Below are positions 1 to 64,000 of a stretch of 64,000 nucleotides of DNA, piece after piece. The translations under genes and the position numbers were made by a program. The notes under the pieces were generated by a model. That model had not been told where the DNA came from and made no database searches. It saw only the letters and a program-made list of their open reading frames with translations. The DNA is from Gemmatimonadota bacterium (GTDB lineage Bacteria; Gemmatimonadota; Gemmatimonadetes; Gemmatimonadales; Gemmatimonadaceae), in contig JAJPIM010000016.1 of NCBI GenBank assembly GCA_021324775.1, positions 1 to 64,000 of the forward strand, given 5' to 3'. Every line of letters begins with the position of its first letter. The stretch's first letter is position 1.

Positions 1-30
1 AGGAGAGAGGAGAGAGGAGAAAGGGGACGG
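1..30. repeat. Polypurine intergenic tract, cut by window edge
   Basis: The first 30 bases are almost only A and G (repeated GAGAGGA followed by AAAGG). The tract lies just beyond the stop codon of the minus-strand cytochrome gene. It resembles the other purine tracts in this window near 12.46, 14.86, 20.41, 21.45, 25.57, 45.01 and 52.10 kb. No ORF or hairpin is seen in it, and its left end is outside the window. Confidence 0.6.
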
Positions 31-38
31 GCCGGGGG

Positions 39-1040
39 TCAGTGTTTCGCTGGCGAGGCTGGGAGTACTGCGGGGAGCGGGACGATCATGTCCAGCGTAT
101 CGCCGGTGCGTGGGATCAGCGGCGGCGGGTGATAGGCCTGGTGCCCGGTTGTGGCATAGGGGACATCGCGCGGTGCGCCGCCGGCAGGCCAGTCGCGCGA
201 TTTCGCCGGGAGATCCGGTCGCGGATGCGACATCACGAACGCGGCGAGGTCGTACGCATCCTGATCGCTCAGCGTGCCTGGCCGGTCGAACGGCATCGCG
301 TATCTGATGAAAGACGCGAGCCGCTGCTCGCGCGCCATACCGGCCGCGATACTGAATGACCGTGGCCCCCACACTGCCGGCGCGACGACCGTCCCGGCGC
401 CATCGGCCGCGTGGCAGCGCGCGCACTGCGCACCGTAGAGGGCTGCGCCGCGCGCCGAGTCGCCGGTGAGGGTGGCGATCTGCGGCGTGCCTTCTCCGCG
501 CACGTGGGCACCTGGCGGCACGTTCGATGACAGGAACGCGAAGTAGCTCACCATATCGTGCATCTCGCGGCTCCCGGCGGGTAGCACGCGCCCGGTGAGA
601 CTCCGCGTGAAGCAGAAATTGATGCGATCCTCGATCGTCGCGACTGCTCCGGAGCGTTCGACGAAGCGGGGGTAGCGGACGAACGCGCCGACCAGCGAGA
701 AGAGCGGCCTGCGGCCGCCATCGAGGTGACAGCTCAGGCACCGGAGATTGGCGCCGACGTATCCGGGCAGGCTGTCGCCGGTGTGGGCGAGCAGCGCCAA
801 CCCGCGGCGCATCGAGGCGCCGAGCGAGTCGTGCGGGATTGCGCTATCCGGCGGAACGACGGATGAATCGATCGTGCCGGACCCAGGGGGCGTCCGATTC
901 GCCGCATTGTGCATCGCGTCCGGCGGCGCCGGAGCGCTGCACGCCGAGGCGATGACCACAGCCGCGAGCGCAGCGATGAGCACTCTCACAGAAGCGGCCG
1001 CGAGCGGGCGCCCGGCGGGGATCCCGAGACCCGGGCTCAC
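39..1040 (-). CDS. tsdA: TsdA-like dihaem cytochrome c (thiosulfate dehydrogenase family)
   Basis: Exported dihaem cytochrome c of 333 aa, most like thiosulfate dehydrogenase (TsdA), which couples two thiosulfates to tetrathionate in the periplasm. Seen: a GTG start at 1040 overlapping the upstream stop by 4 nt (GTGA), a hydrophobic signal ending in IASAC that could be lipidated, and haem motifs CLSCH (about residues 101-105) and CARCH (about 206-210). The stretch EDRINFCFTRS after the first haem is typical of TsdA and carries a cysteine (about 143) where these enzymes place an unusual Cys haem ligand. It is the last gene of an operon with a sulfite-exporter homologue and rhodanese domains, which supports a sulfur role. 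A longer reading frame continues upstream but overlaps the neighbouring gene and is not believed. Substrate is inferred; direction (oxidation or tetrathionate reduction) cannot be told. Confidence 0.75.
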   Translation of the reverse strand: MSPGLGIPAGRPLAAASVRVLIAALAAVVIASACSAPAPPDAMHNAANRTPPGSGTIDSSVVPPDSAIPHDSLGASMRRGLALLAHTGDSLPGYVGANLRCLSCHLDGGRRPLFSLVGAFVRYPRFVERSGAVATIEDRINFCFTRSLTGRVLPAGSREMHDMVSYFAFLSSNVPPGAHVRGEGTPQIATLTGDSARGAALYGAQCARCHAADGAGTVVAPAVWGPRSFSIAAGMAREQRLASFIRYAMPFDRPGTLSDQDAYDLAAFVMSHPRPDLPAKSRDWPAGGAPRDVPYATTGHQAYHPPPLIPRTGDTLDMIVPLPAVLPASPAKH

Positions 1041-2470
1041 CCGTCCTGGCCGGTGGCCACATCGTGGCCGGCGCGTCGCCAGGCCGTCATGCCGCCGCGC
1101 ATTTCGGCGACATTTGCGAAGCCTGCCGCCTGGAGGACACTGGCGGCGATAGAGGCGCGTCCGTCCGTCTGGCAGTGCACGACGAGAGGTCTGTCGCGGG
1201 GCAGGCCGGCGAGCCGGTCGCGGAGCGCACTCAGGGGAATGTGCGTCGCGCCGGGTACATGACCGGCATCCCATTCCGCGGAGTATCGGACATCGATGAC
1301 CGAGATCCCTCCATTCCCCGCCTCGGCCGCAACCGCATCGGTCGTCGTATGGGCGACCTGCTCGAGCGGCCTCCCGCTGCGCTGCCAGGCATCTACGACC
1401 TCGGGGCCGGCGTAGGCCGCCACGTGATCGATGCCAATGAGCGCGAGATCGCGCACGGCGTCCGCGAGCTGTGCCTCATCGCCGATGAGCGTGACGGCGC
1501 TGTTCAGCGGGATGAGCGAGCCGGCCCACAGCAGGAACGAGCGGTTGAGCGGGATGTTGATCGTACCCGGGATGTGCCCGCGGCCGAAATCGGCGGCGGC
1601 ACGTATGTCGATCACCATCGCGCCACCTAACACCGCTTCGACGATGTCAGCGGGAGCCACGAGCGCTGGGCGTGTCACATCGCTCCAGCGCCCCGGCCCG
1701 CGGGCATTGACGCGTTTCATCTCCGCGAAGTAGGCCGGTGGCTCGGCCAGGCCGTGCAGCGCGGCCTTCACGAATTCCGTCTCGTCATCGATGCGGAATG
1801 CCCAGTTGTAGCGGCGTTCGTAGCCCAGCGTGGATTGCGGGACGCCGCTCAGGTCTTTGCCGCACGCCGACCCGGCCCCGTGCCCGGGCCAGAGCTGGAG
1901 ATGATCGGCGAAGCCCGCGAGGCGCTGCACCGACGCGTGGAGCTGGCGCGCCGCGGAATCCGCGGAGCCGGCGATGAGAACCGCGCGTTCCAGGAGATCG
2001 GGGCGACCGACATCGCCGACGAAGACAAAGTCGCCGGTGACCGCGGCCATGGGCTCGGCGGCGACCGCAGAATCGGTCACGAGGAACGACAGGTGCTCGG
2101 GCGTGTGGCCGGGCGTATGGAGCACCGTGATCTCGATGTCACCGATGCGGATCACGTCGCCGGCGTGGAGCAGCGTCGCGCCGGCGTCCGCGACATATGC
2201 GTCGGTGTAGGACCAGGGACCGCGACCCTCACCGGAGAGATAGAGGTGCGCGCCGGTGCGGGCCGCGAGATCGCGGCTGCCGGAGATGAAGTCCGCGTGG
2301 ACGTGGGTTTCGGTGACCGCCGTGATGCGGACATTTTCGGCAGCTGCCGCGGCCACGTACAACTCCGTATCGCGCAGCGGATCGATGACCACCGCCTCGC
2401 GGCACCTGTTGCACGCGATGAGGTAGCTGGCTTGCGCGAGCCGGGGATGGTAGAGGCGTCGTACGAGCAT
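1037..2470 (-). CDS. Metallo-beta-lactamase fold / tandem rhodanese fusion protein
   Basis: Cytoplasmic protein of 477 aa with an N-terminal metallo-beta-lactamase domain (about 1-245) and two rhodanese domains (about 265-355 and 375-470). The metal motif THVHAD is at residues 55-60, as in persulfide dioxygenase (ETHE1-type) and related fusions. The first rhodanese domain lacks an active-site cysteine; the second keeps it (Cys433 in HCQTDGRA). Family members oxidise or transfer persulfide sulfur, for example glutathione persulfide to sulfite. The ATG start at 2470 shares one base with the stop of the upstream TauE gene (TGATG), so the two are translationally coupled. Fusion architecture is directly visible; persulfide dioxygenase activity is inferred. 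Confidence 0.85.
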   Translation of the reverse strand: MLVRRLYHPRLAQASYLIACNRCREAVVIDPLRDTELYVAAAAAENVRITAVTETHVHADFISGSRDLAARTGAHLYLSGEGRGPWSYTDAYVADAGATLLHAGDVIRIGDIEITVLHTPGHTPEHLSFLVTDSAVAAEPMAAVTGDFVFVGDVGRPDLLERAVLIAGSADSAARQLHASVQRLAGFADHLQLWPGHGAGSACGKDLSGVPQSTLGYERRYNWAFRIDDETEFVKAALHGLAEPPAYFAEMKRVNARGPGRWSDVTRPALVAPADIVEAVLGGAMVIDIRAAADFGRGHIPGTINIPLNRSFLLWAGSLIPLNSAVTLIGDEAQLADAVRDLALIGIDHVAAYAGPEVVDAWQRSGRPLEQVAHTTTDAVAAEAGNGGISVIDVRYSAEWDAGHVPGATHIPLSALRDRLAGLPRDRPLVVHCQTDGRASIAASVLQAAGFANVAEMRGGMTAWRRAGHDVATGQDG

Positions 2471-3306
2471 CACGCCTTGCCGGGGTGCCAGGACGATGCG
2501 CGGTCGTAGCCGGACGACGCCGCACCCGCGAGTACCCGCCAGTTCTGCACCAGCACGAACGTCCCGACGCACATCAGGAGCACGGCGAACCCACGCCGCA
2601 GCGACGCTGGCGAGACGAATCCCACGAGGTGTGATCCGGCGAACAGCCCGGTGATCGCCACGGCCGTAAATAACCCGACAGTCTCCCACGGCATCGTCAC
2701 ACGCCCAAGATAGCCGACGATTCCGGCCGCGCAGTTCATGGCGATGACCAGGAGTGACGTTCCGATCGCGAGCTTGATCGGCACGCGGCCGAGGAGCACC
2801 AGCGCGGGCACGATGAGGAATCCGCCGCCGACGCCGACGAGTCCCGTGAGCAGGCCGACGCCGATCGCGACCGGCATCAGCCGGAGACCCGATGGTGGGC
2901 CGATCACGATGACCGGGTCGCTGGTAGGGGGTTGAATGACATCGGGCTGCGCGGAGCGGGCCATTGAGATCGCGGCCGCGCACACGACGATCGCGAGGAG
3001 TACGAGCTGCGTGGGTCCGCTGACGAACTTCGCGAGGCGTGCGCTTCCGTAGGACGCGGCCATGGCGACCAGGCCGAAGGAAACCGCGACCCGGAGGTTG
3101 ACGCGGCCCGCGTGCCAGTGGCGGACCGCGCCGACGAGACTTGCGGCACCGACCACGATGAGACTCATCGCGATCGCTTGTTTGGCCTCGAAGCCCATCA
3201 CGTACACGAAGATCGGCACCGTCAGCACCGAGCCGCCGCCGCCGAGCAGTCCGAGAGACAATCCGACGACCAACGCCAGCCCGAGGCCGAGCACCGTCAC
3301 GAACAT
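2470..3306 (-). CDS. TauE/SafE family anion exporter
   Basis: Integral membrane protein of 278 aa with about eight hydrophobic helices and the two Gly-rich repeats typical of the TauE/SafE family (GLLGGGGSVLTVPI near residue 20 and GVGGGFLIVPALV near 160). The family exports sulfite, sulfoacetate and related anions. Here it sits between a DsrE-like protein gene (28 nt upstream) and a persulfide-oxidising fusion protein (overlap of 1 nt), so export of sulfite made by its partners is the natural reading. Substrate is inferred from context only. Confidence 0.87.
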   Translation of the reverse strand: MFVTVLGLGLALVVGLSLGLLGGGGSVLTVPIFVYVMGFEAKQAIAMSLIVVGAASLVGAVRHWHAGRVNLRVAVSFGLVAMAASYGSARLAKFVSGPTQLVLLAIVVCAAAISMARSAQPDVIQPPTSDPVIVIGPPSGLRLMPVAIGVGLLTGLVGVGGGFLIVPALVLLGRVPIKLAIGTSLLVIAMNCAAGIVGYLGRVTMPWETVGLFTAVAITGLFAGSHLVGFVSPASLRRGFAVLLMCVGTFVLVQNWRVLAGAASSGYDRASSWHPGKA

Positions 3307-3334
3307 GTCCGCGTGCGCGGCCTCGGGACTGTGA

Positions 3335-4081
3335 TCAACCGCCGTAACAGTACGTACAGCCTTTTTCTTGCGCGCGGTTGACGGCGAGCACCCCGACGGG
3401 GACGATCGTCATGCCCGGCACGATGCCCGCGGTCCATTCCTTCTTCGCCTCATCGGCAGACACGTTGGCGGCACTCGCCACCTTACCGCTCAGCACCGTC
3501 AGGGCAACGTTACACACGGTGAAAATGACTCCGCGGCTCATTATGGCCGGAATTTCCGAGCCAGGGAACGGCATGCCTTCCTTACGGAGGAACGGGTTGC
3601 GGGTCGCGATCGCTTTGGTCGCCGGGTCCGTGATGTTGAATGCTTTGCCGATGCCGTACTTCTCCCACATCGGGTCCGTCAGTGCCATCAGCATCGCGAG
3701 GTGGCGGAGCCCGACGACCGCTGTGAGATCGTGATCGGTGAGCCCGTAGGCTTCCTTGTTGAGATTGAGGAAGTTGGCGGCGAACACCATGGCGAATCCA
3801 TCATTGATGGTGACGCCGTCGAAGAACTGTTTGTGGGTACCCTTGATCCCATCGAGCCATGCGTCGCTCCACGGGCCAGCCGAACCGGTTCTGCGTGCCG
3901 CGGCGGACTCGGCCATCGCCGACACCATTGGGGCTGCCGTCATGGACGCGGCGAGCGCCGCGGCTCCGAGCGTGACACTCTCGAGGAACGCGCGACGGTC
4001 GTGGCGAGGGGCGGGCGACGCGGCCTCCGCGATCGTCTCGAGTACATCACCGTCTGGTATACCGCCGGCTGAGTGGCTCAT
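3335..4081 (-). CDS. TAT-exported DsrE-like protein, head of sulfur operon
   Basis: Protein of 248 aa with a twin-arginine signal (RRAFLE at residues 29-34 followed by an Ala-rich hydrophobic stretch). The body resembles exported DsrE/DsrF-fold proteins: alternating hydrophobic strands, a cysteine in GVIFTVCNVAL, and a C-terminal GCTYCYGG with a CxxC pair. DsrE-fold proteins usually carry sulfur on a cysteine in the cytoplasm, so a TAT-exported form is unusual. A strong Shine-Dalgarno sequence (AGGAGG) lies about 6 nt before the ATG. It is the first gene of the four-gene sulfur operon. Assignment to the DsrE fold is from sequence pattern and context; a precise role is not known to me. Confidence 0.6.
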   Translation of the reverse strand: MSHSAGGIPDGDVLETIAEAASPAPRHDRRAFLESVTLGAAALAASMTAAPMVSAMAESAAARRTGSAGPWSDAWLDGIKGTHKQFFDGVTINDGFAMVFAANFLNLNKEAYGLTDHDLTAVVGLRHLAMLMALTDPMWEKYGIGKAFNITDPATKAIATRNPFLRKEGMPFPGSEIPAIMSRGVIFTVCNVALTVLSGKVASAANVSADEAKKEWTAGIVPGMTIVPVGVLAVNRAQEKGCTYCYGG

Positions 4082-4281
4082 GGCCGCCTCCTGATGAATG
4101 GGGTTCCGTCCGGGGGTCCGGCGGACGACATGGTCCAGACGCGAGGGTGTCCGTACCGTGAAGTCATGCTTTGCGCCCGGGAACGACCAACCATGATATC
4201 ACGCCAGGCCGGAGGCGCCAGCACTGATGGGCTGGAATCTGCACCCAGAGGGTCAGGGGCGACAGTTTGCGGGCTGGAGGT

Positions 4282-4510
4282 GCGGATCGAAGGCCGGGGG
4301 GCTTGGGGGCAAGTTGGCGGGCTAGTGGTCCGGTGAGCGGCAGGCGGGCGGGATCCAGACCGAGAGCGCGGATCGAAGAGCTTGGCCTTGGGTGCAGCCA
4401 AGGGTGGGCGCCAATGGTGCTGGCCGGGGAGCCGGTGAAGCTGGCAGGAATGTGCCGGCGACGCGGATCGAAGGTCCCAGCCTTTGGTGTATCTGAGGGT
4501 GGGGGCCGTT
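4282..4510. repeat. Three degenerate ~90-bp direct repeats
   Basis: GCGGATCGAAG occurs at 4282-4292, 4368-4378 and 4463-4473, that is with spacings of 86 and 95 bp. After copies two and three a second shared block follows (CCTTGGGTGCA...AGGGTGGGCGCC against CCTTTGGTGTA...AGGGTGGGGGCC). The third copy runs into the GGGGGCCGTT hairpin. The repeats are diverged and non-coding; function unknown. Confidence 0.55.
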
Positions 4511-4524
4511 CTCGAACGGCCCCC
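4501..4524. repeat. Perfect 10-bp-arm hairpin (family-1 repeat, module A)
   Basis: GGGGGCCGTT, loop CTCG, AACGGCCCCC: a perfect inverted repeat followed by CGCTGCC. The same arms recur at about 38570, 39694, 57041 and 58542, always outside or at the edge of genes, so it is treated as a dispersed repeat and not as a terminator of one gene. Confidence 0.7.
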
Positions 4525-4817
4525 GCTGCCTAGTGCCGCCGCATCCGGCCTTCCACATGGAGTTGTGACCGCCGGTCCTGGTGGTTAGACCCGGGCCGGT
4601 GGCGGTAGCACCCGCGTGGTCAGGCCGCTCGGGGACGTTTTCCCAGCTTGCGCCGACGCGGCACACCATCAGGGAAGATGCGATTACCGGCGCGGCTGTA
4701 GGCATCGTCGTTGGCAGCCGCTCGGTTGTCGCGCGTCAGAAAGACCCGCATGGCCATCGTAAGCAAGGCTTCATTGCGGACCTTCAATGCCACCAATTTG
4801 ACCCGAAAGATAAATAG

Positions 4818-5201
4818 ATGTATACTAGTATATTGACCGACGACGAACAGGTGAAACCGCTGCGCTGGGTCGGATCGGCCCAGCGAGACTTGCGGGGCTT
4901 TCCGAAGCAGGTACGCCGCGACGTCGGCTATGCCCTGTTCGCGGCGCAGAAGGGCTTTACCGACCCGGCAGCCACACCGTTGAGAGGGTTTGGTGGCCGC
5001 TCCGTAATGGAGATCGTGATGCCGTTCGACGGCAACGCCTGGCGCACAGTCTATACGGTTCGCTTTCAAGGGGTGGTTTACGTGCTGCACGCCTTCCAGA
5101 AGAAGGCCAAAGCAGGTATCGCTACCCCGAAGTCCGAGATCGACCTCATCCACAGGCGGTTGGCGGCCGCGGAACGTCACTACAAAGAAGGGCAGGGCTG
5201 A
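4818..5201 (+). CDS. higB: HigB/RelE-type toxin (phage Gp49-like)
   Basis: Toxin of 127 aa of the RelE/HigB superfamily, Gp49-like subgroup: KPLRWVGSAQRDLRGFP near the start, then GGRSVMEIVMPFDGNAWRTVYTV and VYVLHAFQKKAK, the pattern of ribosome-dependent mRNA interferases. The following HTH antitoxin gene begins 1 nt after the toxin stop, the toxin-first order of HigBA modules. The start is uncertain because a perfect palindrome overlaps codons 2-5; GTG at 4851 would still keep the conserved core. The AT-rich leader contrasts with the surrounding GC-rich DNA and fits a transferred module. Confidence 0.85.
   Translation: MYTSILTDDEQVKPLRWVGSAQRDLRGFPKQVRRDVGYALFAAQKGFTDPAATPLRGFGGRSVMEIVMPFDGNAWRTVYTVRFQGVVYVLHAFQKKAKAGIATPKSEIDLIHRRLAAAERHYKEGQG
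4821..4832. promoter_or_regulatory. Palindrome at toxin start, likely TA operator
   Basis: TATACTAGTATA is a perfect 12-bp palindrome in an AT-rich patch, directly after the ATG annotated for the toxin gene. Toxin-antitoxin operons are usually repressed by their own antitoxin at such palindromes near the start. If so, the true toxin start may be the in-frame TTG at 4833 or GTG at 4851. Inference from position and symmetry. Confidence 0.5.
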
Positions 5202-5202
5202 T

Positions 5203-5544
5203 ATGAAAGCAAAAGGCAAAACCCCCAAAGCTGACCGTGTTGTCGCGGGGAGCGGTAATGTGTTCGCGGATCTCGGCCTGGCTGATGCTGATCAGGAATT
5301 AATGAAGGCGCGGCTGACGTTGCGGATTGCGCGCATCATCAAGGAACGTGGACTGACACAGGCGCAGGCCGCCAAAATTCTAGGCGTCCAGCAGCCCCAC
5401 GTATCAGCCCTAGCGCGCAATCGGGCTGGGACCTTCTCCGTCGGGCGTCTCATGGAGTTTCTCACAGCCCTCGGCCAGGACGTTGAAATCACCGTTCGAC
5501 CAACTCGAAAACACCACGGCGCAATGTCCGTGGTATTTGTTTGA
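5203..5544 (+). CDS. higA: XRE-family antitoxin (HigA-like)
   Basis: Protein of 113 aa with an XRE helix-turn-helix near residues 40-95 (LTQAQAAKILGVQQPHVSALAR), the usual size and form of antitoxins paired with Gp49-like toxins. It starts 1 nt after the toxin stop with GGGCAGGGCTGAT upstream, so the two are translated together. It should neutralise the toxin and repress the operon, probably at the palindrome at 4821-4832. The C-terminal tail after residue 100 is not conserved-looking. Confidence 0.88.
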   Translation: MKAKGKTPKADRVVAGSGNVFADLGLADADQELMKARLTLRIARIIKERGLTQAQAAKILGVQQPHVSALARNRAGTFSVGRLMEFLTALGQDVEITVRPTRKHHGAMSVVFV

Positions 5545-5929
5545 CCGATTGGCAATCTCATTCGCTCATGTTTCGACAGCCCGCCGGAGCGCGATCGGAT
5601 CACTGGACGGTGAGGATTGGCACATGCCGCAGAGGCCATCGCATTTGCTGGCGGAGTTCTCGCGGTGCGGATCCGGCCAATCACCCTTGCGCGGTGATTG
5701 TACGAATTCTTGACGGTCGCCAGCACAGTTCGGAGATCAAATGGCCTCCGAACGATCATTTCTGCCGCACTTCGGCGACTGTGGCGCGCCCGCGATGGGA
5801 GAGCCGGTCATTCCGTCTCTCGGGGGTCGTGAGTGCCGCGAATTGTCCCGTGACTCTGTTGACGCCGGGCCGTCTCCAGTGCACAGCCAACGATCCGCGC
5901 GGACACGACAGAAAAACTGGGGGCGAGCC
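5545..5929. other. 385-nt intergenic region
   Basis: Lies between the antitoxin and the coiled-coil gene. The coiled-coil frame is open from 5741, but the 63 extra codons look non-protein-like (mixed Cys, Gly, Arg) and a better start is at 5930. No repeat or hairpin of note is visible. The promoter of the coiled-coil gene is expected here. Confidence 0.5.
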
Positions 5930-8605
5930 ATGCTGGACTTCTCGACTTTCAAGAGGCGGTCTTCCACTGGCTCGGCGCGGCACTCGGGAGCAGCAGACCG
6001 ATCGCATCCCGCGCCTTCACCCTACGATTTCGGCGCCATCGAAGTTCTCATCGCGCGAGCGGAGCGCGCAGCCGAGCAACTGCGAACTCTGGACACGACC
6101 ATCGATCGCGCGGCTCAATTCTCAGCGCTGGACGAGCGCATCGCTCGCATCGAGGCCAGCCTCGGGCAGATCGAGGAGGTGGCCAAGCAGGCAGAGGCCG
6201 CGCAGGACGTGGCCGCGGAGTTTGCGGCATCGCAGGAAGCGGTAGCACAACGAGTCACGGCGACGGGCAATGAAGTGAACCGCATCCGGTCATCGTGCGG
6301 CGAGCTGCTGGCGAAAGTCGATGCGGCGCTCGACTTCCGGACCGAGCTGGATGACTTCCTGACCCTGAGGCCGGAGTTTGCGGCGCTCCGGCTGGACGCC
6401 GACGCGATCACCACGCGGACGCACGACCTGTCCGACAACATCGAGCGGCTGCGGACCGTGCATGACGACGCCGTCCAGGCGCACCGGCACGCGACCTCGC
6501 GACTGGACGGGATCGACCAGCGGTTTCAGGCCACAGCGAGCAAACTCGACACCATCGAGCGGCGGGCCACCTCCTCGGAGCAGGCGCTCACCACACTCCT
6601 CAACCTCGCGCGGGGAGTGCCTGAAGTCCATCACCAGCTCACGGTGCTGAAGGCGATCGCCGACGAAGTGACCCAGAAGACCGCGATGGTGGAACGGCAG
6701 CGCGACGGCATCGACCGTGTGGCCGCACAGGTTTCGCATCTGGTCACGCTGACCTCGGACCTGGAGGCGGCGTTCCGGCGACAGGAGGAGCAGGCCGGCA
6801 CGATGGCGGCGATCGACGGCAAACTCGCGGCGTTGCATTCCCAGCACGCAACCGTTCTGACGCGCATGACCGACATCGCGGCGACCCAGCGGCAACTCGA
6901 TGAGGCCGAGCGCGACGGCGAGCGCGCGCTCAACGCATTGCGTGCCGAGATGCAGAGCAGCACCGAGCGGTTCGAGATGGAGAACCGGAGCCTCGACGCC
7001 GTGAGCGAGCGGATCGCGTCGCTGCGGGGCGGAGTCAAAGAGTGTGAAGTGCGGCTGGCCGGCGCGGCCGAGGCGGCGGCCGGTGTGGCCGAGACCGAGG
7101 CGCGCGTCCGGGCGCTCACCGCGCAAGTCACGACCGTATCGGACGACGTGCAGCGGATCACCGCGCAGGCCGACCGTTTGCGCGCCGTGCGCGACGATGC
7201 GGGTGTCCTGAGCGCGAGCGTCGCCGCGATGACCACGCGCGTCGAGCGGATCGAAGCGGCGCGCCCGTCAGTGGAGGCCGTCGCGCGCGATCTGGCATCG
7301 CTCAGCGGCACACACGAAGCCGTGCGGGACGGGCTGGAGCAAGTGCGTCTGGCGTACAGCGAGATGACGCGCCTGCGTGAGCGGCATACCGAGGCCGATG
7401 CGTGGCTGGCGGACACCGACCGGCGGATGACCGCATTGCGCGGGCACGCCACCGAGCTGCAGGGCATGCGGCCGCTCGTGGATGCCCTCCGTGGCCAGGT
7501 GGACCGGGTGACCGCATCGGTTGCCGCGATCGAGACGCGGAGCAGCGTCGTCGACGACCTCCAGCGGCGGATCGGGGAGCTGGACACCATGGTGGCGCAG
7601 CTCGGCGACCGTGGGGAGGCGGTGCGGACACGAATGGAGACCGCGGAATCGCAGTTCGGAGAGCTGTCGCGCGAGGCGGGCAACGCCCAGCGGGTGGCCG
7701 CGACCATCGCGGCGGTGGCGGCGACCGTGGAAGTAGCGGAGCGCCGGCTCACGAACGTGAGCGGCACGATCGACAGCCTCGAGACGCGGGCGGGCGCGCT
7801 CGATGGGTTGAACGAGCGGATGCGGATCGCCGGGCAGGATCTGGAGCAGCGGCAGGGAGCCTTGGACACGGCGACCCAGTATCTCGCCCACGCCTCCACC
7901 GTGCGGCGTGAAGCAGCCGACGCTGCCCAGCGGCTCGAGGACGTCTGCGAGTCGCTGACGGCGCAACTCGAAACCGCCGGGGGCAGGACCGCGACCGTCG
8001 CGCAGATGCTCGACGACGTCGGCGGGCGAGTAGCCGCGCTTGGCGACGTCGAGAAGCGGATGCAGAACTTCGAGGCATTGCTGGCGCAGTGGGAGAGCGC
8101 GCAGACCGCGGCGGCGCACGCACTGGAGCAGATCAGCGGGCGCCAGGCGATGATCGACGCCGTCGATGGACAGATCACGCATCTCGGTGAGATTGCGGAG
8201 CGGACGGCGGAAGACGTGCGATCGATCGCGGCGGCGCGGCGCGACGTCGAGGAGACCCGGGCGCTGCTCGATTCCACGCAGGACGCGCTCGCGAGCGCGA
8301 CGGAGACGATGCGGGGATTCGAGGGGCGGCAGCAGCAAGTGGAGCAACTCGAGCGGCGGCTGGCGCGCGCGGACGTTCTGGCGAGCACCGTGCGGTCGAC
8401 CGTCGAAGTCATTGCCGCGCAGCGGTCGGTGGTGGATCAGGCGATGGATCGTTCCGCGGCGCTGGCGTTGCAAGTGAAACAGGCCGAGGCGTTGAGCGAC
8501 GCGTTGCGCGGGCAGTGCCAACTCGCGACGCAACTGCGGACCGCGGTGGAGCAGCTTCGGTCGGAGAACGCGGCCGAGCAGGAGATGGCAGTAGCGAGAA
8601 AATGA
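5930..8605 (+). CDS. Giant coiled-coil protein of unknown function (891 aa)
   Basis: Apart from a short Ser/Arg-rich N-terminus (about 1-35), nearly the whole 891 aa is charged, Ala-rich helix with heptad spacing, and no proline-rich breaks. There is no signal peptide, membrane helix, P-loop or other catalytic motif, so it is not a full SMC protein. Repeats of the kind ALDERIARIEAS or DTMVAQLGDR suggest growth by internal duplication. I chose ATG 5930 because it has GGGGGCGAG just upstream; the frame is open back to 5741. It is followed after 219 nt by a regulator gene with a degenerate receiver domain in the same direction. It could be a cytoskeletal or scaffolding filament protein; function is not recognised. 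Confidence 0.85.
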   Translation: MLDFSTFKRRSSTGSARHSGAADRSHPAPSPYDFGAIEVLIARAERAAEQLRTLDTTIDRAAQFSALDERIARIEASLGQIEEVAKQAEAAQDVAAEFAASQEAVAQRVTATGNEVNRIRSSCGELLAKVDAALDFRTELDDFLTLRPEFAALRLDADAITTRTHDLSDNIERLRTVHDDAVQAHRHATSRLDGIDQRFQATASKLDTIERRATSSEQALTTLLNLARGVPEVHHQLTVLKAIADEVTQKTAMVERQRDGIDRVAAQVSHLVTLTSDLEAAFRRQEEQAGTMAAIDGKLAALHSQHATVLTRMTDIAATQRQLDEAERDGERALNALRAEMQSSTERFEMENRSLDAVSERIASLRGGVKECEVRLAGAAEAAAGVAETEARVRALTAQVTTVSDDVQRITAQADRLRAVRDDAGVLSASVAAMTTRVERIEAARPSVEAVARDLASLSGTHEAVRDGLEQVRLAYSEMTRLRERHTEADAWLADTDRRMTALRGHATELQGMRPLVDALRGQVDRVTASVAAIETRSSVVDDLQRRIGELDTMVAQLGDRGEAVRTRMETAESQFGELSREAGNAQRVAATIAAVAATVEVAERRLTNVSGTIDSLETRAGALDGLNERMRIAGQDLEQRQGALDTATQYLAHASTVRREAADAAQRLEDVCESLTAQLETAGGRTATVAQMLDDVGGRVAALGDVEKRMQNFEALLAQWESAQTAAAHALEQISGRQAMIDAVDGQITHLGEIAERTAEDVRSIAAARRDVEETRALLDSTQDALASATETMRGFEGRQQQVEQLERRLARADVLASTVRSTVEVIAAQRSVVDQAMDRSAALALQVKQAEALSDALRGQCQLATQLRTAVEQLRSENAAEQEMAVARK

Positions 8606-8680
8606 GACGGCGGCCCGCCGTGTGGCACTTGGCTCGCCGGCGCCAGGAGGCGTGGCGAGCCCGCCGGGGCGGCCATCTCC

Positions 8681-8733
8681 ATGTAACACCGGCGGGCGGT
8701 CTCGATGTAACCCAATGGTACCCCGTGTAACCT
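8681..8733. promoter_or_regulatory. Three TGTAAC direct repeats upstream of regulator gene
   Basis: TGTAACACC (8682), TGTAACCCA (8706) and TGTAACCTG (8726) lie 24 and 20 bp apart, about two helical turns. A reverse copy, GGTTACCAT, is at 8901 beside a possible GTG start of the next gene. The arrangement looks like a cluster of sites for a DNA-binding protein, perhaps the regulator itself. Inference. Confidence 0.4.
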
Positions 8734-8824
8734 GTCAGGCCGGCGTGCGGGGGCCCGGCGATTTCAAGGTGGGGTGAACGGCACCAGTTGCGTTGCTGCG
8801 GCGCGGCGGGGCTATTGACGCCTC

Positions 8825-9802
8825 GTGCGGGGCCCGGCAACGTGGTGTATCCAAAGAAAGCCCAGTTCGTTAACCCGGGACCACAGGACGCATCAGCAAG
8901 TGGTTACCATAGCCGCGCTCGTCCATGATTCGGCCGCTCGAGCTCGTCTGCGAGGGGCGGTGCGCAGTTACGCGAAGCTGGCGTTCTGCGACGACTCGCT
9001 GCAGTTGGCGAGCGCCGTGGCAGATGGTGCGGCGACGGCGATCATCGCCGAATGGCGTGACGACACCGGCTGCACGATCGAGAGCACGGTGCGCGCGATG
9101 CGGGCGGAGTATCCCAACATCCCGGTGCTCATCTACGCCCCGCTGACACCGGAAGGGGCGCACGACATGCTCGCCGCGGCGCGGGCGGGTGCGGTGGATG
9201 TGATCATTGCGAACTTCGACGATGTGGGGATCACGCTTGGCCGGCGGCTTGCGTCGGCGCAGGCGACGACACTGTCCGACCGCATCGTCGAACGGCTGGC
9301 GACATTGGTGCCGCTCCCGGTCGCGCAGATGCTGGAGTATTTCTTTCGTCACGCGCGCACGCCGCCGTCGGTCGGCGGCGCCGCGGCGGCGCTGCAGGTT
9401 CATCGCAAGACACTGGCACTGCAGTGCGCGCGCGCCGGACTTCCGAGCCCGAGTGCGCTCTGCTGCTGGGCGCGGCTCATCCTTACGGCCCATCGTCTCG
9501 AGGATCCGGGGCGGACGACCGAGCACGGCGCGATCGAGATGGGATTTCCGTCCGGCTCCGCGTTTCGCAACATGCTGCGCCGCTACACCGGGCTGTCGCC
9601 GCAGGATCTGCGCGACCGGGGCGGCAGCATGTGTCTGGCCGAGATACTGACGGCGCAACTGGCATCACACCGGCCGGGATTGTATCCGGGGCGCCGCGCG
9701 CGCCACGCGAAGAGCGTCGCGAGGAACGTCGTGCCCCGCGGGAGCGATGCATCGCCGGGCGTGGTAGTGGCGGCCGCGAATCAGGACACGGCCAAGGCAT
9801 AA
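8825..9802 (+). CDS. Regulator: degenerate receiver + AraC-like HTH
   Basis: Protein of up to 325 aa. Residues about 26-145 have the alternating strand-helix pattern of a response-regulator receiver (VVTIAALVHDSAARARLRGAV ends early in the fold; then TAIIAEWRDD, IPVLIYAP, GAVDVII) but lack the usual phospho-acceptor context. Residues about 160-270 contain an AraC-type helix-turn-helix ending in EMGFPSGSAFRNMLRRYTGLSP, the classic second HTH. The C-terminal 50 residues look disordered. The frame opens at 8825; GTG at 8900 is a plausible real start because the first 25 codons look non-coding. It probably controls a nearby gene without being phosphorylated. A perfect hairpin terminator follows the stop. 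Confidence 0.75.
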   Translation: MRGPATWCIQRKPSSLTRDHRTHQQVVTIAALVHDSAARARLRGAVRSYAKLAFCDDSLQLASAVADGAATAIIAEWRDDTGCTIESTVRAMRAEYPNIPVLIYAPLTPEGAHDMLAAARAGAVDVIIANFDDVGITLGRRLASAQATTLSDRIVERLATLVPLPVAQMLEYFFRHARTPPSVGGAAAALQVHRKTLALQCARAGLPSPSALCCWARLILTAHRLEDPGRTTEHGAIEMGFPSGSAFRNMLRRYTGLSPQDLRDRGGSMCLAEILTAQLASHRPGLYPGRRARHAKSVARNVVPRGSDASPGVVVAAANQDTAKA

Positions 9803-9807
9803 GACAA

Positions 9808-9833
9808 CGCGCGGCTGCTGGTGCAGCCGCGCG
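9808..9833. terminator. Bidirectional hairpin terminator
   Basis: CGCGCGGCTGC, loop TGGT, GCAGCCGCGCG: 11-bp perfect arms, 6 nt after the stop of the plus-strand regulator and 22 nt before the end of the minus-strand small gene. There is no clear U-tract, as is common in high-GC genomes. Confidence 0.7.
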
Positions 9834-9854
9834 CGGTGCCGCACGAACCCCGGG

Positions 9855-10202
9855 TTAGAGCCTTGCTTCGTGTGGTGCGGGGAGCTCGCGGCGGGGCAGC
9901 GCATCCGGCGTGTCGGCGCGCATCGCCCAGCGCACGACTTCCTCGCGCAGGGCGCGCCACGGCTCGGCGAGCCGGTCCACCGTGTCCCCGTGGAGACTCT
10001 GCGCGCGACGCCACGCTTCGCGTACGTACGCGAGCACGCGATCGGCGCGCTCCCCCTGCGCGCGGCGGCCGCGCACGAATGTCGTGACGGCGGATCGCGC
10101 TTCGGCACGAACGGCCTGGCGCTCAACGGGCGAGGCGGGGGACCGCAACAGGGCGCTCAGGGCGTACACCAACTGCTGGGGGGCGGTGTCGTCAGTATCC
10201 AT
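9855..10202 (-). CDS. Small conserved-looking hypothetical protein (115 aa)
   Basis: A soluble, Arg-rich, helical protein of 115 aa with no domain I recognise. ATG 10202 (MDTDDTAPQQLVYALSALL) has GGAGTGGAG upstream; a longer frame to 10340 would run through a repeat-poor leader without coding character. The sequence pattern (acidic start, then alternating Arg/Ala helices up to ALPRRELP) resembles small regulatory or chaperone-like proteins, but no function can be given. It is transcribed toward the hairpin at 9808-9833. Confidence 0.6.
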   Translation of the reverse strand: MDTDDTAPQQLVYALSALLRSPASPVERQAVRAEARSAVTTFVRGRRAQGERADRVLAYVREAWRRAQSLHGDTVDRLAEPWRALREEVVRWAMRADTPDALPRRELPAPHEARL

Positions 10203-10538
10203 CACAACACTCCACTCCGGGGGAGGGGGAAGATATGCATCCAGGCGAACGCCGGGAGACGGTGATCCGGCCGTGACACGTTCGTGACACGAGATCACGG
10301 CCCCAGGTACAGTGGCACGGTTTGTGGCGACCGGCGCCATCAGTAAACGGCGTATCCAGGCCCCTCAAACCCACCAAAAAGCCCATCAACGCGATCGGAA
10401 CGGTGAATGGATGCCGCCGTCGCCGAGGTGATTGAGCCTGGTGGAGGACGCAAGAACCGTCCCGCGGTGGCGTGCCGCTTCCCTGCGTGCGCCGATGCGA
10501 TAGGATTCGGCTCCTCATCACCCCCGGTCCTGCCATTC
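10203..10538. other. 336-nt divergent intergenic region
   Basis: Lies between the minus-strand 115-aa gene and the plus-strand kelch gene, so both promoters should be here. I see no strong palindrome, repeat or conserved RNA-like structure. A kelch frame is open from 10407, but its first 44 codons have no protein character. Confidence 0.5.
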
Positions 10539-11465
10539 ATGCGTATTGGAGCCGCTGCATCGTGTCTGTCGCTCGTCGTCGCCGTTGCATTCGCGCCGGG
10601 TGGATCCTGGTCGGTCGCGGCGCCCATACCGGTGCGGCTGCAGGAGCACACCGGGGCGCTGTTGGGCGGACAGATCTACATCGCGGGCGGATTCGACTCG
10701 TCGGACGCACCCACGAGGGTCGCGTATCGGTATGATCCCGCGCACGACACGTGGGCGCGGATCGCGGACCTGCCCGCAGACCGGCATCACATGCCGCTCG
10801 CGGTCGTGGGCGACACGCTGTACGCCGCCGGTGGTCTGGAGGGACAACAATTCATTCCGCAGACGACTCTCTGGATCTACCGTGCGGACCGGAACACGTG
10901 GGAGACGCGCGCACCCCTCCCCGCCCCGCGCGGCGCGTCGGCGGCGGTCGCGGACAACGGCAAGCTGATCGTCGTTGGAGGGTTCGGGCTCAATCGCACG
11001 CTGCTCGATTCGATCGCGGTGTACGATCCAGGCACGAACCATTGGGTGAACCGAGCGCCCATCCCGACCCCGCGCGATCATCTCACGGCCGCCGTCGCCG
11101 GCGGCATCGTGTACGCGATCGGCGGGCGGCCGCTCGATCCCGGCCGCAACTACGATGTCGTCGAGGCGTACGATCCGGCGACGGATCACTGGAGCACCAA
11201 GTCGCCGATGCCAAGCCGCCGCGGGGGGCTGGCGTCGGCCGTGGTGGGCGGGATGATCCACACATTTGGCGGCGAGCGGCGGGACGGCGTGTTCGCGAAC
11301 CACGAAGTGTACGACCCGGCCCGCGATGCGTGGACTCTTGCGGCGCCGATGCCGACCGCGCGGCACGGGCTGGCGGCGGTGGCCGTTGGCGACCGGATCT
11401 TCGTGATCGGCGGCGGCCCGAAAGCGGGGAGCGCGCAGACCAGCGTCGTCGAAGTCTGGCGGTGA
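10539..11465 (+). CDS. Exported kelch-repeat beta-propeller protein
   Basis: 308 aa with an N-terminal signal (MRIGAAASCLSLVVAVAFA) and five to six kelch blades, each with the GG pair and the Y...W spacing: IYIAGGF, LYAAGGL, LIVVGGF, VYAIGGR, IHTFGGE and IFVIGGG. A six-bladed propeller outside the cytoplasm that binds sugars or proteins is expected. The stop overlaps the start of the dehydratase gene (GTGA), so the two are co-translated, though no functional link is evident. The ATG at 10539 was chosen because it begins the signal peptide. Confidence 0.87.
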   Translation: MRIGAAASCLSLVVAVAFAPGGSWSVAAPIPVRLQEHTGALLGGQIYIAGGFDSSDAPTRVAYRYDPAHDTWARIADLPADRHHMPLAVVGDTLYAAGGLEGQQFIPQTTLWIYRADRNTWETRAPLPAPRGASAAVADNGKLIVVGGFGLNRTLLDSIAVYDPGTNHWVNRAPIPTPRDHLTAAVAGGIVYAIGGRPLDPGRNYDVVEAYDPATDHWSTKSPMPSRRGGLASAVVGGMIHTFGGERRDGVFANHEVYDPARDAWTLAAPMPTARHGLAAVAVGDRIFVIGGGPKAGSAQTSVVEVWR

Positions 11466-12445
11466 CCGCGTCCGCATTCACGGCCGACGGCGTCGCGCGT
11501 GAAGTGCGCGCGGCGGACGCGCGCATCCGGCCGCACATCCGGGAGACGCCGCTCGAGTACTCGCCGATCCTGAGCCGGGATACGGGCTGCGACGTCTTCC
11601 TCAAACTCGAGAACACGCAAGTCACGGGATCGTTCAAGGCGCGGGGCGCGTTCAACAAGCTGCTGTCGCTGACCGAGTCCGAGCGAGCGCGCGGCGTCGT
11701 GACGGCGTCGACCGGCAACCATGCACTCGCCACCGTCCACGCGTTGGCGGTCCTCGGCATCGCGGGCGAGATCTTCCTCCCTCGCAGTGCATCGCCCGTG
11801 AAGATCGCGGGTCTCGAGCTACGCGGTGCCGGCCTGCATCTCGTCGATGCCGATCCGGGCATGGTGGAGATCATCGCGCGGCGGCACGCGGAGGATTCGG
11901 GGCGCGTATACATCTCACCCTACAACGATCCGCAGATCATCGGTGGCCAGGGCACGATCGCGATCGAGCTGCTGCGACAGGCGGTGCGCATGGACGCCGT
12001 CTTCGTGCCGGTGGGGGGCGGCGGGCTGATCGCGGGCATCGCAGGATATCTCGCCGCGAACAACGCTGGAGCGCACGTGGTGGGGTGCCAGCCCGAGACG
12101 TCTCCCATCATGGCGCGGAGCATGGAAGCGGGGCGGTTGATCGAACTGCCGAACGCCGACACCCTATCCGACGCGACGGCCGGCCTGGTGGAACCCGGCG
12201 CGATCACGTTTCCGATCTGCCAGTCGTGTGTGGCCGAGTGGGTGCTGGCGAGTGAGGACGAGCTACGCGCGGCGATCCGTCTCGTGGTCGCGCATCATTC
12301 GGTGCTGATCGAGGGTGCGGCGGCGTTGCCGGTCGCGGCGTTGTTGCGGTCGGCGGCGCGGTACCGCGGGCAATCGGTGGTGCTGGTGCTCAGCGGATCG
12401 CACATCGCGACCGGCGCGTTGGCGGGGATACTGAGCGCGAGTTAG
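11462..12445 (+). CDS. Threonine/serine dehydratase, PLP fold type II
   Basis: 327-aa PLP enzyme of the serine/threonine dehydratase (or serine racemase) family, without the C-terminal ACT domain of biosynthetic IlvA. Seen: the PLP lysine in TGSFKARGA (about residue 60), the substrate loop TASTGNHALA, and the phosphate-binding glycine loop VGGGGLIAG. It would turn threonine into 2-oxobutyrate plus ammonia, or serine into pyruvate. GTG 11462 overlaps the kelch stop by 4 nt. The length and lack of a regulatory domain point to a catabolic enzyme; threonine versus serine (or racemase) preference cannot be read. Confidence 0.9.
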   Translation: MTASAFTADGVAREVRAADARIRPHIRETPLEYSPILSRDTGCDVFLKLENTQVTGSFKARGAFNKLLSLTESERARGVVTASTGNHALATVHALAVLGIAGEIFLPRSASPVKIAGLELRGAGLHLVDADPGMVEIIARRHAEDSGRVYISPYNDPQIIGGQGTIAIELLRQAVRMDAVFVPVGGGGLIAGIAGYLAANNAGAHVVGCQPETSPIMARSMEAGRLIELPNADTLSDATAGLVEPGAITFPICQSCVAEWVLASEDELRAAIRLVVAHHSVLIEGAAALPVAALLRSAARYRGQSVVLVLSGSHIATGALAGILSAS

Positions 12446-12454
12446 GCGGCGGTG

Positions 12455-12494
12455 GCAGAAAGCAGAAAAACGGAGAGGAGAAAGGAGAGAAAGA
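12455..12494. repeat. Polypurine tract between convergent genes
   Basis: Starts with CAGAAAGCAGAAAAA and continues GAGAGGAGAAAGGAGAGAAAG, with no pyrimidine except the C's in CAG and ACG. It fills the gap between the dehydratase stop and the stop of the convergent DUF2723 gene. It shares the AGAAAG and GAGGAGAAAGGAG words with the tracts near 14.86 and 52.10 kb. Confidence 0.65.
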
Positions 12495-12517
12495 CATTTG
12501 GCCGATTCCCCTTCCCT

Positions 12518-14809
12518 TCAGGAATCGTTCTTCGGGACTGGTCTTCGCTCTGGTACGTCGTTGTTGGGGGCTGGGAGGTCCGGTGGTGGGACGGCGGAGG
12601 GGTTTGCGGGTTGGCGGGTGAACGGGGCGAAGCCCACGGCGTCCGCGATCGATGCGGCCTGTTGCATGACCGTGTTCGACCGTGCGCCGTCGCCTGGGAG
12701 GGCGCGCTGTGCCAATCCTTCCGCGAGGTAGTAGCCGCGCAGGACGTACAGGAGCGCCATGTTGACCGATGCCTGATCGGTCCAGCCGTGGTGCTGCGCG
12801 AACGCCGGCCGAGCGCCGTACGTGTTCCAGAGATTCAGGGAGCGGCTCGTGTCCAGCCAGCCGTCGCCGGGTACGCGGACCGTGTCACGAGTCGCGACCG
12901 GTGCGACGTCCACCACCTTGCGCGCGAGGCCCTGCGTCAGCAGGTGGTCGCTCAGGCCGAGCTGGTCGCCGTACCGGCCATCGGTGGCGCTCAGGTAGAC
13001 CGGGCGGTCGGTATTGTCCGCGATGAGGTGGAGGACAAACACATCGGAGCGGAGCAGTCCTCCGAACTCGAGATTCGCGGGGTCGATTCGTGCCGAGAGC
13101 GAGGTGCCCGGCTTGTGGAAGACCACGGGTCCCGGGAGCTGTGTGAACTCCGGCACGGTCCGCGACTCCGCCATCGTCATGTGGAGAATCGGCTGCGTGG
13201 GTTTCGGCCATGCGTGACCGCGATAGACAGCGGGACCAGCGAGCGAGTCGTACTGGTAGACCGGCCGGCGCATCAACTCACTCGCGTACCAGTCCGTCCC
13301 CAGCAGCGCCGTGGTGACGACCAGCACATCCTTGCGTACGCCTTCGACCTCCTGCGCATACCATAGCGGAAAGAGATCATTGTCCCCGACCGTCACCAGG
13401 ATACCGTACGGCTCGACGGAATCGAGCATATCCCGGGCGATATCGCGCGTCGCGGCCTGTTCCCGGCGAGGCGCGGAGCCGTAATTGGCGATCAGGGGAA
13501 CGATCGCGAGTGCGAGGACGGGAGAGGACAGGATCCAGGCGCGTGCCGAGGTGCGCGTGGAGAAGATACCGTCTGACGCGGCGGTGGCGGCGCCGAGCGC
13601 GATGGCCAGCGCCTCCCAGAGATAGAACAGGCCGAGCGCGATCCAGACACTGAGCGCGGAGAAACTCCACAGGTAGAAGTAGTCGCGGTCGCGGACCTCA
13701 CGGGCGACGCTGTCGCCAAGCTCCGGCGACTGCGAGAAGCCGTACTTGAAATTCAGGTAGACGATGAGTGCGACCGTGACCGTGGCGATCATTGGGCCGA
13801 AAAACCAGAAACTCCGGCGATCGTATTTCCAGTGTGCGAAACCGCCGAACAGGGCGAGAATCAGAAAGACCGCGGCGAGCGTGCTCTGGAGCGTGACGTG
13901 CTGGCTGCGCGGATCCCGGAGCCACTGCCACTTGAAGTACAGCCAGTACATCCCCATCTGCGCGGTGACCGGCGCCTGGCGCTGGGCGATCTCGTGCTCG
14001 CCGTACTGTTTGCGATCGACGTGGTCCATGAAGCGCGACCATGTCTCGCGATCGAGCGTGCAGGAGATCTCGAACTTCGTGGTGCACGCCGTCGTGAGGC
14101 CTTCGTTGAGCGCGGGGAATTGCGCGGCGCGTATGGGCTCGACGATGAACGGACTCAGCCCGAGCGCGAGTGCCGCGACGCATTTCCCCATGAGCCGCCA
14201 ATTCAGCACCGTCGCGGGCCGGCGCGCGAGCACGGCGATGGCGACGGCGGGAGCGATGAGGAAGCCCGCCGGATGGTTCGTGTAACCGAGCCCGATGAGG
14301 AACGCCACCAGTATGAGGAGGCGGTCCGCGCGTGGCGTCTCCGCTTCGTCGCACCACTGGACCGTGAGCCACGCGACCACGGCGAAGAACAGGAGCGAGA
14401 CCGTGTAGACCTTTTCATTGACCACGGACTGGTCCCAGACCGTGAACGCCGTGGCGCCGACCAGAGCGGCGATGGCGGCACCCATCAGCCGTTGCCAGCG
14501 CGCAGCCAGCCATTGCGCGAAGACGCGCTCGGCGACCAGAAACCAGATCCCCGCGGAGAGTGCGCTCGTCAGGGCGGCCATGATGTTGATGCGCTGGGCG
14601 GGCGTGCGGGCGATCGGCAGGATGGAGAAGATGTGTCCCAGCAGGACGAAGAACGGGTTGCCCGGCGGGTGTGGAATGCCGAGCACATAGGCGGCCGTGA
14701 TGTATTCGCTCGTATCCCACATCGCCGTGGACGGGACGAGCGTCACGAGGTAGAGCGCGAAGACCAGAGCGGCGGCGATGCTCGCGGCGCGGTACGAAGG
14801 GGCGGGCAC
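12518..14809 (-). CDS. DUF2723 membrane protein (TMEM260-like glycosyltransferase)
   Basis: Large membrane protein (763 aa from GTG 14809). The N-terminal half is a chain of about ten hydrophobic helices with WDTSEYITAAYVLGIPHPPGNP in two blocks, the DUF2723 signature that TMEM260 O-mannosyltransferases share. The acidic WDTSE and HPPGNP loop are the likely active-site face outside the membrane. The C-terminal 350 residues are a soluble periplasmic domain (GDNDLFPLWYAQEVEGVR). The frame is open to 14908, but that part uses TTG and is encoded by a polypurine tract (CPFFLFSLFSFLALP), so I place the start after it; GTG 14854 is also possible. It may glycosylate exported proteins or a lipid; substrate unknown. 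Confidence 0.8.
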   Translation of the reverse strand: MPAPSYRAASIAAALVFALYLVTLVPSTAMWDTSEYITAAYVLGIPHPPGNPFFVLLGHIFSILPIARTPAQRINIMAALTSALSAGIWFLVAERVFAQWLAARWQRLMGAAIAALVGATAFTVWDQSVVNEKVYTVSLLFFAVVAWLTVQWCDEAETPRADRLLILVAFLIGLGYTNHPAGFLIAPAVAIAVLARRPATVLNWRLMGKCVAALALGLSPFIVEPIRAAQFPALNEGLTTACTTKFEISCTLDRETWSRFMDHVDRKQYGEHEIAQRQAPVTAQMGMYWLYFKWQWLRDPRSQHVTLQSTLAAVFLILALFGGFAHWKYDRRSFWFFGPMIATVTVALIVYLNFKYGFSQSPELGDSVAREVRDRDYFYLWSFSALSVWIALGLFYLWEALAIALGAATAASDGIFSTRTSARAWILSSPVLALAIVPLIANYGSAPRREQAATRDIARDMLDSVEPYGILVTVGDNDLFPLWYAQEVEGVRKDVLVVTTALLGTDWYASELMRRPVYQYDSLAGPAVYRGHAWPKPTQPILHMTMAESRTVPEFTQLPGPVVFHKPGTSLSARIDPANLEFGGLLRSDVFVLHLIADNTDRPVYLSATDGRYGDQLGLSDHLLTQGLARKVVDVAPVATRDTVRVPGDGWLDTSRSLNLWNTYGARPAFAQHHGWTDQASVNMALLYVLRGYYLAEGLAQRALPGDGARSNTVMQQAASIADAVGFAPFTRQPANPSAVPPPDLPAPNNDVPERRPVPKNDS

Positions 14810-14854
14810 CGGGGTGCCGCCAGTCGAGCGGAGTCTGTGACGCGGCGACGGCAC

Positions 14855-14899
14855 GGGAAGGGCGAGAAAGGAGAAAAGAGAAAAGAGAAAAAAAGGGCA
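14855..14899. repeat. Polypurine tract overlapping the 5' end of DUF2723 gene
   Basis: GGGAAGGGCGAGAAAGGAG followed by AAAAGAGAAAAGAGAAAAAA. It belongs to the dispersed purine-tract family. On the coding strand of the DUF2723 gene it reads as a poly-pyrimidine stretch translated as Phe/Leu/Ser, which argues that the annotated upstream start is wrong. Confidence 0.6.
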
Positions 14900-14986
14900 A
14901 CGCCGCAATGTGCATACGTGTGCCGCGAACCGCTACGCGGCACACTCCACGGCGCGCTAGGCGGGATGCTACGCCGTACCTACACG

Positions 14987-15697
14987 CTACCCCGAGTGGC
15001 TCCGGTGTCGTCCGGCGATAGTGGGCGCGGGAGCCGTTTGTCCCGTAATGATGAAACGGAACTCCTGCGTGACCAACTGGCGGACGAGCTGTCCGCCGAC
15101 CTCACCAGGCTCGAAGCGCATACCTGGGAGGGCGGCACGGACGGCTTCCGCGAACGCCGGGTGCGTCGTGCGGAGAATGCGGAGTGATGCGCTGTCGGCG
15201 AGGCCGGTGGTGTCGACGACGTATTCGACGGCGACCGTGCCTTCGATGCCCTCTTTCTGCAGGAAGTCCGGATATGCTGGAGCGGCGCTCGCGGGGTCAC
15301 GCCGCACGGGGCGTCCCATCTCGGATTCGATGTAGACGCGGCCGCCGTCACCGGGGTCGGGGATCTTGACCGGATCCGGTGCTGGGGGCACTGGTTTGAT
15401 TGCGGCGCCGGCTCCGCCACGCTTCGAGCCGCCGGTACCAACCGGACCGGCCGCGAGGCGTGCGCCCAGCGCTGACCAGTGGATCGTTTCGGCGTGCGGC
15501 CGCGGGGCGTGACCCGGGAGCAGCGGGAGCAGATAGACGACCCTGCGGCCAGGAGTGGTGTCAACAGGTTGGGAGGCAGACACGCGGCCGGACGGCGACA
15601 CGACGGCATCGAACATGCCCGCCGAGATCAGGGTCGCGCAGAGCAGCGCGACAGGCGACCAGCTGCGTGAAGCCTCGCGTGCGAATCCCGCCAACAC
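14987..15697 (-). CDS. TonB C-terminal domain protein, inner-membrane anchored
   Basis: 236 aa. One N-terminal hydrophobic helix (PVALLCATLISAGMFDAVV), then a Pro/Gly-rich spacer with KPVPPAPDPVKIPDPG, then a TonB-type C-terminal domain (about 130-220: AYPDFLQKEGIEGTVAVEYVVD...GMRFEPGEVGGQLVRQLV). TonB proteins pass energy from ExbB-ExbD to outer-membrane receptors, but the domain also occurs in many orphan proteins. No exbB, exbD or receptor is in the window. The GTG 15697 has GGAGACGGAGA upstream. It is divergent from the outer-membrane barrel gene at 16045 across a 347-nt region. Confidence 0.8.
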   Translation of the reverse strand: MLAGFAREASRSWSPVALLCATLISAGMFDAVVSPSGRVSASQPVDTTPGRRVVYLLPLLPGHAPRPHAETIHWSALGARLAAGPVGTGGSKRGGAGAAIKPVPPAPDPVKIPDPGDGGRVYIESEMGRPVRRDPASAAPAYPDFLQKEGIEGTVAVEYVVDTTGLADSASLRILRTTHPAFAEAVRAALPGMRFEPGEVGGQLVRQLVTQEFRFIITGQTAPAPTIAGRHRSHSG

Positions 15698-16044
15698 TCT
15701 CCGTCTCCAGAATCGGTCCCGGCCCGTGGGCTGGGGAATGCATTGGCGATCACATCGACGACAGCACTGAAATCTGAGACAGCGCGATTCTGAAATCTGG
15801 GACGAATACCGATCCAGTAATTAGTGACTGTAGCGGTCCGAAGGGTTCGCTCGGGGCCGAACTGTCTGCGAAAGCGGACGCTATCTACATGCCTGTTCAG
15901 CGCTTGCCAAGCAACCTCAGCAATAATTGGGAACCTGTGACGTGTAAGTATGCGACTTGCATTTCAGGGTTGGGCGCGCCGGTTCCCGGCCGGGGACCGT
16001 CCGCCACAGCGCGCCAATCACCACTAACCAGGCAGGAGTTCGCG
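15698..16044. other. 347-nt divergent promoter region with paired 14-bp sites
   Basis: Between the minus-strand TonB-like gene and the plus-strand barrel gene. CTGAAATCTGAGAC (15767-15780) and CTGAAATCTGGGAC (15790-15803) are a 14-bp direct repeat with one mismatch and a 23-bp period, the spacing of two helical turns. They sit 70 nt before the TonB start. They could be operator half-sites. Otherwise I see only a non-convincing upstream extension of the barrel frame (from 15889). Confidence 0.5.
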
Positions 16045-16608
16045 ATGCGTGTCTTACCTCTACTCTCAGCGGCGGCACTCGCCGTGTCGGTCTCGGCGCT
16101 GGCGCCGTCGACGGCCCGTGGCCAGGTATATCTGGGCCTGGGTGGCGGGGCGAGTGTCCCAGTTAGCAACCTGAGCAACAACCACAGCTCCGGGTATAAC
16201 GTCCTGGCGTCACTCGGGGCGCAGATCCCGACGACTCCAGTCGGCGTGCGCGTGGATGGGATGTTCGACCAACTGCCGGGCAATCCGGGCATTGGCAACG
16301 CACAGATCTGGACGGCCAACGCGAATCTTGTGGTGTCGCTCGTACCGGGCGGGCCTGTGACGCCGTACTTGATCGGCGGCCCTGGCTATTACAACGGCGA
16401 CTATCACGTTTTCACGACGTCCGGCGGGACGCTGCTCGCGACTGGCAACACACACGCGAACAACTTCGGACTCAATGGGGGTGGCGGCGTTCGGGTCGGC
16501 CTTGGCGGGATCGGGCTCTTCGCCGAAGTTCGGTACCACTACATCTTCGCGGGCGCCCACAACTACGAGATGGTCCCGATCAGCGCCGGCGTGCGGTTCG
16601 GCGGCTGA
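16045..16608 (+). CDS. Outer-membrane beta-barrel protein (OmpA/OmpW-like porin)
   Basis: 187 aa with a Sec signal (MRVLPLLSAAALAVSVSAL, cleavage near ARGQ) and eight-stranded-barrel character: short alternating strands rich in Gly, Asn and Tyr (VYLGLGGGASVPVSNL, VRVDGMFDQL, FAEVRYHYIF, VPISAGVRFGG). The protein ends in a strand but without the usual terminal Phe. AGGAG precedes the ATG by 6 nt. It probably sits in the outer membrane as a small barrel; no transport specificity can be read. A hairpin 73 nt downstream may end transcription. Confidence 0.75.
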   Translation: MRVLPLLSAAALAVSVSALAPSTARGQVYLGLGGGASVPVSNLSNNHSSGYNVLASLGAQIPTTPVGVRVDGMFDQLPGNPGIGNAQIWTANANLVVSLVPGGPVTPYLIGGPGYYNGDYHVFTTSGGTLLATGNTHANNFGLNGGGGVRVGLGGIGLFAEVRYHYIFAGAHNYEMVPISAGVRFGG

Positions 16609-16680
16609 GCGGATACGGCACGATCGCCGGCGTGCTCGGAGACCCGGTCGCGCGGGCCGGCGTTGCAGGAGGCGAGGGAG

Positions 16681-16702
16681 GCCGTACGACACGGCGTACG
16701 GC
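16681..16702 (+). terminator. Hairpin after the barrel gene
   Basis: GCCGTACG, loop ACACGG, CGTACGGC: 8-bp perfect arms 73 nt after the barrel stop. No U-tract. It may be a terminator or a leader element of the histidine kinase mRNA starting at 16802. Confidence 0.45.
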
Positions 16703-16801
16703 AGGCCACATCAGACACCGGCAGGGCTGGGCGCTTCCGCGCCCTGGCCCGGCCGGTGACACGCGGTGGGCGGCCGAACCATATGGCGGTAGGTTTTTCT
16801 G

Positions 16802-18337
16802 ATGCCAACTGCCGGGCTGATGCGCCGGATACCGATGTCCAGCCTCCGGCGGAAGCTGCTTGCCGCATTCGGCTCGGCGGCGCTGGTACTCATTGTCGGT
16901 GCAGCCGGTCTCGTGAGCGTCGTTTCGCTGCGCTCGGCGTACCGTTCGGTGGAGCGTACCCGCCAGGTGATCCAGGCGGCGGACGATCTGGAAGGTGCTC
17001 TGACCGACGCGGAGACTGGCCAGCGCGGTTACCTGATCACGGGCGCCGACCGATACCTCAGCTCCTACCGGGCCGGCGTCCCCGACGTCGCGACCGCACT
17101 GGGGTCGCTCCGGCGCCTGACCGCGGGCAATGCCCGCGAGCGGGAGTGGGTGGATTCCCTCTCGCTGCTGTCGGCCGCGAAGCTCGCGGAACTGGATTCG
17201 ACGATCGCGTTGCGGCACGACGAAGGGTTTGTGGCGGCCGCGGTCATTGTGCTCACGGATCGCGGCCGAAACTACATGCTCGGCGCCCGGAGGATCACAG
17301 CGGAACTCAAGGCTCAGGAGCTGGAGCTCCTGGCCGTGCGGGACCGGCGGCAGGTGCAGAACGCGATCATCACGTTCCTCGTGATCGGCGTTGGCAGCCT
17401 GGTGGCGTTCGTGCTCGCCGCCATGATCACGCAGGCGATCCGTGTGGACGTCGAGCTGCGGGAACAGGACCGCGTGCAGATCGAGGCGCAGTCGGTGCAA
17501 CTGCAGGACCAGACGGCGGAACTGGAGGCGCAGCAAGTCGAACTCGAGGCGCAGACGGACGACCTTCGGTTCTCGAACGACGATCTGCAGGCCGCCAACG
17601 CGCGCGCGGAGCGCGCGCTTCGGGCCCATCGTATCGCACTCGCGCGGGTGCAGCGGAGCAACGAAGAACTGGACCAGTTCGCGTACGTCGCCTCCCACGA
17701 CCTCAAGGCGCCGCTCCGTGGCATCGCCAATCTCGCGACCTGGCTCGAGGAGGACCTGGCGGACGCGCTCACCCCAGCGGCCCGGGAGCACATGGTGTTG
17801 CTTCGCGGCCGGGTGCACCGGATGGAGGCACTGATCGATGGGATCCTGCAGTACTCCCGTGCCGGGCGGGTGGGGACGGACGCGGAGCGCGTGGATGTCG
17901 CCGCACTGCTCCGCGAGATCGTCGAGCTGCTCGCGCCGCCGGCCGACGTGACGATCGTGCTTGGCCGGGAATTCCCGGTACTCGACACCGAGCGGGTGCC
18001 GCTGCAGCAGGTGTTTCTGAACCTCATCACCAACGCGATCAAGTATTCGCGGCCCGCGGGCGCGATCATCCGCGTGGATGCAGCGATGACGGATGGAACG
18101 TGGACCTTTTCGGTCGCCGACAACGGGCCCGGCATCCCGCCGGAGTTCCACGAGCGGATCTTCGGGATCTTCCAGACCCTCGAGCCGCGGGACAAAGTCG
18201 AGGGTACGGGCATCGGGTTATCGGTGGTCAAGAAGATCGTGGAGTCGCGCGGGGGGCGGGTGGCTCTGGAATCGGCGCCGGACGCCGGCGCGATCTTCCG
18301 CTTTACGTGGCCCGAGCGGCCACTCGAGGAGGGCTGA
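16802..18337 (+). CDS. CHASE3-type sensor histidine kinase
   Basis: 511 aa. Order: TM1 (about 20-43), extracellular CHASE3 domain with EGALTDAETGQRGYLITG (64-81), TM2 (about 187-212), coiled coil of repeated Q-L-E-A units (220-270), then HisKA with the phospho-histidine His299 in YVASHDLKAPLRG, and an ATPase with N box NLITNAIKYS, DNGPGIP and GTGIGLSVVKK. It senses an unknown outside signal and should phosphorylate the response regulator gene that starts 1 nt after its stop. The HisKA type is that of cyanobacterial phytochrome-like kinases that pair with Rcp1-like regulators. A start at ATG 16820 is possible. Confidence 0.9.
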   Translation: MPTAGLMRRIPMSSLRRKLLAAFGSAALVLIVGAAGLVSVVSLRSAYRSVERTRQVIQAADDLEGALTDAETGQRGYLITGADRYLSSYRAGVPDVATALGSLRRLTAGNAREREWVDSLSLLSAAKLAELDSTIALRHDEGFVAAAVIVLTDRGRNYMLGARRITAELKAQELELLAVRDRRQVQNAIITFLVIGVGSLVAFVLAAMITQAIRVDVELREQDRVQIEAQSVQLQDQTAELEAQQVELEAQTDDLRFSNDDLQAANARAERALRAHRIALARVQRSNEELDQFAYVASHDLKAPLRGIANLATWLEEDLADALTPAAREHMVLLRGRVHRMEALIDGILQYSRAGRVGTDAERVDVAALLREIVELLAPPADVTIVLGREFPVLDTERVPLQQVFLNLITNAIKYSRPAGAIIRVDAAMTDGTWTFSVADNGPGIPPEFHERIFGIFQTLEPRDKVEGTGIGLSVVKKIVESRGGRVALESAPDAGAIFRFTWPERPLEEG

Positions 18338-18338
18338 G

Positions 18339-18755
18339 ATGGCCGAGCATCCGTTGAACATCCTGCTGGTCGAAGACGACAACGTGGACGTGATGAACGT
18401 GCGGCGGGCGTTCCAGCGCGCGCACGTCTCCAACCCGCTGCACGTGGCGAGCAACGGACTCGAAGCCATCGACATGCTGCGTGGCGACACGATACCGCGT
18501 GAGCGGCGGTTGGTGCTGCTCGACCTCAACATGCCGCGCATGAACGGCATCGAATTTCTGCGCGCGGTCCGGGGGGATGCCGAGCTGCGATCGCTTCCGG
18601 TGGTCGTGCTGACGACATCGAACGATGAGCGTGACAAAGTCGATGCGTACAACCTGAACGTGGCGGGCTATCTGCTGAAACCGGTCACGTTCGCGGATTT
18701 CGTGGATCTGATGGCGGCGCTCAACAAATACTGGATGCTGGTCGAGATGCCGTGA
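18339..18755 (+). CDS. Single-domain response regulator (Rcp1-like)
   Basis: 138 aa made only of a receiver domain, with acidic residues Asp13/Asp14, phospho-acceptor Asp62 in LLDLNMPRMNG, Thr in LTTSN and Lys in LLKPVTF. No output domain, so it passes phosphate on or acts by protein binding, as in Rcp1 of phytochrome systems. GAGGAGG lies 7 nt before ATG 18339, and the gene starts 1 nt after the kinase stop, so they are coupled. The next gene in line is a receiver-kinase hybrid, so a phosphorelay is possible. Confidence 0.92.
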   Translation: MAEHPLNILLVEDDNVDVMNVRRAFQRAHVSNPLHVASNGLEAIDMLRGDTIPRERRLVLLDLNMPRMNGIEFLRAVRGDAELRSLPVVVLTTSNDERDKVDAYNLNVAGYLLKPVTFADFVDLMAALNKYWMLVEMP

Positions 18756-18765
18756 GAGTCGCGCC

Positions 18766-20406
18766 GTGGTAGCGGTGACCGGCCGTTCGACACTTCCTTG
18801 GCCGCCGCGGGACCCCGCAGGCGGGGCGCCTGGCCAGTCACCGGGGGCCGGGCAGGGGCCACTCCGGCTGCTGGTCGTCGATGACGACGCGGTGGACCGC
18901 ATGGCGGTGCAGCGCGCGATCGCCGCGACCGGGCTCGTTACGACAGTCGACGAAGCGCCGGACGTGGAGACGGCGCTTGCGGCGCTCGCGACGCTGCCGG
19001 CCGACTGCATCCTGCTCGACTACCAACTGCCGGGGCGTTCGGGGTTGGAGTTGCTGAAAGAGATCCGCCGTCGTGGCCTCGACGTGCCGGTGATCGTGCT
19101 GACCGGCACGAGCGATCCGGAGACCGCGGTCGCGCTCATGAAGGCCGGGGCGGTGGATTTCCTGACCAAGCCGGCGCTCGCGCCTGACCGGCTCGAGCCC
19201 GCGATCCGGAACGCCGTGCGGGTATCGCGTGCCGAGCGTGCGTTGCGCGAGAGCCAGGCGTGGGCGTCGACCGCGCTGCGGAGCATAGGGGACGCGGTCG
19301 TGACGACGGACGCGCATGGCCGGGTGACATACCTCAACCGGGTCGCCGAGGAGCTGACCGGGTGGGTGGCGGCGGACGCCTCGGGGCGGCCGCTGATGGA
19401 AGTCGCAGACGTGTCGCCCGAGGGTGGCGGCGTGGCGTTGCACGAGCGCGTGGCGCAAGTACTCTCGGATCACACCTCCGCCTCACAGGGCGACATGGTC
19501 TTGCGGGCGCGCGATGGGCACCGCGTGGCCGTGGACGTACGAGTGGCGCGAATCCGAGGCGACCGCATCGAGTCTGGGGCTCCGGCGGCGGCAGTCGGCG
19601 TCGTGGTGGCGCTCCACGACATCACCGACCGCAAAGGAGTCGAGGCGGCGCTCGAGGAAGCGCGCGCCGATGCGGAGCGAGCACGCGCGGAAGCCGAGGC
19701 CGCGAATCACGCGAAGAGCGAATTTCTCGCGACCATGAGCCACGAGCTGCGCACACCGTTGAACGCGATCGGCGGCTTCGCGCAGCTCATCGCGGATGGG
19801 ATCTACGGCACCGTCGAGCCTCGCCAGAGCGAAGCACTGGGGCGGATCAAGCGGGCGCAGGAACTGTTGCTCGGGCTGATCAACGCCGTGCTGAACTTCG
19901 CCAAAGTGCAGTCCGGGCATGTGTCGCTCGACGTGGCGGATTTCGGCATCCGGCCGGTGCTCGAAGACGTGCGCGTGCTCGTGCTGCCGCCGATGCACGC
20001 CAAGCAACTGGCGTTCACCGTTGGTGTGGCGAGCGATCCCGACGTGAGCGTGCGTGGAGACCGGGAGAAAGTGCAACAGATCCTGTTGAACCTGTTGAGC
20101 AACGCGGCGAAGTTCACGGCGCCGGGGGGCCGGGTCGCCGTCGAATGGCGGCGGGCGGGCCAGATGGTTGACGTGATCGTGACCGACACCGGGATCGGGA
20201 TCCCGGCGGACAAGATCAACCTCGCGTTCGAGCCATTCGTGCAACTGGGGAGCGACCGGACGACAGTCGGCCAGGGTACGGGTCTCGGGCTGGCGATCAG
20301 CCGCGAACTGGCGCGTTCGATGAAGGGTGATCTCGCCGCGACGAGCGAGCTGGGCACAGGGTCCGCGTTCACCCTGTCGCTGCCGGCGGGGCGGGCCGGG
20401 CGCTAG
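18766..20406 (+). CDS. Receiver-PAS-histidine kinase hybrid
   Basis: 546 aa, soluble. Order: receiver (about 33-150; phospho-acceptor Asp85 in LLDYQLPGRSG, Lys in FLTKPAL), PAS domain (about 165-295), HisKA with His326 in ATMSHELRTPLN, then an ATPase with NLLSNAAKF, DTGIGIP and GTGLGLAISREL. It has no membrane part, so its input is the receiver and PAS signal. The GTG start is 10 nt after the response regulator stop. Together the three genes form a module in which the CHASE3 kinase probably signals through the single-domain regulator to this kinase. No DNA-binding output gene is present in the module. Confidence 0.9.
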   Translation: MVAVTGRSTLPWPPRDPAGGAPGQSPGAGQGPLRLLVVDDDAVDRMAVQRAIAATGLVTTVDEAPDVETALAALATLPADCILLDYQLPGRSGLELLKEIRRRGLDVPVIVLTGTSDPETAVALMKAGAVDFLTKPALAPDRLEPAIRNAVRVSRAERALRESQAWASTALRSIGDAVVTTDAHGRVTYLNRVAEELTGWVAADASGRPLMEVADVSPEGGGVALHERVAQVLSDHTSASQGDMVLRARDGHRVAVDVRVARIRGDRIESGAPAAAVGVVVALHDITDRKGVEAALEEARADAERARAEAEAANHAKSEFLATMSHELRTPLNAIGGFAQLIADGIYGTVEPRQSEALGRIKRAQELLLGLINAVLNFAKVQSGHVSLDVADFGIRPVLEDVRVLVLPPMHAKQLAFTVGVASDPDVSVRGDREKVQQILLNLLSNAAKFTAPGGRVAVEWRRAGQMVDVIVTDTGIGIPADKINLAFEPFVQLGSDRTTVGQGTGLGLAISRELARSMKGDLAATSELGTGSAFTLSLPAGRAGR

Positions 20407-20410
20407 ACAA

Positions 20411-20452
20411 CAGAGAGGAGCCGCACAGAAAGTAGAAAGTAGACGAAAGGGG
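20411..20452. repeat. Polypurine tract, convergent junction
   Basis: GAGAGGAGCCGCACAGAAAG then AGTAGACGAAAGGGG, followed by a block (CTGTCAGGGACTCAG) that is shared with the tract at 25.57 kb (CTGCCAGGACCTCAG). It lies between the hybrid kinase stop and the end of the minus-strand MOSC gene. Confidence 0.65.
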
Positions 20453-20501
20453 CTGTCAGGGACTCAGGTGCGGCGTGATCTGGTGCGACCACTGAAGAGC
20501 G

Positions 20502-21323
20502 CTAGCCGAATCTGATTGGTGCGCGAGCCGGCTCCAGGACCTCCACCGGATCGCCGACGCTGATCGAGCCGGTGCCGGTGTGGATCAGATTCTGGCCGAA
20601 CATGACTCCTCTGCCGCGCACGTGCCGGTATGTCGCGAGCGTTCGGAGCGGTTCCCGGGCGGTTTCCGCGGTGTCCTGGTCGGTGGTGGTGATGGGACAG
20701 CGCGCGCAGGGTTTCACGACGGCGAACGAGACATTCCCGATCCGGATGAGGCCCCACCCGTCCTCGGCGTAGGGACCGGTACCGCTCACGACGACGTTGG
20801 GCCGGAAGCGATTCATGGGCAGCGGCTCGGCGAGGCGGCGATTAAGGTCGTCGAGCGACGCTTGCGTGATGAGCAGCATCGGATAGCCGTCGGCAAACCC
20901 GACCTGGCCTGTGAAACCGGTGGACTACACGGCGTCAGTCTGGCGCACGAAGTCCTCCGCCATTCGTACGAGCCGGCATGGGCTGCCGAGGAACGTGGAG
21001 AGCCATCGCGCGGGTTCGTCACCCTGATCGAGCGTGGCGCAGATGTCGTTCCACACCGTGACATCGCGGCGTGTGCCAATCGTGCGGCGGATCACCTGGA
21101 GCGGCGGCATGCCAGTCGCTGCCAGCACGAGAGTACCCGCGTCCGCGCGTGGGCGAATGAGCGCCATCCGCGGCATCTCGCGCTGAGTCAGGAAGAGACC
21201 ATCAGCGGTCGTCACCATCCATGCGCGGTCTTCCACGAAACCACGGGCATCGATCGTGGCGTGCTGGATCGGCGTGCCGCCGCACGACTTGACCGGGTAG
21301 TAGTGGAGACTCGCGACCCGCAT
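20502..21323 (-). pseudogene. MOSC-domain protein interrupted by an in-frame amber codon
   Basis: An MOSC N-terminal beta-barrel plus MOSC domain protein (molybdenum-cofactor sulfurase-like; YcbX/MARC type). The two halves are in the same frame, separated by a single TAG at 20927-20925 (codon 133 from ATG 21323). The reading on both sides fits the family: MRVASLHYYPVKSCGG ... LSTFLGSPCRLVRM ... stop ... FADGYPMLLITQASLDDLNR ... PMNRFRPNVVVSG. The conserved Cys-containing KPCARCPITTTDQ of the catalytic end is downstream of the stop, so the truncated product would lack it. A one-base change of a Tyr codon (TAC/TAT to TAG) explains it. Either a pseudogene, a sequencing error or, less likely, readthrough. 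ATG 21323 is preferred; the frame is open to 21353. Confidence 0.82.
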
Positions 21324-21448
21324 CTGGGTGATGCCGTCTGTCCGCATGAACACTCGTCAGCCAGAAGTGCCGCACGGGCGTATGATCAAGAGCGCTGACG
21401 CCCGTCAGGATTCCCGTGTGGTGCTCGCCACTTCGCTACCCTTGGACG

Positions 21449-21520
21449 TGAAAGGGCAGAAAGTAGAAAGTAGAACTTAGAAAGTAGAAAGTAGAAAGTA
21501 GAAACGATAGAAAGAAGACG
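21449..21520. repeat. GAAAGTA polypurine tract between divergent genes
   Basis: GTGAAAGGGCAGAAAGTAGA, then several copies of GAAAGTA at 7-bp period, ending in GATAGAAAGAAGACGGGG. It is the longest of the purine tracts and lies 20 nt before the DUF3303 start, upstream of the divergent MOSC gene. Confidence 0.7.
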
Positions 21521-21540
21521 GGGCTCACGACTGGAGGCGT

Positions 21541-21813
21541 ATGCTGTACATGGTGATCGAACGATTCAGGGGGCGGGATGCCGTGGCGGTGTATCGCCGG
21601 GTGCGAGACCGGGGCCGGTCGTTGCCCGACGGGCTCCGGTACGTGTCCAGTTGGGTCGAGACGAACTGGGACCGGTGTTTCCAGGTGATGGAGTGCGACG
21701 ATCCCGGGTTGTTCGAGCCGTGGATCGCGGCGTGGTCCGATCTGGTGGAGTTCGAGATCGTACCGGTGATCACCTCAGCGGACGCGCGTGAGCGGATCGC
21801 ACCACAGATCTGA
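21541..21813 (+). CDS. DUF3303 family small protein
   Basis: 90 aa with MLYMVIERFR...RYVSSWVETNWDRCFQVMECDDPGLFEPWIAAW, the pattern of DUF3303 proteins (small ferredoxin-like alpha-beta fold). No catalytic residues are known to me. A clear hairpin terminator starts 14 nt after the stop, so it is a single-gene transcript. The upstream purine tract includes AGAAGACGGGG. Confidence 0.85.
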   Translation: MLYMVIERFRGRDAVAVYRRVRDRGRSLPDGLRYVSSWVETNWDRCFQVMECDDPGLFEPWIAAWSDLVEFEIVPVITSADARERIAPQI

Positions 21814-21826
21814 GACCGGATGTGAA

Positions 21827-21856
21827 ACGGGCGCATGACGGTGGTTCGTCATACGC
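21827..21856 (+). terminator. Intrinsic-type hairpin after DUF3303 gene
   Basis: GGGCGCATGACG, loop GTGGTT, CGTCATACGCCC: 12-bp arms with one mismatch, 14 nt after the stop. No U-tract follows. Confidence 0.75.
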
Positions 21857-21950
21857 CCGCTGGACTGCTGGTGGCGCCAGGACCGGCGCCGGTGTGGCGA
21901 CTGCCGAAGCTAGACGGAGCTGGTCATACCAAGCTGGCTACACCGCGCCA

Positions 21951-22904
21951 TCACTTGGAGACCGTGTAGGTATTGCAGGCAGTCCACGTAATCGTCACGG
22001 TTCCCGAACCGCCTTGGCCGCTGAAGCTGACGGTTACGACACCGCTGGTGGGGCCGGTCGGACAGGTGCTCACATCGACGGTCAGTGGGGTCGGTGTCGA
22101 CACCGTGAACGAGTAGGCGGTGCTGTTGACGGTGAACGTCTCGGTTCCGGAGAGACTGAACGTCCCGGCGGGGAGGGGGTTCGCGGTCGCTTCCGTCAGC
22201 AGCGAGCTGGTCGCGGCAAACGAATATGTCGACGTCAGCTTCTCGGTGATGGCCTCGGTCAGCGTTTGCGGTGATGTTTCCGCGAAGTTGTACGAGTAGT
22301 TCGCCGAAACGTCTATCGAGCTGAGAGTCTCGGTGACGCCGAGGGCGCCATTGATGTTGAGCGTGAGATCGGCAGTCGATCCGGATTCCTGGATCCCGAA
22401 GTTGTCGAGAGTGGCGCTGTATGCGAGGTCGGGGGTGTTGGGTGTCGGGTCGGAGATCGAGATCGACCCGCTGATCGAGAAGGTTTCACCGCCCGATGTG
22501 TCGGCGCAATCGCTGCCCCACGCCTCGCTGAAGGAATCCGGAATCCCATCCTGGTCCGAGTCGACGGGGTCCGCGGGAGTGATGGCCGGGCAGTCCGTCC
22601 CCTCGCGAATGTGTGTCCCGCCGCGCTTGGTCAGGAGCTTCGCCAGGTTGATCGCGGGTAAGTTGCCGCCGGGCGAAACGCGGTTGAACAGGGCGAGGAA
22701 GGGCGACGTGCTGATGGTCGTCATCGCCGTGATTTCCGACGAGATGCTCGACGCGACGGACGCGGCGACCTCGGTCTGCACTGCCTGAGGCGGGAGACCG
22801 CCCGACGACTTGTTACCCGTCGAACTACTGCTGCATGCCGCGAGGGCGCTCACGCAGGCCCCGGCCGCAAGCGCACGGACCAATCGATCATGATGCCGAT
22901 GCAT
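21951..22904 (-). CDS. Secreted lipoprotein with Ca-binding-like motif, unknown role
   Basis: 317 aa beginning MHRHHDRLVRALAAG with lipobox LAAC, so it is lipidated and exported. It contains DPVDSDQDGIPDSF, the acidic pattern of thrombospondin type-3 or EF-type calcium-binding repeats, near residue 115-130. The rest is Ser/Thr-rich beta sequence (FSLSGTETFTVNSTAYSF), as in cell-surface proteins. GGAG precedes the ATG by about 8 nt. No known family is recognised. Confidence 0.75.
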   Translation of the reverse strand: MHRHHDRLVRALAAGACVSALAACSSSSTGNKSSGGLPPQAVQTEVAASVASSISSEITAMTTISTSPFLALFNRVSPGGNLPAINLAKLLTKRGGTHIREGTDCPAITPADPVDSDQDGIPDSFSEAWGSDCADTSGGETFSISGSISISDPTPNTPDLAYSATLDNFGIQESGSTADLTLNINGALGVTETLSSIDVSANYSYNFAETSPQTLTEAITEKLTSTYSFAATSSLLTEATANPLPAGTFSLSGTETFTVNSTAYSFTVSTPTPLTVDVSTCPTGPTSGVVTVSFSGQGGSGTVTITWTACNTYTVSK

Positions 22905-23520
22905 GGGCAGAACTCCAATTGAGAGTTGACGTGGGACAGGGGGTATCACTGGGCCGCGAACGACGGCCGGCATCACAAAGCAGATCGCAACGGGCCGTGC
23001 GGTGTCGCGCCTGGACGCTGCGTGATCCTGGCGTGACGGTATCGAAGCTCAAAAGATCGGGGGCCTCCAGAATAACATCTGGGCGAGATGCGTCAATGCA
23101 ATTCGTACCACGAGCACGCCTTCCCTACCGGTCAAAATGCCAAAACGCACTGGGTCACGGTCTGCACGTGACAGCTCTCCGATCCGGCCATACGCCGTGC
23201 CACGGCCGGCTGTCATCAATGCTCCGGCCGCCCGAGCCACCCCCAGTCCCCGCTCTCTCACAATGCGTGAGGACCGCGCAAAGACCGTCACGATGCGGCG
23301 GCGTGGTACCCCGGGTGCGATTGCCGTTCACCCCATCCGTAGCAACCCGCGCCCCATTCCAGGCATCCAACCCATAGCAGCACGCGCGCCGGCGCGCGGC
23401 GTCGCGCGCGGGCAGGGCCGAAATCGTCTGTTATCTGTCATTGCGGCCATAGCTACGCCCGCCCTAGCGTTCCAGAGACCTCACCAGCGGGAGCCATCCC
23501 GCGACTGATCCAGAGGCATT
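22905..23520. other. 616-nt divergent region without a convincing gene
   Basis: Lies between the lipoprotein and the DJ-1/AraC regulator. Short frames on both strands have no domain pattern. A 16-bp perfect palindrome CGCGCGCCGGCGCGCG is at 23383-23398. I see no tRNA cloverleaf. Confidence 0.5.
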
Positions 23521-24570
23521 GTGCAGACACGCCGCATCGGATTCCTGGCCTACGATCTGGTCCAGGCGCTCGACCTGATCGGACCCTCGGACGCATTCGC
23601 CTCCGACGCATTGGCGTCCGAGGCGGGCGGGGATGGCGGAGAGGAGGCGGGCGGGATGCCCCCGCGGGCGCCGTACGAAATCGTCATCATCGGGCTGACC
23701 GGAAAGCGATTCGTGACCAGCTCGGGCATCATCATGCACGCCGACGTGGCGGTTCCGGCTCCCATCAAACTCGACACGCTCATCGTGCCGGGGGGTGCGG
23801 GGCTGCGACGGCCAGGCATGTCCGAGCGGGCGGCCGCGTGGATCGCGAGCCGAGCGCCGCACATCCGCCGCGTGGCGAGCGTGTGCACGGGGATCTACGC
23901 ACTCGCGCGTACCGGGTTGCTGGACGGCCGCCGGGTGGCGACGCACTGGAGCGCCGTTGGTGACGTCGCGCGGCGGTTTCCGTCGCTGGAGGTGGAACCG
24001 GACGCACTCTTCTTGAAGGACGGGCAGTTCTACACGTCCGCCGGCATCACGGCCGGCATCGACCTCGCGCTGGCGATGATCGAAGAGGATCACGGACCAC
24101 GCGTCGCTCTGGCGGTCGCGCGCGAGATGGTCGTGTACTTCAAGCGGCCGGGGGGACAGCAACAGTTTTCGGAGCCGTTGCAGTTCCAGCTCGAGACCGC
24201 GGACCGCTTCGCCGATCTGGCGGCGTGGATCCAGTCTCATTTGCGCGCCGAGCTATCAGTGGACGTCCTGGCGGCGCGCACGTTCCTGAGCGTCCGGCAG
24301 TTCTCGCGCGCCTTCAAGGCCCGATTCCACACCACGCCGGCGGTGTTCGTCGAGGAAGCCCGGCTCGGTGAAGCGACCCGGCGGCTCACTGCGCAAGGCA
24401 CCAACATCGGGTCGGTCGCGCGGTCGGTGGGGTACGCGAGCGAGGACGCATTTCGCCGCGCATTCGAGCGGCGGTTCGGAGTGTCGCCGAGCAACTACCG
24501 GCGCCGGTTCGGACACACCGCAAGCCCGTTTTCCGCGGCCGCCACAGACAGCACACGCGCCGCATCCTGA
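23521..24570 (+). CDS. DJ-1/PfpI-AraC transcription regulator (GlxA type)
   Basis: 349 aa. Residues about 1-215 form a DJ-1/PfpI-like domain (RRIGFLAYDLVQALDLIGP, TLIVPGGAG, RVASVCTGIYALA with Cys in the nucleophile-elbow position, ATHWSAV). Residues about 235-335 are an AraC DNA-binding domain with two HTHs (SVRQFSRAFKARFHTTP, VGYASEDAFRRAFERRFGVSPSNYRRRF). It is a typical GlxA-family regulator of small-metabolite catabolism. It starts with GTG and is followed 41 nt later by an exported rhodanese, its likely target or partner. Confidence 0.9.
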   Translation: MQTRRIGFLAYDLVQALDLIGPSDAFASDALASEAGGDGGEEAGGMPPRAPYEIVIIGLTGKRFVTSSGIIMHADVAVPAPIKLDTLIVPGGAGLRRPGMSERAAAWIASRAPHIRRVASVCTGIYALARTGLLDGRRVATHWSAVGDVARRFPSLEVEPDALFLKDGQFYTSAGITAGIDLALAMIEEDHGPRVALAVAREMVVYFKRPGGQQQFSEPLQFQLETADRFADLAAWIQSHLRAELSVDVLAARTFLSVRQFSRAFKARFHTTPAVFVEEARLGEATRRLTAQGTNIGSVARSVGYASEDAFRRAFERRFGVSPSNYRRRFGHTASPFSAAATDSTRAAS

Positions 24571-24611
24571 CGCGCCGGCGGAACGGCCGGCGCCAACCGA
24601 AAGAGGTTCCG

Positions 24612-25538
24612 ATGTTTGCGCCAGTTTTCCGATGCGTCGCGATCCTTGCCCTCGGGGCGATCACATCCCCGCTCCCCGCGCAGTCCGCCGGGCCAGCCCG
24701 TGACCGGCTTGTCGTGTCGGGAGCGTGGCTTGCCGGCCACCTGCACGACCGGGATCTCGTGCTGCTCCAGGTGGGGGACTCAGCCGATTTCGATACAGGG
24801 CACATCCCGGGCGCACGTCCGGTCACTTTGGCGCAGATATCGGCCGGGATGAGCGGCAAAATGGACATGGATAACATTCTGATGCTCGAGATGCTGCCGA
24901 TCGACACGCTTCGGCTGCGGCTCGCGGACCTGGGCATCTCCAACCGATCGCATGTGATCGTGTACTTCACGACAGACCGGATCAGCACCACGACACGCGT
25001 GCTCTACACCCTGGCGTACGCTGGCCTGGGGCAGTCGTCGGCGCTGCTTGATGGCGGGCTTCGCGAGTGGCAGCGCGAGGGGCGGCCGGTGGAATCCGGG
25101 CCCGCGAAAGCCGTTGCGCGGGGCAGTGTAACGGCCCGGGCGCAGCCCTCGCTCGTCGTCAGCGCCGACTGGGTGAATGCTCACAAGGGGCAGCATGGCA
25201 TTGCGCTGCTCGATGCGCGGCAGGTGGGTTTCTTTGACGGGAGCCAGCAGGACGATGGGCCGCGCCGGGGCCACATCCCGGGCGCGCAGAGCCTGCCGTT
25301 CGAGGACCTGTACGACAGCACCGGAGCCCTGCGGCCGGCGGCGGCGCTGGAGGCCCGTTTCCGCGCGGCGGGCGTGCAGCCCGGCGACACCGTCGTGGCG
25401 TATTGTCACATCGGGCAGCGGGCGACCGCGGTGCTGCTGGCGGCGGAGACGCTCGGGTATCCCGTGCGGCTCTATGACGGGTCGTTTCAGGAGTGGGGCC
25501 GGCGGGCGGATCTGCCGGTGGAGGGCGGCGCGAAGTGA
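24612..25538 (+). CDS. Exported tandem rhodanese sulfurtransferase
   Basis: 308 aa with a signal peptide (MFAPVFRCVAILALGAITSPLPAQS) and two rhodanese domains (about 35-160 and 180-300). The first is inactive, with Thr/Asp in the loop (YFTTDRISTTT); the second keeps Cys in AYCHIGQRAT. The arrangement matches periplasmic thiosulfate or 3-mercaptopyruvate sulfurtransferases. It follows the DJ-1/AraC gene by 41 nt and adds to the sulfur genes at the left end of the window and the alkylsulfatase at 59.8 kb. Substrate is inferred. Confidence 0.88.
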   Translation: MFAPVFRCVAILALGAITSPLPAQSAGPARDRLVVSGAWLAGHLHDRDLVLLQVGDSADFDTGHIPGARPVTLAQISAGMSGKMDMDNILMLEMLPIDTLRLRLADLGISNRSHVIVYFTTDRISTTTRVLYTLAYAGLGQSSALLDGGLREWQREGRPVESGPAKAVARGSVTARAQPSLVVSADWVNAHKGQHGIALLDARQVGFFDGSQQDDGPRRGHIPGAQSLPFEDLYDSTGALRPAAALEARFRAAGVQPGDTVVAYCHIGQRATAVLLAAETLGYPVRLYDGSFQEWGRRADLPVEGGAK

Positions 25539-25569
25539 GCCGGCCGGCGGCACGCGCAAGATCTGCTAC

Positions 25570-25645
25570 AAAAAGCAGAGAGTAGCCGTACAGTAGGTAG
25601 AAAGTAGAAAGTAGAGAGTAGACGAAAGGGCCTGCCAGGACCTCA
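25570..25645. repeat. GAAAGTA polypurine tract, convergent junction
   Basis: AAAAAGCAGAGAGTAGCCGT, then GTAGAAAGTAGAAAGTAGAG, then AGTAGACGAAAGGGCCTGCC. Its last part matches the tract at 20.41 kb for about 30 bp with few changes. It fills the gap between the rhodanese stop and the stop of the ADOP permease. Confidence 0.72.
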
Positions 25646-25650
25646 GTCTC

Positions 25651-28359
25651 TTAGTCTGCGACCATCGTGATGGCGGGATCGACCCTCGCCGCGCGGCGCG
25701 CGGGGAGCAGGCAGGCGACGGCGGCGATCAGGATGAGGATGAAGGCCACGGCGGCGAACGTCAGCGGGTCGGTGGCGGAGACGCCGAAGAGGAGTGCCGA
25801 CATGAATCGCGTCGCCGCGAATGCCACGGTGAGTCCCACCGCGATGCCCGCGATGGCGACCGTCAATCCTTCGCGCAGGATCTGCGCGTAGACCTGCGTG
25901 GTGTCCGCACCCAGGGCGATGCGGACGCCGATCTCGCGCGATCGCCGCCCCACGGAGAACGCCATCACTCCGTAGATCCCGACGGCTGCAAGGACGAGTG
26001 CCAGCGCAGCGAAGAGACCGAGCAGCATCGCACGGAACCGGTTGGCCGACACGGATGCATCCATGAGGTCCCGCACCGTCCGGACCTGTGCGACCGCCAG
26101 CTCGGGATCGAGGCGCTCGACCGCCGTCCGGAGCGCTGCGGCCATGTCATCCGGCGGGACGGCGCCGCGCATGACGACCGCGAAGCTCCGGTACTGGCCC
26201 TGCGAGAACTGCGCGAACGGGAAGTACATCGCGGATGTGGCGCCACGTGCGAGGCCTTCGTACGGCACATCTCCGACCACGCCCACGATGGTGTATTCGT
26301 TCGGCGGCCCCTTGCCGCCCACATTCAGGCGTTGGCCCAGAGGATCCGAATGCGGGAAGAACCGCCGCGCCAGCTCCGTGCTGATCATGACCGTTTGCGG
26401 CCCGTTGCCATCGTCGCGGGCGTCGAAAACCCGCCCGCTGCGGAGGGGGATGCCCATGGCCGCGAAGTACTCGCCATCGACGGCGATGACATCGGCCAGC
26501 GGCGCGAACTCGAAGTCGGGGACGGGGTGCCCCGTGACGAAAAAGTCCGACGCGTATCCGACGTCGGGAGGCAGGCCGACGCTGGCGCTGGCGATCGCGA
26601 CTCCCGGTACGCTGCGGACGGCGGCGAGCAGGCGGTCGTGGAACCCGAGGATCTGTGATGATTGGCCGTAGTGCGCTTTGGGGAGCGCGATCGAGGCGGT
26701 GACCACACCATCCGCGTGCAGGCCCGTGTCTACGGCCAGCAACTTGCCGAGGCTTCGCACGAGAAGGCCCGCCGTGACGAGCAGCACGAGCGAGAACGCG
26801 AACTCGGCGCCGGCGAGGATACTCCGCACGTGGCGGCGGCCGCTCCCATCCGTGCTGCCGCGGGCGGCGGCGCCGATCCCGGTCGCGGGCCGTGCCGGTA
26901 CGCCAAGAAGGGCCGGTGCGAGGCCGAAGAGCAGGACGGTTCCCATGGAGACGGCCGCGGCGACCAGCAGCACCTGCGCGTCCACGCCGACCTGGAGGTC
27001 GCGCAAGAGCGCGAGACTCGGTGGCGCGCTCGCGACGAGTACACGCACGCCCCACACCGCGAGGAGCACGCCGGCGGCACCGCCGAGGAATGCCAGCAGC
27101 AGACTCTCGGTCACGAGCTGCCGGATGAGGCGGGCGCGGCTCGCGCCAAGTGCTGTCCGCACCGCGAACTCATGCTCGCGGCTCATCGCGCGGGCGAGCA
27201 TCAGGTTCGTCACATTGAGGCAGGCGATCAGCAGCACCAGCACGACGGCGGCCATGAGGACGAGGAGCGCGGGCCGCAGCGATTTCGACAACTGCTCCGA
27301 CACCGGCTTCGTGACGAACGTCCAGCGTGCCGGACCGCCCGGGAAATCCGAGCGGACACGCTCCGCGGCCCGGTCGAGCGCGCCCTGGAGCTGCGCTGGT
27401 GTGACGTCCGGCCGCACGCGTGCGATGCCCTGCCAGCCCCAAGGTCCCTGGCGCGAAGGTGTGGGCAGCATGTCGTTGAGCCAGATATCGGCGACCTCGC
27501 TGCGGGGAAACCAGACATTGGGCGGCATCACCCCGGTGACGGTGACTGGCGAGCCCTGGATGGTGAGTTGTTTCCCGACAATGGCCGGATCGCCACCCAG
27601 CCTGTCCTGCCAGAACCCGTAGCTCAGGATCACCTGCGCCGGGGCGCCTTGCGCATCATCGCCGGGCCGAAACACGCTCCCGAGGAGCGGACGGATGCCG
27701 AGCGTCGTGAAGAAGCCGGCGCCGACGGCCGTGCCAAACACTCGCTCCGCGCGATTGCCGACGACGAGCGAGAACCCATCGCTCGGCGCCATGTACGTCG
27801 CGATCGAGGAGAACACGGGGTCGTCGCGGAGCTCGCGGAAGTCCGCCATCGACAACGAGCCCATACCGCCTTCCGCCTTGTCATTGGTTTGATAGATGCG
27901 GAGGAGGTGCGCCGGTTGCGGGAACGGCAGCGGGCGCAGCAGGACGGCATTGAGCACCGTGAACATCGCCGTGGTCGCGCCGATGCCGAGTGCCAGCGTG
28001 ATACCGGCGACGGCCGTGAAGCCCGGGGTGTTGCGGAGCGCGCGGATGCCGTACCGGACGTCGCGCCAGAGGTCCGCGAGCAGATGACCCGACACGTGTT
28101 CGCCAGCCAGCGGGCCTGCCAGCGGGCCCGTGCCGGTGGCGGGCCGTTCCGTGGCGATGAGAGCGTTCGCCAGAACATCGCCGGCCAGCTCGTCGCGCAC
28201 GGTGCGGAGCGCGTCGTCTTCGGAGTGGCCGCGCGAGCGCAGGTCGGTGTAGCGATCCTCGAGGTGTTGGGCGAGTTCCTCGGTGATATCCGATTCGCGG
28301 CGGGCGCTCAGACCGAGAGGGGCCAGGCGCGCGTGGACATCGGCGCGCCAATCAGGCAC
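25651..28359 (-). CDS. ADOP-family MacB/FtsX-like permease, PadR-linked
   Basis: About 902 aa. An N-terminal cytosolic domain (about 1-80: LSARRESDITEELAQHLEDRY) typical of PadR-linked ADOP permeases precedes two MacB periplasmic core and FtsX units. The first unit (FRDFRYGIRALRNTPGFTAV-like: DVRYGIRALRNTPGFTAVAG; PLPFPQP) and the FtsX halves (ARAMSREHEFAVRTALGASR; SVGRRSREIGVRIALGAD) are clear. No ATPase gene adjoins it. Start GTG 28359 overlaps the PadR stop by 8 nt (GTGCCTGA); an in-frame GTG at 28389 would add 10 residues. It may act as a mechanotransmission or efflux permease. It is co-transcribed with PadR from the operator at 28.7 kb. Confidence 0.87.
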   Translation of the reverse strand: MPDWRADVHARLAPLGLSARRESDITEELAQHLEDRYTDLRSRGHSEDDALRTVRDELAGDVLANALIATERPATGTGPLAGPLAGEHVSGHLLADLWRDVRYGIRALRNTPGFTAVAGITLALGIGATTAMFTVLNAVLLRPLPFPQPAHLLRIYQTNDKAEGGMGSLSMADFRELRDDPVFSSIATYMAPSDGFSLVVGNRAERVFGTAVGAGFFTTLGIRPLLGSVFRPGDDAQGAPAQVILSYGFWQDRLGGDPAIVGKQLTIQGSPVTVTGVMPPNVWFPRSEVADIWLNDMLPTPSRQGPWGWQGIARVRPDVTPAQLQGALDRAAERVRSDFPGGPARWTFVTKPVSEQLSKSLRPALLVLMAAVVLVLLIACLNVTNLMLARAMSREHEFAVRTALGASRARLIRQLVTESLLLAFLGGAAGVLLAVWGVRVLVASAPPSLALLRDLQVGVDAQVLLVAAAVSMGTVLLFGLAPALLGVPARPATGIGAAARGSTDGSGRRHVRSILAGAEFAFSLVLLVTAGLLVRSLGKLLAVDTGLHADGVVTASIALPKAHYGQSSQILGFHDRLLAAVRSVPGVAIASASVGLPPDVGYASDFFVTGHPVPDFEFAPLADVIAVDGEYFAAMGIPLRSGRVFDARDDGNGPQTVMISTELARRFFPHSDPLGQRLNVGGKGPPNEYTIVGVVGDVPYEGLARGATSAMYFPFAQFSQGQYRSFAVVMRGAVPPDDMAAALRTAVERLDPELAVAQVRTVRDLMDASVSANRFRAMLLGLFAALALVLAAVGIYGVMAFSVGRRSREIGVRIALGADTTQVYAQILREGLTVAIAGIAVGLTVAFAATRFMSALLFGVSATDPLTFAAVAFILILIAAVACLLPARRAARVDPAITMVAD

Positions 28360-28684
28360 GGCCGGGCTCCGCGATCTTGCCGATGGCACGGACGAACTCC
28401 GCCCAGCTTTGGCGCTGCGCCTCGACGGCTGCGCGGCCCGCGGGAGTGATGTTGTAGTACCGTCGCCGACGCTGGCCGGCTTTCTCCACCCAGCGCCCGC
28501 GAATCCATCCGCGTCTTTCCATGCGATAGAGCAGCGGATAGAGCGACGAGACCTGGAACTGCACGACCCCGTCCGAGCGGGATTCGATCAGTTTGCTCAA
28601 CTCGTACCCGTGCCGCGCCTCGTAGCGCAGCAGGGACAGGATCAGGAACTCGGCGCTTCCCTTCTTGATCTCGCGTGGCAGCAT
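28352..28684 (-). CDS. PadR-family transcription regulator
   Basis: 110 aa. Winged-helix DNA-binding domain of PadR proteins: REIKKGSAEFLILSLLRYEA, RHGYELSKLIE, VSSLYPLLYRMERRGWI, and GRRRRYYNITPAGRAA-like (QRRRRYYNITPAGRAA). The ATG 28684 is 7 nt from a perfect TATATATG/CATATATA palindrome. It should repress its own promoter and the downstream permease gene, which overlaps its stop by 8 nt. Family effectors are usually small hydrophobic molecules; the ligand is unknown. Confidence 0.92.
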   Translation of the reverse strand: MLPREIKKGSAEFLILSLLRYEARHGYELSKLIESRSDGVVQFQVSSLYPLLYRMERRGWIRGRWVEKAGQRRRRYYNITPAGRAAVEAQRQSWAEFVRAIGKIAEPGRA

Positions 28685-28691
28685 GTGGTCA

Positions 28692-28712
28692 TATATATGA
28701 CTCACATATATA
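28692..28712. promoter_or_regulatory. PadR operator palindrome
   Basis: TATATATG, spacer ACTCA, CATATATA: a perfect 8-bp inverted repeat, only 8 nt before the PadR ATG, in an AT island of this GC-rich genome. PadR proteins bind AT-rich inverted repeats of this kind next to their own gene. The site overlaps the expected -10 or ribosome-binding zone, so repression by blocking is likely. Confidence 0.75.
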
Positions 28713-28770
28713 GAGCGCAAGTAGATCGCGAACAGCCGCCGCAGCGTTCGACGGCAACTACGGTTTTATC

Positions 28771-28808
28771 GGGGCCGGTCACGACCGGCCCCTGCCAGGG
28801 ACGAATTG
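28771..28808. repeat. Family-1 intergenic repeat, module B
   Basis: GGGGCCGGTC, AC, GACCGGCCCC (arms perfect, 28771-28792), followed by TGCCAGGGACGAATTG. It matches the 20-bp palindrome plus CTACCAGGGACGAATTCG tail found near 38.6, 41.3, 57.1 and 58.6 kb. It lies between the PadR operator and the second permease gene. Confidence 0.75.
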
Positions 28809-28946
28809 GGCGTGACGCTCTCAGGCCCCGCGGGCTACTGGTATTGCAACGCGGCGGCCGGGAGCAGCCGGAACACCGGGTAGCGGGTCTGGGGAAGCTG
28901 GATCCCGGTCGGGGTGATGTTGCCGGGCGCTGGGGAAGCTAGCGAA

Positions 28947-31364
28947 TCAGTTCGCGCGAAGGACCGTGAGTGGATCGGTACGGCTGGCGCGGAGCGCGGG
29001 CAGGAGTGTGCCGCAGAGCGCGGCGCCGATGATAACGCACGCGACGGCGATGTAATTCACGGGATCTCCGGCGGAGACGCCATACAACAGGCTAGCGGCG
29101 GCACGGCCCGCGCCGGTGGCTGCCACCAGACCGAGGGCGGTACCGATGGCGACGGCGCGCATCCCGCGCCCGACAATCGTGCGCTGCACCGCGCGTGGCG
29201 TCGCGCCGACCGCGACGCGGATCCCGATCTCGCGCTGGCGCTGCTCCACCACGTAGGCCAGAGTGCCATAAACACCCTGCACGGCGATCAGGAGCGCGCC
29301 CAGCGCGAACACCGCGAGCACGGCGGCGTCGAGGCGCTGTTGCGCCATCGCGGCAGAGTGGTATTCCGTGAGTGGTTTGACATTGCCAACCGGGATGAGC
29401 GGATCAGCGGAGGCGACGGCGGCGCGCATCGCGCGCGCCAACTGTGCCGGGCCGCCAGCGCCCCGGACCACCAGTGTCCCCCAGCGCATCCAGCTCTCGG
29501 TGTGTTGCACGTAGGGCAGATAGACCGCCGGGCGGTCGCCGGTGGTGAGCCCAGTGGTCTTGGTATCGCCCGCGATGCCGACGATGGTCGTCCACACCGG
29601 CGTGCCGGCGGCGCCGGGGCGTTTGATCCGGTGGCCGATCGGGGACCCGCCGGGCCACAGCGTGCGCGCGAGTGTCTCATTGACGATGGCGACCGGAATG
29701 CTGCGCTCATCGTCGGCATCCGTGAACCCCCGGCCGACGACGATCGGCACGTGCAGTGTGCCGAAGTAGTCACCCGCAACGGGCCGGACGGCGACACTCG
29801 TCTCGTTGCCGGGGGCAACCGGTGGTGCGCCTTCGACGACGATGCCCTGGCCGATGCTGGAGGCCGGTCCGAGGGGGAGGCCGACGACCGACCCCGCGGC
29901 CTCGATGCCGGGCGTCGCCGCGAGTTGCCGCATCACATCCCGAAAGACGCGCGTCTGGTCTGCGGCCTGGGTGTACCGCAACTCCGGCAGCACCAACTCG
30001 GCGGACATCACGTGGGATGGATCGAAGCCCAGCGTCACGTGCTCGAGCGCCACGAACGTGCGGCCGAGGAGCGCCGACAGCGACAGGACGACCACGGCCA
30101 TCCCAACCTCGGCGACGACGAGGCCACCGAGGAGCCGCTGCGCCGCTCGCGAATCGTGTCCCCGGGCGACCGCTCGCGCGCCGCCGCGCCGTGTGGCGCG
30201 GAGCGCATGGAGTACCGGCACCGTCATGAGCACGATGCCACTGGCGGCGACGATCGTGATCGCGAACGCGACAACCGGCCAGTCGATGCGGATCCCGGTG
30301 GCCCGCGGCAGTGACGCCGGGAGCACCGTGAGCAGCAGTGCCCGGCCTGCCACCGCGAGTGCGATGCCGATTGCGCCGCCGGCGACCGCGATGATGGCGC
30401 CTTCGGTGGCCAGCAATCTCGCGAGCTCGCGGGGCCGCGCGCCGAGGGCGACGCGCAACTCGACCTCCGGCCCGCGGGCGGCCGCGCGCGCGATGAGGAG
30501 ACCGACCAGGTTGGCGGTGACCAGTACGAGCACGATGGCCACGGCGCTCTCGAGCACGAGGATCGGCGTGCGGACCTGGCCGACGAGCGCGGACAGTAGT
30601 GGTTCCGGGACCGCGACCTTGCCGGTATTGGTCTTGGGGTATGCGCGGGTCAGGTCCGCGGAGATCGCCGCCAACTCGCGGGTCGCGCCGGTCCATGTGG
30701 CGCCTGGCGCGAGCCGCCCGACGATGTCAAACATGCCGGCCCCGCGGCCTAACGGGTCGAGCGCCCATGGCGTCTCGCTCGCGATGGGGAGCCAGAGGTC
30801 GATGTTGTCGCCGAATACGTCGGCCGTGGGTGGCATCACACCCACGATCGTCGACGGGCGGTCGTTGAGCGTGACCGTGCGGCCGATGATGGCGGGGTCG
30901 CTCGCGAACTGGCGGTTCCAGAACCCTTGGCTGATCACGGCGACGCGTGCGGCGCCCGGCTGGTTGTCGGCGGCGCCGAACGCGCGGCCGCGGACCGGCG
31001 ACTGTCCGAGCAGCGTGAAGAGACCCGGCTCGACGACACTGGCATTGAGGCGCTGGGGTTCACCCGATCCGACGAGATCGACATTCCACTGTCTCAGTAC
31101 CGCGGCGATGGATCCGACCGTGTGGCTTCGCTCGCGCAGGTCGACCGCATCCGGCACGCCGACCTGACCCGCCGCCGTTAGGAGCGCGACGCGCCCCGCA
31201 TCCGGATACGGGAGGGGGCGGAGGAGCACGCCGTGGACGATGCTGAAGACAGCCGTGTTGGCGCCGACGCCGAGTGCGAGCGTCACGATCGCGGCGATCG
31301 CGAACGCGGGATGGCGGCGCATCCCGCGCGCGGCGACCCGAAAATCCTGAAAGGCGTGTGGCAT
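28947..31364 (-). CDS. ADOP-family MacB/FtsX-like permease (second copy)
   Basis: 805 aa. It starts directly at FQDFRVAARGMRRHPAFAIA, so unlike the first permease it lacks the PadR-associated N-terminal domain. Two MacB-core plus FtsX units follow; the last FtsX segment is VVEQRQREIGIRVAVGATPRAV and it ends ASRTDPLTVLRAN, the usual C-terminus. No ATPase gene is next to it. ATG 31364. It lies about 260 nt beyond the PadR start, in the same direction, so it may be a separate transcript. Function (export or lipoprotein release) is inferred from the family. Confidence 0.87.
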   Translation of the reverse strand: MPHAFQDFRVAARGMRRHPAFAIAAIVTLALGVGANTAVFSIVHGVLLRPLPYPDAGRVALLTAAGQVGVPDAVDLRERSHTVGSIAAVLRQWNVDLVGSGEPQRLNASVVEPGLFTLLGQSPVRGRAFGAADNQPGAARVAVISQGFWNRQFASDPAIIGRTVTLNDRPSTIVGVMPPTADVFGDNIDLWLPIASETPWALDPLGRGAGMFDIVGRLAPGATWTGATRELAAISADLTRAYPKTNTGKVAVPEPLLSALVGQVRTPILVLESAVAIVLVLVTANLVGLLIARAAARGPEVELRVALGARPRELARLLATEGAIIAVAGGAIGIALAVAGRALLLTVLPASLPRATGIRIDWPVVAFAITIVAASGIVLMTVPVLHALRATRRGGARAVARGHDSRAAQRLLGGLVVAEVGMAVVVLSLSALLGRTFVALEHVTLGFDPSHVMSAELVLPELRYTQAADQTRVFRDVMRQLAATPGIEAAGSVVGLPLGPASSIGQGIVVEGAPPVAPGNETSVAVRPVAGDYFGTLHVPIVVGRGFTDADDERSIPVAIVNETLARTLWPGGSPIGHRIKRPGAAGTPVWTTIVGIAGDTKTTGLTTGDRPAVYLPYVQHTESWMRWGTLVVRGAGGPAQLARAMRAAVASADPLIPVGNVKPLTEYHSAAMAQQRLDAAVLAVFALGALLIAVQGVYGTLAYVVEQRQREIGIRVAVGATPRAVQRTIVGRGMRAVAIGTALGLVAATGAGRAAASLLYGVSAGDPVNYIAVACVIIGAALCGTLLPALRASRTDPLTVLRAN

Positions 31365-31655
31365 GTCGGTGGGAGCGAGAGGACGAAATCACGGCCGAGA
31401 GGGCCAATCACGGTGTAAAAGGCAATCGATATGCCATGTCCCGAATGCCTCATTGTGCGTGTGAGCAGGCATTTCACGCGCACGAGCGAAGCGGAGACGC
31501 TTGCTACTGTCCGGTTGTGGGAAACCCCGAGCCGGTATCGGACAGAGGTGGGGGCTGGTGATGGATTGGACAGCGCGACCCGTGGCGCTGGGGCGTGCGG
31601 GTCCCTAACGTAGCCGGACTTCAGCCGCGATCGTGACACCACATCCGGGGAGCGT

Positions 31656-33785
31656 ATGACGCGACGTCTGGCCCTTTACGAAGTACTACTCGCCGGAGTT
31701 GTGCTGGCCGGCGCCGTGGCGACCACCTCCGCGCAGGCGCAGGGCCGGCCGATTACGGAGCGCGATCTGCTCGCGTTCCACTGGGTGGCCGATCCGCAGA
31801 TATCGCCTGACGGGTCGCTCGTCGCGTACACCCTCGTGAGCGTCAACGACAAAGACAACCGGTACGAGACCTCGGTGTGGATGGTGCAGGCGCGGGCGGG
31901 TGCCGTGCCGCAGCGGCTCACCGGCGGCCCGCGCGACGCAGCGCCGAGATGGGCACCGGACGGGCGGACGCTGGCGTTCACCCGTGCGGCGGACGACACC
32001 TCCGCGGCGCAGATCTACCTCCTGTCGCTCGCGGGCGGAGAGCCGAGGAAGCTGACTGACGTGGCAAAGAGTGCGGGTCCGGCCGTGTGGTCGCCCGACG
32101 GGCACACGATCGCGTTCACGAGTTCGACACTGGCGCACGACACCGCGGCCTCGATGCGCGATTCGGCCTCGAAGAAACTACTGAGCGACGTGCACGTGAT
32201 CACGCGGGCGGAGTATCGCAGCAACGACCGGGGGTGGCTCGATCCATCGCGGCACGACCACATCTGGCGCGTGGATGCCACCGCGGCCGGCGAGGGACCG
32301 ATTGCGGCACAGCAGCTCACGTCCGGCGATTACGACGAGGGCGGGCTGGTGTGGAGCCGGGACGGCAGCACGATCATGTTCGCATCGGACCGGGTCGCGG
32401 AGCCGTACTATGAGAACCCGGACGCCGACGTGTACACCGTCCCGGCTGGCGGCGGCGCGATCGCGAAGCTGATCGACATCGACGGACCGATCCGTGGAGC
32501 GGTGCCGTCGCCGGACGGGCAGACCTACGTGTTTGCCGGGTGGATCAATCCCGCGCGCCGGCAGTCGTACACGCAGACCGGGCTGTTCCTGTACCGGCAC
32601 GGGGCCGTGGAGCCACTGACCCATGGCGGCGACGCCGAAGTGGGCAGCGCGCTGACCGGCGACCAGCATCCTCCTCGTGGCGGCGGCGCGAATCCGCTCG
32701 TGTGGTCCGCAGACGGGCGGAGCGTCGTGTCGGCCATGACCGCGCACGGGCGGTCGAACCTGATGCGGTTCGACATCGCGTCGGGGCACGCCGACTCACT
32801 CACGACGGGCGCACACGACGTCATCGCGTACACGGCGACACCTGATGGGACGCGGTTCGCGGTCACGATCGGCGATGCCGCGCAGATCGGAGACCTGTAT
32901 TCGCTCGACGCGGCGTCGCACACGCTGATCCAACTGACGCACGCCAACGATTCGCTCTGGTCGTCGCTGCGCGTGCCCGCACCGGAACGGATCACCTATC
33001 GCAGCTTCGACGGGACGCCAATCGAAGCGTGGGTCTACAAGCCGCCAGATTTCGAAGCGGGCAAGCGCTACCCGCTGATCCTCAACATCCATGGCGGCCC
33101 GCACGCCGCGTATGGCGAGACATTCTTCCACGAGGCCGCGGTGATGGCGGCGCGCGGCTACGTCGTCCTCACACCGAACCCGCGGGGCAGCACCTCGTAC
33201 GGCGAGCACTTTGGGAACATCATCCAATACCACTATCCCGGCGACGACTACCGGGACCTGATGATCGGCGTGGATACCCTCATCGCGCGCGGGTACATCG
33301 ACCCGCAACGGATGGGCGTGACGGGTGGGAGCGGGGGCGGCCTACTGACGAATTGGGTCGTGGGTCATACCCACCGGTTCGCGGCGGCCGTGTCGATGCG
33401 GTCGATCGCCGACTGGGCGGCGTGGTGGTATAGCGCCGATTTCACCCTGTTTCTCCCGTCCTGGTTCCGGGAGCCGCCGTTCCGGGATCCGGCGGACTAC
33501 GCGCGGCGGTCGCCGATCACCTACATCGAGCAAGTGACGACGCCGCTCATGCTGATCGAGGGCGAGGCGGACAGCCGCACTCCATCCGGGTCGGGCGGCA
33601 TGACCATGTTCCGGGCGCTCAAGGCGCTGCACCGGCCGACGGTGATGGTCTCATTTCCCGGGGAGACCCATGAGCTGTCGCGGTCCGGGAAGCCCCGGCA
33701 CCGGGTCGAGCGGCTGGCGCACATCCTGAACTGGTTCGACAAATACCTGCAGAACAAGTCCGTCGCCCAATACGACCAGCAATAG
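31656..33785 (+). CDS. Exported S9-family prolyl oligopeptidase-like peptidase
   Basis: 709 aa with a signal peptide (LALYEVLLAGVVLAGAVATTSAQAQ). Residues about 30-440 are a WD/PD40-type beta-propeller (repeated SPDG and WSPDG motifs). Residues about 460-700 are the alpha/beta hydrolase with nucleophile Ser559 in GVTGGSGGG, the Asp in EGEADSRTP and the His in PGETHELSR. Family members cleave peptides after Pro or acylated residues. GGGGAG precedes the ATG. It heads a plus-strand run of five exported or hydrolytic genes up to 38.6 kb. Confidence 0.9.
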   Translation: MTRRLALYEVLLAGVVLAGAVATTSAQAQGRPITERDLLAFHWVADPQISPDGSLVAYTLVSVNDKDNRYETSVWMVQARAGAVPQRLTGGPRDAAPRWAPDGRTLAFTRAADDTSAAQIYLLSLAGGEPRKLTDVAKSAGPAVWSPDGHTIAFTSSTLAHDTAASMRDSASKKLLSDVHVITRAEYRSNDRGWLDPSRHDHIWRVDATAAGEGPIAAQQLTSGDYDEGGLVWSRDGSTIMFASDRVAEPYYENPDADVYTVPAGGGAIAKLIDIDGPIRGAVPSPDGQTYVFAGWINPARRQSYTQTGLFLYRHGAVEPLTHGGDAEVGSALTGDQHPPRGGGANPLVWSADGRSVVSAMTAHGRSNLMRFDIASGHADSLTTGAHDVIAYTATPDGTRFAVTIGDAAQIGDLYSLDAASHTLIQLTHANDSLWSSLRVPAPERITYRSFDGTPIEAWVYKPPDFEAGKRYPLILNIHGGPHAAYGETFFHEAAVMAARGYVVLTPNPRGSTSYGEHFGNIIQYHYPGDDYRDLMIGVDTLIARGYIDPQRMGVTGGSGGGLLTNWVVGHTHRFAAAVSMRSIADWAAWWYSADFTLFLPSWFREPPFRDPADYARRSPITYIEQVTTPLMLIEGEADSRTPSGSGGMTMFRALKALHRPTVMVSFPGETHELSRSGKPRHRVERLAHILNWFDKYLQNKSVAQYDQQ

Positions 33786-33804
33786 CCCGTGGAAGGCGGG
33801 GCCA

Positions 33805-33822
33805 ACCGCCCCGGGGGGCGGT
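33805..33822. terminator. Possible GC-rich hairpin after S9 peptidase gene
   Basis: ACCGCCCC, GG, GGGGCGGT: 8-bp perfect arms with a 2-nt centre, 20 nt after the stop. No U-tract. It could be a weak terminator or an mRNA stabiliser. Confidence 0.4.
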
Positions 33823-33878
33823 GTGTCAAAGAAGGACGTCCGCACCAAGGCCATCCGAACGAAAGGAGCCATCCGACC

Positions 33879-34697
33879 ATGAGTGAGCAGCAGAGTGCAG
33901 AACGCCCTGAAATGCGTTCCTTTGCGACCCGCGGGGTGCGTGCGCACGCGGGGGTCGCGATCGTGGCGGGGGTGACAGTCCTGGCGATGGCCACCGCGCC
34001 GGTAGTGCTCCGGGCCCAGGGCGCGCCAGCGACGGGCGACGCAGTGATCCAGGCGATGCACGACCGGTACGCCAAGACCTGGTATCACACGCTGACCTTC
34101 ACCCAGAAAACCACGTTACGGACGCCCGCGGACACCATGGTCATCGAGACATGGAAAGAGGCGGCCATCCTGCCGGGCCGGCTGCGGATCGACATCCAGC
34201 GGGCGTCCGGCAACCTCACGGCGATCTACTCCGGAGACTCCCTGTTCATCGTCCGGGGGGACAGCACCGCGGGCCGGCAGGGACTGCGCAACATCCTGCT
34301 GATCATGGGATTCGACGTCTACGGCCAGCCCGCCGAGCAGACACTGGCCATCTTGCACGACCAGCACTATACGACGACCAGCGTGCGTGAAGACACATGG
34401 GAGGGGCGGCCGGTGTACGTGATCGGCGCGGCGCCGGGCGACACGCGGACCGCGCAAATCTGGATCGACAAAGACCGGCTCCTCTACGTGCGGAGCATCC
34501 AGCCGGACAGCCGGGACACGACCAAGACCAGCGAGTATCGTTTCGACAACTACGTGCAGGTGCCACACGGATGGCTCTCGGAGAAAGTTCTGGCGTTCGA
34601 GAATGGCAAACTGATCCAGCAGGAGGAATACCGGGATGTGCGCACGGACGGCCCGGTGGACCCGAAGATCTTCGTCCCGCCCGCGCCGAAGCACTGA
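33879..34697 (+). CDS. LolA/LppX-like exported lipoprotein-carrier fold protein
   Basis: 272 aa with a late signal (VAIVAGVTVLAMATAPVVLRAQG, about 27-47), then an incomplete barrel of long antiparallel strands (WYHTLTFTQKTTL, ETWKEAAILPGRLRIDIQRA, AQIWIDKDRLLYVRSIQ, GKLIQQEEYRDVRTDGPVDPKIFVPP). The pattern is that of LolA-like or outer-membrane lipoprotein-sorting proteins that carry lipid in a groove. AAGGAG lies about 11 nt before the ATG. The M61 peptidase gene starts 6 nt after the stop. Fold is likely; the carried lipid is unknown. Confidence 0.72.
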   Translation: MSEQQSAERPEMRSFATRGVRAHAGVAIVAGVTVLAMATAPVVLRAQGAPATGDAVIQAMHDRYAKTWYHTLTFTQKTTLRTPADTMVIETWKEAAILPGRLRIDIQRASGNLTAIYSGDSLFIVRGDSTAGRQGLRNILLIMGFDVYGQPAEQTLAILHDQHYTTTSVREDTWEGRPVYVIGAAPGDTRTAQIWIDKDRLLYVRSIQPDSRDTTKTSEYRFDNYVQVPHGWLSEKVLAFENGKLIQQEEYRDVRTDGPVDPKIFVPPAPKH

Positions 34698-34703
34698 CCG
34701 CTG

Positions 34704-36308
34704 ATGCAGATCCTGCGGCGGGTGCAACACCCGCGCCGATTGGGCATCGCGCTCGCGGCATTGGCGGTAGCACTTGGACCGGGATCGCCGGCGAGAGCGC
34801 AACAGACACACGCACGGGTGACGCCTGCGCCCGCGACGCTCCGCTATGACGTCGACCTCACCGACACCGCGCATCACGTGTTCGCGGTGGCGTTGCGAGT
34901 GCCGCCGCTCTCCGCAGCGAACGGCGTGTTCGAGTTCGCGGCGACGGCGCCCGGGACGTATCAGACGATGAACATCGGGCGATTCGTGCGCGATTTCATG
35001 GCGTTCGATGCGCATGGCGCGCCCGTCCCGGCCGAGCAGGCCGGAACGAACGAATGGCGGCTCTCGGATCCCGAGCGCGTGCGACGGATCACCTATCGGG
35101 TCCTGGCGACGCGGGACACGACGGTCAGCACCGATCCCATCTACCCGATGTGCGGGACAGCGCTCGATGCGAGCTACGCCCTGATCAACGGGCAGGGTGT
35201 GTTCGGGTTTCCGCGGGGAATGCAGGCCGTCCCGCAGGCCATCCGGCTGAAGGCGCCGTCCGGATGGACGCACGGCACGCCGCTGGTGGAGACCGCGGGT
35301 GTCTTCACCGCGGCGACCTACGACCGGCTGGTGGATTCGCCGATCCTCCTTGGGCCACATCTCACCCGGGCGACGCTCGACGTGACGGGTGTGCCGGTGA
35401 CCATCGTGGTGCGTGCGTTGCACAACGACATCGTGGCGGCGCAGCTCCGCGACGCGATGCGCGACATGCTGAATGCCGCCGGCGCCTTCCTCGGCAGACT
35501 CCCAGTTGACCACTACACGTTCCTGTACGATTTCGGGGCGGTGCTCCGAGTCAGCGGGGCGTGGGAGCATTCTTACGGATCCGAGTACGTGTTGGCCGAT
35601 CTGCCGTACACGGCCGACTACGGCGAGCAGGTCCGGAATATGGCCGCGCACGAGTTCTTCCACGTCGTGACGCCGCTCAACATCCACTCTGAGATCATCG
35701 AGCACTTCAACTTCGCGACCCCGATAGCCTCGCAGCATCTCTGGCTCTACGAGGGTACGACGGAGTGGGCCGCGCACAAGATGCAACTCGTGGCGGGGCT
35801 GGTGTCGCTGCCGGCGTACCTCGAGGACGTCGTCCAGAAGGCGCGCACCGACCGCACGAGCTACGACACGACGTGGTCGCTCGAGAAGATGTCGCTCGCG
35901 TCGTACAGCGACTCGGGGCAACGGCAGTATGCCAACATCTACGCGCGCGGCGCGCTGGTGGCGGGGTTACTCGACATCAAGCTCCTCGAGCTGTCCGGCG
36001 GGAAGCGAGGGCTGCGCGAGCTGGTGCTGGATCTGGCAAAAGAGTACGGCAAGCAGCGCCCATTTTCCGAGACTGGCCTCATCGACACGATCGTCGCGCG
36101 GACCTCGCCCGGCGTGCGGGATTTCTTCAACCGCTACATCCTTGGCACCGAGCGGCCGCCAGTGAAGGAGTATTACGCCAAGCTGGGGATCACCCTGATC
36201 GAGGATGACAAGGGGCTGCCACTCCGGCTCGAGCCAGATGACGCGGCGACGCCGGAGCAACTGCAGCTCCGCCGGGCGTGGATGGGGGACAAGGCGCGCA
36301 CGGCATAG
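34704..36308 (+). CDS. Exported M61-family (glycyl) aminopeptidase
   Basis: 534 aa with a signal peptide (LGIALAALAVALGPGSPARA). An N-terminal beta domain (about 45-230) is followed by the metallopeptidase domain: zinc motif AAHEFFH (His316, Glu317, His320) and the third ligand Glu350 in YEGTTEWAAH. The PDZ domain often found in M61 proteins is not apparent; the end (TPEQLQLRRAWMGDKARTA) is short. Known members release N-terminal Gly or Ala. It is 6 nt behind the LolA-like gene and probably in one transcript with it. Confidence 0.88.
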   Translation: MQILRRVQHPRRLGIALAALAVALGPGSPARAQQTHARVTPAPATLRYDVDLTDTAHHVFAVALRVPPLSAANGVFEFAATAPGTYQTMNIGRFVRDFMAFDAHGAPVPAEQAGTNEWRLSDPERVRRITYRVLATRDTTVSTDPIYPMCGTALDASYALINGQGVFGFPRGMQAVPQAIRLKAPSGWTHGTPLVETAGVFTAATYDRLVDSPILLGPHLTRATLDVTGVPVTIVVRALHNDIVAAQLRDAMRDMLNAAGAFLGRLPVDHYTFLYDFGAVLRVSGAWEHSYGSEYVLADLPYTADYGEQVRNMAAHEFFHVVTPLNIHSEIIEHFNFATPIASQHLWLYEGTTEWAAHKMQLVAGLVSLPAYLEDVVQKARTDRTSYDTTWSLEKMSLASYSDSGQRQYANIYARGALVAGLLDIKLLELSGGKRGLRELVLDLAKEYGKQRPFSETGLIDTIVARTSPGVRDFFNRYILGTERPPVKEYYAKLGITLIEDDKGLPLRLEPDDAATPEQLQLRRAWMGDKARTA

Positions 36309-36390
36309 CCCCGACTCTGTTAATCTTGATACCGGCGCTGGCGCCACTGGCGCCGGGCGGATCAATGATCGCCAACAGATTGGAGGGGCA

Positions 36391-38064
36391 ATGGGGCGGG
36401 TATCTGGTGCCGGGCGTCTCGCGTGCGTGGCCGGACTTCTCATCGCGGTGCCCGGTCTGGGCGCGCAGCGCGTCAAAGTGACGCTCAGCCCGTCGGTGGC
36501 ATCGGCTCCGGTGACCGGACGGCTGTTCGTGTTCTTCACACAGGACGCGAAAGAGGAGCCGCGAGTGCAGGCTGGCTCGTACACCGGGAGCGTGCCCTTC
36601 TACGGCGTCGATGTGGACCAACTGCATCCGGGTTCGTCCGCCGAGATCGGCCTCAAGACACTCGGCTACCCGTACACGAGCCTCGCCGACATGCCGTCAG
36701 GCGACTACTACATCCAGGCGATGATCGAGCCGTACACGCGGTTTGCGCGTGCCGATGGTCACGTGATCTGGGTGCACAACGACCAGTGGGAGGGGCAGCA
36801 GTTCAATCGGTCGCCGGGAAACCTGACGACCGAAGTCGGGCACATCCACTGGGATCCGCAGAACCACGTCACCATCTCGCTGACCCTGACGCAGACCTTG
36901 CCGCCGGTGACCGTACCGGCCGACACCAAGTGGGTGAAGCACATCAAGATCAAGAGCGAGCTGCTGTCCAAATTCTGGGGGCAGCCGATGTACATCGGTG
37001 CGACGGTGCTCCTACCAAAGGGCTTCGATGAGGAGACGACACGCCACTATCCCGCGATCTACATCCAGGGCCACTTCGGATTGCGGGCACCGTTCGGGTT
37101 CACGGAGGAACAGGGCACCGAGACACCGGAGCACCGGGAGATGCGGCTGGCGCGTACCGCGCGGGAGCCCGGGTGGGAGTTCGCCAAATCGTGGCTGAGC
37201 GACGACTTCCCCAGAATGGTCGCGATCGAGTGGCAGCATCCGACGCCGTACTACGACGACTCGTACGCGGTGAACTCCGTGAACAACGGCCCGTACCAGG
37301 ATGCGCTCCTCACGGAGCTGGTGCCACTGCTCGAGAAACAATTCCGGCTCATCCCGGAGGCGAGTGCTCGCTTCCTGACCGGGGGGTCGACGGGCGGATG
37401 GGAGTGTGCGGCGCTGCAGATCCAGCGTCCTGATTTCTTCGGCGGGGCGTGGTGCCTGTATCCGGACCCGGTCGATTTTCACCGCAACCAGTTGTTCGAC
37501 ATCTACAACGACACGAACGCATTCCGGCCGAACGGGGCGAAGCCGCCGTATCCGGAGCGCTACATGGCGCGGACCGAGGAGGGGCAGCCGTTGCTCACGC
37601 AGCGGCTGATGGGGCAGCTCGAGGCGGTTCTGGGGGGCCGAGCGCGGAGTGGCCAGCAGTTCGACGCATGGGATGCCGCATACGGGCCGATCGACGCTGA
37701 CGGCTACCCGAAGCGTCTCTGGGACCGGCGCACCGGCACGATCGACAAGACCGTGGCTGCGTGGTGGCGAGACAAGGGGTACGATCTGACGGACGACCTG
37801 GTGCGGAACTGGGGCACGATCGGGCCGTCGCTCACCGGCAAGATGCACGTGTACGTGGGCGACATGGACAACTACTACCTGAACCTGGCCGTGTACCGGA
37901 TGGAGACCGCGGCATCGAAACTCACGAACCCAGCAGCCAACTTCACCTTCGAGTACGGCCGTCCGATGAAGCCACATGGCTGGCAGCCGATGACCGATGC
38001 GGAACTGGTGAAGATGATGGATGCCTTCCATGCGGCGCATGCCAGCCCGCCGGTGAGCCAGTAG
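36391..38064 (+). CDS. Exported esterase-like alpha/beta hydrolase
   Basis: 557 aa with a signal (ACVAGLLIAVPGLGAQ). Residues about 200-370 resemble the putative-esterase (esterase D-like) family: MYIGATVLLPKGFDEE, HYPAIYIQGHFG, and nucleophile Ser333 in LTGGSTGGWE. The large N-terminal part (20-190) is beta-rich and unlike common esterases; ATG 36391 has GGAGGGG 3 nt upstream. An acid and a His (PMKPHGWQP near the end) can be proposed as triad partners. Substrate is unknown. Confidence 0.78.
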   Translation: MGRVSGAGRLACVAGLLIAVPGLGAQRVKVTLSPSVASAPVTGRLFVFFTQDAKEEPRVQAGSYTGSVPFYGVDVDQLHPGSSAEIGLKTLGYPYTSLADMPSGDYYIQAMIEPYTRFARADGHVIWVHNDQWEGQQFNRSPGNLTTEVGHIHWDPQNHVTISLTLTQTLPPVTVPADTKWVKHIKIKSELLSKFWGQPMYIGATVLLPKGFDEETTRHYPAIYIQGHFGLRAPFGFTEEQGTETPEHREMRLARTAREPGWEFAKSWLSDDFPRMVAIEWQHPTPYYDDSYAVNSVNNGPYQDALLTELVPLLEKQFRLIPEASARFLTGGSTGGWECAALQIQRPDFFGGAWCLYPDPVDFHRNQLFDIYNDTNAFRPNGAKPPYPERYMARTEEGQPLLTQRLMGQLEAVLGGRARSGQQFDAWDAAYGPIDADGYPKRLWDRRTGTIDKTVAAWWRDKGYDLTDDLVRNWGTIGPSLTGKMHVYVGDMDNYYLNLAVYRMETAASKLTNPAANFTFEYGRPMKPHGWQPMTDAELVKMMDAFHAAHASPPVSQ

Positions 38065-38080
38065 CGGGGACCGAGGCGGC

Positions 38081-38608
38081 ATGGACATCTACGGCCTGCT
38101 CGACGCCAACGGGATCGTGTACAAGCGGTACGATCACGTCGCGGTCTTCACGTGCGATGAGGCGGACAGTGCAATGCCGCGCACGGGTGCGGCGCACACG
38201 AAGAACCTTTTTCTCCGCGACAAGAAGGGGCAGCGCCACTGGCTCCTCGTGACGGTGTGCGAGAAAGCCGTGGATCTCCGGCGAGTGGCCGAACGGATCG
38301 GTGCGGACCGGCTGAGCCTGGGGTCGGGCGAGCGGCTGGAGAAGTATCTGGGCGTGACGCCGGGGTCAGTTACGCTGCTGGCACTCGTGAACGACCCGCA
38401 GCATCATGTCACGGTGCTGATCGACGAGGACGTATGGCGGGCGGAGACCGTGCAGGCGCATCCGCTGATCAACACTGCGACGCTGGTGATTTCGCAGGCG
38501 GACCTGCGGCGTTTCCTCAGCGTGACTGGGCACGAGCCGAGGGTGATCCCGGTGGAGAACCGGGCGGCAGGGGCCGTGCTTGAACGGCCCCCGTTGCCCT
38601 CCGCATGA
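38081..38608 (+). CDS. YbaK/ProX-like prolyl-tRNA editing protein
   Basis: 175 aa of the YbaK/Pro-tRNA deacylase family: YKRYDHVAVFTCDEA, TGAAHTKNLFLRDKKGQRH with the key Lys, and LSLGSGERLEKYLGVTPGSVT. Such free-standing proteins hydrolyse Ala- or Cys-tRNA(Pro). The last 12 or so residues (AGAVLERPPLPSA) do not belong to the family; they are encoded by a family-1 intergenic repeat (38570-38608), and the same words occur in a translated frame at 39.7 kb. The ATG is 16 nt behind the esterase stop. Confidence 0.88.
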   Translation: MDIYGLLDANGIVYKRYDHVAVFTCDEADSAMPRTGAAHTKNLFLRDKKGQRHWLLVTVCEKAVDLRRVAERIGADRLSLGSGERLEKYLGVTPGSVTLLALVNDPQHHVTVLIDEDVWRAETVQAHPLINTATLVISQADLRRFLSVTGHEPRVIPVENRAAGAVLERPPLPSA

Positions 38609-38648
38609 AGGTCCGGTGGGCGACCGGCCCCTACCAGGGACGAATTCG
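38570..38648. repeat. Family-1 repeat, modules A+B, overlapping a gene end
   Basis: GGGGCCGT, loop GCTTGA, ACGGCCCC (38570-38591), then CCGTTGCCC, then CCGGTGGGCGACCGG and CCCCTACCAGGGACGAATTC (ends about 38648). The first part encodes the last 13 codons of the Pro-tRNA editing protein and supplies its stop codon. Confidence 0.75.
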
Positions 38649-38791
38649 TTTCGCGCGCGAGTGGGGGTGAACGGTTCTAGCGGATGGGCGATGGCCGCGG
38701 CATCCTGTAGGGGCAAGACCGTCACGGGGCAAATCTGCACGATCACGGCAGTCTCATCTCATCACGCGATACCCTTTGCCAGAGGGCCACG

Positions 38792-39688
38792 ATGAATCAC
38801 CAGGACAACCCGAACCCTGATTGGATGTACACCGGCAAGATCGCGCGGCGCGAGTTTGTCGCTCTCTCAGCCGGCGCGATCGCCGCTGCCACGCTCCGGC
38901 CGGCGGCACGATGGTTCCCTGATGTCATCGAGACCGACGTCGAGATCAAGACTCCCGATGGGATCTGCGATGCCGTGTTCATTCACCCAAAGAGCGGCTC
39001 CCATCCGGGTGTGCTGGTCTGGCCTGATGTATTCGGCTTGCGGCCCGCGATGCGGGACATCGGCAAGCGAATCGCGGCGGAGGGGTACTCCGTCCTCGTG
39101 CCGAATCCTTTTTATCGTATCGGGAAGACGCCGTTCCCGGATGCGTCCGTTTTCAACTTCAAGGATTCGGGCGACATGTCGAAGCTCGGGCCGCTGATGG
39201 CGACGGCGCATGCGCCTGGCAATGTGGAGAAGGATGCGCCCGCACACATCGCGTTCCTCGACGGACAGCGGGCGGTCAACACGAAGAAGAAGATCGGGAC
39301 CCAGGGCTACTGCATGGGCGGCCCGATGGTGGTCAGGACCGCCGCGGCGGTGCCGGACCGGGTGGGGGCGGGGGCGTCGTTCCACGGTGGCGGGCTGGTC
39401 ACCGCCGCGCCTGACAGCCCGCATTTACTGGCGCCGAAGATCAAGGCTCACATGTATTTCGCCATCGCGGCGAACGACGACACGCGCCAGCCTGACGCGA
39501 AGGACAAGCTGAAGGCTGCGTTCGCGGATGCGAATGATCACGCGGAGATCGAAGTCTATGCCGGGACTCTCCACGGCTGGTGCGTGCCCGACATGCCATC
39601 GATGGACGGCAAGCCGATTTACAACAAGCCCGACGCCGAGCGTGCGTGGGGGAAGCTCGTGGAGCTGTATAAGATCGCGCTTGTATAG
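38792..39688 (+). CDS. TAT-signal dienelactone hydrolase family protein
   Basis: 298 aa. A twin-arginine signal (IARREFVALSAGAIAAATL) precedes an alpha/beta hydrolase of the dienelactone hydrolase family with the Cys nucleophile in GTQGYCMGGP and the late His in GTLHGWCVPD. Most family members are cytoplasmic, so a TAT-exported form is notable. It would hydrolyse dienelactones or other small esters in the periplasm. A second Cys (HGWCVP) is near the catalytic His. Family-1 repeats flank it at both sides (38570 and 39694). Confidence 0.87.
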   Translation: MNHQDNPNPDWMYTGKIARREFVALSAGAIAAATLRPAARWFPDVIETDVEIKTPDGICDAVFIHPKSGSHPGVLVWPDVFGLRPAMRDIGKRIAAEGYSVLVPNPFYRIGKTPFPDASVFNFKDSGDMSKLGPLMATAHAPGNVEKDAPAHIAFLDGQRAVNTKKKIGTQGYCMGGPMVVRTAAAVPDRVGAGASFHGGGLVTAAPDSPHLLAPKIKAHMYFAIAANDDTRQPDAKDKLKAAFADANDHAEIEVYAGTLHGWCVPDMPSMDGKPIYNKPDAERAWGKLVELYKIALV

Positions 39689-39693
39689 AGGCG

Positions 39694-39799
39694 TTGGGGG
39701 TCGTTGCCCGAACAGGGCGATCTTCGGTTCTCGAACGGCCCCCGCTGCCCTCCTTCGCAGCATGTGGCCGACGACCAGCCCATATCAGGGACGAATTCG
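39694..39799. repeat. Family-1 repeat, modules A + degenerate B
   Basis: GGGGGTCGTTGCCCGAACAG, then CGGTTCTCGAACGGCCCCCG with outer arms GGGGG and CCCCC, then GGCCGACGACCAGCCC and ATCAGGGACGAATTCGTG. The A module is longer than at 4501 because an inner hairpin (GCCCGaacaGGGC) is inserted between the arms, as at 57041 and 58542. Confidence 0.7.
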
Positions 39800-39987
39800 T
39801 GTCGCCGACCGACCCGAAACGCGCGGGCGCCCACCGAGCTGGCGGTAGCGAGTCGTCGTTCTTGCCGCGAGGGCGACCGCCGGGATAATATCACCGCCCC
39901 GCGACCGGGAGCTGGCTGTCTGGCGCGGCGGAGGACTGGGATTCGCCGCGGACCGGTGGATCCGCCGCCCATTCAGGAGCCAATCGC

Positions 39988-41235
39988 ATGGCGCATCTGA
40001 CGCTCGATACGGGCAACACCGGTTTCATGCTTCTGTGTTCGAGCCTCGTCATGCTCATGACACCGGGGCTCGCGTTTTTCTACGGCGGACTGGTCGGCCG
40101 GAAGAACGTGCTCGCGATCATGATGCAGAGTTTTACGTCGATGGGATGGACGACGGTGCTCTGGTGGGCGTTTGGCTTCTCGATGTGTTTCAGCGGGGAT
40201 CTCAAGAGTGGAACGGACTTCGCCGGTATCATCGGCAACTTCAACTGGGCGTTCCTGCGCGGGATCTCGCTCGACACCCCGTCGCCCGCTAATAGCACCA
40301 TCCCGCTCTTCGTATTCTTTGGCTACCAGATGATGTTCGCGATCATCACGCCGGCGCTCATCACCGGTGCGTTCGCGAACCGCGTACGGTTCGCGGCGTA
40401 CATGCTCTTTCTCACCGCGTGGCTCATCCTCGTGTACTTCCCATTCGTGCACATGATCTGGGGCGGCGGGATCATGGCCCACTGGGGCGTGCTCGATTTC
40501 GCGGGCGGGATCGTCGTGCACAACATCGCCGGCATCGCGGCACTCGCATCGGTGCTCTACGTGGGACGCCGGCGCGTCGCAGAGCGCGGGCCCCATTCGA
40601 TCCCCCTGGTGGCGCTCGGTACCGGTCTCCTCTGGTTCGGGTGGTACGGCTTCAACGCAGGAAGTGAGTTCCGCGTGGACTCGGTCACCGCCGTCGCATT
40701 CATCAATACCGACCTGGCGGCGAGCTTCGCGGCGGTCACCTGGCTTGCGATCGACTGGATGACGACGAAGAAGCCCAAGTTCCTGGGACTGCTCACCGGT
40801 TCGGTCGCCGGTCTGGCGACGATCACGCCGGCGGCCGGCTACGTATCGCCCTCATCGGCGGTGCTCATCGGGATCCTCGCCGGCATCGTGTGCTACTACG
40901 CGGTCGCGCTCAAGAACAGGCTCCGGTGGGACGACGCGCTCGACGTCTGGGGGGTACACGGGGTCGGCGGTTTCCTGGGTATCCTGAGCTGCGGCGCATT
41001 CGCGAGCCTCGCGTTCAACCCGGCGGGCACGAACGGGTTGTTCAATGGCAACCCACACTTCTTCCTCGTGCAGCTCGGCGCCGTGTGTATTTCCTCGGTG
41101 TGGGCGTTCGTGTTCACCTATGGCATGCTGTGGATCATCGACCGTATCACGCCGGTGAAGGCCGGTGAGGCGGCGGAGACCGAGGGGCTGGATCAGGCGC
41201 TGCACGGCGAGGTCGCGTACATCGAGGCTTTGTAG
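39988..41235 (+). CDS. amt: Amt/MEP/Rh ammonium channel
   Basis: 415 aa with about 11 membrane helices. Signatures: GLAFFYGGLVGRKN in helix 1, the twin-histidine pore residues in DFAGGIVVHNIAG and WGVHGVGGFLG, and the gate-like Phe pair in the second helix region. It moves NH3/NH4+ into the cell. AGGAG is 8 nt before the ATG. No glnK gene follows, which is unusual for amt loci; a family-1 repeat follows instead. Confidence 0.95.
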   Translation: MAHLTLDTGNTGFMLLCSSLVMLMTPGLAFFYGGLVGRKNVLAIMMQSFTSMGWTTVLWWAFGFSMCFSGDLKSGTDFAGIIGNFNWAFLRGISLDTPSPANSTIPLFVFFGYQMMFAIITPALITGAFANRVRFAAYMLFLTAWLILVYFPFVHMIWGGGIMAHWGVLDFAGGIVVHNIAGIAALASVLYVGRRRVAERGPHSIPLVALGTGLLWFGWYGFNAGSEFRVDSVTAVAFINTDLAASFAAVTWLAIDWMTTKKPKFLGLLTGSVAGLATITPAAGYVSPSSAVLIGILAGIVCYYAVALKNRLRWDDALDVWGVHGVGGFLGILSCGAFASLAFNPAGTNGLFNGNPHFFLVQLGAVCISSVWAFVFTYGMLWIIDRITPVKAGEAAETEGLDQALHGEVAYIEAL

Positions 41236-41265
41236 CGCGATCGCGGCGGCATCCGGTGGGCGACA

Positions 41266-41306
41266 GGTAGGGCCCGGTCGCGACCGGCCCCTACCAGGGA
41301 CGGATC
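41266..41306. repeat. Family-1 repeat, module B
   Basis: GGTAGGGCCCGGTCG against CGACCGGCCCCTACC: 15-bp arms with one mismatch and no loop (41266-41295), followed by AGGGACGGAT. It lies between the ends of amt and the convergent SPFH gene and may also serve as a terminator. Confidence 0.75.
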
Positions 41307-41328
41307 TGTCTCCGCAGGCGGCCGGTTG

Positions 41329-42276
41329 TCATGAGGCGGACGGTGGGGGTGGGGGTGGTGGCGTCACGGCCAGGTCCGCGGCCATGCTCAGGACCCCCTG
41401 CACTACTTTGGTCGCGGCGCCGGCGCCGCTGTCCATGAACAGGACCTTTCCCTGCGAGTGGTCGGCCACGTACTTGAGGGCGTCCGTGTACTCCAGGAAC
41501 AGCAGGAAGTTCGGATCGACGCCCGCTTCCTTGAGACTGTCCGCGGCGGTCTTCATCCCGTCGGCGACATTCTTCCGGAAGAGCGCGAGCCCCTCCCCTC
41601 GCAGCGCCGACGCCGTCTTCTCCGCTTCCGCACCGATCGTTTTGTATGCCGCTTCGGCTTCGGCATCCTTGGTGCGCTTCACGAGGAGTGCGGCGCCTTC
41701 GTTCGCGGCCGCGGCGAGCAGGTTTTTCGAGGATACGACACGGGCCATCGAATCCATGATCACCTGGTCGAACGTCATGTCGGTGATCTGGATGTCGCGA
41801 ACGACATAGCCCCAGTTCAGGACCACCTCATCGAGATTCTTCTTGGTATGATCGACGATCTCGGCACGCATCCCGAGGATGTCGGATTGTTTGGTCGTGG
41901 CGACGAACTGCCGGATCGAGCCGTCGATCGTTCGCTGGAGCGCGAGCTGGAACTCCTGCATCGACGCGAAGCTGAACACCGCCTTTTTGATCGCGTCTTC
42001 CTCGGCAGCCGCGACCGCGTAGAGCACCATCGTCGCGAACTTGACGTTGGCCTGATCCTGCGTGATGGCCTGGAACTCCATCTGGAGCGCGCGGTTCTGG
42101 AGTGAGAGGCGCGTGATGACCGTCTCCCAGGGCATCTTGAAGTTCAGCCCTTCCCGCATGATGCGGCGGTACTTGCCGAAGACCGTGACGACGCCGACTG
42201 TCGCCTGAGGAATCGTGCGGTAGGTGGACGCCAGCACGAACACCGCGATGAACAGAATTATGAACAGGCCGGACAT
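41329..42276 (-). CDS. SPFH/Band 7 domain protein (stomatin-like)
   Basis: 315 aa. One N-terminal membrane helix (FIILFIAVFVLASTY) then an SPFH core (about 25-190: VGVVTVFGKYRRIMREGLNF, RALQMEFQAITQDQANV) and a long Ala/Lys/Glu helix (KRTKDAEAEAAYKTIGAEAEKTASALRGEG) that should oligomerise, ending in a poly-Pro tail. Such proteins build membrane microdomain rings. The amidohydrolase gene ends 27 nt upstream of its start in the same direction, so they may be one transcript. Confidence 0.87.
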   Translation of the reverse strand: MSGLFIILFIAVFVLASTYRTIPQATVGVVTVFGKYRRIMREGLNFKMPWETVITRLSLQNRALQMEFQAITQDQANVKFATMVLYAVAAAEEDAIKKAVFSFASMQEFQLALQRTIDGSIRQFVATTKQSDILGMRAEIVDHTKKNLDEVVLNWGYVVRDIQITDMTFDQVIMDSMARVVSSKNLLAAAANEGAALLVKRTKDAEAEAAYKTIGAEAEKTASALRGEGLALFRKNVADGMKTAADSLKEAGVDPNFLLFLEYTDALKYVADHSQGKVLFMDSGAGAATKVVQGVLSMAADLAVTPPPPPPPSAS

Positions 42277-42303
42277 GGGGCGTTGCCTCGCGATGTTGGG
42301 TGG

Positions 42304-43743
42304 TTAGTGCAGCCCGACGACGCCGCGTGCCGCGCGGAAGAGCCGCTCGGAGTCATAGCCGACTCCATCCTTGAACACCATCTCGGCCTTCTCGATATCC
42401 CGGATGCGGGTTGAGGGGTCACCACGGACGACCAGCAAGTCGGCTGCCTTGCCGGCGGCAATCGATCCGATGTGATCCGCGCGGCCGAGGTATTGCGCGC
42501 CATTGAGAGAGGAAATCCTGATCGCTTCGGTCGCCGTGAATCCCGCCTCGACCAGTAGTTCGATCTCTCGCTCGTTCGAATAGCCTGGAACGACACCGCC
42601 GAAGCCCGTCGGATCCGAGCCCGAGAGGAGCAACCCGCCAGCCGCGGCGTAGGCGCGCTCGAACTGCATCTCCTTGTGCAGCAGCGTCGTCCCGAGCGAC
42701 GACGTATCGTCGCCGATCTGGGAGCGGCCCTCGAGATACTGGACGCGGGCCTCGGGCGTCATGGCAGCGAGCGCGCCGGGGATGATCGGCGGGCGGTGTG
42801 CCGCAAACGTCTCGAACACGCCGAGCGTGGACGTCATGGCCACGTGTTTCGAGACGAGGTCGCGAATGAGCGCGGAGACGGAGTCGCCAGCGATGTCGAT
42901 CGCGGCGATCGAACTGGCGACCGCGCCGTCCTTGGGGCAGACATCCGGCTGTTTGTCGCGGACGAAGTCACTGGCGACCACGATGCCGTGCTCGAGATTA
43001 TCGATACCGAGCGCCGCGGCTTCGCGGAACGTCACGGAGCAGAGGTGCCCTGTGATCTTGAGATTGTGGCGGTGCGCCTCGGCGATCGCGGCCCCCATCT
43101 CCGCACGCGTGACATGCATGTACAGCTTGAACGATGTTGCGCCGTGTTCGGCCCAGTAGCGAACCATGTCGGTCGCGTCGGCCGGCGAAGACAGAGGGTG
43201 GACCTGATACAGATCCATGCCGGGCCCCTCTATATACGGACCTGTGACATCGATCCGGGGGCCGGGGACGGCGCCCGTATCGATCATCGCTTTGAGATTG
43301 AGATCCGTGTAGGGCTCCATACTGCCGGCCGTGCGGATCGTCGTCGCGCCACCCGCGAGGTACAACTTCGGGAAGCTGTACCCGCCCTCATTGAGAATCA
43401 ACACACCGCCCGTCGGATAGAACATGTGCTCGTGGAGCATGACGAGGCCGGGCATGACCGTGCGGCCGGGGAGATCGAGGATCTGCGCACCCGCCGGCAC
43501 CTGCGTGGTTGCCGCGTTACCGGTGGCGGTGATCAATCCGTGCGAGACCACGATCGTCTGATCGTCGCGTGGCGCCGCGCCGGTGCCGTCGATGACCCGG
43601 ACGTGGCGGAGCACGACGACCGGCGTGTCGACGACGACGTATTGCTTCGTCTCAGCAGAGAGATGTGGGTGCTGGGCCGCGAGCAACGCCGGTACCAGGC
43701 CAATGCAGCACGCCGCGGCGGCGATCGTGTTGGGGAGATTCAC
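42304..43743 (-). CDS. Exported amidohydrolase (imidazolonepropionase/prolidase-like)
   Basis: 479 aa. A signal peptide (LPNTIAAAACCIGLVPALLAA) follows GTG 43743, which has GAGGG 4 nt upstream. It is an amidohydrolase: VRVIDGTG, metal site HEH in PGLVMLHEHMF, Lys and His (SFKLYMH, GHLC), NLEHGI and late Asp in SGSDPTG, with the C-terminal SIAAGKAADLLVVRGDP. Exported relatives hydrolyse cyclic imides, acyl-amino acids or Xaa-Pro dipeptides. It faces the M42 peptidase gene across a 116-nt divergent region. Confidence 0.85.
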   Translation of the reverse strand: MNLPNTIAAAACCIGLVPALLAAQHPHLSAETKQYVVVDTPVVVLRHVRVIDGTGAAPRDDQTIVVSHGLITATGNAATTQVPAGAQILDLPGRTVMPGLVMLHEHMFYPTGGVLILNEGGYSFPKLYLAGGATTIRTAGSMEPYTDLNLKAMIDTGAVPGPRIDVTGPYIEGPGMDLYQVHPLSSPADATDMVRYWAEHGATSFKLYMHVTRAEMGAAIAEAHRHNLKITGHLCSVTFREAAALGIDNLEHGIVVASDFVRDKQPDVCPKDGAVASSIAAIDIAGDSVSALIRDLVSKHVAMTSTLGVFETFAAHRPPIIPGALAAMTPEARVQYLEGRSQIGDDTSSLGTTLLHKEMQFERAYAAAGGLLLSGSDPTGFGGVVPGYSNEREIELLVEAGFTATEAIRISSLNGAQYLGRADHIGSIAAGKAADLLVVRGDPSTRIRDIEKAEMVFKDGVGYDSERLFRAARGVVGLH

Positions 43744-43859
43744 ACAACCCTCACAGGTGAGAAACCGGCGAACTCGGCAGGAGAGAGCGGAGGAACAATA
43801 CGCCTCCACCCGTCCCGCGGCTACCTTTGTGCCCCGCGACTCTTACTCGAGGTACCACA

Positions 43860-44996
43860 ATGAGACGACTGTGGCTGGCGATAGCGTTGCTCACTATGTG
43901 GGGGCATCCCCTCGCGGCGCAGGACCGCGTCTTGACAATGCTCGCCGAACTCGTGAACGCGCCGGGCGCGCCGGGATTCGAGGATTCGGTGCGCCATCTC
44001 ATGGTGGACTACATGAAACCGATGGCGACTCGGGTGACCTACGATGGGATCGGCTCTGTGATCGCGCAGCAGGGCACGACGGGCCCGAGGATTATGGTAG
44101 ACGCCCACATGGACGAACTAGGCGGAGTCGTGCGGCGGGTGACGCCCGCCGGGTTCCTGTCCATGCAGATGCTTGGCGGATGGTTCGACCAGGCGCTTGT
44201 CGATCAGCGCTGGGTGATCATCGGATCGAAGGGGCCCGTGCATGCGGTGACCGGAATCCGCGATATCCACGTCGCGGCACCCGAAGAGCGGACGCGTGTC
44301 TTCCCGCGAGAGTCGATCTTCCTCGACGTCGGCGCCAGCAGCGACGCCCAAGTCAAGGCCATGGGGATCTCACCGGGAGACCCCGTCGTTCCTGATGCAC
44401 CGTTCATTGTGCTCAATGGCACCAACAACTACCTCGCGAAAGCGTGGGACGACCGGATCGGCTGCGCCGTCCTGATTGAAGTCATGCGGCGGCTCGAGCA
44501 CACCTCACACGCGAATACGATTTACTACGCGGCCACCGTGCAGGAGGAGATCGGCTTGCGTGGCGGGCAGACAGCGGCCTCGATCGTCAAACCCGACATT
44601 GGAATCGCGCTGGAGGTGGGCATCGTGAAGGACGTGCCCGGTGTGCAGGCGGAAGAGGCTCAGGAGGTGCTGGGCGGTGGGCCCGGAGTGTTCCTCTACG
44701 ACGCCAGTGCGTTGCCGAGCCGGAAGCTCGTCGCGTTCGTGAAAGAGACCGCTGCCGGGGCGTCGATCCCGTTGCAGTTCGATTTCATCACCGGTTACGG
44801 CGAGGATGGCGCCGCGATACAGAAGACGGATGGCGGTGCGCCGATCGTCAATCTGGTGATCCCGACGCGGTATACGCACGCGCATAACGGCATCATCAAT
44901 CGCGCGGATTTCGATCGCATGGTCGATCTGGTCACCGCGCTGGTGACGAAGCTCGATGCGCCGACGGTGGCACGGTTGCGGGATTACGCGCCATAA
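43860..44996 (+). CDS. Exported M42-family metallopeptidase
   Basis: 378 aa with a signal peptide (LWLAIALLTMWGHPLAAQ). The M42 (glutamyl/aminopeptidase) core has the metal ligands in DAHMDELG, WDDRIGC, the catalytic Glu pair in TVQEEIGLRG, and the His in TRYTHAHNG. M42 enzymes form large complexes that trim peptides. GAGG lies 8 nt before ATG 43860. Most M42 enzymes are cytoplasmic; the signal peptide makes this an exported form. A polypurine tract follows the stop. Confidence 0.88.
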   Translation: MRRLWLAIALLTMWGHPLAAQDRVLTMLAELVNAPGAPGFEDSVRHLMVDYMKPMATRVTYDGIGSVIAQQGTTGPRIMVDAHMDELGGVVRRVTPAGFLSMQMLGGWFDQALVDQRWVIIGSKGPVHAVTGIRDIHVAAPEERTRVFPRESIFLDVGASSDAQVKAMGISPGDPVVPDAPFIVLNGTNNYLAKAWDDRIGCAVLIEVMRRLEHTSHANTIYYAATVQEEIGLRGGQTAASIVKPDIGIALEVGIVKDVPGVQAEEAQEVLGGGPGVFLYDASALPSRKLVAFVKETAAGASIPLQFDFITGYGEDGAAIQKTDGGAPIVNLVIPTRYTHAHNGIINRADFDRMVDLVTALVTKLDAPTVARLRDYAP

Positions 44997-45009
44997 CGCC
45001 AGCCAAAAT

Positions 45010-45066
45010 CGGAGAGTGGCGGAACAGAAAGGAGAAACGAGAAAGTAGAGAGTAGAAAGTAGACAA
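45010..45066. repeat. GAAAGTA polypurine tract, convergent junction
   Basis: GGAGAGTGGCGGAACAGAAAG, shortened here to its two parts: GGAGAGTGGCGGAACAG and AAAGGAGAAACGAGAAAGTA, then GAGAGTAGAAAGTAGACAAA. It lies between the M42 stop and the 3' end of the CocE-like gene and matches the tracts at 20.41 and 25.57 kb. Confidence 0.7.
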
Positions 45067-45082
45067 AACCAAAATGAGCGAA

Positions 45083-46955
45083 TCAGAGTTGGCCGCTGAC
45101 CAGTCCCTCGGGCATCACGGGCAGCACGATGTGGGATGGGAGCTGGGGGGAGCTGTAGATCCGTTGGGTGGCTTTGACGAAATCAGCCGCCGTTGCCTCG
45201 TAGATGCTGGGGACGAACTTCTGCGGGTTGCGGTCGATCAGCGGGAACCAGGTCGATTGCACCTGGACCATGAGGCGGTGGCCTTTGAGGAACGATCGGC
45301 GTGCCGGCGGCGAGGGGGTGCGGGTGCTCGTTGCTCGCGAGGTAGCGGCCGCGGCGCACTTCCATCGCGATCGGCAGCTCATATCCGTTGACGGAGTGCG
45401 CGTACTGGCCGGGCCTGGGTCCAGCGTCCGGCGACCACGCGTTGGCCTGTGCGCTCTCCGGGTACACGTCGATGAGTTTGACGATGAAGTCCGCGTCGGT
45501 GCCCGTCGTGGAGGCGAACAACTTCGCGGACAACTGCCCGCTAACCGTGACATCGTGGTCGAGGGGGGCACTGGTGTAGGAGAGCACGTCCGGCCGGTGA
45601 TCGACGAATCGCTGGTCCGCGACCTCCCAGGTCCGCCAGTCGCCGGCCGGGTACGTCGGCGAGATCGGGCGGGTGCGATACGGAACCGGGTTCGCGGGGT
45701 CGGATACGTACTCGCGATAGGCGCGCGAGCCGGCTGACGCCGATGGTGCGGCGAAGGACAGCGTGCCGTCGGAGTGAAGGTACAGTTTCGTGGCCGTCGC
45801 TTCCTTGGGCGGCCAGACTTTGTACGTGTGCCAACTGTTGGATCCGGACTGGAACGTCGTGGCCTGCCACGCCGGTTTCCCGCCAGAGTCGTGGAGGTAG
45901 TAGCGGAAGAACGGCGCTTCGATCTGCTCGCGGAATTCGCGCGCGGTTTCGTGGCCGCCGAGCGCGATCAGCCCGATGCTGTCCGCCTTGGGCGTTTGCC
46001 ACTCACCGTGATACCACGGGCCTGCGACCATCAATGCGGTGTGATCCGGGTCGTGTTCCTCCTCATGGCGAAAGATTTGCCACGGGCCCCACGGATCTTC
46101 CTGATCCCAGAACCCCGCTACGTTGAGATTGGGGACGGTCGCGGAGTGCAACTGATTGACCCATGCCTCATTCTTCCAGAACGCGTCGTAGTCCGGGTGC
46201 TCGACCGTCTCGTTCCAGTAGGGAATCGAGCCGTGGAGATATTTCGCGTTGAGCGCCGAGAGCGGGCCCAGGTCGAGATACCACTGGTACGAGTCGTAGG
46301 TCTCGAAATCGAAATGGGTGTTCTTGTTCTTGTCCGCCTGCTCATAGACCGCGTACTCGAAGTCGTAACTCTCACGCAGTGCGCCGTAGCGATGGTTGTC
46401 GTCGTTCATCCACTGGTCGACCGGTGACGCCTGCTCGCTGATCGCTTTGAGCGCGGGGTGCGGGTGCAGCAGCGTCAACCCCGTGGTGAGACCGTCATAC
46501 GACACGCCGTACATGCCGACCTTGCCCGAGTTGTTCGGGACGTTCTTGAGGAGCCAGTCGATGCTGTCGTAGGCGTCCGTTGTTTCGTTCGTGGCATTGG
46601 GGTCCTGCAGATCGACCTGCGATGAGAGCTTGAACACCCCTTCGGACTTGAACCGGCCGCGGAGGTTCTGGATGACGAAGATGTAACCGTCCTGCGCTAA
46701 CTCCTTCCAGTTGGCCGGCATGCTTTCCGGCGGCTGGCTCGGCACCCCGTACGGCGTGCGCCGAAACAGAATCGGGAGTGGTCCGGTCTGATTGACCGGC
46801 GCGATAATCACCGTCTGCAGGTGGACGCCGTCGCGCACCGGGATCATCACCTCCTGCAGCGTGAAGATCGCATCATGCGACCGGCGCAGCGGGCGTGTCG
46901 TGAACGCGGCGAGCGCGAGGATGATACCGAGACCCAGCAGTGCCGAACGGCGCAT
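45083..46955 (-). pseudogene. CocE/NonD-type (S15) hydrolase with a frameshifting deletion
   Basis: CocE/X-Pro dipeptidyl-peptidase-like hydrolase. The start ATG 46955 (MRRSALLGLGIILALAAF) opens a clear family sequence: PVRDGVHLQTVI, LFRRTPYG, nucleophile Ser in MYGVSYDG, GPWYHGEW, then the jelly-roll C-terminal domain to RYLASNEHPHPLAAGTP. Around 45300 the family sequence stops in this frame and resumes in another: FLKGHRLMVQVQSTWFPLID...RNPQKFVPSIYEATAADF...ATQRIYSSPQLPSHIVLPV, ending at 45083. About a dozen residues normally found between the two parts are missing, so I infer a small deletion (not a multiple of 3) and not a plain one-base error. The uncorrected product would run on to 45183. 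Confidence 0.82.
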
Positions 46956-46980
46956 CAGCGCTCCGGTGTGGGGAGGATTG

Positions 46981-47050
46981 GGGACTGGGGACTGGGGACT
47001 GGGGATTGGGGATTGGGGACTGGGGATTGGGGATTGGGGACTGGGGATTG
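46981..47050 (+). repeat. 7-bp G-run array (10 units of GGGACTG/GGGATTG)
   Basis: Ten exact 7-bp units of GGGAYTG, each giving a G4 run with its neighbour, from 46981 to 47050, with a diverged unit before. It fills the space between the decarboxylase gene end (47068) and the CocE start (46955), so on the coding strand it is a C-rich 5' leader. The plus strand can form G-quadruplexes. A second array is at 50513. Confidence 0.9.
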
Positions 47051-47067
47051 GGGGCAGAAACGACGGC

Positions 47068-48465
47068 TCACGGCTTGACTGCAGCGAGGCCGTCGAGGAT
47101 CGTGCGGGCATCACCAGCGGTCGTCCGGGGATTCATGATCGTGGCGCGCAGCACCCGGCGGCCGCCGAGCATCGTCGTGGTGATCCACCCGGCGCCCGAG
47201 CGGTTGTAGGACTCGCGCACGTGCCGATTCAGCTCGTCGGAGCCGCGGCGCCGGAAACAGACGATGTTGGATTCGGGCTCGTGCACGGGCTCGAAGGCCG
47301 GGTGCGCGCACACGGCATCATAGAGCGCGCGTGCGGTGTCGCACAGGTGGTCGTAGAGTGCCGCGATCCCATCGGCCCCATAGCGCTGCAGCGCGACCCA
47401 CAATTTGAGAACATCCGCGCGGCGCGAACACAGGAAACTGCGGACGCCGAGGTCCGGCAGCGCATCCGCGTCACTGCCGTGGAAGAGATACGGAGCGTGC
47501 TGCGCGAACGCTGCGTCGAGCGCGCGCGCATCCCGCACGAGGAGCGTGCCCGCCTGGAGTGGCAGGAGCATCATCTTGTGCGGATCGAAGGCGATCGAAC
47601 TGGCGTGCTCGATGCCGCGAACGCGGTGCCGGTGTTGCGGCGAGAGGAGGGCGGCCGCGCCGTGGGCGCCGTCGATGTGCAGCCAGATACCACGCGTCGC
47701 GCAGATCTCGCCGATGGCCGAGAGGTCGTCGAACGAGCCGGTGGCGGTCGATCCGGCAGTGGCGACGACCGCCATGACCGGGCGGTCCGCGGCTTCGAGC
47801 GTCGCGAGCAGTGCCTGAGGGTCCATCCGGTGTGCCGAGCTGGGAACGAGCCGCACACTGCGGAGGCCGAGGCCCAGGGCGCCGACGGCGCGTGTGACGG
47901 CGTAGTGCGCGTGCTCCCCGCAGACGAGGAGTGGCGGATTGGTGACCCCATTGGTCCACGAGTCCGGTAGCAGAGCGGCGCGTGCCGCAAGGAGTGCGGT
48001 AAACGTCGCCTCCGTGCCGCCAGTCGTGAGCGTGCCACCGGCGTCCGGTCCGTATCCGGCGAGCGTCGTGAGCCACCGGATGACCTGGTGCTCGATCACG
48101 GTTGCCACGGGGGACATCTCCCAGACCGCGAGCGACTGATTGAAGGCGGCGGTGAGGGATTCCATCCAGATCGCGGCGGGGAGCGGAGCCGAGACCTGGT
48201 GACCGATGTAGCGGGGGTGGTAGAGGTGGTTGCAGTCGGGCAGGACCTCGTCGCGGAGGCGGGCGACGATCTCGGCGACGGGCCGGCCGTGATGCGGGAG
48301 CGGCTCGGCGAATCGTGCCGCCAGCTCAGTGCGGGAGTGCGGCGTCGATACGCGGGTGCTTCGGTCGCGGGTCGCGGCCAGGTACTCTACGGCGAGTGCG
48401 GAGAATGCGTGGGCGACATCCGCGCCACAGTCGGCGTCGAGCGCGGCGAGGATATCCGTCGGCAT
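47068..48465 (-). CDS. Group II PLP decarboxylase (aromatic-amino-acid-decarboxylase-like)
   Basis: 465 aa. PLP-dependent decarboxylase of group II: NQSLAVWEMSPVATVIEHQV, TTGGTEATFTALLAAR, HIDGAHGAAALL, and the PLP lysine in AFDPHKMMLLP. Relatives decarboxylate aromatic L-amino acids, glutamate or 2,4-diaminobutyrate. The ATG 48465 (MPTDILAALDADCG) is preferred; the frame is open to 48591 but with non-coding character. The CocE gene follows downstream in the same direction. Amino-acid preference cannot be read. Confidence 0.88.
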   Translation of the reverse strand: MPTDILAALDADCGADVAHAFSALAVEYLAATRDRSTRVSTPHSRTELAARFAEPLPHHGRPVAEIVARLRDEVLPDCNHLYHPRYIGHQVSAPLPAAIWMESLTAAFNQSLAVWEMSPVATVIEHQVIRWLTTLAGYGPDAGGTLTTGGTEATFTALLAARAALLPDSWTNGVTNPPLLVCGEHAHYAVTRAVGALGLGLRSVRLVPSSAHRMDPQALLATLEAADRPVMAVVATAGSTATGSFDDLSAIGEICATRGIWLHIDGAHGAAALLSPQHRHRVRGIEHASSIAFDPHKMMLLPLQAGTLLVRDARALDAAFAQHAPYLFHGSDADALPDLGVRSFLCSRRADVLKLWVALQRYGADGIAALYDHLCDTARALYDAVCAHPAFEPVHEPESNIVCFRRRGSDELNRHVRESYNRSGAGWITTTMLGGRRVLRATIMNPRTTAGDARTILDGLAAVKP

Positions 48466-48719
48466 GACGTCATAAAGTAGCACGCGTCGCCACGACCCGC
48501 GTCCGCTCCCGGCGAAATCCTTGTGTGCTAGTGCCGATCCGCGAAGACGAACGTGCGAGCGGCGCTGAGCGGCAACACCCGATGAATACAACTCGCTATG
48601 CCTGTCAACCCGATCACCTTGGACCTCTCCGCTCTGCTACGTTGTCAGGGAGTGATCACGCCGTGTTTCGGTAATATCAGACCCGAGCGTAACCTGACCC
48701 TTAGGCACGACGAGAGCAT

Positions 48720-49646
48720 ATGAAGCCTCCCGACAAGCGCATCCAATTCTTCCTCAGGCAATCAGCGGCATGCGCTAAGATCGGTGGTCCTCCCAACGGG
48801 TGCTGGTGCCCATTGTGCGGGGAGTTCTTTACCCGGGCTGATCTTGACGCCCGCCGACTAACACTCGAGCATGTCCCACCAAGCTCAATCGGGGGCAAGC
48901 CGATGTGCCTAACCTGCGCCGACTGCAACAACACTGCGGGATCAACAATCGACGCATCAGTGTCAGAATTTGCGTCCATGCAGAAGTTGAACACTGCGTT
49001 CTTTTCCAACAAGGGCGACTACACCGGTCCTGTGTCTCTCAGCGCCGGTGGCATGACTGTCAATGCGAGGATAAACAAGACGGAGGGCGAACCAGTTCGT
49101 ATCGAGATTCATGAGAGCTATAACCATCCGGAGCGCGTCGGCGAACTGAATAAGCACTTGGACGCCACTACTTCGTCAGGCACCGAGTGGCGGTTCGAGC
49201 TTTCGGCTAAGTTCCGCACGAGCCAGAAGAAGCTGTTCGCCAGCCTGCTTCGCTCCGGTTATCTGGCCGCGTTTTCTCTTCTTGGCTACCGATACGCCGG
49301 CACATCCCGACTAAACGTTGTACGTCAGCAAATTCGTGAGCCGGACGTAGAGCACGTTCCGAGAATTGGCATCATTCTCAATCACACGCCAAATCTTGGA
49401 AACGATGGACCGGTAGTAGCAGTTATTTCTGCTCCGTTCCCAGGGGTTGCTGTGTACTTTTCCGCGAGGTCGTCGCCGGTGCGACGAGCCGTAACCGTCC
49501 TGCTACCTTGGGTGGACGGGCCCGAGGATTTCTATCGCGCTGTTGTCGACGCTGCGCAAGGGCCGGCAGGCAGGAAGAAGTTCAGCCTCACTGTGGAAGC
49601 GTGCATGTGCCCCACTGGGCCTGCGCTTTGGTGTGACTTTGCCTGA
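48720..49646 (+). CDS. HNH-like zinc-cysteine protein, probably imported
   Basis: 308 aa. The N-terminal 75 residues have an HNH-endonuclease-like zinc site: CWCPLCGEFF, then LEHVPPSSIGGK and CLTCADCNNTAG, that is two CxxC pairs around an EHVPP. The remaining 230 residues match no family I know. Codons and base composition look less GC-rich than the neighbours, which fits horizontal transfer. It stands alone between minus-strand genes with 254 nt upstream. HNH proteins act as nucleases in phage defence, restriction or homing; a defence role is possible but unproven. Confidence 0.65.
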   Translation: MKPPDKRIQFFLRQSAACAKIGGPPNGCWCPLCGEFFTRADLDARRLTLEHVPPSSIGGKPMCLTCADCNNTAGSTIDASVSEFASMQKLNTAFFSNKGDYTGPVSLSAGGMTVNARINKTEGEPVRIEIHESYNHPERVGELNKHLDATTSSGTEWRFELSAKFRTSQKKLFASLLRSGYLAAFSLLGYRYAGTSRLNVVRQQIREPDVEHVPRIGIILNHTPNLGNDGPVVAVISAPFPGVAVYFSARSSPVRRAVTVLLPWVDGPEDFYRAVVDAAQGPAGRKKFSLTVEACMCPTGPALWCDFA

Positions 49647-49690
49647 ACCTCCACTCCAATATTCGTTTTTGCCGCTGGGCAGGCGGCCAG

Positions 49691-50512
49691 CTACCCCGCG
49701 TGCGTGTGCGCCTCGTCGGGATACGCGACCGTCCGGACCTCGTCCGCGAACGATGCGACCGCGCCGCGGACTGCGGCGCCCAGCTCGGCGTAGCGTTTGA
49801 CGAACTTCGCGTGGAAGTTCTCATTGAGGCCGAGCATGTCGTGGAGCACGAGGACCTGGCCGTCGCAGTGCGGGCCGGAGCCGATGCCGATCGTGGGGAT
49901 CGTGACACTCTCCGACACCCGGCGGGCGACATCGGCCGTGATGAACTCGAGGACGATCGCAAACGCGCCGGCATCTTCGAGCGCGCGTGCGTCGTCGATC
50001 AGGCGCTCCGGGGCACCGGCGCCTCGCCCGTGGACGCGGATCCCGCCCAGGACATTGAGCGATTGTGGCGTGAGTCCGATGTGGCCCATGACGGGGATGC
50101 CCGCGATGACGAGTGAGCGCACGGCCGGTGCGAAGTCACGACCTCCTTCGAGTTTGACGGCACCCGCGGCGGTGCGTTTGAGGATGCGGCCTGCGTTGCG
50201 GACGGCGTCGCGTGGCGAGATCTGGTAGCTCAGGAACGGCAAGTCGATGACCACGAGCGCGTGTCTGGTTCCCCGCTGCACTGCGCGGCCGTGATAGATC
50301 ATCTGGTTGAGTGTGACCGGAACCGTCGACGGCATGCCTGCCAGCACCGGGCCCACGGAGTCGCCGACGAGGATGACATCGACGCCAGCCTGGTCGACGA
50401 GTGACGCGAAGAGTGCGTCGTACGCCGTGATCATCACGATCTTGTGCTGGTCGCGCTTCATCGCCGCGAGATCCGTCGTCGTGACGCGAGGGCGCGGAGT
50501 GCTGGGTGGCAT
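49691..50512 (-). CDS. panB: 3-methyl-2-oxobutanoate hydroxymethyltransferase
   Basis: 273 aa. PanB makes ketopantoate from 2-oxoisovalerate and methylene-THF, the first committed step to pantothenate. Seen: VTTTDLAAMKRDQHKIVMIT, the Mg/substrate residues in GVDVILVGDSVG, AVKLEGG, IPVMGHIGLTPQS, and IPTIGIGSGPHCDGQVLV. Full length. The ATG 50512 directly abuts the 7-bp G-run array, so there is no normal ribosome-binding site, only a C-rich leader. No panC or panD is nearby. Confidence 0.96.
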   Translation of the reverse strand: MPPSTPRPRVTTTDLAAMKRDQHKIVMITAYDALFASLVDQAGVDVILVGDSVGPVLAGMPSTVPVTLNQMIYHGRAVQRGTRHALVVIDLPFLSYQISPRDAVRNAGRILKRTAAGAVKLEGGRDFAPAVRSLVIAGIPVMGHIGLTPQSLNVLGGIRVHGRGAGAPERLIDDARALEDAGAFAIVLEFITADVARRVSESVTIPTIGIGSGPHCDGQVLVLHDMLGLNENFHAKFVKRYAELGAAVRGAVASFADEVRTVAYPDEAHTHAG

Positions 50513-50589
50513 GATTGGGGATTGGGGACTGGGGACTGGGGATTAGGGACTGGGGACTGGGGACTGGGGACTGGGGGTAAGGGACTGGG
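50513..50589 (+). repeat. 7-bp G-run array abutting the panB start
   Basis: About eleven 7-bp units, mostly GACTGGG and GATTGGG with two diverged (GATTAGG, GGTAAGG), from 50513 to 50589. The plus strand can form G-quadruplexes and the panB coding strand is CCCAGTC-rich. Its first base follows the panB start codon directly. Confidence 0.9.
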
Positions 50590-50636
50590 ATTCGGGATTG
50601 CCTGTCAGGCGGAATCCGTATGCTGTGGGTGGAGGC

Positions 50637-50858
50637 TTAGGGGTGCAGCCGCTCTCCGGACTCCGCCAGCGCGACTCGAATCGCGCCGACCGGGCAGTTA
50701 GCGGCGGCGTGGAGGATAACCGCCTCGGGTGCCCCGGCGGGATCGATCACCTCCGACTGGCGGGAGTCGTTGTGCCGGAAAACCCCTGGGGCAATCGTCA
50801 GGCAGGTGCCGTTACCGACACAGATGTCGTGATCGACCCAGACGTGGAGCGCTCGCAT
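50637..50858 (-). CDS. Small [3Fe-4S]-type ferredoxin, P450 partner
   Basis: 73 aa. Cluster cysteines in DICVGNGTC (Cys13 and Cys19) and NCPVGAI (Cys54): a three-cysteine pattern with a non-Cys in the second position, typical of [3Fe-4S] ferredoxins next to bacterial P450 genes. It starts 13 nt after the P450 stop and should pass electrons to it. It ends with RLHP and TAA. No ferredoxin reductase gene is in the window. Confidence 0.87.
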   Translation of the reverse strand: MRALHVWVDHDICVGNGTCLTIAPGVFRHNDSRQSEVIDPAGAPEAVILHAAANCPVGAIRVALAESGERLHP

Positions 50859-50871
50859 GGCCGGAGTGATT

Positions 50872-52095
50872 CTACGTCCAGCGCACGGGAAGCGCGCGGA
50901 GCGAGCGGAACTGGATACTCGGCTCGTACTCCAGGTGCGCCGAATCGAGCCTAATGCCGGGCAGCCGTTCGGCGATCGCGCGGAAGACCTCCTGCCCTTC
51001 GACGCGGGCGAGGGAGGCGCCCAGGCAGTAGTGGATGCCGGCGCCGAGTGAGACGTGGGGGTTGGGCTGGCGTGCGATGTCGAACGAGTCGGGGTTCTCG
51101 AAGGCGGCCGGGTCGCGATTGGCGGCGGCGATGATCCAGCGGATGCGATCGCCCGCGTGGATCTGGCGGCCTCCGAGCTCGACATCGCGGGCCGCGATGC
51201 GCTGCGTGGACTTCACCGGCGGGTCGAATCGCAGGCACTCCTCGGTTGCGAGCCGCGCGTAGCGTTCGGGGTTGGCGACGAAGCGGGCCCACTGGTCCGG
51301 GTGGTTGAGCAGTGCGAGGAGGCCATTGCAGATCAAGTTCATCGTCGTCTCGTGGCCCGCGAAGAGCAGGAGCGCGGCGTTGACGAGCACCTGATTGCGG
51401 TCGAAGACCCCCGCGGACTCGCCGCCCGCGAGCACCGACAGGAAGTCATTCGTGGGCGTGTCGATCCGGCGGTCGACCAGGGGCGAGACATAGTCGATCA
51501 TGCCCCGGATGCCTTCCGTCAGGGGTTGGAGGCGGTGCGGCTCGCCGCGATTGATGTAGAGCAGCTTGTCGGCGAGATCGCGGAGATGATCGCGATCGCG
51601 TTCCGGGACACCCATCATCTGCGTGATGACCCGCACCGGGAGCGGAGCGGCCAGATCGCGGTGGGCATCCATGTGGCCCTTGTCCTGAACCTCGTCCAGG
51701 AACTCCGCGACCGCCGCGCGAACGAACGGCCGCCATGCTTCCATGGCGCCAGGCGTGAAGAACTCGTGCACGACCGCTCGCATGCTGGCGTGTGCCGGGC
51801 GGTCCTGCTCGACGAGCTGGTCGCCGCGGAAGGCGCGGACCCCGTGGAGGAGGTGGAGGTCGCCGGGGTTGACCGGCGGATATGGGGGGCGTTCGTCCGT
51901 GCGAATGACTGCCGACGAGAAGGCCTCGTGGTTCCGGACCATCCACACCACATCCTCGTAGCGCGTGACCACCCAGAGCTGGTAGGCCGCGTTCCAGTGC
52001 ACCGGGTCTTCGTCGCGGAGGCGGGCGAAGAGCGGATACGGGTCAGCGATGACATCCGGCGCGAACAGCGCGTCGAGGTCGGTGGTAGCCGTCAC
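50872..52095 (-). CDS. Cytochrome P450 monooxygenase
   Basis: 407 aa soluble bacterial P450 (CYP107/105-like appearance). Seen: I-helix oxygen motif FAGHETTMN, the EECLRFDPP (ExxR) motif, and the haem loop LGAGIHYCLGASLAR with proximal Cys357. It starts with GTG at 52095. The ferredoxin follows by 13 nt, an electron-transfer pair. Substrate unknown; no polyketide or terpene genes nearby. The polypurine tract at 52.10 kb lies directly upstream. Confidence 0.95.
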   Translation of the reverse strand: MTATTDLDALFAPDVIADPYPLFARLRDEDPVHWNAAYQLWVVTRYEDVVWMVRNHEAFSSAVIRTDERPPYPPVNPGDLHLLHGVRAFRGDQLVEQDRPAHASMRAVVHEFFTPGAMEAWRPFVRAAVAEFLDEVQDKGHMDAHRDLAAPLPVRVITQMMGVPERDRDHLRDLADKLLYINRGEPHRLQPLTEGIRGMIDYVSPLVDRRIDTPTNDFLSVLAGGESAGVFDRNQVLVNAALLLFAGHETTMNLICNGLLALLNHPDQWARFVANPERYARLATEECLRFDPPVKSTQRIAARDVELGGRQIHAGDRIRWIIAAANRDPAAFENPDSFDIARQPNPHVSLGAGIHYCLGASLARVEGQEVFRAIAERLPGIRLDSAHLEYEPSIQFRSLRALPVRWT

Positions 52096-52099
52096 AGAA

Positions 52100-52137
52100 C
52101 TAGAGAGGAGACAGGAGAGAGGAGAAAGGAGAGGACT
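52100..52137. repeat. Polypurine tract upstream of the P450 gene
   Basis: AACTAGAGAGGAGACAGGAG then AGAGGAGAAAGGAGAGGAC: almost only A and G on the plus strand. It contains the words GAGAGGAGA and AGGAGAAAGGAG shared with 12.46 kb and the left edge. Confidence 0.6.
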
Positions 52138-52316
52138 GCTCTACGGCAGGCCGGGGCATGATCGTTCCCCGAACGGGCGCCCTGCGCAGAAAATGGCGCC
52201 GATCGCAGGTATTCGCCAACGCAGGCGGTCCCGCGGGCCACGCGCAGCGTGTAGCTGTACGCCGGTGCGCGGACTGCCGATCCGCGTCCTCGCGGTACCC
52301 AGCGCCTATCGCGGGG

Positions 52317-53084
52317 TCAGTTTGGCTTTGGTGGCGTGCCGGATGCCGGCCCGCCCTGGCACGCCACGACGAGGTGCCATGGCACACACGCCGCGATCTG
52401 ATCCCGGTGCGGGGCGCCGCCGCTGGCGACGGTGGCGCTATCGGCCATCCGATTGATCTCACTCGTAATCGCGAACCACGCGCTCTCGTTGGCGTCGTTG
52501 ACCTGATTCAGCCGGATCAGGGTTCGTAGAAATTCGTCCTGGCTGAGCCGGGATGCGCGCGCGGAATCGAACAACGCGGAGATCCGGAGCACGACCATAT
52601 GGTGCGTGCTGTCTGCTGCGTCGAGGGCTGATCGCCGCCATTCGGCGATCTCGAGCTGGGCGGCGGCGGCCGGCGAGAGGGGCGGGCCGCCGGCCGCGGA
52701 CCGAGCCGCGAGGGTGTCCGCTCGTCCCCGTGCAACTTCCGACGGGATGGCGGCCAAGTACAACTGCCGGGTGAGGGAATCTTGCGGGGTGCGGGCGCTG
52801 GCGCCTGGCCCGGCTGTCGTTTCGCGCCGGAGCCACTGCGTCGTCCACGCCATCTTCGCATACATCTGGGCTCTCCGCGACGTGCGGGTGAGCGTGGCGC
52901 CCGGTACCGGCAGCAGAGACGAGTCCTCAGATAGCGTGCGGCAGCCGGGTGGCGGGGGCGCCGACGATGCCATACTGCACGGCGAGCCCGAGGCGGTGGC
53001 AGACGACCCAGGCGGAGCAGTCTGGCCCGATACGCCGCCTGCGGAGACCAGCAGGGCGCAGAACGCGGCTCGTGCAGTCGTCAT
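52317..53084 (-). CDS. Exported hypothetical protein (255 aa)
   Basis: ATG 53084 begins a signal peptide (MTTARAAFCALLVSAGGVSG). The mature part is helical, Ala/Ser/Arg-rich, with WRRSALDAADSTHHMVVLRI and a C-terminal Cys in ACQGGPASG. No domain is recognised. It stands alone with about 220 nt to the P450 gene and 170 nt to the propeller gene. It could be a periplasmic protein of the same transcript as neither neighbour. Confidence 0.6.
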   Translation of the reverse strand: MTTARAAFCALLVSAGGVSGQTAPPGSSATASGSPCSMASSAPPPPGCRTLSEDSSLLPVPGATLTRTSRRAQMYAKMAWTTQWLRRETTAGPGASARTPQDSLTRQLYLAAIPSEVARGRADTLAARSAAGGPPLSPAAAAQLEIAEWRRSALDAADSTHHMVVLRISALFDSARASRLSQDEFLRTLIRLNQVNDANESAWFAITSEINRMADSATVASGGAPHRDQIAACVPWHLVVACQGGPASGTPPKPN

Positions 53085-53253
53085 GGCGCGCGGTGGAAAT
53101 GTCGTTCGGACGACCGAACCCTTTCCCCCATTCTATAGTGACGTGCGCGCCGCGACAAGCGTGGGCTACACGCGACGTGTTTGGGGGGATATCGAGATCC
53201 GCGATCGGCTTCGCGCCTGTAGCAATCTCAGGTTTCTGGACGCTGGATGCGTT

Positions 53254-54702
53254 CTATGGCAGACGCCAGACATCGAGGATGCCGCTCGAGGCGTGGTCGT
53301 TGGAGCTGCCTTCGGGGACCGCAATGCGGCCGTCAGCGACGATGGGGCTATTCCAGTGGCCGACGCCGGCGGCGAGTGCGGTAATCTGCGTGCCCGACGC
53401 GGGGTCATAGACGCGGAGGCCGTTGCCGCCCTGATCGTAGATGAAGAGCAGGCCACCGGCGACCACGGGGCTCGTGCCGACGTTGGAGTTGTGCCAGAGC
53501 AGCGTGAGCGTGCCGTTGCTGAACGTCCAGGCCGCGGTCGCTTCGTTGTCCGCTCCGAAAAACAGCGTGCCTCCTGTCGAGTGATAGACCGCTGGTGAGC
53601 TGACGAGAGATATCGCGTTGGGTGTCCCGGTCACCTGGGCTTCGCCACCGACGTGTGCCGTCGTGCCCGCTGTTCCGGCGACGGTGAGGATGCGGATCTT
53701 GCCGTCCTTGCCGCCCTGCGCGATGTAGCCGCCGCCCAGGAGGACCGGGGATGTGGAGCCGAGGTCCTGGTCGGTCGAGTCGAGATTGCCGGTGTTGGCG
53801 GGAGTGTAGTTGCCGAGGATGTGTGTGGCCGTGGAGTCGAGGCGAATGACGGCATCGCCCCAGTTTGTGCTGCCGTCCCACAGACCGTTGCCGGTGGCGA
53901 CATAGATGTCGCCAGTGGCGGAGTCGATGACCGCGCCGCCGCGCCCCCAGATGGCTGATCCGCTTTGGGGGCAATCCGTGGGCGCGATCATCGCCAGCTG
54001 ATCGCTACAGAGCGCGTTCCATATGTGGAGGAGCTGGCCGCTCGTGGCGTCGAGAATCGCGACGTGGCCCTGGTACGGCGGCGCGTCGCCGACATAGCCA
54101 CCTGTCGTCGCGAAGATGTGGCCGGCGAAATAATTCAGCGGCGAGGCGAGCTTCTCGCTCTGGGGGCGCGACGTGATCGCGGTGCTCCACACCATGTGTC
54201 CATCGGAGACGCCGAGCTTCTGAATATTTCCGTCGGGCGACGCCGCGTAGATGAAATCGCGGTTCGGATCGGCGACGGGCGTTGCCGTGGTGACCTGTGC
54301 CGAGCCGGCCCACGAGTCATAGTTGGTTGGCGTGTACGTCCAGAGCGTTGCGCCCGTGTTCGCATTGATCGCGACCGTCTTGCCGTAGGCCGTCGTGAGG
54401 AAGAACACATCGTGGGCGGCGCCGCCGACCTTGACGTCACTCAGATAGATGACCGACGCGTCGGCGGTCCCGGGGATCGTGACCTGCTGGCGGACCATCG
54501 ACGCGACATTGGCTGCCGTGATGCGGGTCGGCGCGGTCGAGACACTGGATCGTCCAACGTCCCAGCCGAAGCGGACCCAGTCGTGGCCTTTGGCGGTCAC
54601 ACTATCGGGGAGCTGGTGCACCGGCTGGACGGAGTTGGAGCCGCACGATGACAGTGCGGCGAAACCAACGAGAGCGGCGGCGATGCAGCACAAGCGATGC
54701 AT
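53254..54702 (-). CDS. PQQ-like beta-propeller lipoprotein
   Basis: 482 aa. Lipobox SSC after MHRLCCIAAALVGFAAL, so a lipoprotein. Seven or eight PQQ/BamB-like blades: NTGATLWTYTPT, PDGNIQKLGVSDGHMVWS, TGDIYVATGNG, GGKDGKIRILTV, DPASGTQITAL. Such proteins scaffold outer-membrane complexes or bind PQQ in quinoprotein dehydrogenases; no dehydrogenase Trp/Cys-Cys site is seen. ATG 54702 is preferred over an open frame to 54786. Confidence 0.8.
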   Translation of the reverse strand: MHRLCCIAAALVGFAALSSCGSNSVQPVHQLPDSVTAKGHDWVRFGWDVGRSSVSTAPTRITAANVASMVRQQVTIPGTADASVIYLSDVKVGGAAHDVFFLTTAYGKTVAINANTGATLWTYTPTNYDSWAGSAQVTTATPVADPNRDFIYAASPDGNIQKLGVSDGHMVWSTAITSRPQSEKLASPLNYFAGHIFATTGGYVGDAPPYQGHVAILDATSGQLLHIWNALCSDQLAMIAPTDCPQSGSAIWGRGGAVIDSATGDIYVATGNGLWDGSTNWGDAVIRLDSTATHILGNYTPANTGNLDSTDQDLGSTSPVLLGGGYIAQGGKDGKIRILTVAGTAGTTAHVGGEAQVTGTPNAISLVSSPAVYHSTGGTLFFGADNEATAAWTFSNGTLTLLWHNSNVGTSPVVAGGLLFIYDQGGNGLRVYDPASGTQITALAAGVGHWNSPIVADGRIAVPEGSSNDHASSGILDVWRLP

Positions 54703-54967
54703 GAGCACCCAGGGATTCGAGTCGTCCGGCGCGGCGCGTGCCTCCGGAGATAGCGACGAATGACCCGTCACGTCGAAACCGGGCAACCACCGCCAGCGGA
54801 TACGCTGGCGTAACCTCTTGCACCGGATAATCTACGACCAATGCCATCCGCATGTTGCGGGATGAACGGCGCGATTGGCGGGCCGGCCGCGCTGCCAGCA
54901 TCGATGGCCGCCGCATTCGTTGGGGACCGTTGCCCGTCAGTGGTTCACGCCTACCGATGCCTGTGGT

Positions 54968-56254
54968 CTACCATGGTGCGGGCGCGAACTTCTGCTGCAT
55001 CAGGGCCTTCAACTGATCATGTGGCAACGCCTGCAGGACGCGGCCGTTGTAGCCGGTCATCGTCTGGGCGGCCACGAGCGCATTGACGATGGCTTCCTCC
55101 GTGGCCTGGATCGTCGCGAGGAATAGCGGATCCATCTCGTCATTGTGCAGCATGTCGATGTGCGCCACGGGACTGGATGGGGCGCTACGAGCGCCGGGCG
55201 GATGGATCCCAATATCGTCGGCCAGGGGGTTGGCGGTGGAGAACGAGACGAAGATGTCGCCGGAGCCATCGCCAGACGTGCCGCCCACGCGGCCCAGGCC
55301 CAGCGTGGCGCGCTTGCAGAGGCGGTCGAGCTGTGTAGACACGAGCGGTGCGTTAGTGGCTACAACGATGATGATCGATCCGACATCGCGATCGGGGTCC
55401 GTGGGGAAACCCATGCCGACAGGACCGGGCGCCGTGGAGACGAGCTTGCCGACCGGAATCCCGGCGATCCGGAGCTGCGAGCGCGAGCCTGTGTTGCATT
55501 GCACCAGCACACCGACCGTGTACCCGCCCTGCTCGGTGGGAAGCACGCGGGATGCGGTGCCGGTGCCTCCTTTGAAGCCGAAGCATCGCATGCCCGTGCC
55601 GCCGCCGACATTGCCCTCGGCGACGGGGCCATTCGCGGAGGCATCGAGCGCGTGGAACGTGTCCTCGGGGTGGACGTGAAATCCGTCGACATCATTCATG
55701 CCGCCGTCGAACGTCTCGGCGACGACCGGCAGCGACCAGGGATACGTTGAGACCCCCTTGGGTTCCTGATCGGCCTGGTGTTTCACCTCCCATGCGATCA
55801 CGGCGTCGCGTACGACGCCGACGCTGTGCGTGTTGGTGATCATCACCGGGCCTTCGAGAAAACCGCCTTCAAGCAGCCATTCGGTGCCGGTCATCTCGCC
55901 GTTGCCATTCTGCGAGAAGAAGCCGGCGAACACCGGGTCCTTGTTGTTCTTGCCACGCGGAAGGACTGCGGTGACGCCGGTGCGGACGGGCCCCTGCCCT
56001 ACCACGAGCGGCGCGTTGCCGTCGCCGGAGATGAGCGTCGTGAACCCCACCTCGACGCCAGACACGTCGGTGATGGCATTGTTGGGGCCTGGCGTGCCTT
56101 CGAAGGGGACGCCCAAGTCTCGCGCGCGGACCGGCGGAGGGGCGGCGTGCGTGCGAGTGTCCGGAACCGAGATGGGACCTTGTGCCCGGGAGAGAGCGGC
56201 ACCGCTCAGCATCGCCATCGCCAACGCCAGTGCCAGCGTCACGACCGTATTCAT
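54968..56254 (-). CDS. P1-family (S58, DmpA) aminopeptidase, exported
   Basis: 428 aa with a signal peptide (NTVVTLALALAMAMLSGAALSRA). DmpA-like features: PNNAITDVSGVEVGFTTL, AVLPRGKN, and the autocleavage site FKGGTGTASRV in which Ser after Ala would be the new N-terminal nucleophile. These enzymes remove N-terminal D- or L-residues, or hydrolyse beta-aminopeptides. ATG 56254 was chosen because GGAGG lies 6 nt before it; the ATG two codons upstream sits too close to that site. Confidence 0.88.
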   Translation of the reverse strand: MNTVVTLALALAMAMLSGAALSRAQGPISVPDTRTHAAPPPVRARDLGVPFEGTPGPNNAITDVSGVEVGFTTLISGDGNAPLVVGQGPVRTGVTAVLPRGKNNKDPVFAGFFSQNGNGEMTGTEWLLEGGFLEGPVMITNTHSVGVVRDAVIAWEVKHQADQEPKGVSTYPWSLPVVAETFDGGMNDVDGFHVHPEDTFHALDASANGPVAEGNVGGGTGMRCFGFKGGTGTASRVLPTEQGGYTVGVLVQCNTGSRSQLRIAGIPVGKLVSTAPGPVGMGFPTDPDRDVGSIIIVVATNAPLVSTQLDRLCKRATLGLGRVGGTSGDGSGDIFVSFSTANPLADDIGIHPPGARSAPSSPVAHIDMLHNDEMDPLFLATIQATEEAIVNALVAAQTMTGYNGRVLQALPHDQLKALMQQKFAPAPW

Positions 56255-56347
56255 CCGCATCCTCCAGTTGTTCTCCGATCGTCCGAAAAAAAACGACGGA
56301 GACAATCTGCTGTGCTGGCGGCGGATTGGCGAATGGGATCGCGAGCG

Positions 56348-56935
56348 TTAGCGGTAGGGGAACTCCGGGTAGCGGGCAAAGAGCGACGGGTCGCAATCCG
56401 GGGCTGCGACACTGCGTTCGACCGTGACCGCATCGGTTTCCGTATCGGCGACGACGCGGATACTCAGGTCGCCAGCCGACAATACGTGAGCGGAGGTGCC
56501 GGGAGGCCAGGCAGGGTCTGTACACGTGGTCGCGGGACCGTTGCGGGTCCCGACGTCGGCGGCGATCGAATCCGCCGCCTGCCGGCTCTGGTGGCCTGCT
56601 GTCCTAAACACTCGTCCGGACACGAGAGTGCGGCCATTGCCGAGATCGTGAAAGAAGTAGCCGCGTGTGGCGCCTGTGCCGCCCACGCAAGCGAACGTGC
56701 GGAACACGACGCCTTCGGGATCCGTCGCGACATAGCCCGTGTTCAGGAACACGGTGTCGCACCTGAGCGGGGCGAAGAGGGACTTGATCGAATCCGAGGC
56801 GGCGGCGAGCGGGTCGTGCCCAGGAGCGATGTGGGCGCCGCGCGGCACGGCGCGGGTGTGGGACGCCGAATCACCGTGGGAACACGCGAGCAACACGGGG
56901 ATGATGAAGGCGATCGGCACAGCGCGGATTCGCAC
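56348..56935 (-). CDS. Hypothetical lipoprotein (195 aa)
   Basis: GTG 56935, signal with lipobox LLAC at residue 17 (IIPVLLACSHGDS). The mature part has two Cys (LRCDTVF, FACVGG, also TTCTDP) and strands such as RGYFFHDLGNGRTLVSGRV and DLSIRVVADTE. No family is recognised. GGAGAGG lies about 8 nt before the GTG. The DmpA gene ends 93 nt after it on the same strand and may be its partner. Confidence 0.65.
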   Translation of the reverse strand: MRIRAVPIAFIIPVLLACSHGDSASHTRAVPRGAHIAPGHDPLAAASDSIKSLFAPLRCDTVFLNTGYVATDPEGVVFRTFACVGGTGATRGYFFHDLGNGRTLVSGRVFRTAGHQSRQAADSIAADVGTRNGPATTCTDPAWPPGTSAHVLSAGDLSIRVVADTETDAVTVERSVAAPDCDPSLFARYPEFPYR

Positions 56936-57040
56936 GGTGGTGCCTCTCCGGAAGAGCCGTGTTGATGTAGTGACAAGGCGCCAGAATGGCTAGCCGGGTG
57001 GCCTGGTGTCAGGTCGTGGCTGCGCCGCGGCATCCGTCTT

Positions 57041-57196
57041 GGGGGCCGTTGCCCGGCAGGGCGAGCTACCGTTCTTGAACGGCCCCGCTGCGCAGACCTC
57101 AGCATCTCGGTGGCTACTACCAGGGCCGGTCGCGACCGGCCCCTACCAAGGATGAATTCGGCCGGCGACGACCGGCCGCTACCAGGGATGGATTCG
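57041..57196. repeat. Family-1 repeat, modules A+B+B
   Basis: Module A: GGGGGCCGTT (57041-57050) and AACGGCCCC (57078-57086) around an inner GCCCGGCAGGGC. Then GGTGGCTACTACCA and the perfect palindrome GGGCCGGTCGCGACCGGCCC (57123-57142) with CTACCAAGGATGAATTCG, and at once a second, diverged B module (GGCCGGCGACGACCGGCC, GCTACCAGGGATGGATTCG). The first 105 bp match the copy at 58542 closely. Confidence 0.85.
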
Positions 57197-57209
57197 TTTC
57201 TGGCAGGAA

Positions 57210-57851
57210 CTATTCAGTTCTGGTCGTGCGGTAGAGGGCTGCACCGACGGCGATCAACCATATCCCCTGGAGTAGAACGACCGCGCCGAATCCGTGTACG
57301 TCGAGGCGCACGTGTCCCGACGCCACAGCGATGAAGGTGACCGGCGCGACCACGAGTCCGTAGATCCCGGCAGCGCGGGGCAGCATGCGGGTCCGGACGA
57401 TCTGGACCGACCAGAGCGTGATGGCGATCGACGTGAGGATCGTGTAGATCCTGGCGAAGCCCTGGTTCACGATGCCGCTGTACGTGGCGAATCCTTCCCA
57501 TTGCGTGGCGGACTGCGGCTGTTCGACGATCTTCTGGAGAATCGGGATTGCAACAAGGCCGCTGAGGGTTGCCGCGCTCACGATGGCGACGAGCGCGAAT
57601 CCGTATATCGCGAGTGCGGACATGGCGAGGCGGTTGGGCGAGTCGATGTACCGGGCCAGAACCAGGGCACCGAGGAATGCGAAGGGTACGGTGATAATCG
57701 CGACGATGTGTACGGCCTCGCCGAGCGCCGCGATCATGGTGAATGTGCCCGGAGCGAGGAGTTCGTGGCTCGTCGGGTGGACGGCCATGACCATGATCCC
57801 GGCAACGGCGGCGGCGATCATCGCGGCGCCACCCAGTCGTGTGTCAGTCAT
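57210..57851 (-). CDS. Six-helix membrane protein, unknown
   Basis: 213 aa with six hydrophobic helices (for example GGAAMIAAAVAGIMVMAV, AVHIVAIITVPFAFLGALVLA, GIYGLVVAPVTFIAVASG). No charged transport motif or catalytic residue is seen. It is divergent from a TetR regulator gene (64 nt), its likely regulator, as in many small-molecule efflux or resistance pairs. Family is not recognised. Confidence 0.72.
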   Translation of the reverse strand: MTDTRLGGAAMIAAAVAGIMVMAVHPTSHELLAPGTFTMIAALGEAVHIVAIITVPFAFLGALVLARYIDSPNRLAMSALAIYGFALVAIVSAATLSGLVAIPILQKIVEQPQSATQWEGFATYSGIVNQGFARIYTILTSIAITLWSVQIVRTRMLPRAAGIYGLVVAPVTFIAVASGHVRLDVHGFGAVVLLQGIWLIAVGAALYRTTRTE

Positions 57852-57915
57852 GCGTTAATACGTAGATTCAGGACGCGTGGCTGTCGACGGGGGCCGCCGA
57901 ACAAAGCGGGGTGAT

Positions 57916-58500
57916 ATGTCCGGAAAATCCCAATCGCGCGGCCGTCCGTCCGATCCTCGGCCAGAGCGAACGCGTGACCGGCTGGGCAGCGCGATGTGGG
58001 CGTTGTTTCAGGAGAAGCCGTTCGACGCCATCACCGTGCAGGAGCTGCTCGACCGTGCGGGCGTGGCGCGGTCGACGTTCTACAGTTATTTCCGCGACAA
58101 GAACGACCTGTTCGTCAGCGACCTGGACGAGTTTCTGGAGCGGATCGCGACGGTGTTGGTGGGACGGGCCGATGCTGGGGACCGCGTCGTCCCGGTGCGT
58201 GAGTTGTTCGGCCATGTCGGCGAGTCACGAAAATTGTATGTCACGTTCGTGGCATCGGGCCGCATCCACGAGTTCTTCGATCTCTCGCGCGCGCATTTCA
58301 CGCGAGGGATCGAGGCGCGGCTGGCAGAACTGCCGCGGGGTGCCAAGCTAACGCACCAGCAGCGAACGGCGCTGGCGCACGCGTTTGCCGGGGCGTTGGT
58401 GTCACTGCTGTCGTGGTGGATCGACGGCGGGTGTGTGATGACGCCGGCGGCGATGGACGAGTTATTTCACGCGATGGTGTGGTCGGCGGTGGGCACGTAG
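57916..58500 (+). CDS. TetR/AcrR-family regulator
   Basis: 194 aa with the TetR DNA-binding domain (about 15-65: TRDRLGSAMWALFQEKPFDAITVQELLDRAGVARSTFYSYF) and an all-helical ligand domain. ATG 57916 has GGGGTG upstream; a GTG at 57877 is less likely. It is divergent from the membrane protein gene, which it should repress from the shared 64-nt region. Family-1 repeats lie on both sides of this gene pair. Confidence 0.92.
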   Translation: MSGKSQSRGRPSDPRPERTRDRLGSAMWALFQEKPFDAITVQELLDRAGVARSTFYSYFRDKNDLFVSDLDEFLERIATVLVGRADAGDRVVPVRELFGHVGESRKLYVTFVASGRIHEFFDLSRAHFTRGIEARLAELPRGAKLTHQQRTALAHAFAGALVSLLSWWIDGGCVMTPAAMDELFHAMVWSAVGT

Positions 58501-58541
58501 ACGTTCGCGAGTCCAAACGACGCCGGACGCCGCATCGGTTA

Positions 58542-58646
58542 GGGGCCGTTGCCCGACAGGGCGACCTACGGTTTTCCGAACGCCCCGCTGCTTAGGGGCT
58601 GCGCCATTCTTGGTGGCTACTACCAGGGCCGGTCGCGACCGGCCCC
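58542..58646. repeat. Family-1 repeat, modules A+B
   Basis: GGGGCCGTT (58542-58550), inner GCCCGACAGGGC, CGTTTTC-like middle and GAACGCCCC, then GGTGGCTACTACCA and the perfect palindrome GGGCCGGTCGCGACCGGCCC (58626-58645) with CCTACT. A close match to 57041-57143 in the same orientation. Confidence 0.85.
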
Positions 58647-58649
58647 TAC

Positions 58650-58694
58650 TAGCCAGACTAGCCAGACTAGCTAGATTGGCTAGATCAGCCAGAT
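58650..58694. repeat. Five imperfect 9-bp tandem repeats
   Basis: TAGCCAGAC, TAGCCAGAC, TAGCTAGAT, TGGCTAGAT, CAGCCAGAT: 45 bp in five 9-bp steps, directly behind the family-1 repeat and before the toxin-antitoxin operator. Confidence 0.8.
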
Positions 58695-58714
58695 TTGGCC
58701 CAAATACCCTGGTA

Positions 58715-58730
58715 ACTATCGTGAAATAGT
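58715..58730. promoter_or_regulatory. Inverted repeat upstream of phd-vapC
   Basis: ACTAT, spacer CGTGAA, ATAGT: perfect 5-bp arms in an AT-rich patch, 36 nt before the antitoxin ATG. It is the likely autoregulatory site of the toxin-antitoxin pair. Confidence 0.5.
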
Positions 58731-58766
58731 ATATGCCGGTCGACCGAGGCTGAAATGGGAGGCCTA

Positions 58767-59033
58767 ATGACCTCGTGGACGCTCGAGAAAGCCAAGAATC
58801 AGTTCTCAGAGGTCGTCCGGCGTGCCTTGGCCCACGAGCCTCAAATGGTTACGCGGGGGCGCCGGGATGCGGTCGTCGTGCTCGCCAGAGAGGACTATGA
58901 GCGACTGATTGCCCCCGGGGATCTGGTGGAATTCCTGCGGCATTCTCCCGTTGCCGAGGCAATTGCCGCCGGGGAGCTGCCGGAGGACGCATTCGAGCGC
59001 AGGAAGGATCTGCCGCGAAAGCTCGATCTCTAG
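58767..59033 (+). CDS. Phd/YefM-type antitoxin
   Basis: 88 aa: MTSWTLEKAKNQFSEVVRRA, then QMVTRGRRDAVVVLAREDYERL, the Phd/YefM fold that binds DNA at its N-terminus and the toxin at its C-terminus (PEDAFERRKDLPRKLDL). GGAGG lies 6 nt before ATG 58767; an ATG four codons upstream is less well placed. The VapC toxin gene starts 56 nt later. It probably represses the pair at the inverted repeat at 58715. Confidence 0.92.
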   Translation: MTSWTLEKAKNQFSEVVRRALAHEPQMVTRGRRDAVVVLAREDYERLIAPGDLVEFLRHSPVAEAIAAGELPEDAFERRKDLPRKLDL

Positions 59034-59089
59034 GCTGGCCGACGACAGCAGACTGCCAATGATCTCTTAATCAGAAAGGCTACGCCGCG

Positions 59090-59509
59090 ATGCGCTTCCT
59101 GCTCGACACGAACATCCTCTCCGAGGCATTCAAGCGCTCGCCTCAACCTCGGGTACTGACGTGGCTTTCTCAGCAGATGCAGCTCGATCTCTACATCAGC
59201 GTGCTGACGATTGGCGAATTGACGATGGGATTTGAACTCGCGATGCCGGGTACCCGGAGAGATGCGCTTCAACTGTGGGCCACACAGGAATTGCCACGGC
59301 GATTTGCCGGCCGGCTCCTGCCGATCACAGAAGCGGTAGCGCACGAGTGGGGCCGCATGTCCGCACAGGGACGGGCAACTGGAAGAGAGTTACCGGTCGT
59401 TGACGGCCTTCTACTCGCGACCGCGCGTACACACGATCTCACCTTCGTGACACGCAACGAGCGTGATTGCGCCGATCGGGACGTGCGAATCCTCAATCCC
59501 TGGCGCTAA
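59090..59509 (+). CDS. vapC: VapC/FitB-type PIN-domain toxin
   Basis: 139 aa PIN ribonuclease. Acidic metal site: Asp6 (FLLDTNILS), Glu43 (TIGELTMG), Asp105 (LPVVDGLLLATA) and Asp126 (VTRNERDC). Such toxins cut initiator tRNA or rRNA when the antitoxin is lost. The pairing with a Phd-type antitoxin, not AbrB- or RHH-type, is typical of the FitB-like group. Starts with ATG. Confidence 0.93.
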   Translation: MRFLLDTNILSEAFKRSPQPRVLTWLSQQMQLDLYISVLTIGELTMGFELAMPGTRRDALQLWATQELPRRFAGRLLPITEAVAHEWGRMSAQGRATGRELPVVDGLLLATARTHDLTFVTRNERDCADRDVRILNPWR

Positions 59510-59793
59510 GCGCGAGCCTTGCGCGCCTTCCCGGACCTTGCAGGCGGGATCAGGCCCGCTCGAGCATCACGAACCCCTGCCCTGCGGCCGGCGCCCACGC
59601 AAGCGCGGATAGAGATTGAGGCCTCATGCGCAACGTGGCGACAGCCGTAGTTGCCTGACTCAATGTCAAATGACAGGGACGTTGCGCTGTTGCTTTTGTT
59701 CACTGCGGTTTAGCGTGTGCATTGAGAACGATGAGGCGCTTACAGGATCGCTTACAGGATCCGATGACGTGATCGCGGCGCGAGGAGCTACTT
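59510..59793. other. 284-nt region before the alkylsulfatase
   Basis: No gene is seen. It contains GCTTACAGGATCGCTTACAG, a tandem of GCTTACAGGATC and its partial copy near 59740-59765, close to the alkylsulfatase start. GGAG lies 8 nt before that ATG. Confidence 0.4.
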
Positions 59794-61731
59794 ATGGTAT
59801 TACGACTCAACGGCTGGCTGCTCGCGATAGCGATCCTGGCGCACCGGGCTCAATCCCAAGACACGAAACCGGCTGAGCCGATTGTGGCAGCCGCAAACCA
59901 GGCCGTTCAATCGCGGTTGCCGTTTGGTGACCGGCAGGATTTCGAGGACGCGACGCGCGGATTCATCGCGACGACTCCCGATACCAGCGATCCCGATGGC
60001 TATGCGTTTCTCGCGCATGAGGCGCCGCCGACGGTGAATCCGAGTCTGTGGCGCCAGGCGCAACTCAACGCCATCCACGGCTTGTTCAAAGTCACCGACG
60101 GCGTCTATCAGATTCGCGATTTTTCGAGCGCGAACATGACGATCGTGGAAGGGCGGACGGGTCTCATCGTGATCGATGCACTGTCGACACCCGGAGCCGC
60201 GAAGGAGGCACTCGACCTCTATTCTGCGCATCGCCCTCGCAAGCCGATCGTGGCGTTGATCTATAGCCACAGTCATTCCGATCACTTCGGCGGCGCCAGT
60301 GGCGTAGTCTCGCCAGCCGACATTGCCGCCGGAAAGACGCAGATCATTGCGCCAGCGGGCTTCATGGACGCCGTCATCGTGGAAGCCGCCGTCGGCGAGA
60401 ACCTCAAGTCGCGACGCGCACAGTATCAGTTTGGCACCCCGCTGCCACGCGGAGAACGCGGCACGGTTGACTACGGCATTGGCAAGATCGAATCACGCGG
60501 AGCGAGCGGGGGCGGACCGCTGATCCCGCCCAACGTCACCATTCAGCAGCCGATGGAGACCCGCACTGTTGACGGCGTACCGCTCGTCTTTGAACTCGCG
60601 CCGGAATCGGAAGCGCCGTCGGAGATGTTGATCTATCTCCCGCAGTCGCACGTTCTCGATGCGACCGAAGATGCCACGCACGCGCTGCACAACCTCCTCC
60701 CCTTTCGCGGCTCACTCGTTCGCGATGCGAATCGGTGGTCGCGGTATCTCAACGTCGCGCTCGATCAGTTCGGAGCCGGCGCGCAGGTGCTGATCGCCCA
60801 ACACCAATGGCCAGTGTGGGGAAACGAGCGCGTGCGCGAGCGATTGGCGAATCAGCGTGACCTCTACAAGTATGTGCATGACCAGACTATTCGCCTGATG
60901 AATCAGGGGTTCGGGCCCACCGAGATCGCCGAGGCGCTGACGCTGCCACCTGGCCTCGAGAACGACTGGTCCTCGCGCGAATACTACGGCACGATCTCGG
61001 ATGATTCGAAGGCCGTCTATCAACGCTATGTCGGCTGGTACGACGGCAACCCTGCGACACTCGAGCGCTTGCCGCGCGCCGAAGAGGCCAAGAAGTATCT
61101 CGAGTACATGGGCGGATCGCCCGCTGTGATCGCCCGGGCACGCCAGGATTTCAAGGCAGGCCGTTACCGCTGGGTGGCCGAGATCATGGACCAGGTCGTG
61201 TTCGCCGACCCTTCCAACAGGGAAGCCCGCAGTCTCGCGGCGGATGCACTTGAACAACTGGGGTACCTCGCCGAATCGGGCGCCCGGCGAAACTCTTACC
61301 TACTCGCCGCACAGGAGCTGCGCGCCGCCGCCCCCAGCCGTGCACCATCCGTCCCTGGCGTCAGGGCAGCCGTCCTGCACGCGATGCCGATCGCTCTCGT
61401 GTTCGATTATCTCGGGACGCGGGTGGACGGACCTCGCGCCGGAACGAGGCACATCGTCATCAGCTGGCGATTCACTGATACGCACGAGTCACTGACGTCG
61501 ACGCTCGAGCACGGCGCACTCACCTGGATCGATGGCAGGGATGACCCGCACGCCATGACGACGGTGACGACAACGCGAGCCGTGTTCGACAGCGTGATCC
61601 TGGGCCAACGACCACTCGCCGATGCGCTGGAGCGTCACGACATCACGACCACCGGCGATGCAAAGGCGGTTTCGGATTTACGGGGGCTGCTCGTCGACTT
61701 TCAGCCTGGATTTCCCATCGTCGAGCCCTGA
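59794..61731 (+). CDS. Exported type III alkylsulfatase (SdsA1/BDS1 family)
   Basis: 645 aa. A signal peptide (LNGWLLAIAILAHRAQSQ), then a metallo-beta-lactamase domain with His159, His161, Asp163 and His164 in YSHSHSDHFGGAS, further ligands in DATEDATHALHN, an alkylsulfatase dimerisation domain (DDSKAVYQRYVGWYDGNPATL), and a C-terminal SCP2-like domain (ALVFDYLGTRVDG). It hydrolyses long-chain alkyl sulfates such as SDS to alcohol and sulfate. It stands alone behind the toxin-antitoxin pair. Very close in order and length to SdsA1. Confidence 0.93.
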   Translation: MVLRLNGWLLAIAILAHRAQSQDTKPAEPIVAAANQAVQSRLPFGDRQDFEDATRGFIATTPDTSDPDGYAFLAHEAPPTVNPSLWRQAQLNAIHGLFKVTDGVYQIRDFSSANMTIVEGRTGLIVIDALSTPGAAKEALDLYSAHRPRKPIVALIYSHSHSDHFGGASGVVSPADIAAGKTQIIAPAGFMDAVIVEAAVGENLKSRRAQYQFGTPLPRGERGTVDYGIGKIESRGASGGGPLIPPNVTIQQPMETRTVDGVPLVFELAPESEAPSEMLIYLPQSHVLDATEDATHALHNLLPFRGSLVRDANRWSRYLNVALDQFGAGAQVLIAQHQWPVWGNERVRERLANQRDLYKYVHDQTIRLMNQGFGPTEIAEALTLPPGLENDWSSREYYGTISDDSKAVYQRYVGWYDGNPATLERLPRAEEAKKYLEYMGGSPAVIARARQDFKAGRYRWVAEIMDQVVFADPSNREARSLAADALEQLGYLAESGARRNSYLLAAQELRAAAPSRAPSVPGVRAAVLHAMPIALVFDYLGTRVDGPRAGTRHIVISWRFTDTHESLTSTLEHGALTWIDGRDDPHAMTTVTTTRAVFDSVILGQRPLADALERHDITTTGDAKAVSDLRGLLVDFQPGFPIVEP

Positions 61732-61766
61732 ATCGCCTCCAGTCCCCGGCGTGTCCTTGTGCCGCG

Positions 61767-63794
61767 TCAGGCTCGTTTCAGCATCTCGAGGGCCTGGTGA
61801 GCGGCGCGGCGGCCTTCGGTGGAGGCTTCGACCCAGTTCTGGTTGCCGGCGAGTTCCGAGTGCGCGAAGGTCAGAGTGCCGAGTGGGCGGCGGAGCACAT
61901 CGCTCGGTGCCGGTTTGCCGTCGCGGCCAGCGTAGAAACCTGGTCCTGGTGTGATGTAGGCGTGGCCCCAGCGGTTCAGGACTATCCCGGCGACATCGCG
62001 TTTGGGGTCGAAGCCGCCGGCACTGAACATCTTGACCATTTGCTGCAGGATGGCGGACTCGTATTCGCGGTACGTCGTGCCGAAGAGGCGAGTCCGTGCC
62101 ACCTTGCCCTGCTCGGCCAGCCCGAGGCCGTGCTGATTGAACGGGACGTAGAACGTCAGGATGTTGGGCTGGTCGGGATCGAGCGGCGGGCGGTAGTCGC
62201 CGATGTACATGTTGGGGCGGATGTTGGCGGTGAAGCCGAAGCCGCCGCGCCATGAGCACGCGGTGTAGCCCATCTTGTAGAGGAAGCGCCAGTTGTCGAG
62301 GGCGACATTGGCGACGAGCATTGGGGCGCGGGGGAATTCGTCCATCGCGGCACGGTATTCATCCGGCAGGTGCTGGATTGCGTGCTTCGCCGTCCAGTTC
62401 GCGGCGGCCCAGATGACCGCGCGTCCACGGACCGTGTAGAGCCGGCCGTCACGGGCGTACGTGATCGTGGCGGGCTCTCCGCTGCTGCCGCTACCGCCAT
62501 TGCCGGCATCGTGCACGAGCCGGATGACCGTAGTGCTGGGGCGCATTCGCACCGGTGCGTTCGGGCGATCGAGCGCGTCGAGGCGGATCTGGCCGTTGTG
62601 GATGTTTGCGAAGCCGGTGCCACCGGCGATCGCGCCCGGGATCAGGGCTTTGATGATGCATCGCATGATCCCGTCGTTGCCGCCGGGGAACGAGTGAAAG
62701 TCTCGGGGGACGTTCGCCATCTTGTGATCGCGAATGAAGAGAATGCCCGAGGGCGAGAGGCCGGTGAAGCCCGGAAACTCGTCGTAGAACGCCGCGTAGG
62801 CCGAGAGCACATCGCTGCCCAGGCCGATCGATGCCGAGAGCAGCGGATCGGCGTAGCGCGCCACCTCGGCTGGGAGTTTGCGGACATTCGTGAGGTATTG
62901 CTCGTACGTCATGCTATCGAGCCACTTCTTCAGTCCCGCCGGGTCACCTTTCCACGGTTCGACGGGCTCGTTCTGCCATCGGAGGAGCTCGCGGCGGAGC
63001 TCGGGTGACCACGGTGTGTCTTCGAGGTTATGGCCCCATGGATTGCGGACCCAGTGAGGTGTGGGCTCATCGAAGAAGAAGCCGTGGTTCTCGAAGTCGT
63101 CGGCCCAGACCTGGTGGATGAAATTGTCGCGGCCGAAGAGCATCGGCGTGCGATCGGAGCGCAGTTTGCCGTACTCGAAGTCGGGTGGCAGGCCGAGGTC
63201 GCGCCACATTTCGCCGCGCCATCCTTCGCTGGGGGCGTCGGTGTCGTTGGAGCCCTGGGGGCCGATGAGGCGTTGGCCGCGGACGACGAATTCGTTCCGC
63301 TTGGCTTCGCCGCCCATCAGGTTGTTGTTGTCGAGGATGAGGACCGTCCGGCCGGGTCCGCCTTCCTTGAGGTAGAAGTAGGCGGCGGCCATGCCGGAGA
63401 AGCCGCCACCGACGACGACGAGATCATATGTCTCGTTGGTTGACGCAGCGGCCGCGATCCGTTGCTCGTAGAGGCCATCGCGGAGGCCGTGGCCGGCGGT
63501 GACGACGTCCCATGTGTTGCCGTTGGCGCGGGCGTAGTCGCCGACGCCGGAGAAACCGGCCCACGGGTTCACGGGCTGGCCCGATGGCAAGGCGGCGCCC
63601 GGCAAGGCGCCGGCTGGTATCACGGCGGGTGCGGGCTGCGCATGTGCGGCGGGCGCATCGGCGCCGAGGAGGGCAGCGCCCGCGCCGATGGCGACGGCGT
63701 TCAGGAAATCGCGGCGTGTGATGTCGCGGCCCATGCCGAGGTCTTCTTCCTCTTTGGTGAGAGGGAGACGTGGGGTCGTGGCGTCGTCACTCAT
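61767..63794 (-). CDS. TAT-exported FAD-dependent oxidoreductase (spermidine dehydrogenase-like)
   Basis: 675 aa. TAT signal DITRRDFLNAVAIGAGAALL (residues about 24-43). FAD/NAD-binding start DLVVVGGGFSGMAAAYFYL near residue 125, then a large amine-oxidase-like fold, with VGDYARANGNTWDVV and a C-terminal FAD region (GPGFYAGRDGKPAPSD). The N-terminal KEEEDLGMGRDITRRDF matches exported spermidine dehydrogenase-like proteins. Its stop converges with the alkylsulfatase stop with 35 nt between. Substrate uncertain; amines are likely. Confidence 0.85.
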   Translation of the reverse strand: MSDDATTPRLPLTKEEEDLGMGRDITRRDFLNAVAIGAGAALLGADAPAAHAQPAPAVIPAGALPGAALPSGQPVNPWAGFSGVGDYARANGNTWDVVTAGHGLRDGLYEQRIAAAASTNETYDLVVVGGGFSGMAAAYFYLKEGGPGRTVLILDNNNLMGGEAKRNEFVVRGQRLIGPQGSNDTDAPSEGWRGEMWRDLGLPPDFEYGKLRSDRTPMLFGRDNFIHQVWADDFENHGFFFDEPTPHWVRNPWGHNLEDTPWSPELRRELLRWQNEPVEPWKGDPAGLKKWLDSMTYEQYLTNVRKLPAEVARYADPLLSASIGLGSDVLSAYAAFYDEFPGFTGLSPSGILFIRDHKMANVPRDFHSFPGGNDGIMRCIIKALIPGAIAGGTGFANIHNGQIRLDALDRPNAPVRMRPSTTVIRLVHDAGNGGSGSSGEPATITYARDGRLYTVRGRAVIWAAANWTAKHAIQHLPDEYRAAMDEFPRAPMLVANVALDNWRFLYKMGYTACSWRGGFGFTANIRPNMYIGDYRPPLDPDQPNILTFYVPFNQHGLGLAEQGKVARTRLFGTTYREYESAILQQMVKMFSAGGFDPKRDVAGIVLNRWGHAYITPGPGFYAGRDGKPAPSDVLRRPLGTLTFAHSELAGNQNWVEASTEGRRAAHQALEMLKRA

Positions 63795-63982
63795 GGGGCA
63801 CCGGGTGTTGAGTTGTGGTGACTCGTATTATGGTACTGACGTCGCGCCTACTGAGAATTGAGATGTGCTGTCCGATGGCTGCTGTCAAGGCGGGAAATCG
63901 TCGCGGCACGGATCCTTCTCAAGAGCGGGATTCGCACTAAGATGAATGAGCGGTCCGCATTCTCACCGATTGGGAGATTCCG

Positions 63983-64000
63983 ATGAAAGCGTACACGCCG
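63983..64000 (+). CDS. Start of a gene cut by the window end
   Basis: ATG AAA GCG TAC ACG CCG at 63983, with GGGAG 6 nt upstream, is a plausible gene start (MKAYTP). Only six codons are visible, so no product can be named. It would be divergent from the flavoprotein gene. Confidence 0.4.

Follow-up and report, generated by a model that had tools for sequence, protein, structure and literature searches.

REPs have been reported to provide stop codons for flanking open reading frames (ORFs), and to be located inside coding regions or at their ends (PMC3733652, 2013). RAYT genes are flanked by inverted repeat copies, an arrangement described in PMC2817692, and each transposase goes with its own repeat family, as described in PMC6006769. 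For the CGTC class of repeats, PMC3733652 reports no dedicated transposase flanked by repeats. The transposases of the IS200/IS605 family use the single-stranded lagging-strand template, and their elements are oriented by replication (PMC5371812). Gemmatimonadota are not mentioned in PMC3733652, and a keyword search of the literature returned no earlier description of REPs or RAYTs for this phylum.

Here, we describe a repeat at the 3' end of a tRNA-editing domain gene in a 64,000-nt stretch of DNA (the window) from a soil Gemmatimonadota bacterium whose genome comprises 4.19 Mb in 46 contigs. We consider it very probable that a non-autonomous element of the REP/BIME type, multiplied by a resident Y1/HUH transposase, lies at the end of a ProXp-ala-like gene and supplies its C-terminal tail and stop codon.

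Results

The product of the ORF under study (Table 1) carries the tRNA_edit domain PF04073 (E=2.7e-25) and is similar to ProXp-ala over its full length. A profile of five homologues, searched against solved structures, matched 5vxb (ProXp-ala; E=3.9e-39) and 1vki (E=1.4e-39). The preliminary description had called the protein YbaK-like; its placement in the tRNA-editing family stands through PF04073, but the YbaK assignment does not, as the YbaK equivalog model TIGR00011 scored only 19.8 bits against a cut-off of 153.25. Because the profile matches 5vxb and 1vki while the YbaK equivalog stays far under its cut-off, "ProXp-ala-like" is the better name; the product is closest to ProXp-ala, and the substrate assignment is a prediction from sequence. 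The C terminus reads ...VENRAAGAVLERPPLPSA, followed by TGA.

TABLE 1 The gene, its repeat-derived end, and further repeat copies (window positions except in the last row)
Feature	Position	Strand	Basis
ProXp-ala-like tRNA-editing domain gene, 175 aa	38081..38608	+	PF04073, solved-structure profile matches
Repeat-encoded C-terminal tail AGAVLERPPLPSA, residues 163-175	38567..38605	+	Past homologue ends; pLDDT <50 for 164-174
TGA stop codon, in module A-module B spacer	38606..38608	+	Sequence
Module A hairpin at gene end	38562..38599	+	RNA fold, family stem covariation
Stems of gene-end module A: outer GGGCGGC/GTTGCCC; inner GGGGCCGT/ACGGCCCC; loop GCTTGA	38562..38599	+	
Module B after the stop: imperfect hairpin with CTAC foot at 38631-38634 (GTAG when read on the other strand) and tail CAGGGACGAATTCGT	38610..38652	+	
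Second A+B composite, long-loop A, intergenic, directly after a dienelactone-hydrolase-family gene	39696..39800	+	
Module A copy, short-loop form	4495..4535	+	
Module B copy	28774..28801	+	
Module B copy	41273..41309	+	
Two tandem module B copies	57125..57197	+	
Module B copy	58628..58655	+	
Reductase with 87-nt in-frame repeat insertion	L082:9275-10855 = G000:C18 about 25275-26855	-	

The last 13 codons (AGAVLERPPLPSA) had been assigned to module A of a repeat. This is confirmed by the copies found across the genome and by the recurrence of the 23-mer TTGAACGGCCCCCGTTGCCCTCC (38580-38602) at 39731-39753 with 2 mismatches, where shuffled sequences lead one to expect 0 matches. The 39.7-kb copy lies in a noncoding stretch with no credible gene; in the corresponding frame it reads VLERPPLPSFA, which bears out the earlier claim that VLERPPLPS is readable there. 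The extent of the repeat, previously given as 38570-38608, has to be redrawn: it does contain module A, but the boundaries were misplaced, with the hairpin running from about 38562 (its outer stem begins in codon 161) and module B following the stop. Likewise, the repeat origin of the 13 codons stands, and their exact number is refined to 13 to 15. Because the copy continues past the TGA into module B, whose core at 38622 is identical to the B consensus (0 mismatches), the stop codon sits in the spacer of an A-B composite.

We then looked at where the protein would be expected to end. Five Gemmatimonadaceae sequences, this ORF included, align to about residue 162. The nearest relatives terminate in ...RERAA, ...PARGGA, and ...SVGGG, each followed by a stop, and the congener in ...HRPRLDPVISAT and a stop, a 9-residue tail without likeness to the repeat. 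Among 80 homologues from public species genomes, the tail beyond the conserved TGH is 7 to 35 residues long with a median of 11.5, compared with 24 here, which places the expected end at residue ~162. A natural end about 13 residues earlier is what the preliminary description had proposed looking for, and no repeat-free homologue among the 80 carries the same C-terminal residues; the word VLERPPLPS occurs in none of them. In an AlphaFold2 model (32 sequences), residues 151-160 have a mean pLDDT of 95 and residues 164-174 values under 50, so that the tail (residues 163-175) is predicted to be disordered. The extension therefore starts where the fold and the family stop, which is where the repeat starts. 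Together, the homologue ends and the predicted disorder of the tail support the earlier reading that a repeat at or before the end of the gene became coding sequence. A frameshift artefact at the gene end was ruled out, as homology continues in frame 0 to within 1-3 codons of the repeat. An empty site is not readable at this gene, the sole congener copy having a different neighborhood.

Tails equally long, of other sequence, are present in 4 of the 80 homologues, and our argument thus rests on the identity of the tail and not on its length. These long tails are what might be cited for a native C terminus that resembles the repeat by coincidence, or by convergence on GC-rich proline codons. We regard such an origin as extremely improbable, given that the 23-mer has no expected chance match, that module B follows directly, that the hairpin is intact, and that the residues are shared with no homologue.

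The gene-end module A is predicted by RNA folding to be very stable (-32.6 kcal/mol, z -3.9). Since it covers the last codons, and since REPs have been proposed as elements of posttranscriptional control (PMC3733652), the takeover might have been selected because the hairpin protects the mRNA 3' end or terminates transcription. An effect of the predicted hairpin on the mRNA end is possible, but selection for it appears unlikely to us. The gene-end copy has one stem mismatch (GTT to GTG), which is synonymous, and all 3 substitutions that separate the coding part from the consensus are synonymous, with a chance probability of ~4%. This pattern is a weak hint that coding, more than the stem, has been under constraint, and it is too little for a claim of selection on the tail.

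Genome-wide, module A has 92 copies at ≤3 mismatches (65 in another search), with 1 match for reversed-pattern controls, and module B has 98 copies at ≤3 mismatches of a longer pattern; these numbers fall in the tens-to-hundreds range of REP/BIME repeats. The module A stem covaries, with changes on both sides, in copies picked by the tail alone: pair 8 is G-C in 11 copies and C-G in 13, and pair 3 is T-A in 22 and G-C in 4. This covariation and the gene-end fold mark module A as a short hairpin-forming palindrome; many copies have a longer loop that itself contains a second hairpin. As expected of mainly extragenic repeats, a simple gene caller places 119 of the 123 distinct copies in the sampled DNA between genes. 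Among 59 module B cores that were located without using the foot, 45 carry a GT[AG]G-type foot, in the form of CTAC, which is GTAG on the other strand. Module A, in contrast, has no conserved GT[AG]G foot, GTGG being found in a minority of 62 copies. We therefore dropped the idea of a canonical GTGG-tagged REP after the foot count and term module A REP-like; some TnpA-REP classes (2.6 and 3) are reported to be without a foot too (PMC6006769). Only 15 of 71 A copies have a module B, with its foot on the other strand, no more than 190 nt away; the others are single or in tandem, and thus the two modules also exist apart. In sister genomes, the family is absent or rare.

Some copies form longer arrays. 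Module A occurs in tandem with periods of 62-63 nt at G000:C29:108716-109115 and G000:C8:42313-42582 of the source genome (G000), and one module B copy in the window continues into a short tandem repeat, TAGCCAGACTAGCCAGAC (58628-58690).

The sole intact PF01797 gene of the source genome (G000:C5:353786-354304 = L037:8786-9307) scores 34 bits against a cut-off of 23 and is flanked by inverted copies of the repeat, as RAYT genes are, with the A-type hairpin GGCGGCCGTTCTCGAACGGCCGCCGCTGC upstream on the + strand and an A copy downstream on the - strand. Its product has the motifs PDHVH and EYIANNPQRW and the single catalytic Tyr of Y1 HUH transposases. With phmmer, the transposase alone matched no solved structure, but a profile search matched ISDra2 and E. 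coli TnpA-REP, and the modeled structure superposes on TnpA-REP 4er8 with an rmsd of 2.4 over 131 columns. The best NCBIfam model was REP_Tyr_transpos, with 60.4 bits; because this is under the curated cut-off of 80, we use the label "RAYT-like." Residues 11-70 recur at 73% identity in a partial second copy (G000:C5:350077-350256), a relic that lies 3.5 kb from the intact gene and adjoins further A copies. A sister genome (G001) carries a RAYT-like gene of its own, with 44% identity (G001:C75; L217:1661-3177), flanked by a different GTAG hairpin, GTAGGGGCGGCATTCATGCCGCCC, of which there are 228 copies. Taken together, with its covarying hairpin, mostly intergenic location, GTAG foot on module B, and flanked transposase gene, what the preliminary description called an intergenic repeat can be named as an element of the REP/BIME type, accompanied in the genome by a RAYT-like transposase. 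We infer that this transposase moves the A and B copies.

On contig C18, a module A copy lies inside the 526-aa ORF of a Rieske/pyridine-nucleotide reductase on the opposite strand. The insert amounts to about 29 residues, PPLRAGAGRRGQPAPFENGAISAQHQQP; reductase orthologues align to residues 1-197 and then from 226 on, with nothing in between. DNA alignment with five relatives, all of which have the empty site, shows that the 87-nt in-frame insertion is the repeat. The element thus behaves as a discrete unit on insertion, and a coding sequence can tolerate it; since the same repeat demonstrably enters coding sequence here, the takeover at the editing gene gains support. Apparent overlaps of repeats with the N termini of an ATP synthase a-subunit ORF and a gamma-glutamyltranspeptidase ORF were attributed to start-codon miscalls.

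The reductase also bears on how the gene-end copy arrived. It is possible, if on balance doubtful, that the element landed just 3' of the editing gene, whose original stop was subsequently lost through a mutation or a small deletion, giving stop-loss readthrough. Landing after genes is common, as most copies are intergenic and the 39.7-kb copy sits directly behind a gene; however, no residual 3' sequence separates the natural end (~162) from the repeat (from 161-163), and direct insertion into a gene is demonstrated for the same family. The data fit both routes. We favor landing within the last codons, because of the C18 reductase and because no leftover 3' sequence precedes the repeat.

Repeat orientation was uniform within every contig (119 copies in 77 clusters on 26 contigs, none mixed), which has a probability of ~10^-15 if clusters are oriented at random. 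The larger module B search added one exception, at C37:206577, which is on the + strand while all other copies on C37 are on the - strand. At about 150-180 kb the GC skew of this contig, negative up to there, becomes positive, and the lone + copy lies beyond the change; as the best DnaA match is on the same contig (at 228 kb), the skew change is plausibly near the origin. When GC skew was computed on masked sequence, its sign agreed with repeat orientation in 21 of 23 contigs (p = 7e-5) and, copy by copy, in 123 cases versus 11 against. The discordant contigs were C43, all of whose copies are + despite a weakly negative skew along most of its length, and C34, which has a single copy. In the congener (G002), one contig (C11) runs against the skew.

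Other sources of this polarity were considered. Gene direction was ruled out, since the window has 25 + and 25 - genes by the simple caller while its repeats are all +. The repeats themselves do not cause the skew, since the 21/23 agreement holds with repeats masked; they are also C-rich on the G-rich strand. Integron attC sites, suggested by copies that follow genes on one strand per contig, were ruled out as well, given that genes of both strands intervene between copies, that the orientation of the copies goes with GC skew rather than with gene direction, and that a RAYT-like gene is present. Nor are REPs generally polar: three stretches of E. coli had 14 + and 13 - REPs, mixed (a fourth had none), and the G001 REP family was mixed in 9 of 25 contigs (best 100 places). 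The polarity is thus a property of this A/B family. In a search of open-licence papers, none was found that describes REPs with strict replication polarity.

By established convention, the skew-positive strand has the same sequence as the lagging-strand template. There, the A hairpin of the top strand and its tail would therefore be single-stranded, and the lagging-strand template may be the substrate of the RAYT-like enzyme. We see roughly an even chance that the family has been laid down almost exclusively one way with respect to the fork because its enzyme copies or pastes the repeat on this single-stranded template, some insertions then becoming protein. The polarity might instead reflect selection for a one-way chromosome-organizing signal read by a host protein, comparable to KOPS, and not the mode of transposition. 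Its near perfection across tens to hundreds of kilobases could be understood in this way, as could the fact that A and B are both polar though they co-occur in just 15 of 71 A copies. Such a signal is nonetheless improbable in our estimation: unlike a conserved chromosome signal, the copies differ in sequence and loop, some of them stand in tandem arrays and one within a gene, and sister genomes have few or none of them.

Discussion

In the course of events that we propose, hairpin modules A and B would have been multiplied by the resident REP-type tyrosine (Y1/HUH) transposase, and a composite A-B copy would have come to rest at the extreme 3' end of the ProXp-ala-like gene, where it replaced or displaced the original stop codon. 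Translation would since have run on through the repeat sequence, giving a disordered tail of 13-15 residues with the TGA of the A-B spacer as its stop, and this tail would be tolerated because the enzyme fold finishes before the repeat. The same element also entered the reductase gene in frame (87 nt). We infer that the tail is translated and neutral.

The ProXp-ala tail adds a further clean case to the known takeover of gene ends by REPs, backed by the test of the natural end, and the in-gene insertion of the reductase adds a readable empty site. Less expected is a REP population whose polarity with respect to replication is almost perfect and for which there is one candidate transposase. This bears on how REPs spread in vivo, as strict polarity makes single-stranded lagging-strand transposition testable, and the polar family yields predictions for polarity, for the strand that is cleaved, and for empty-site boundaries.

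Among described systems, the GTAG-tagged REPs (PMC3733652) are likewise dispersed short palindromes, mostly intergenic, that are found at ORF ends and inside ORFs. The stop codon supplied there is the TAG of the GTAG foot, whereas here it is a TGA in the A-B spacer and the foot is not used. The Rickettsia palindromic elements, as they are cited in PMC3733652, offer a parallel for a palindromic repeat read in frame within a protein; they differ in having unrelated sequence and, according to the same citation, a CGTC foot. Closer in taxonomy are the repeats of 90 and 150 bp that PMC11237797 reports from chromosomes of Gemmatimonadota, which are also many, short, and dispersed. We liken them to modules A and B by description, and the account of them in that source does not identify them as REPs, link them to a transposase, or analyze their orientation.

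With IS200/IS605 elements (IS608 and ISDra2), the A/B family shares the fold of its transposase and an orientation that follows replication, which in those elements goes with use of the lagging-strand template (PMC5371812). Unlike in IS200/IS605, the oriented units here are short noncoding hairpin repeats, and the transposase gene has not been multiplied. REPtrons (RAYT/TnpA-REP with flanking REPs and BIMEs; PMC2817692, PMC6006769, and PMC8266576) match in having a single-copy Y1 HUH transposase gene with inverted repeat flanks, and the A and B hairpins form composites as theirs do. The present family departs from REPtrons in that module A goes without a conserved GT[AG]G foot, in that A and B are mostly apart, and in that nearly all copies have one orientation with respect to replication.
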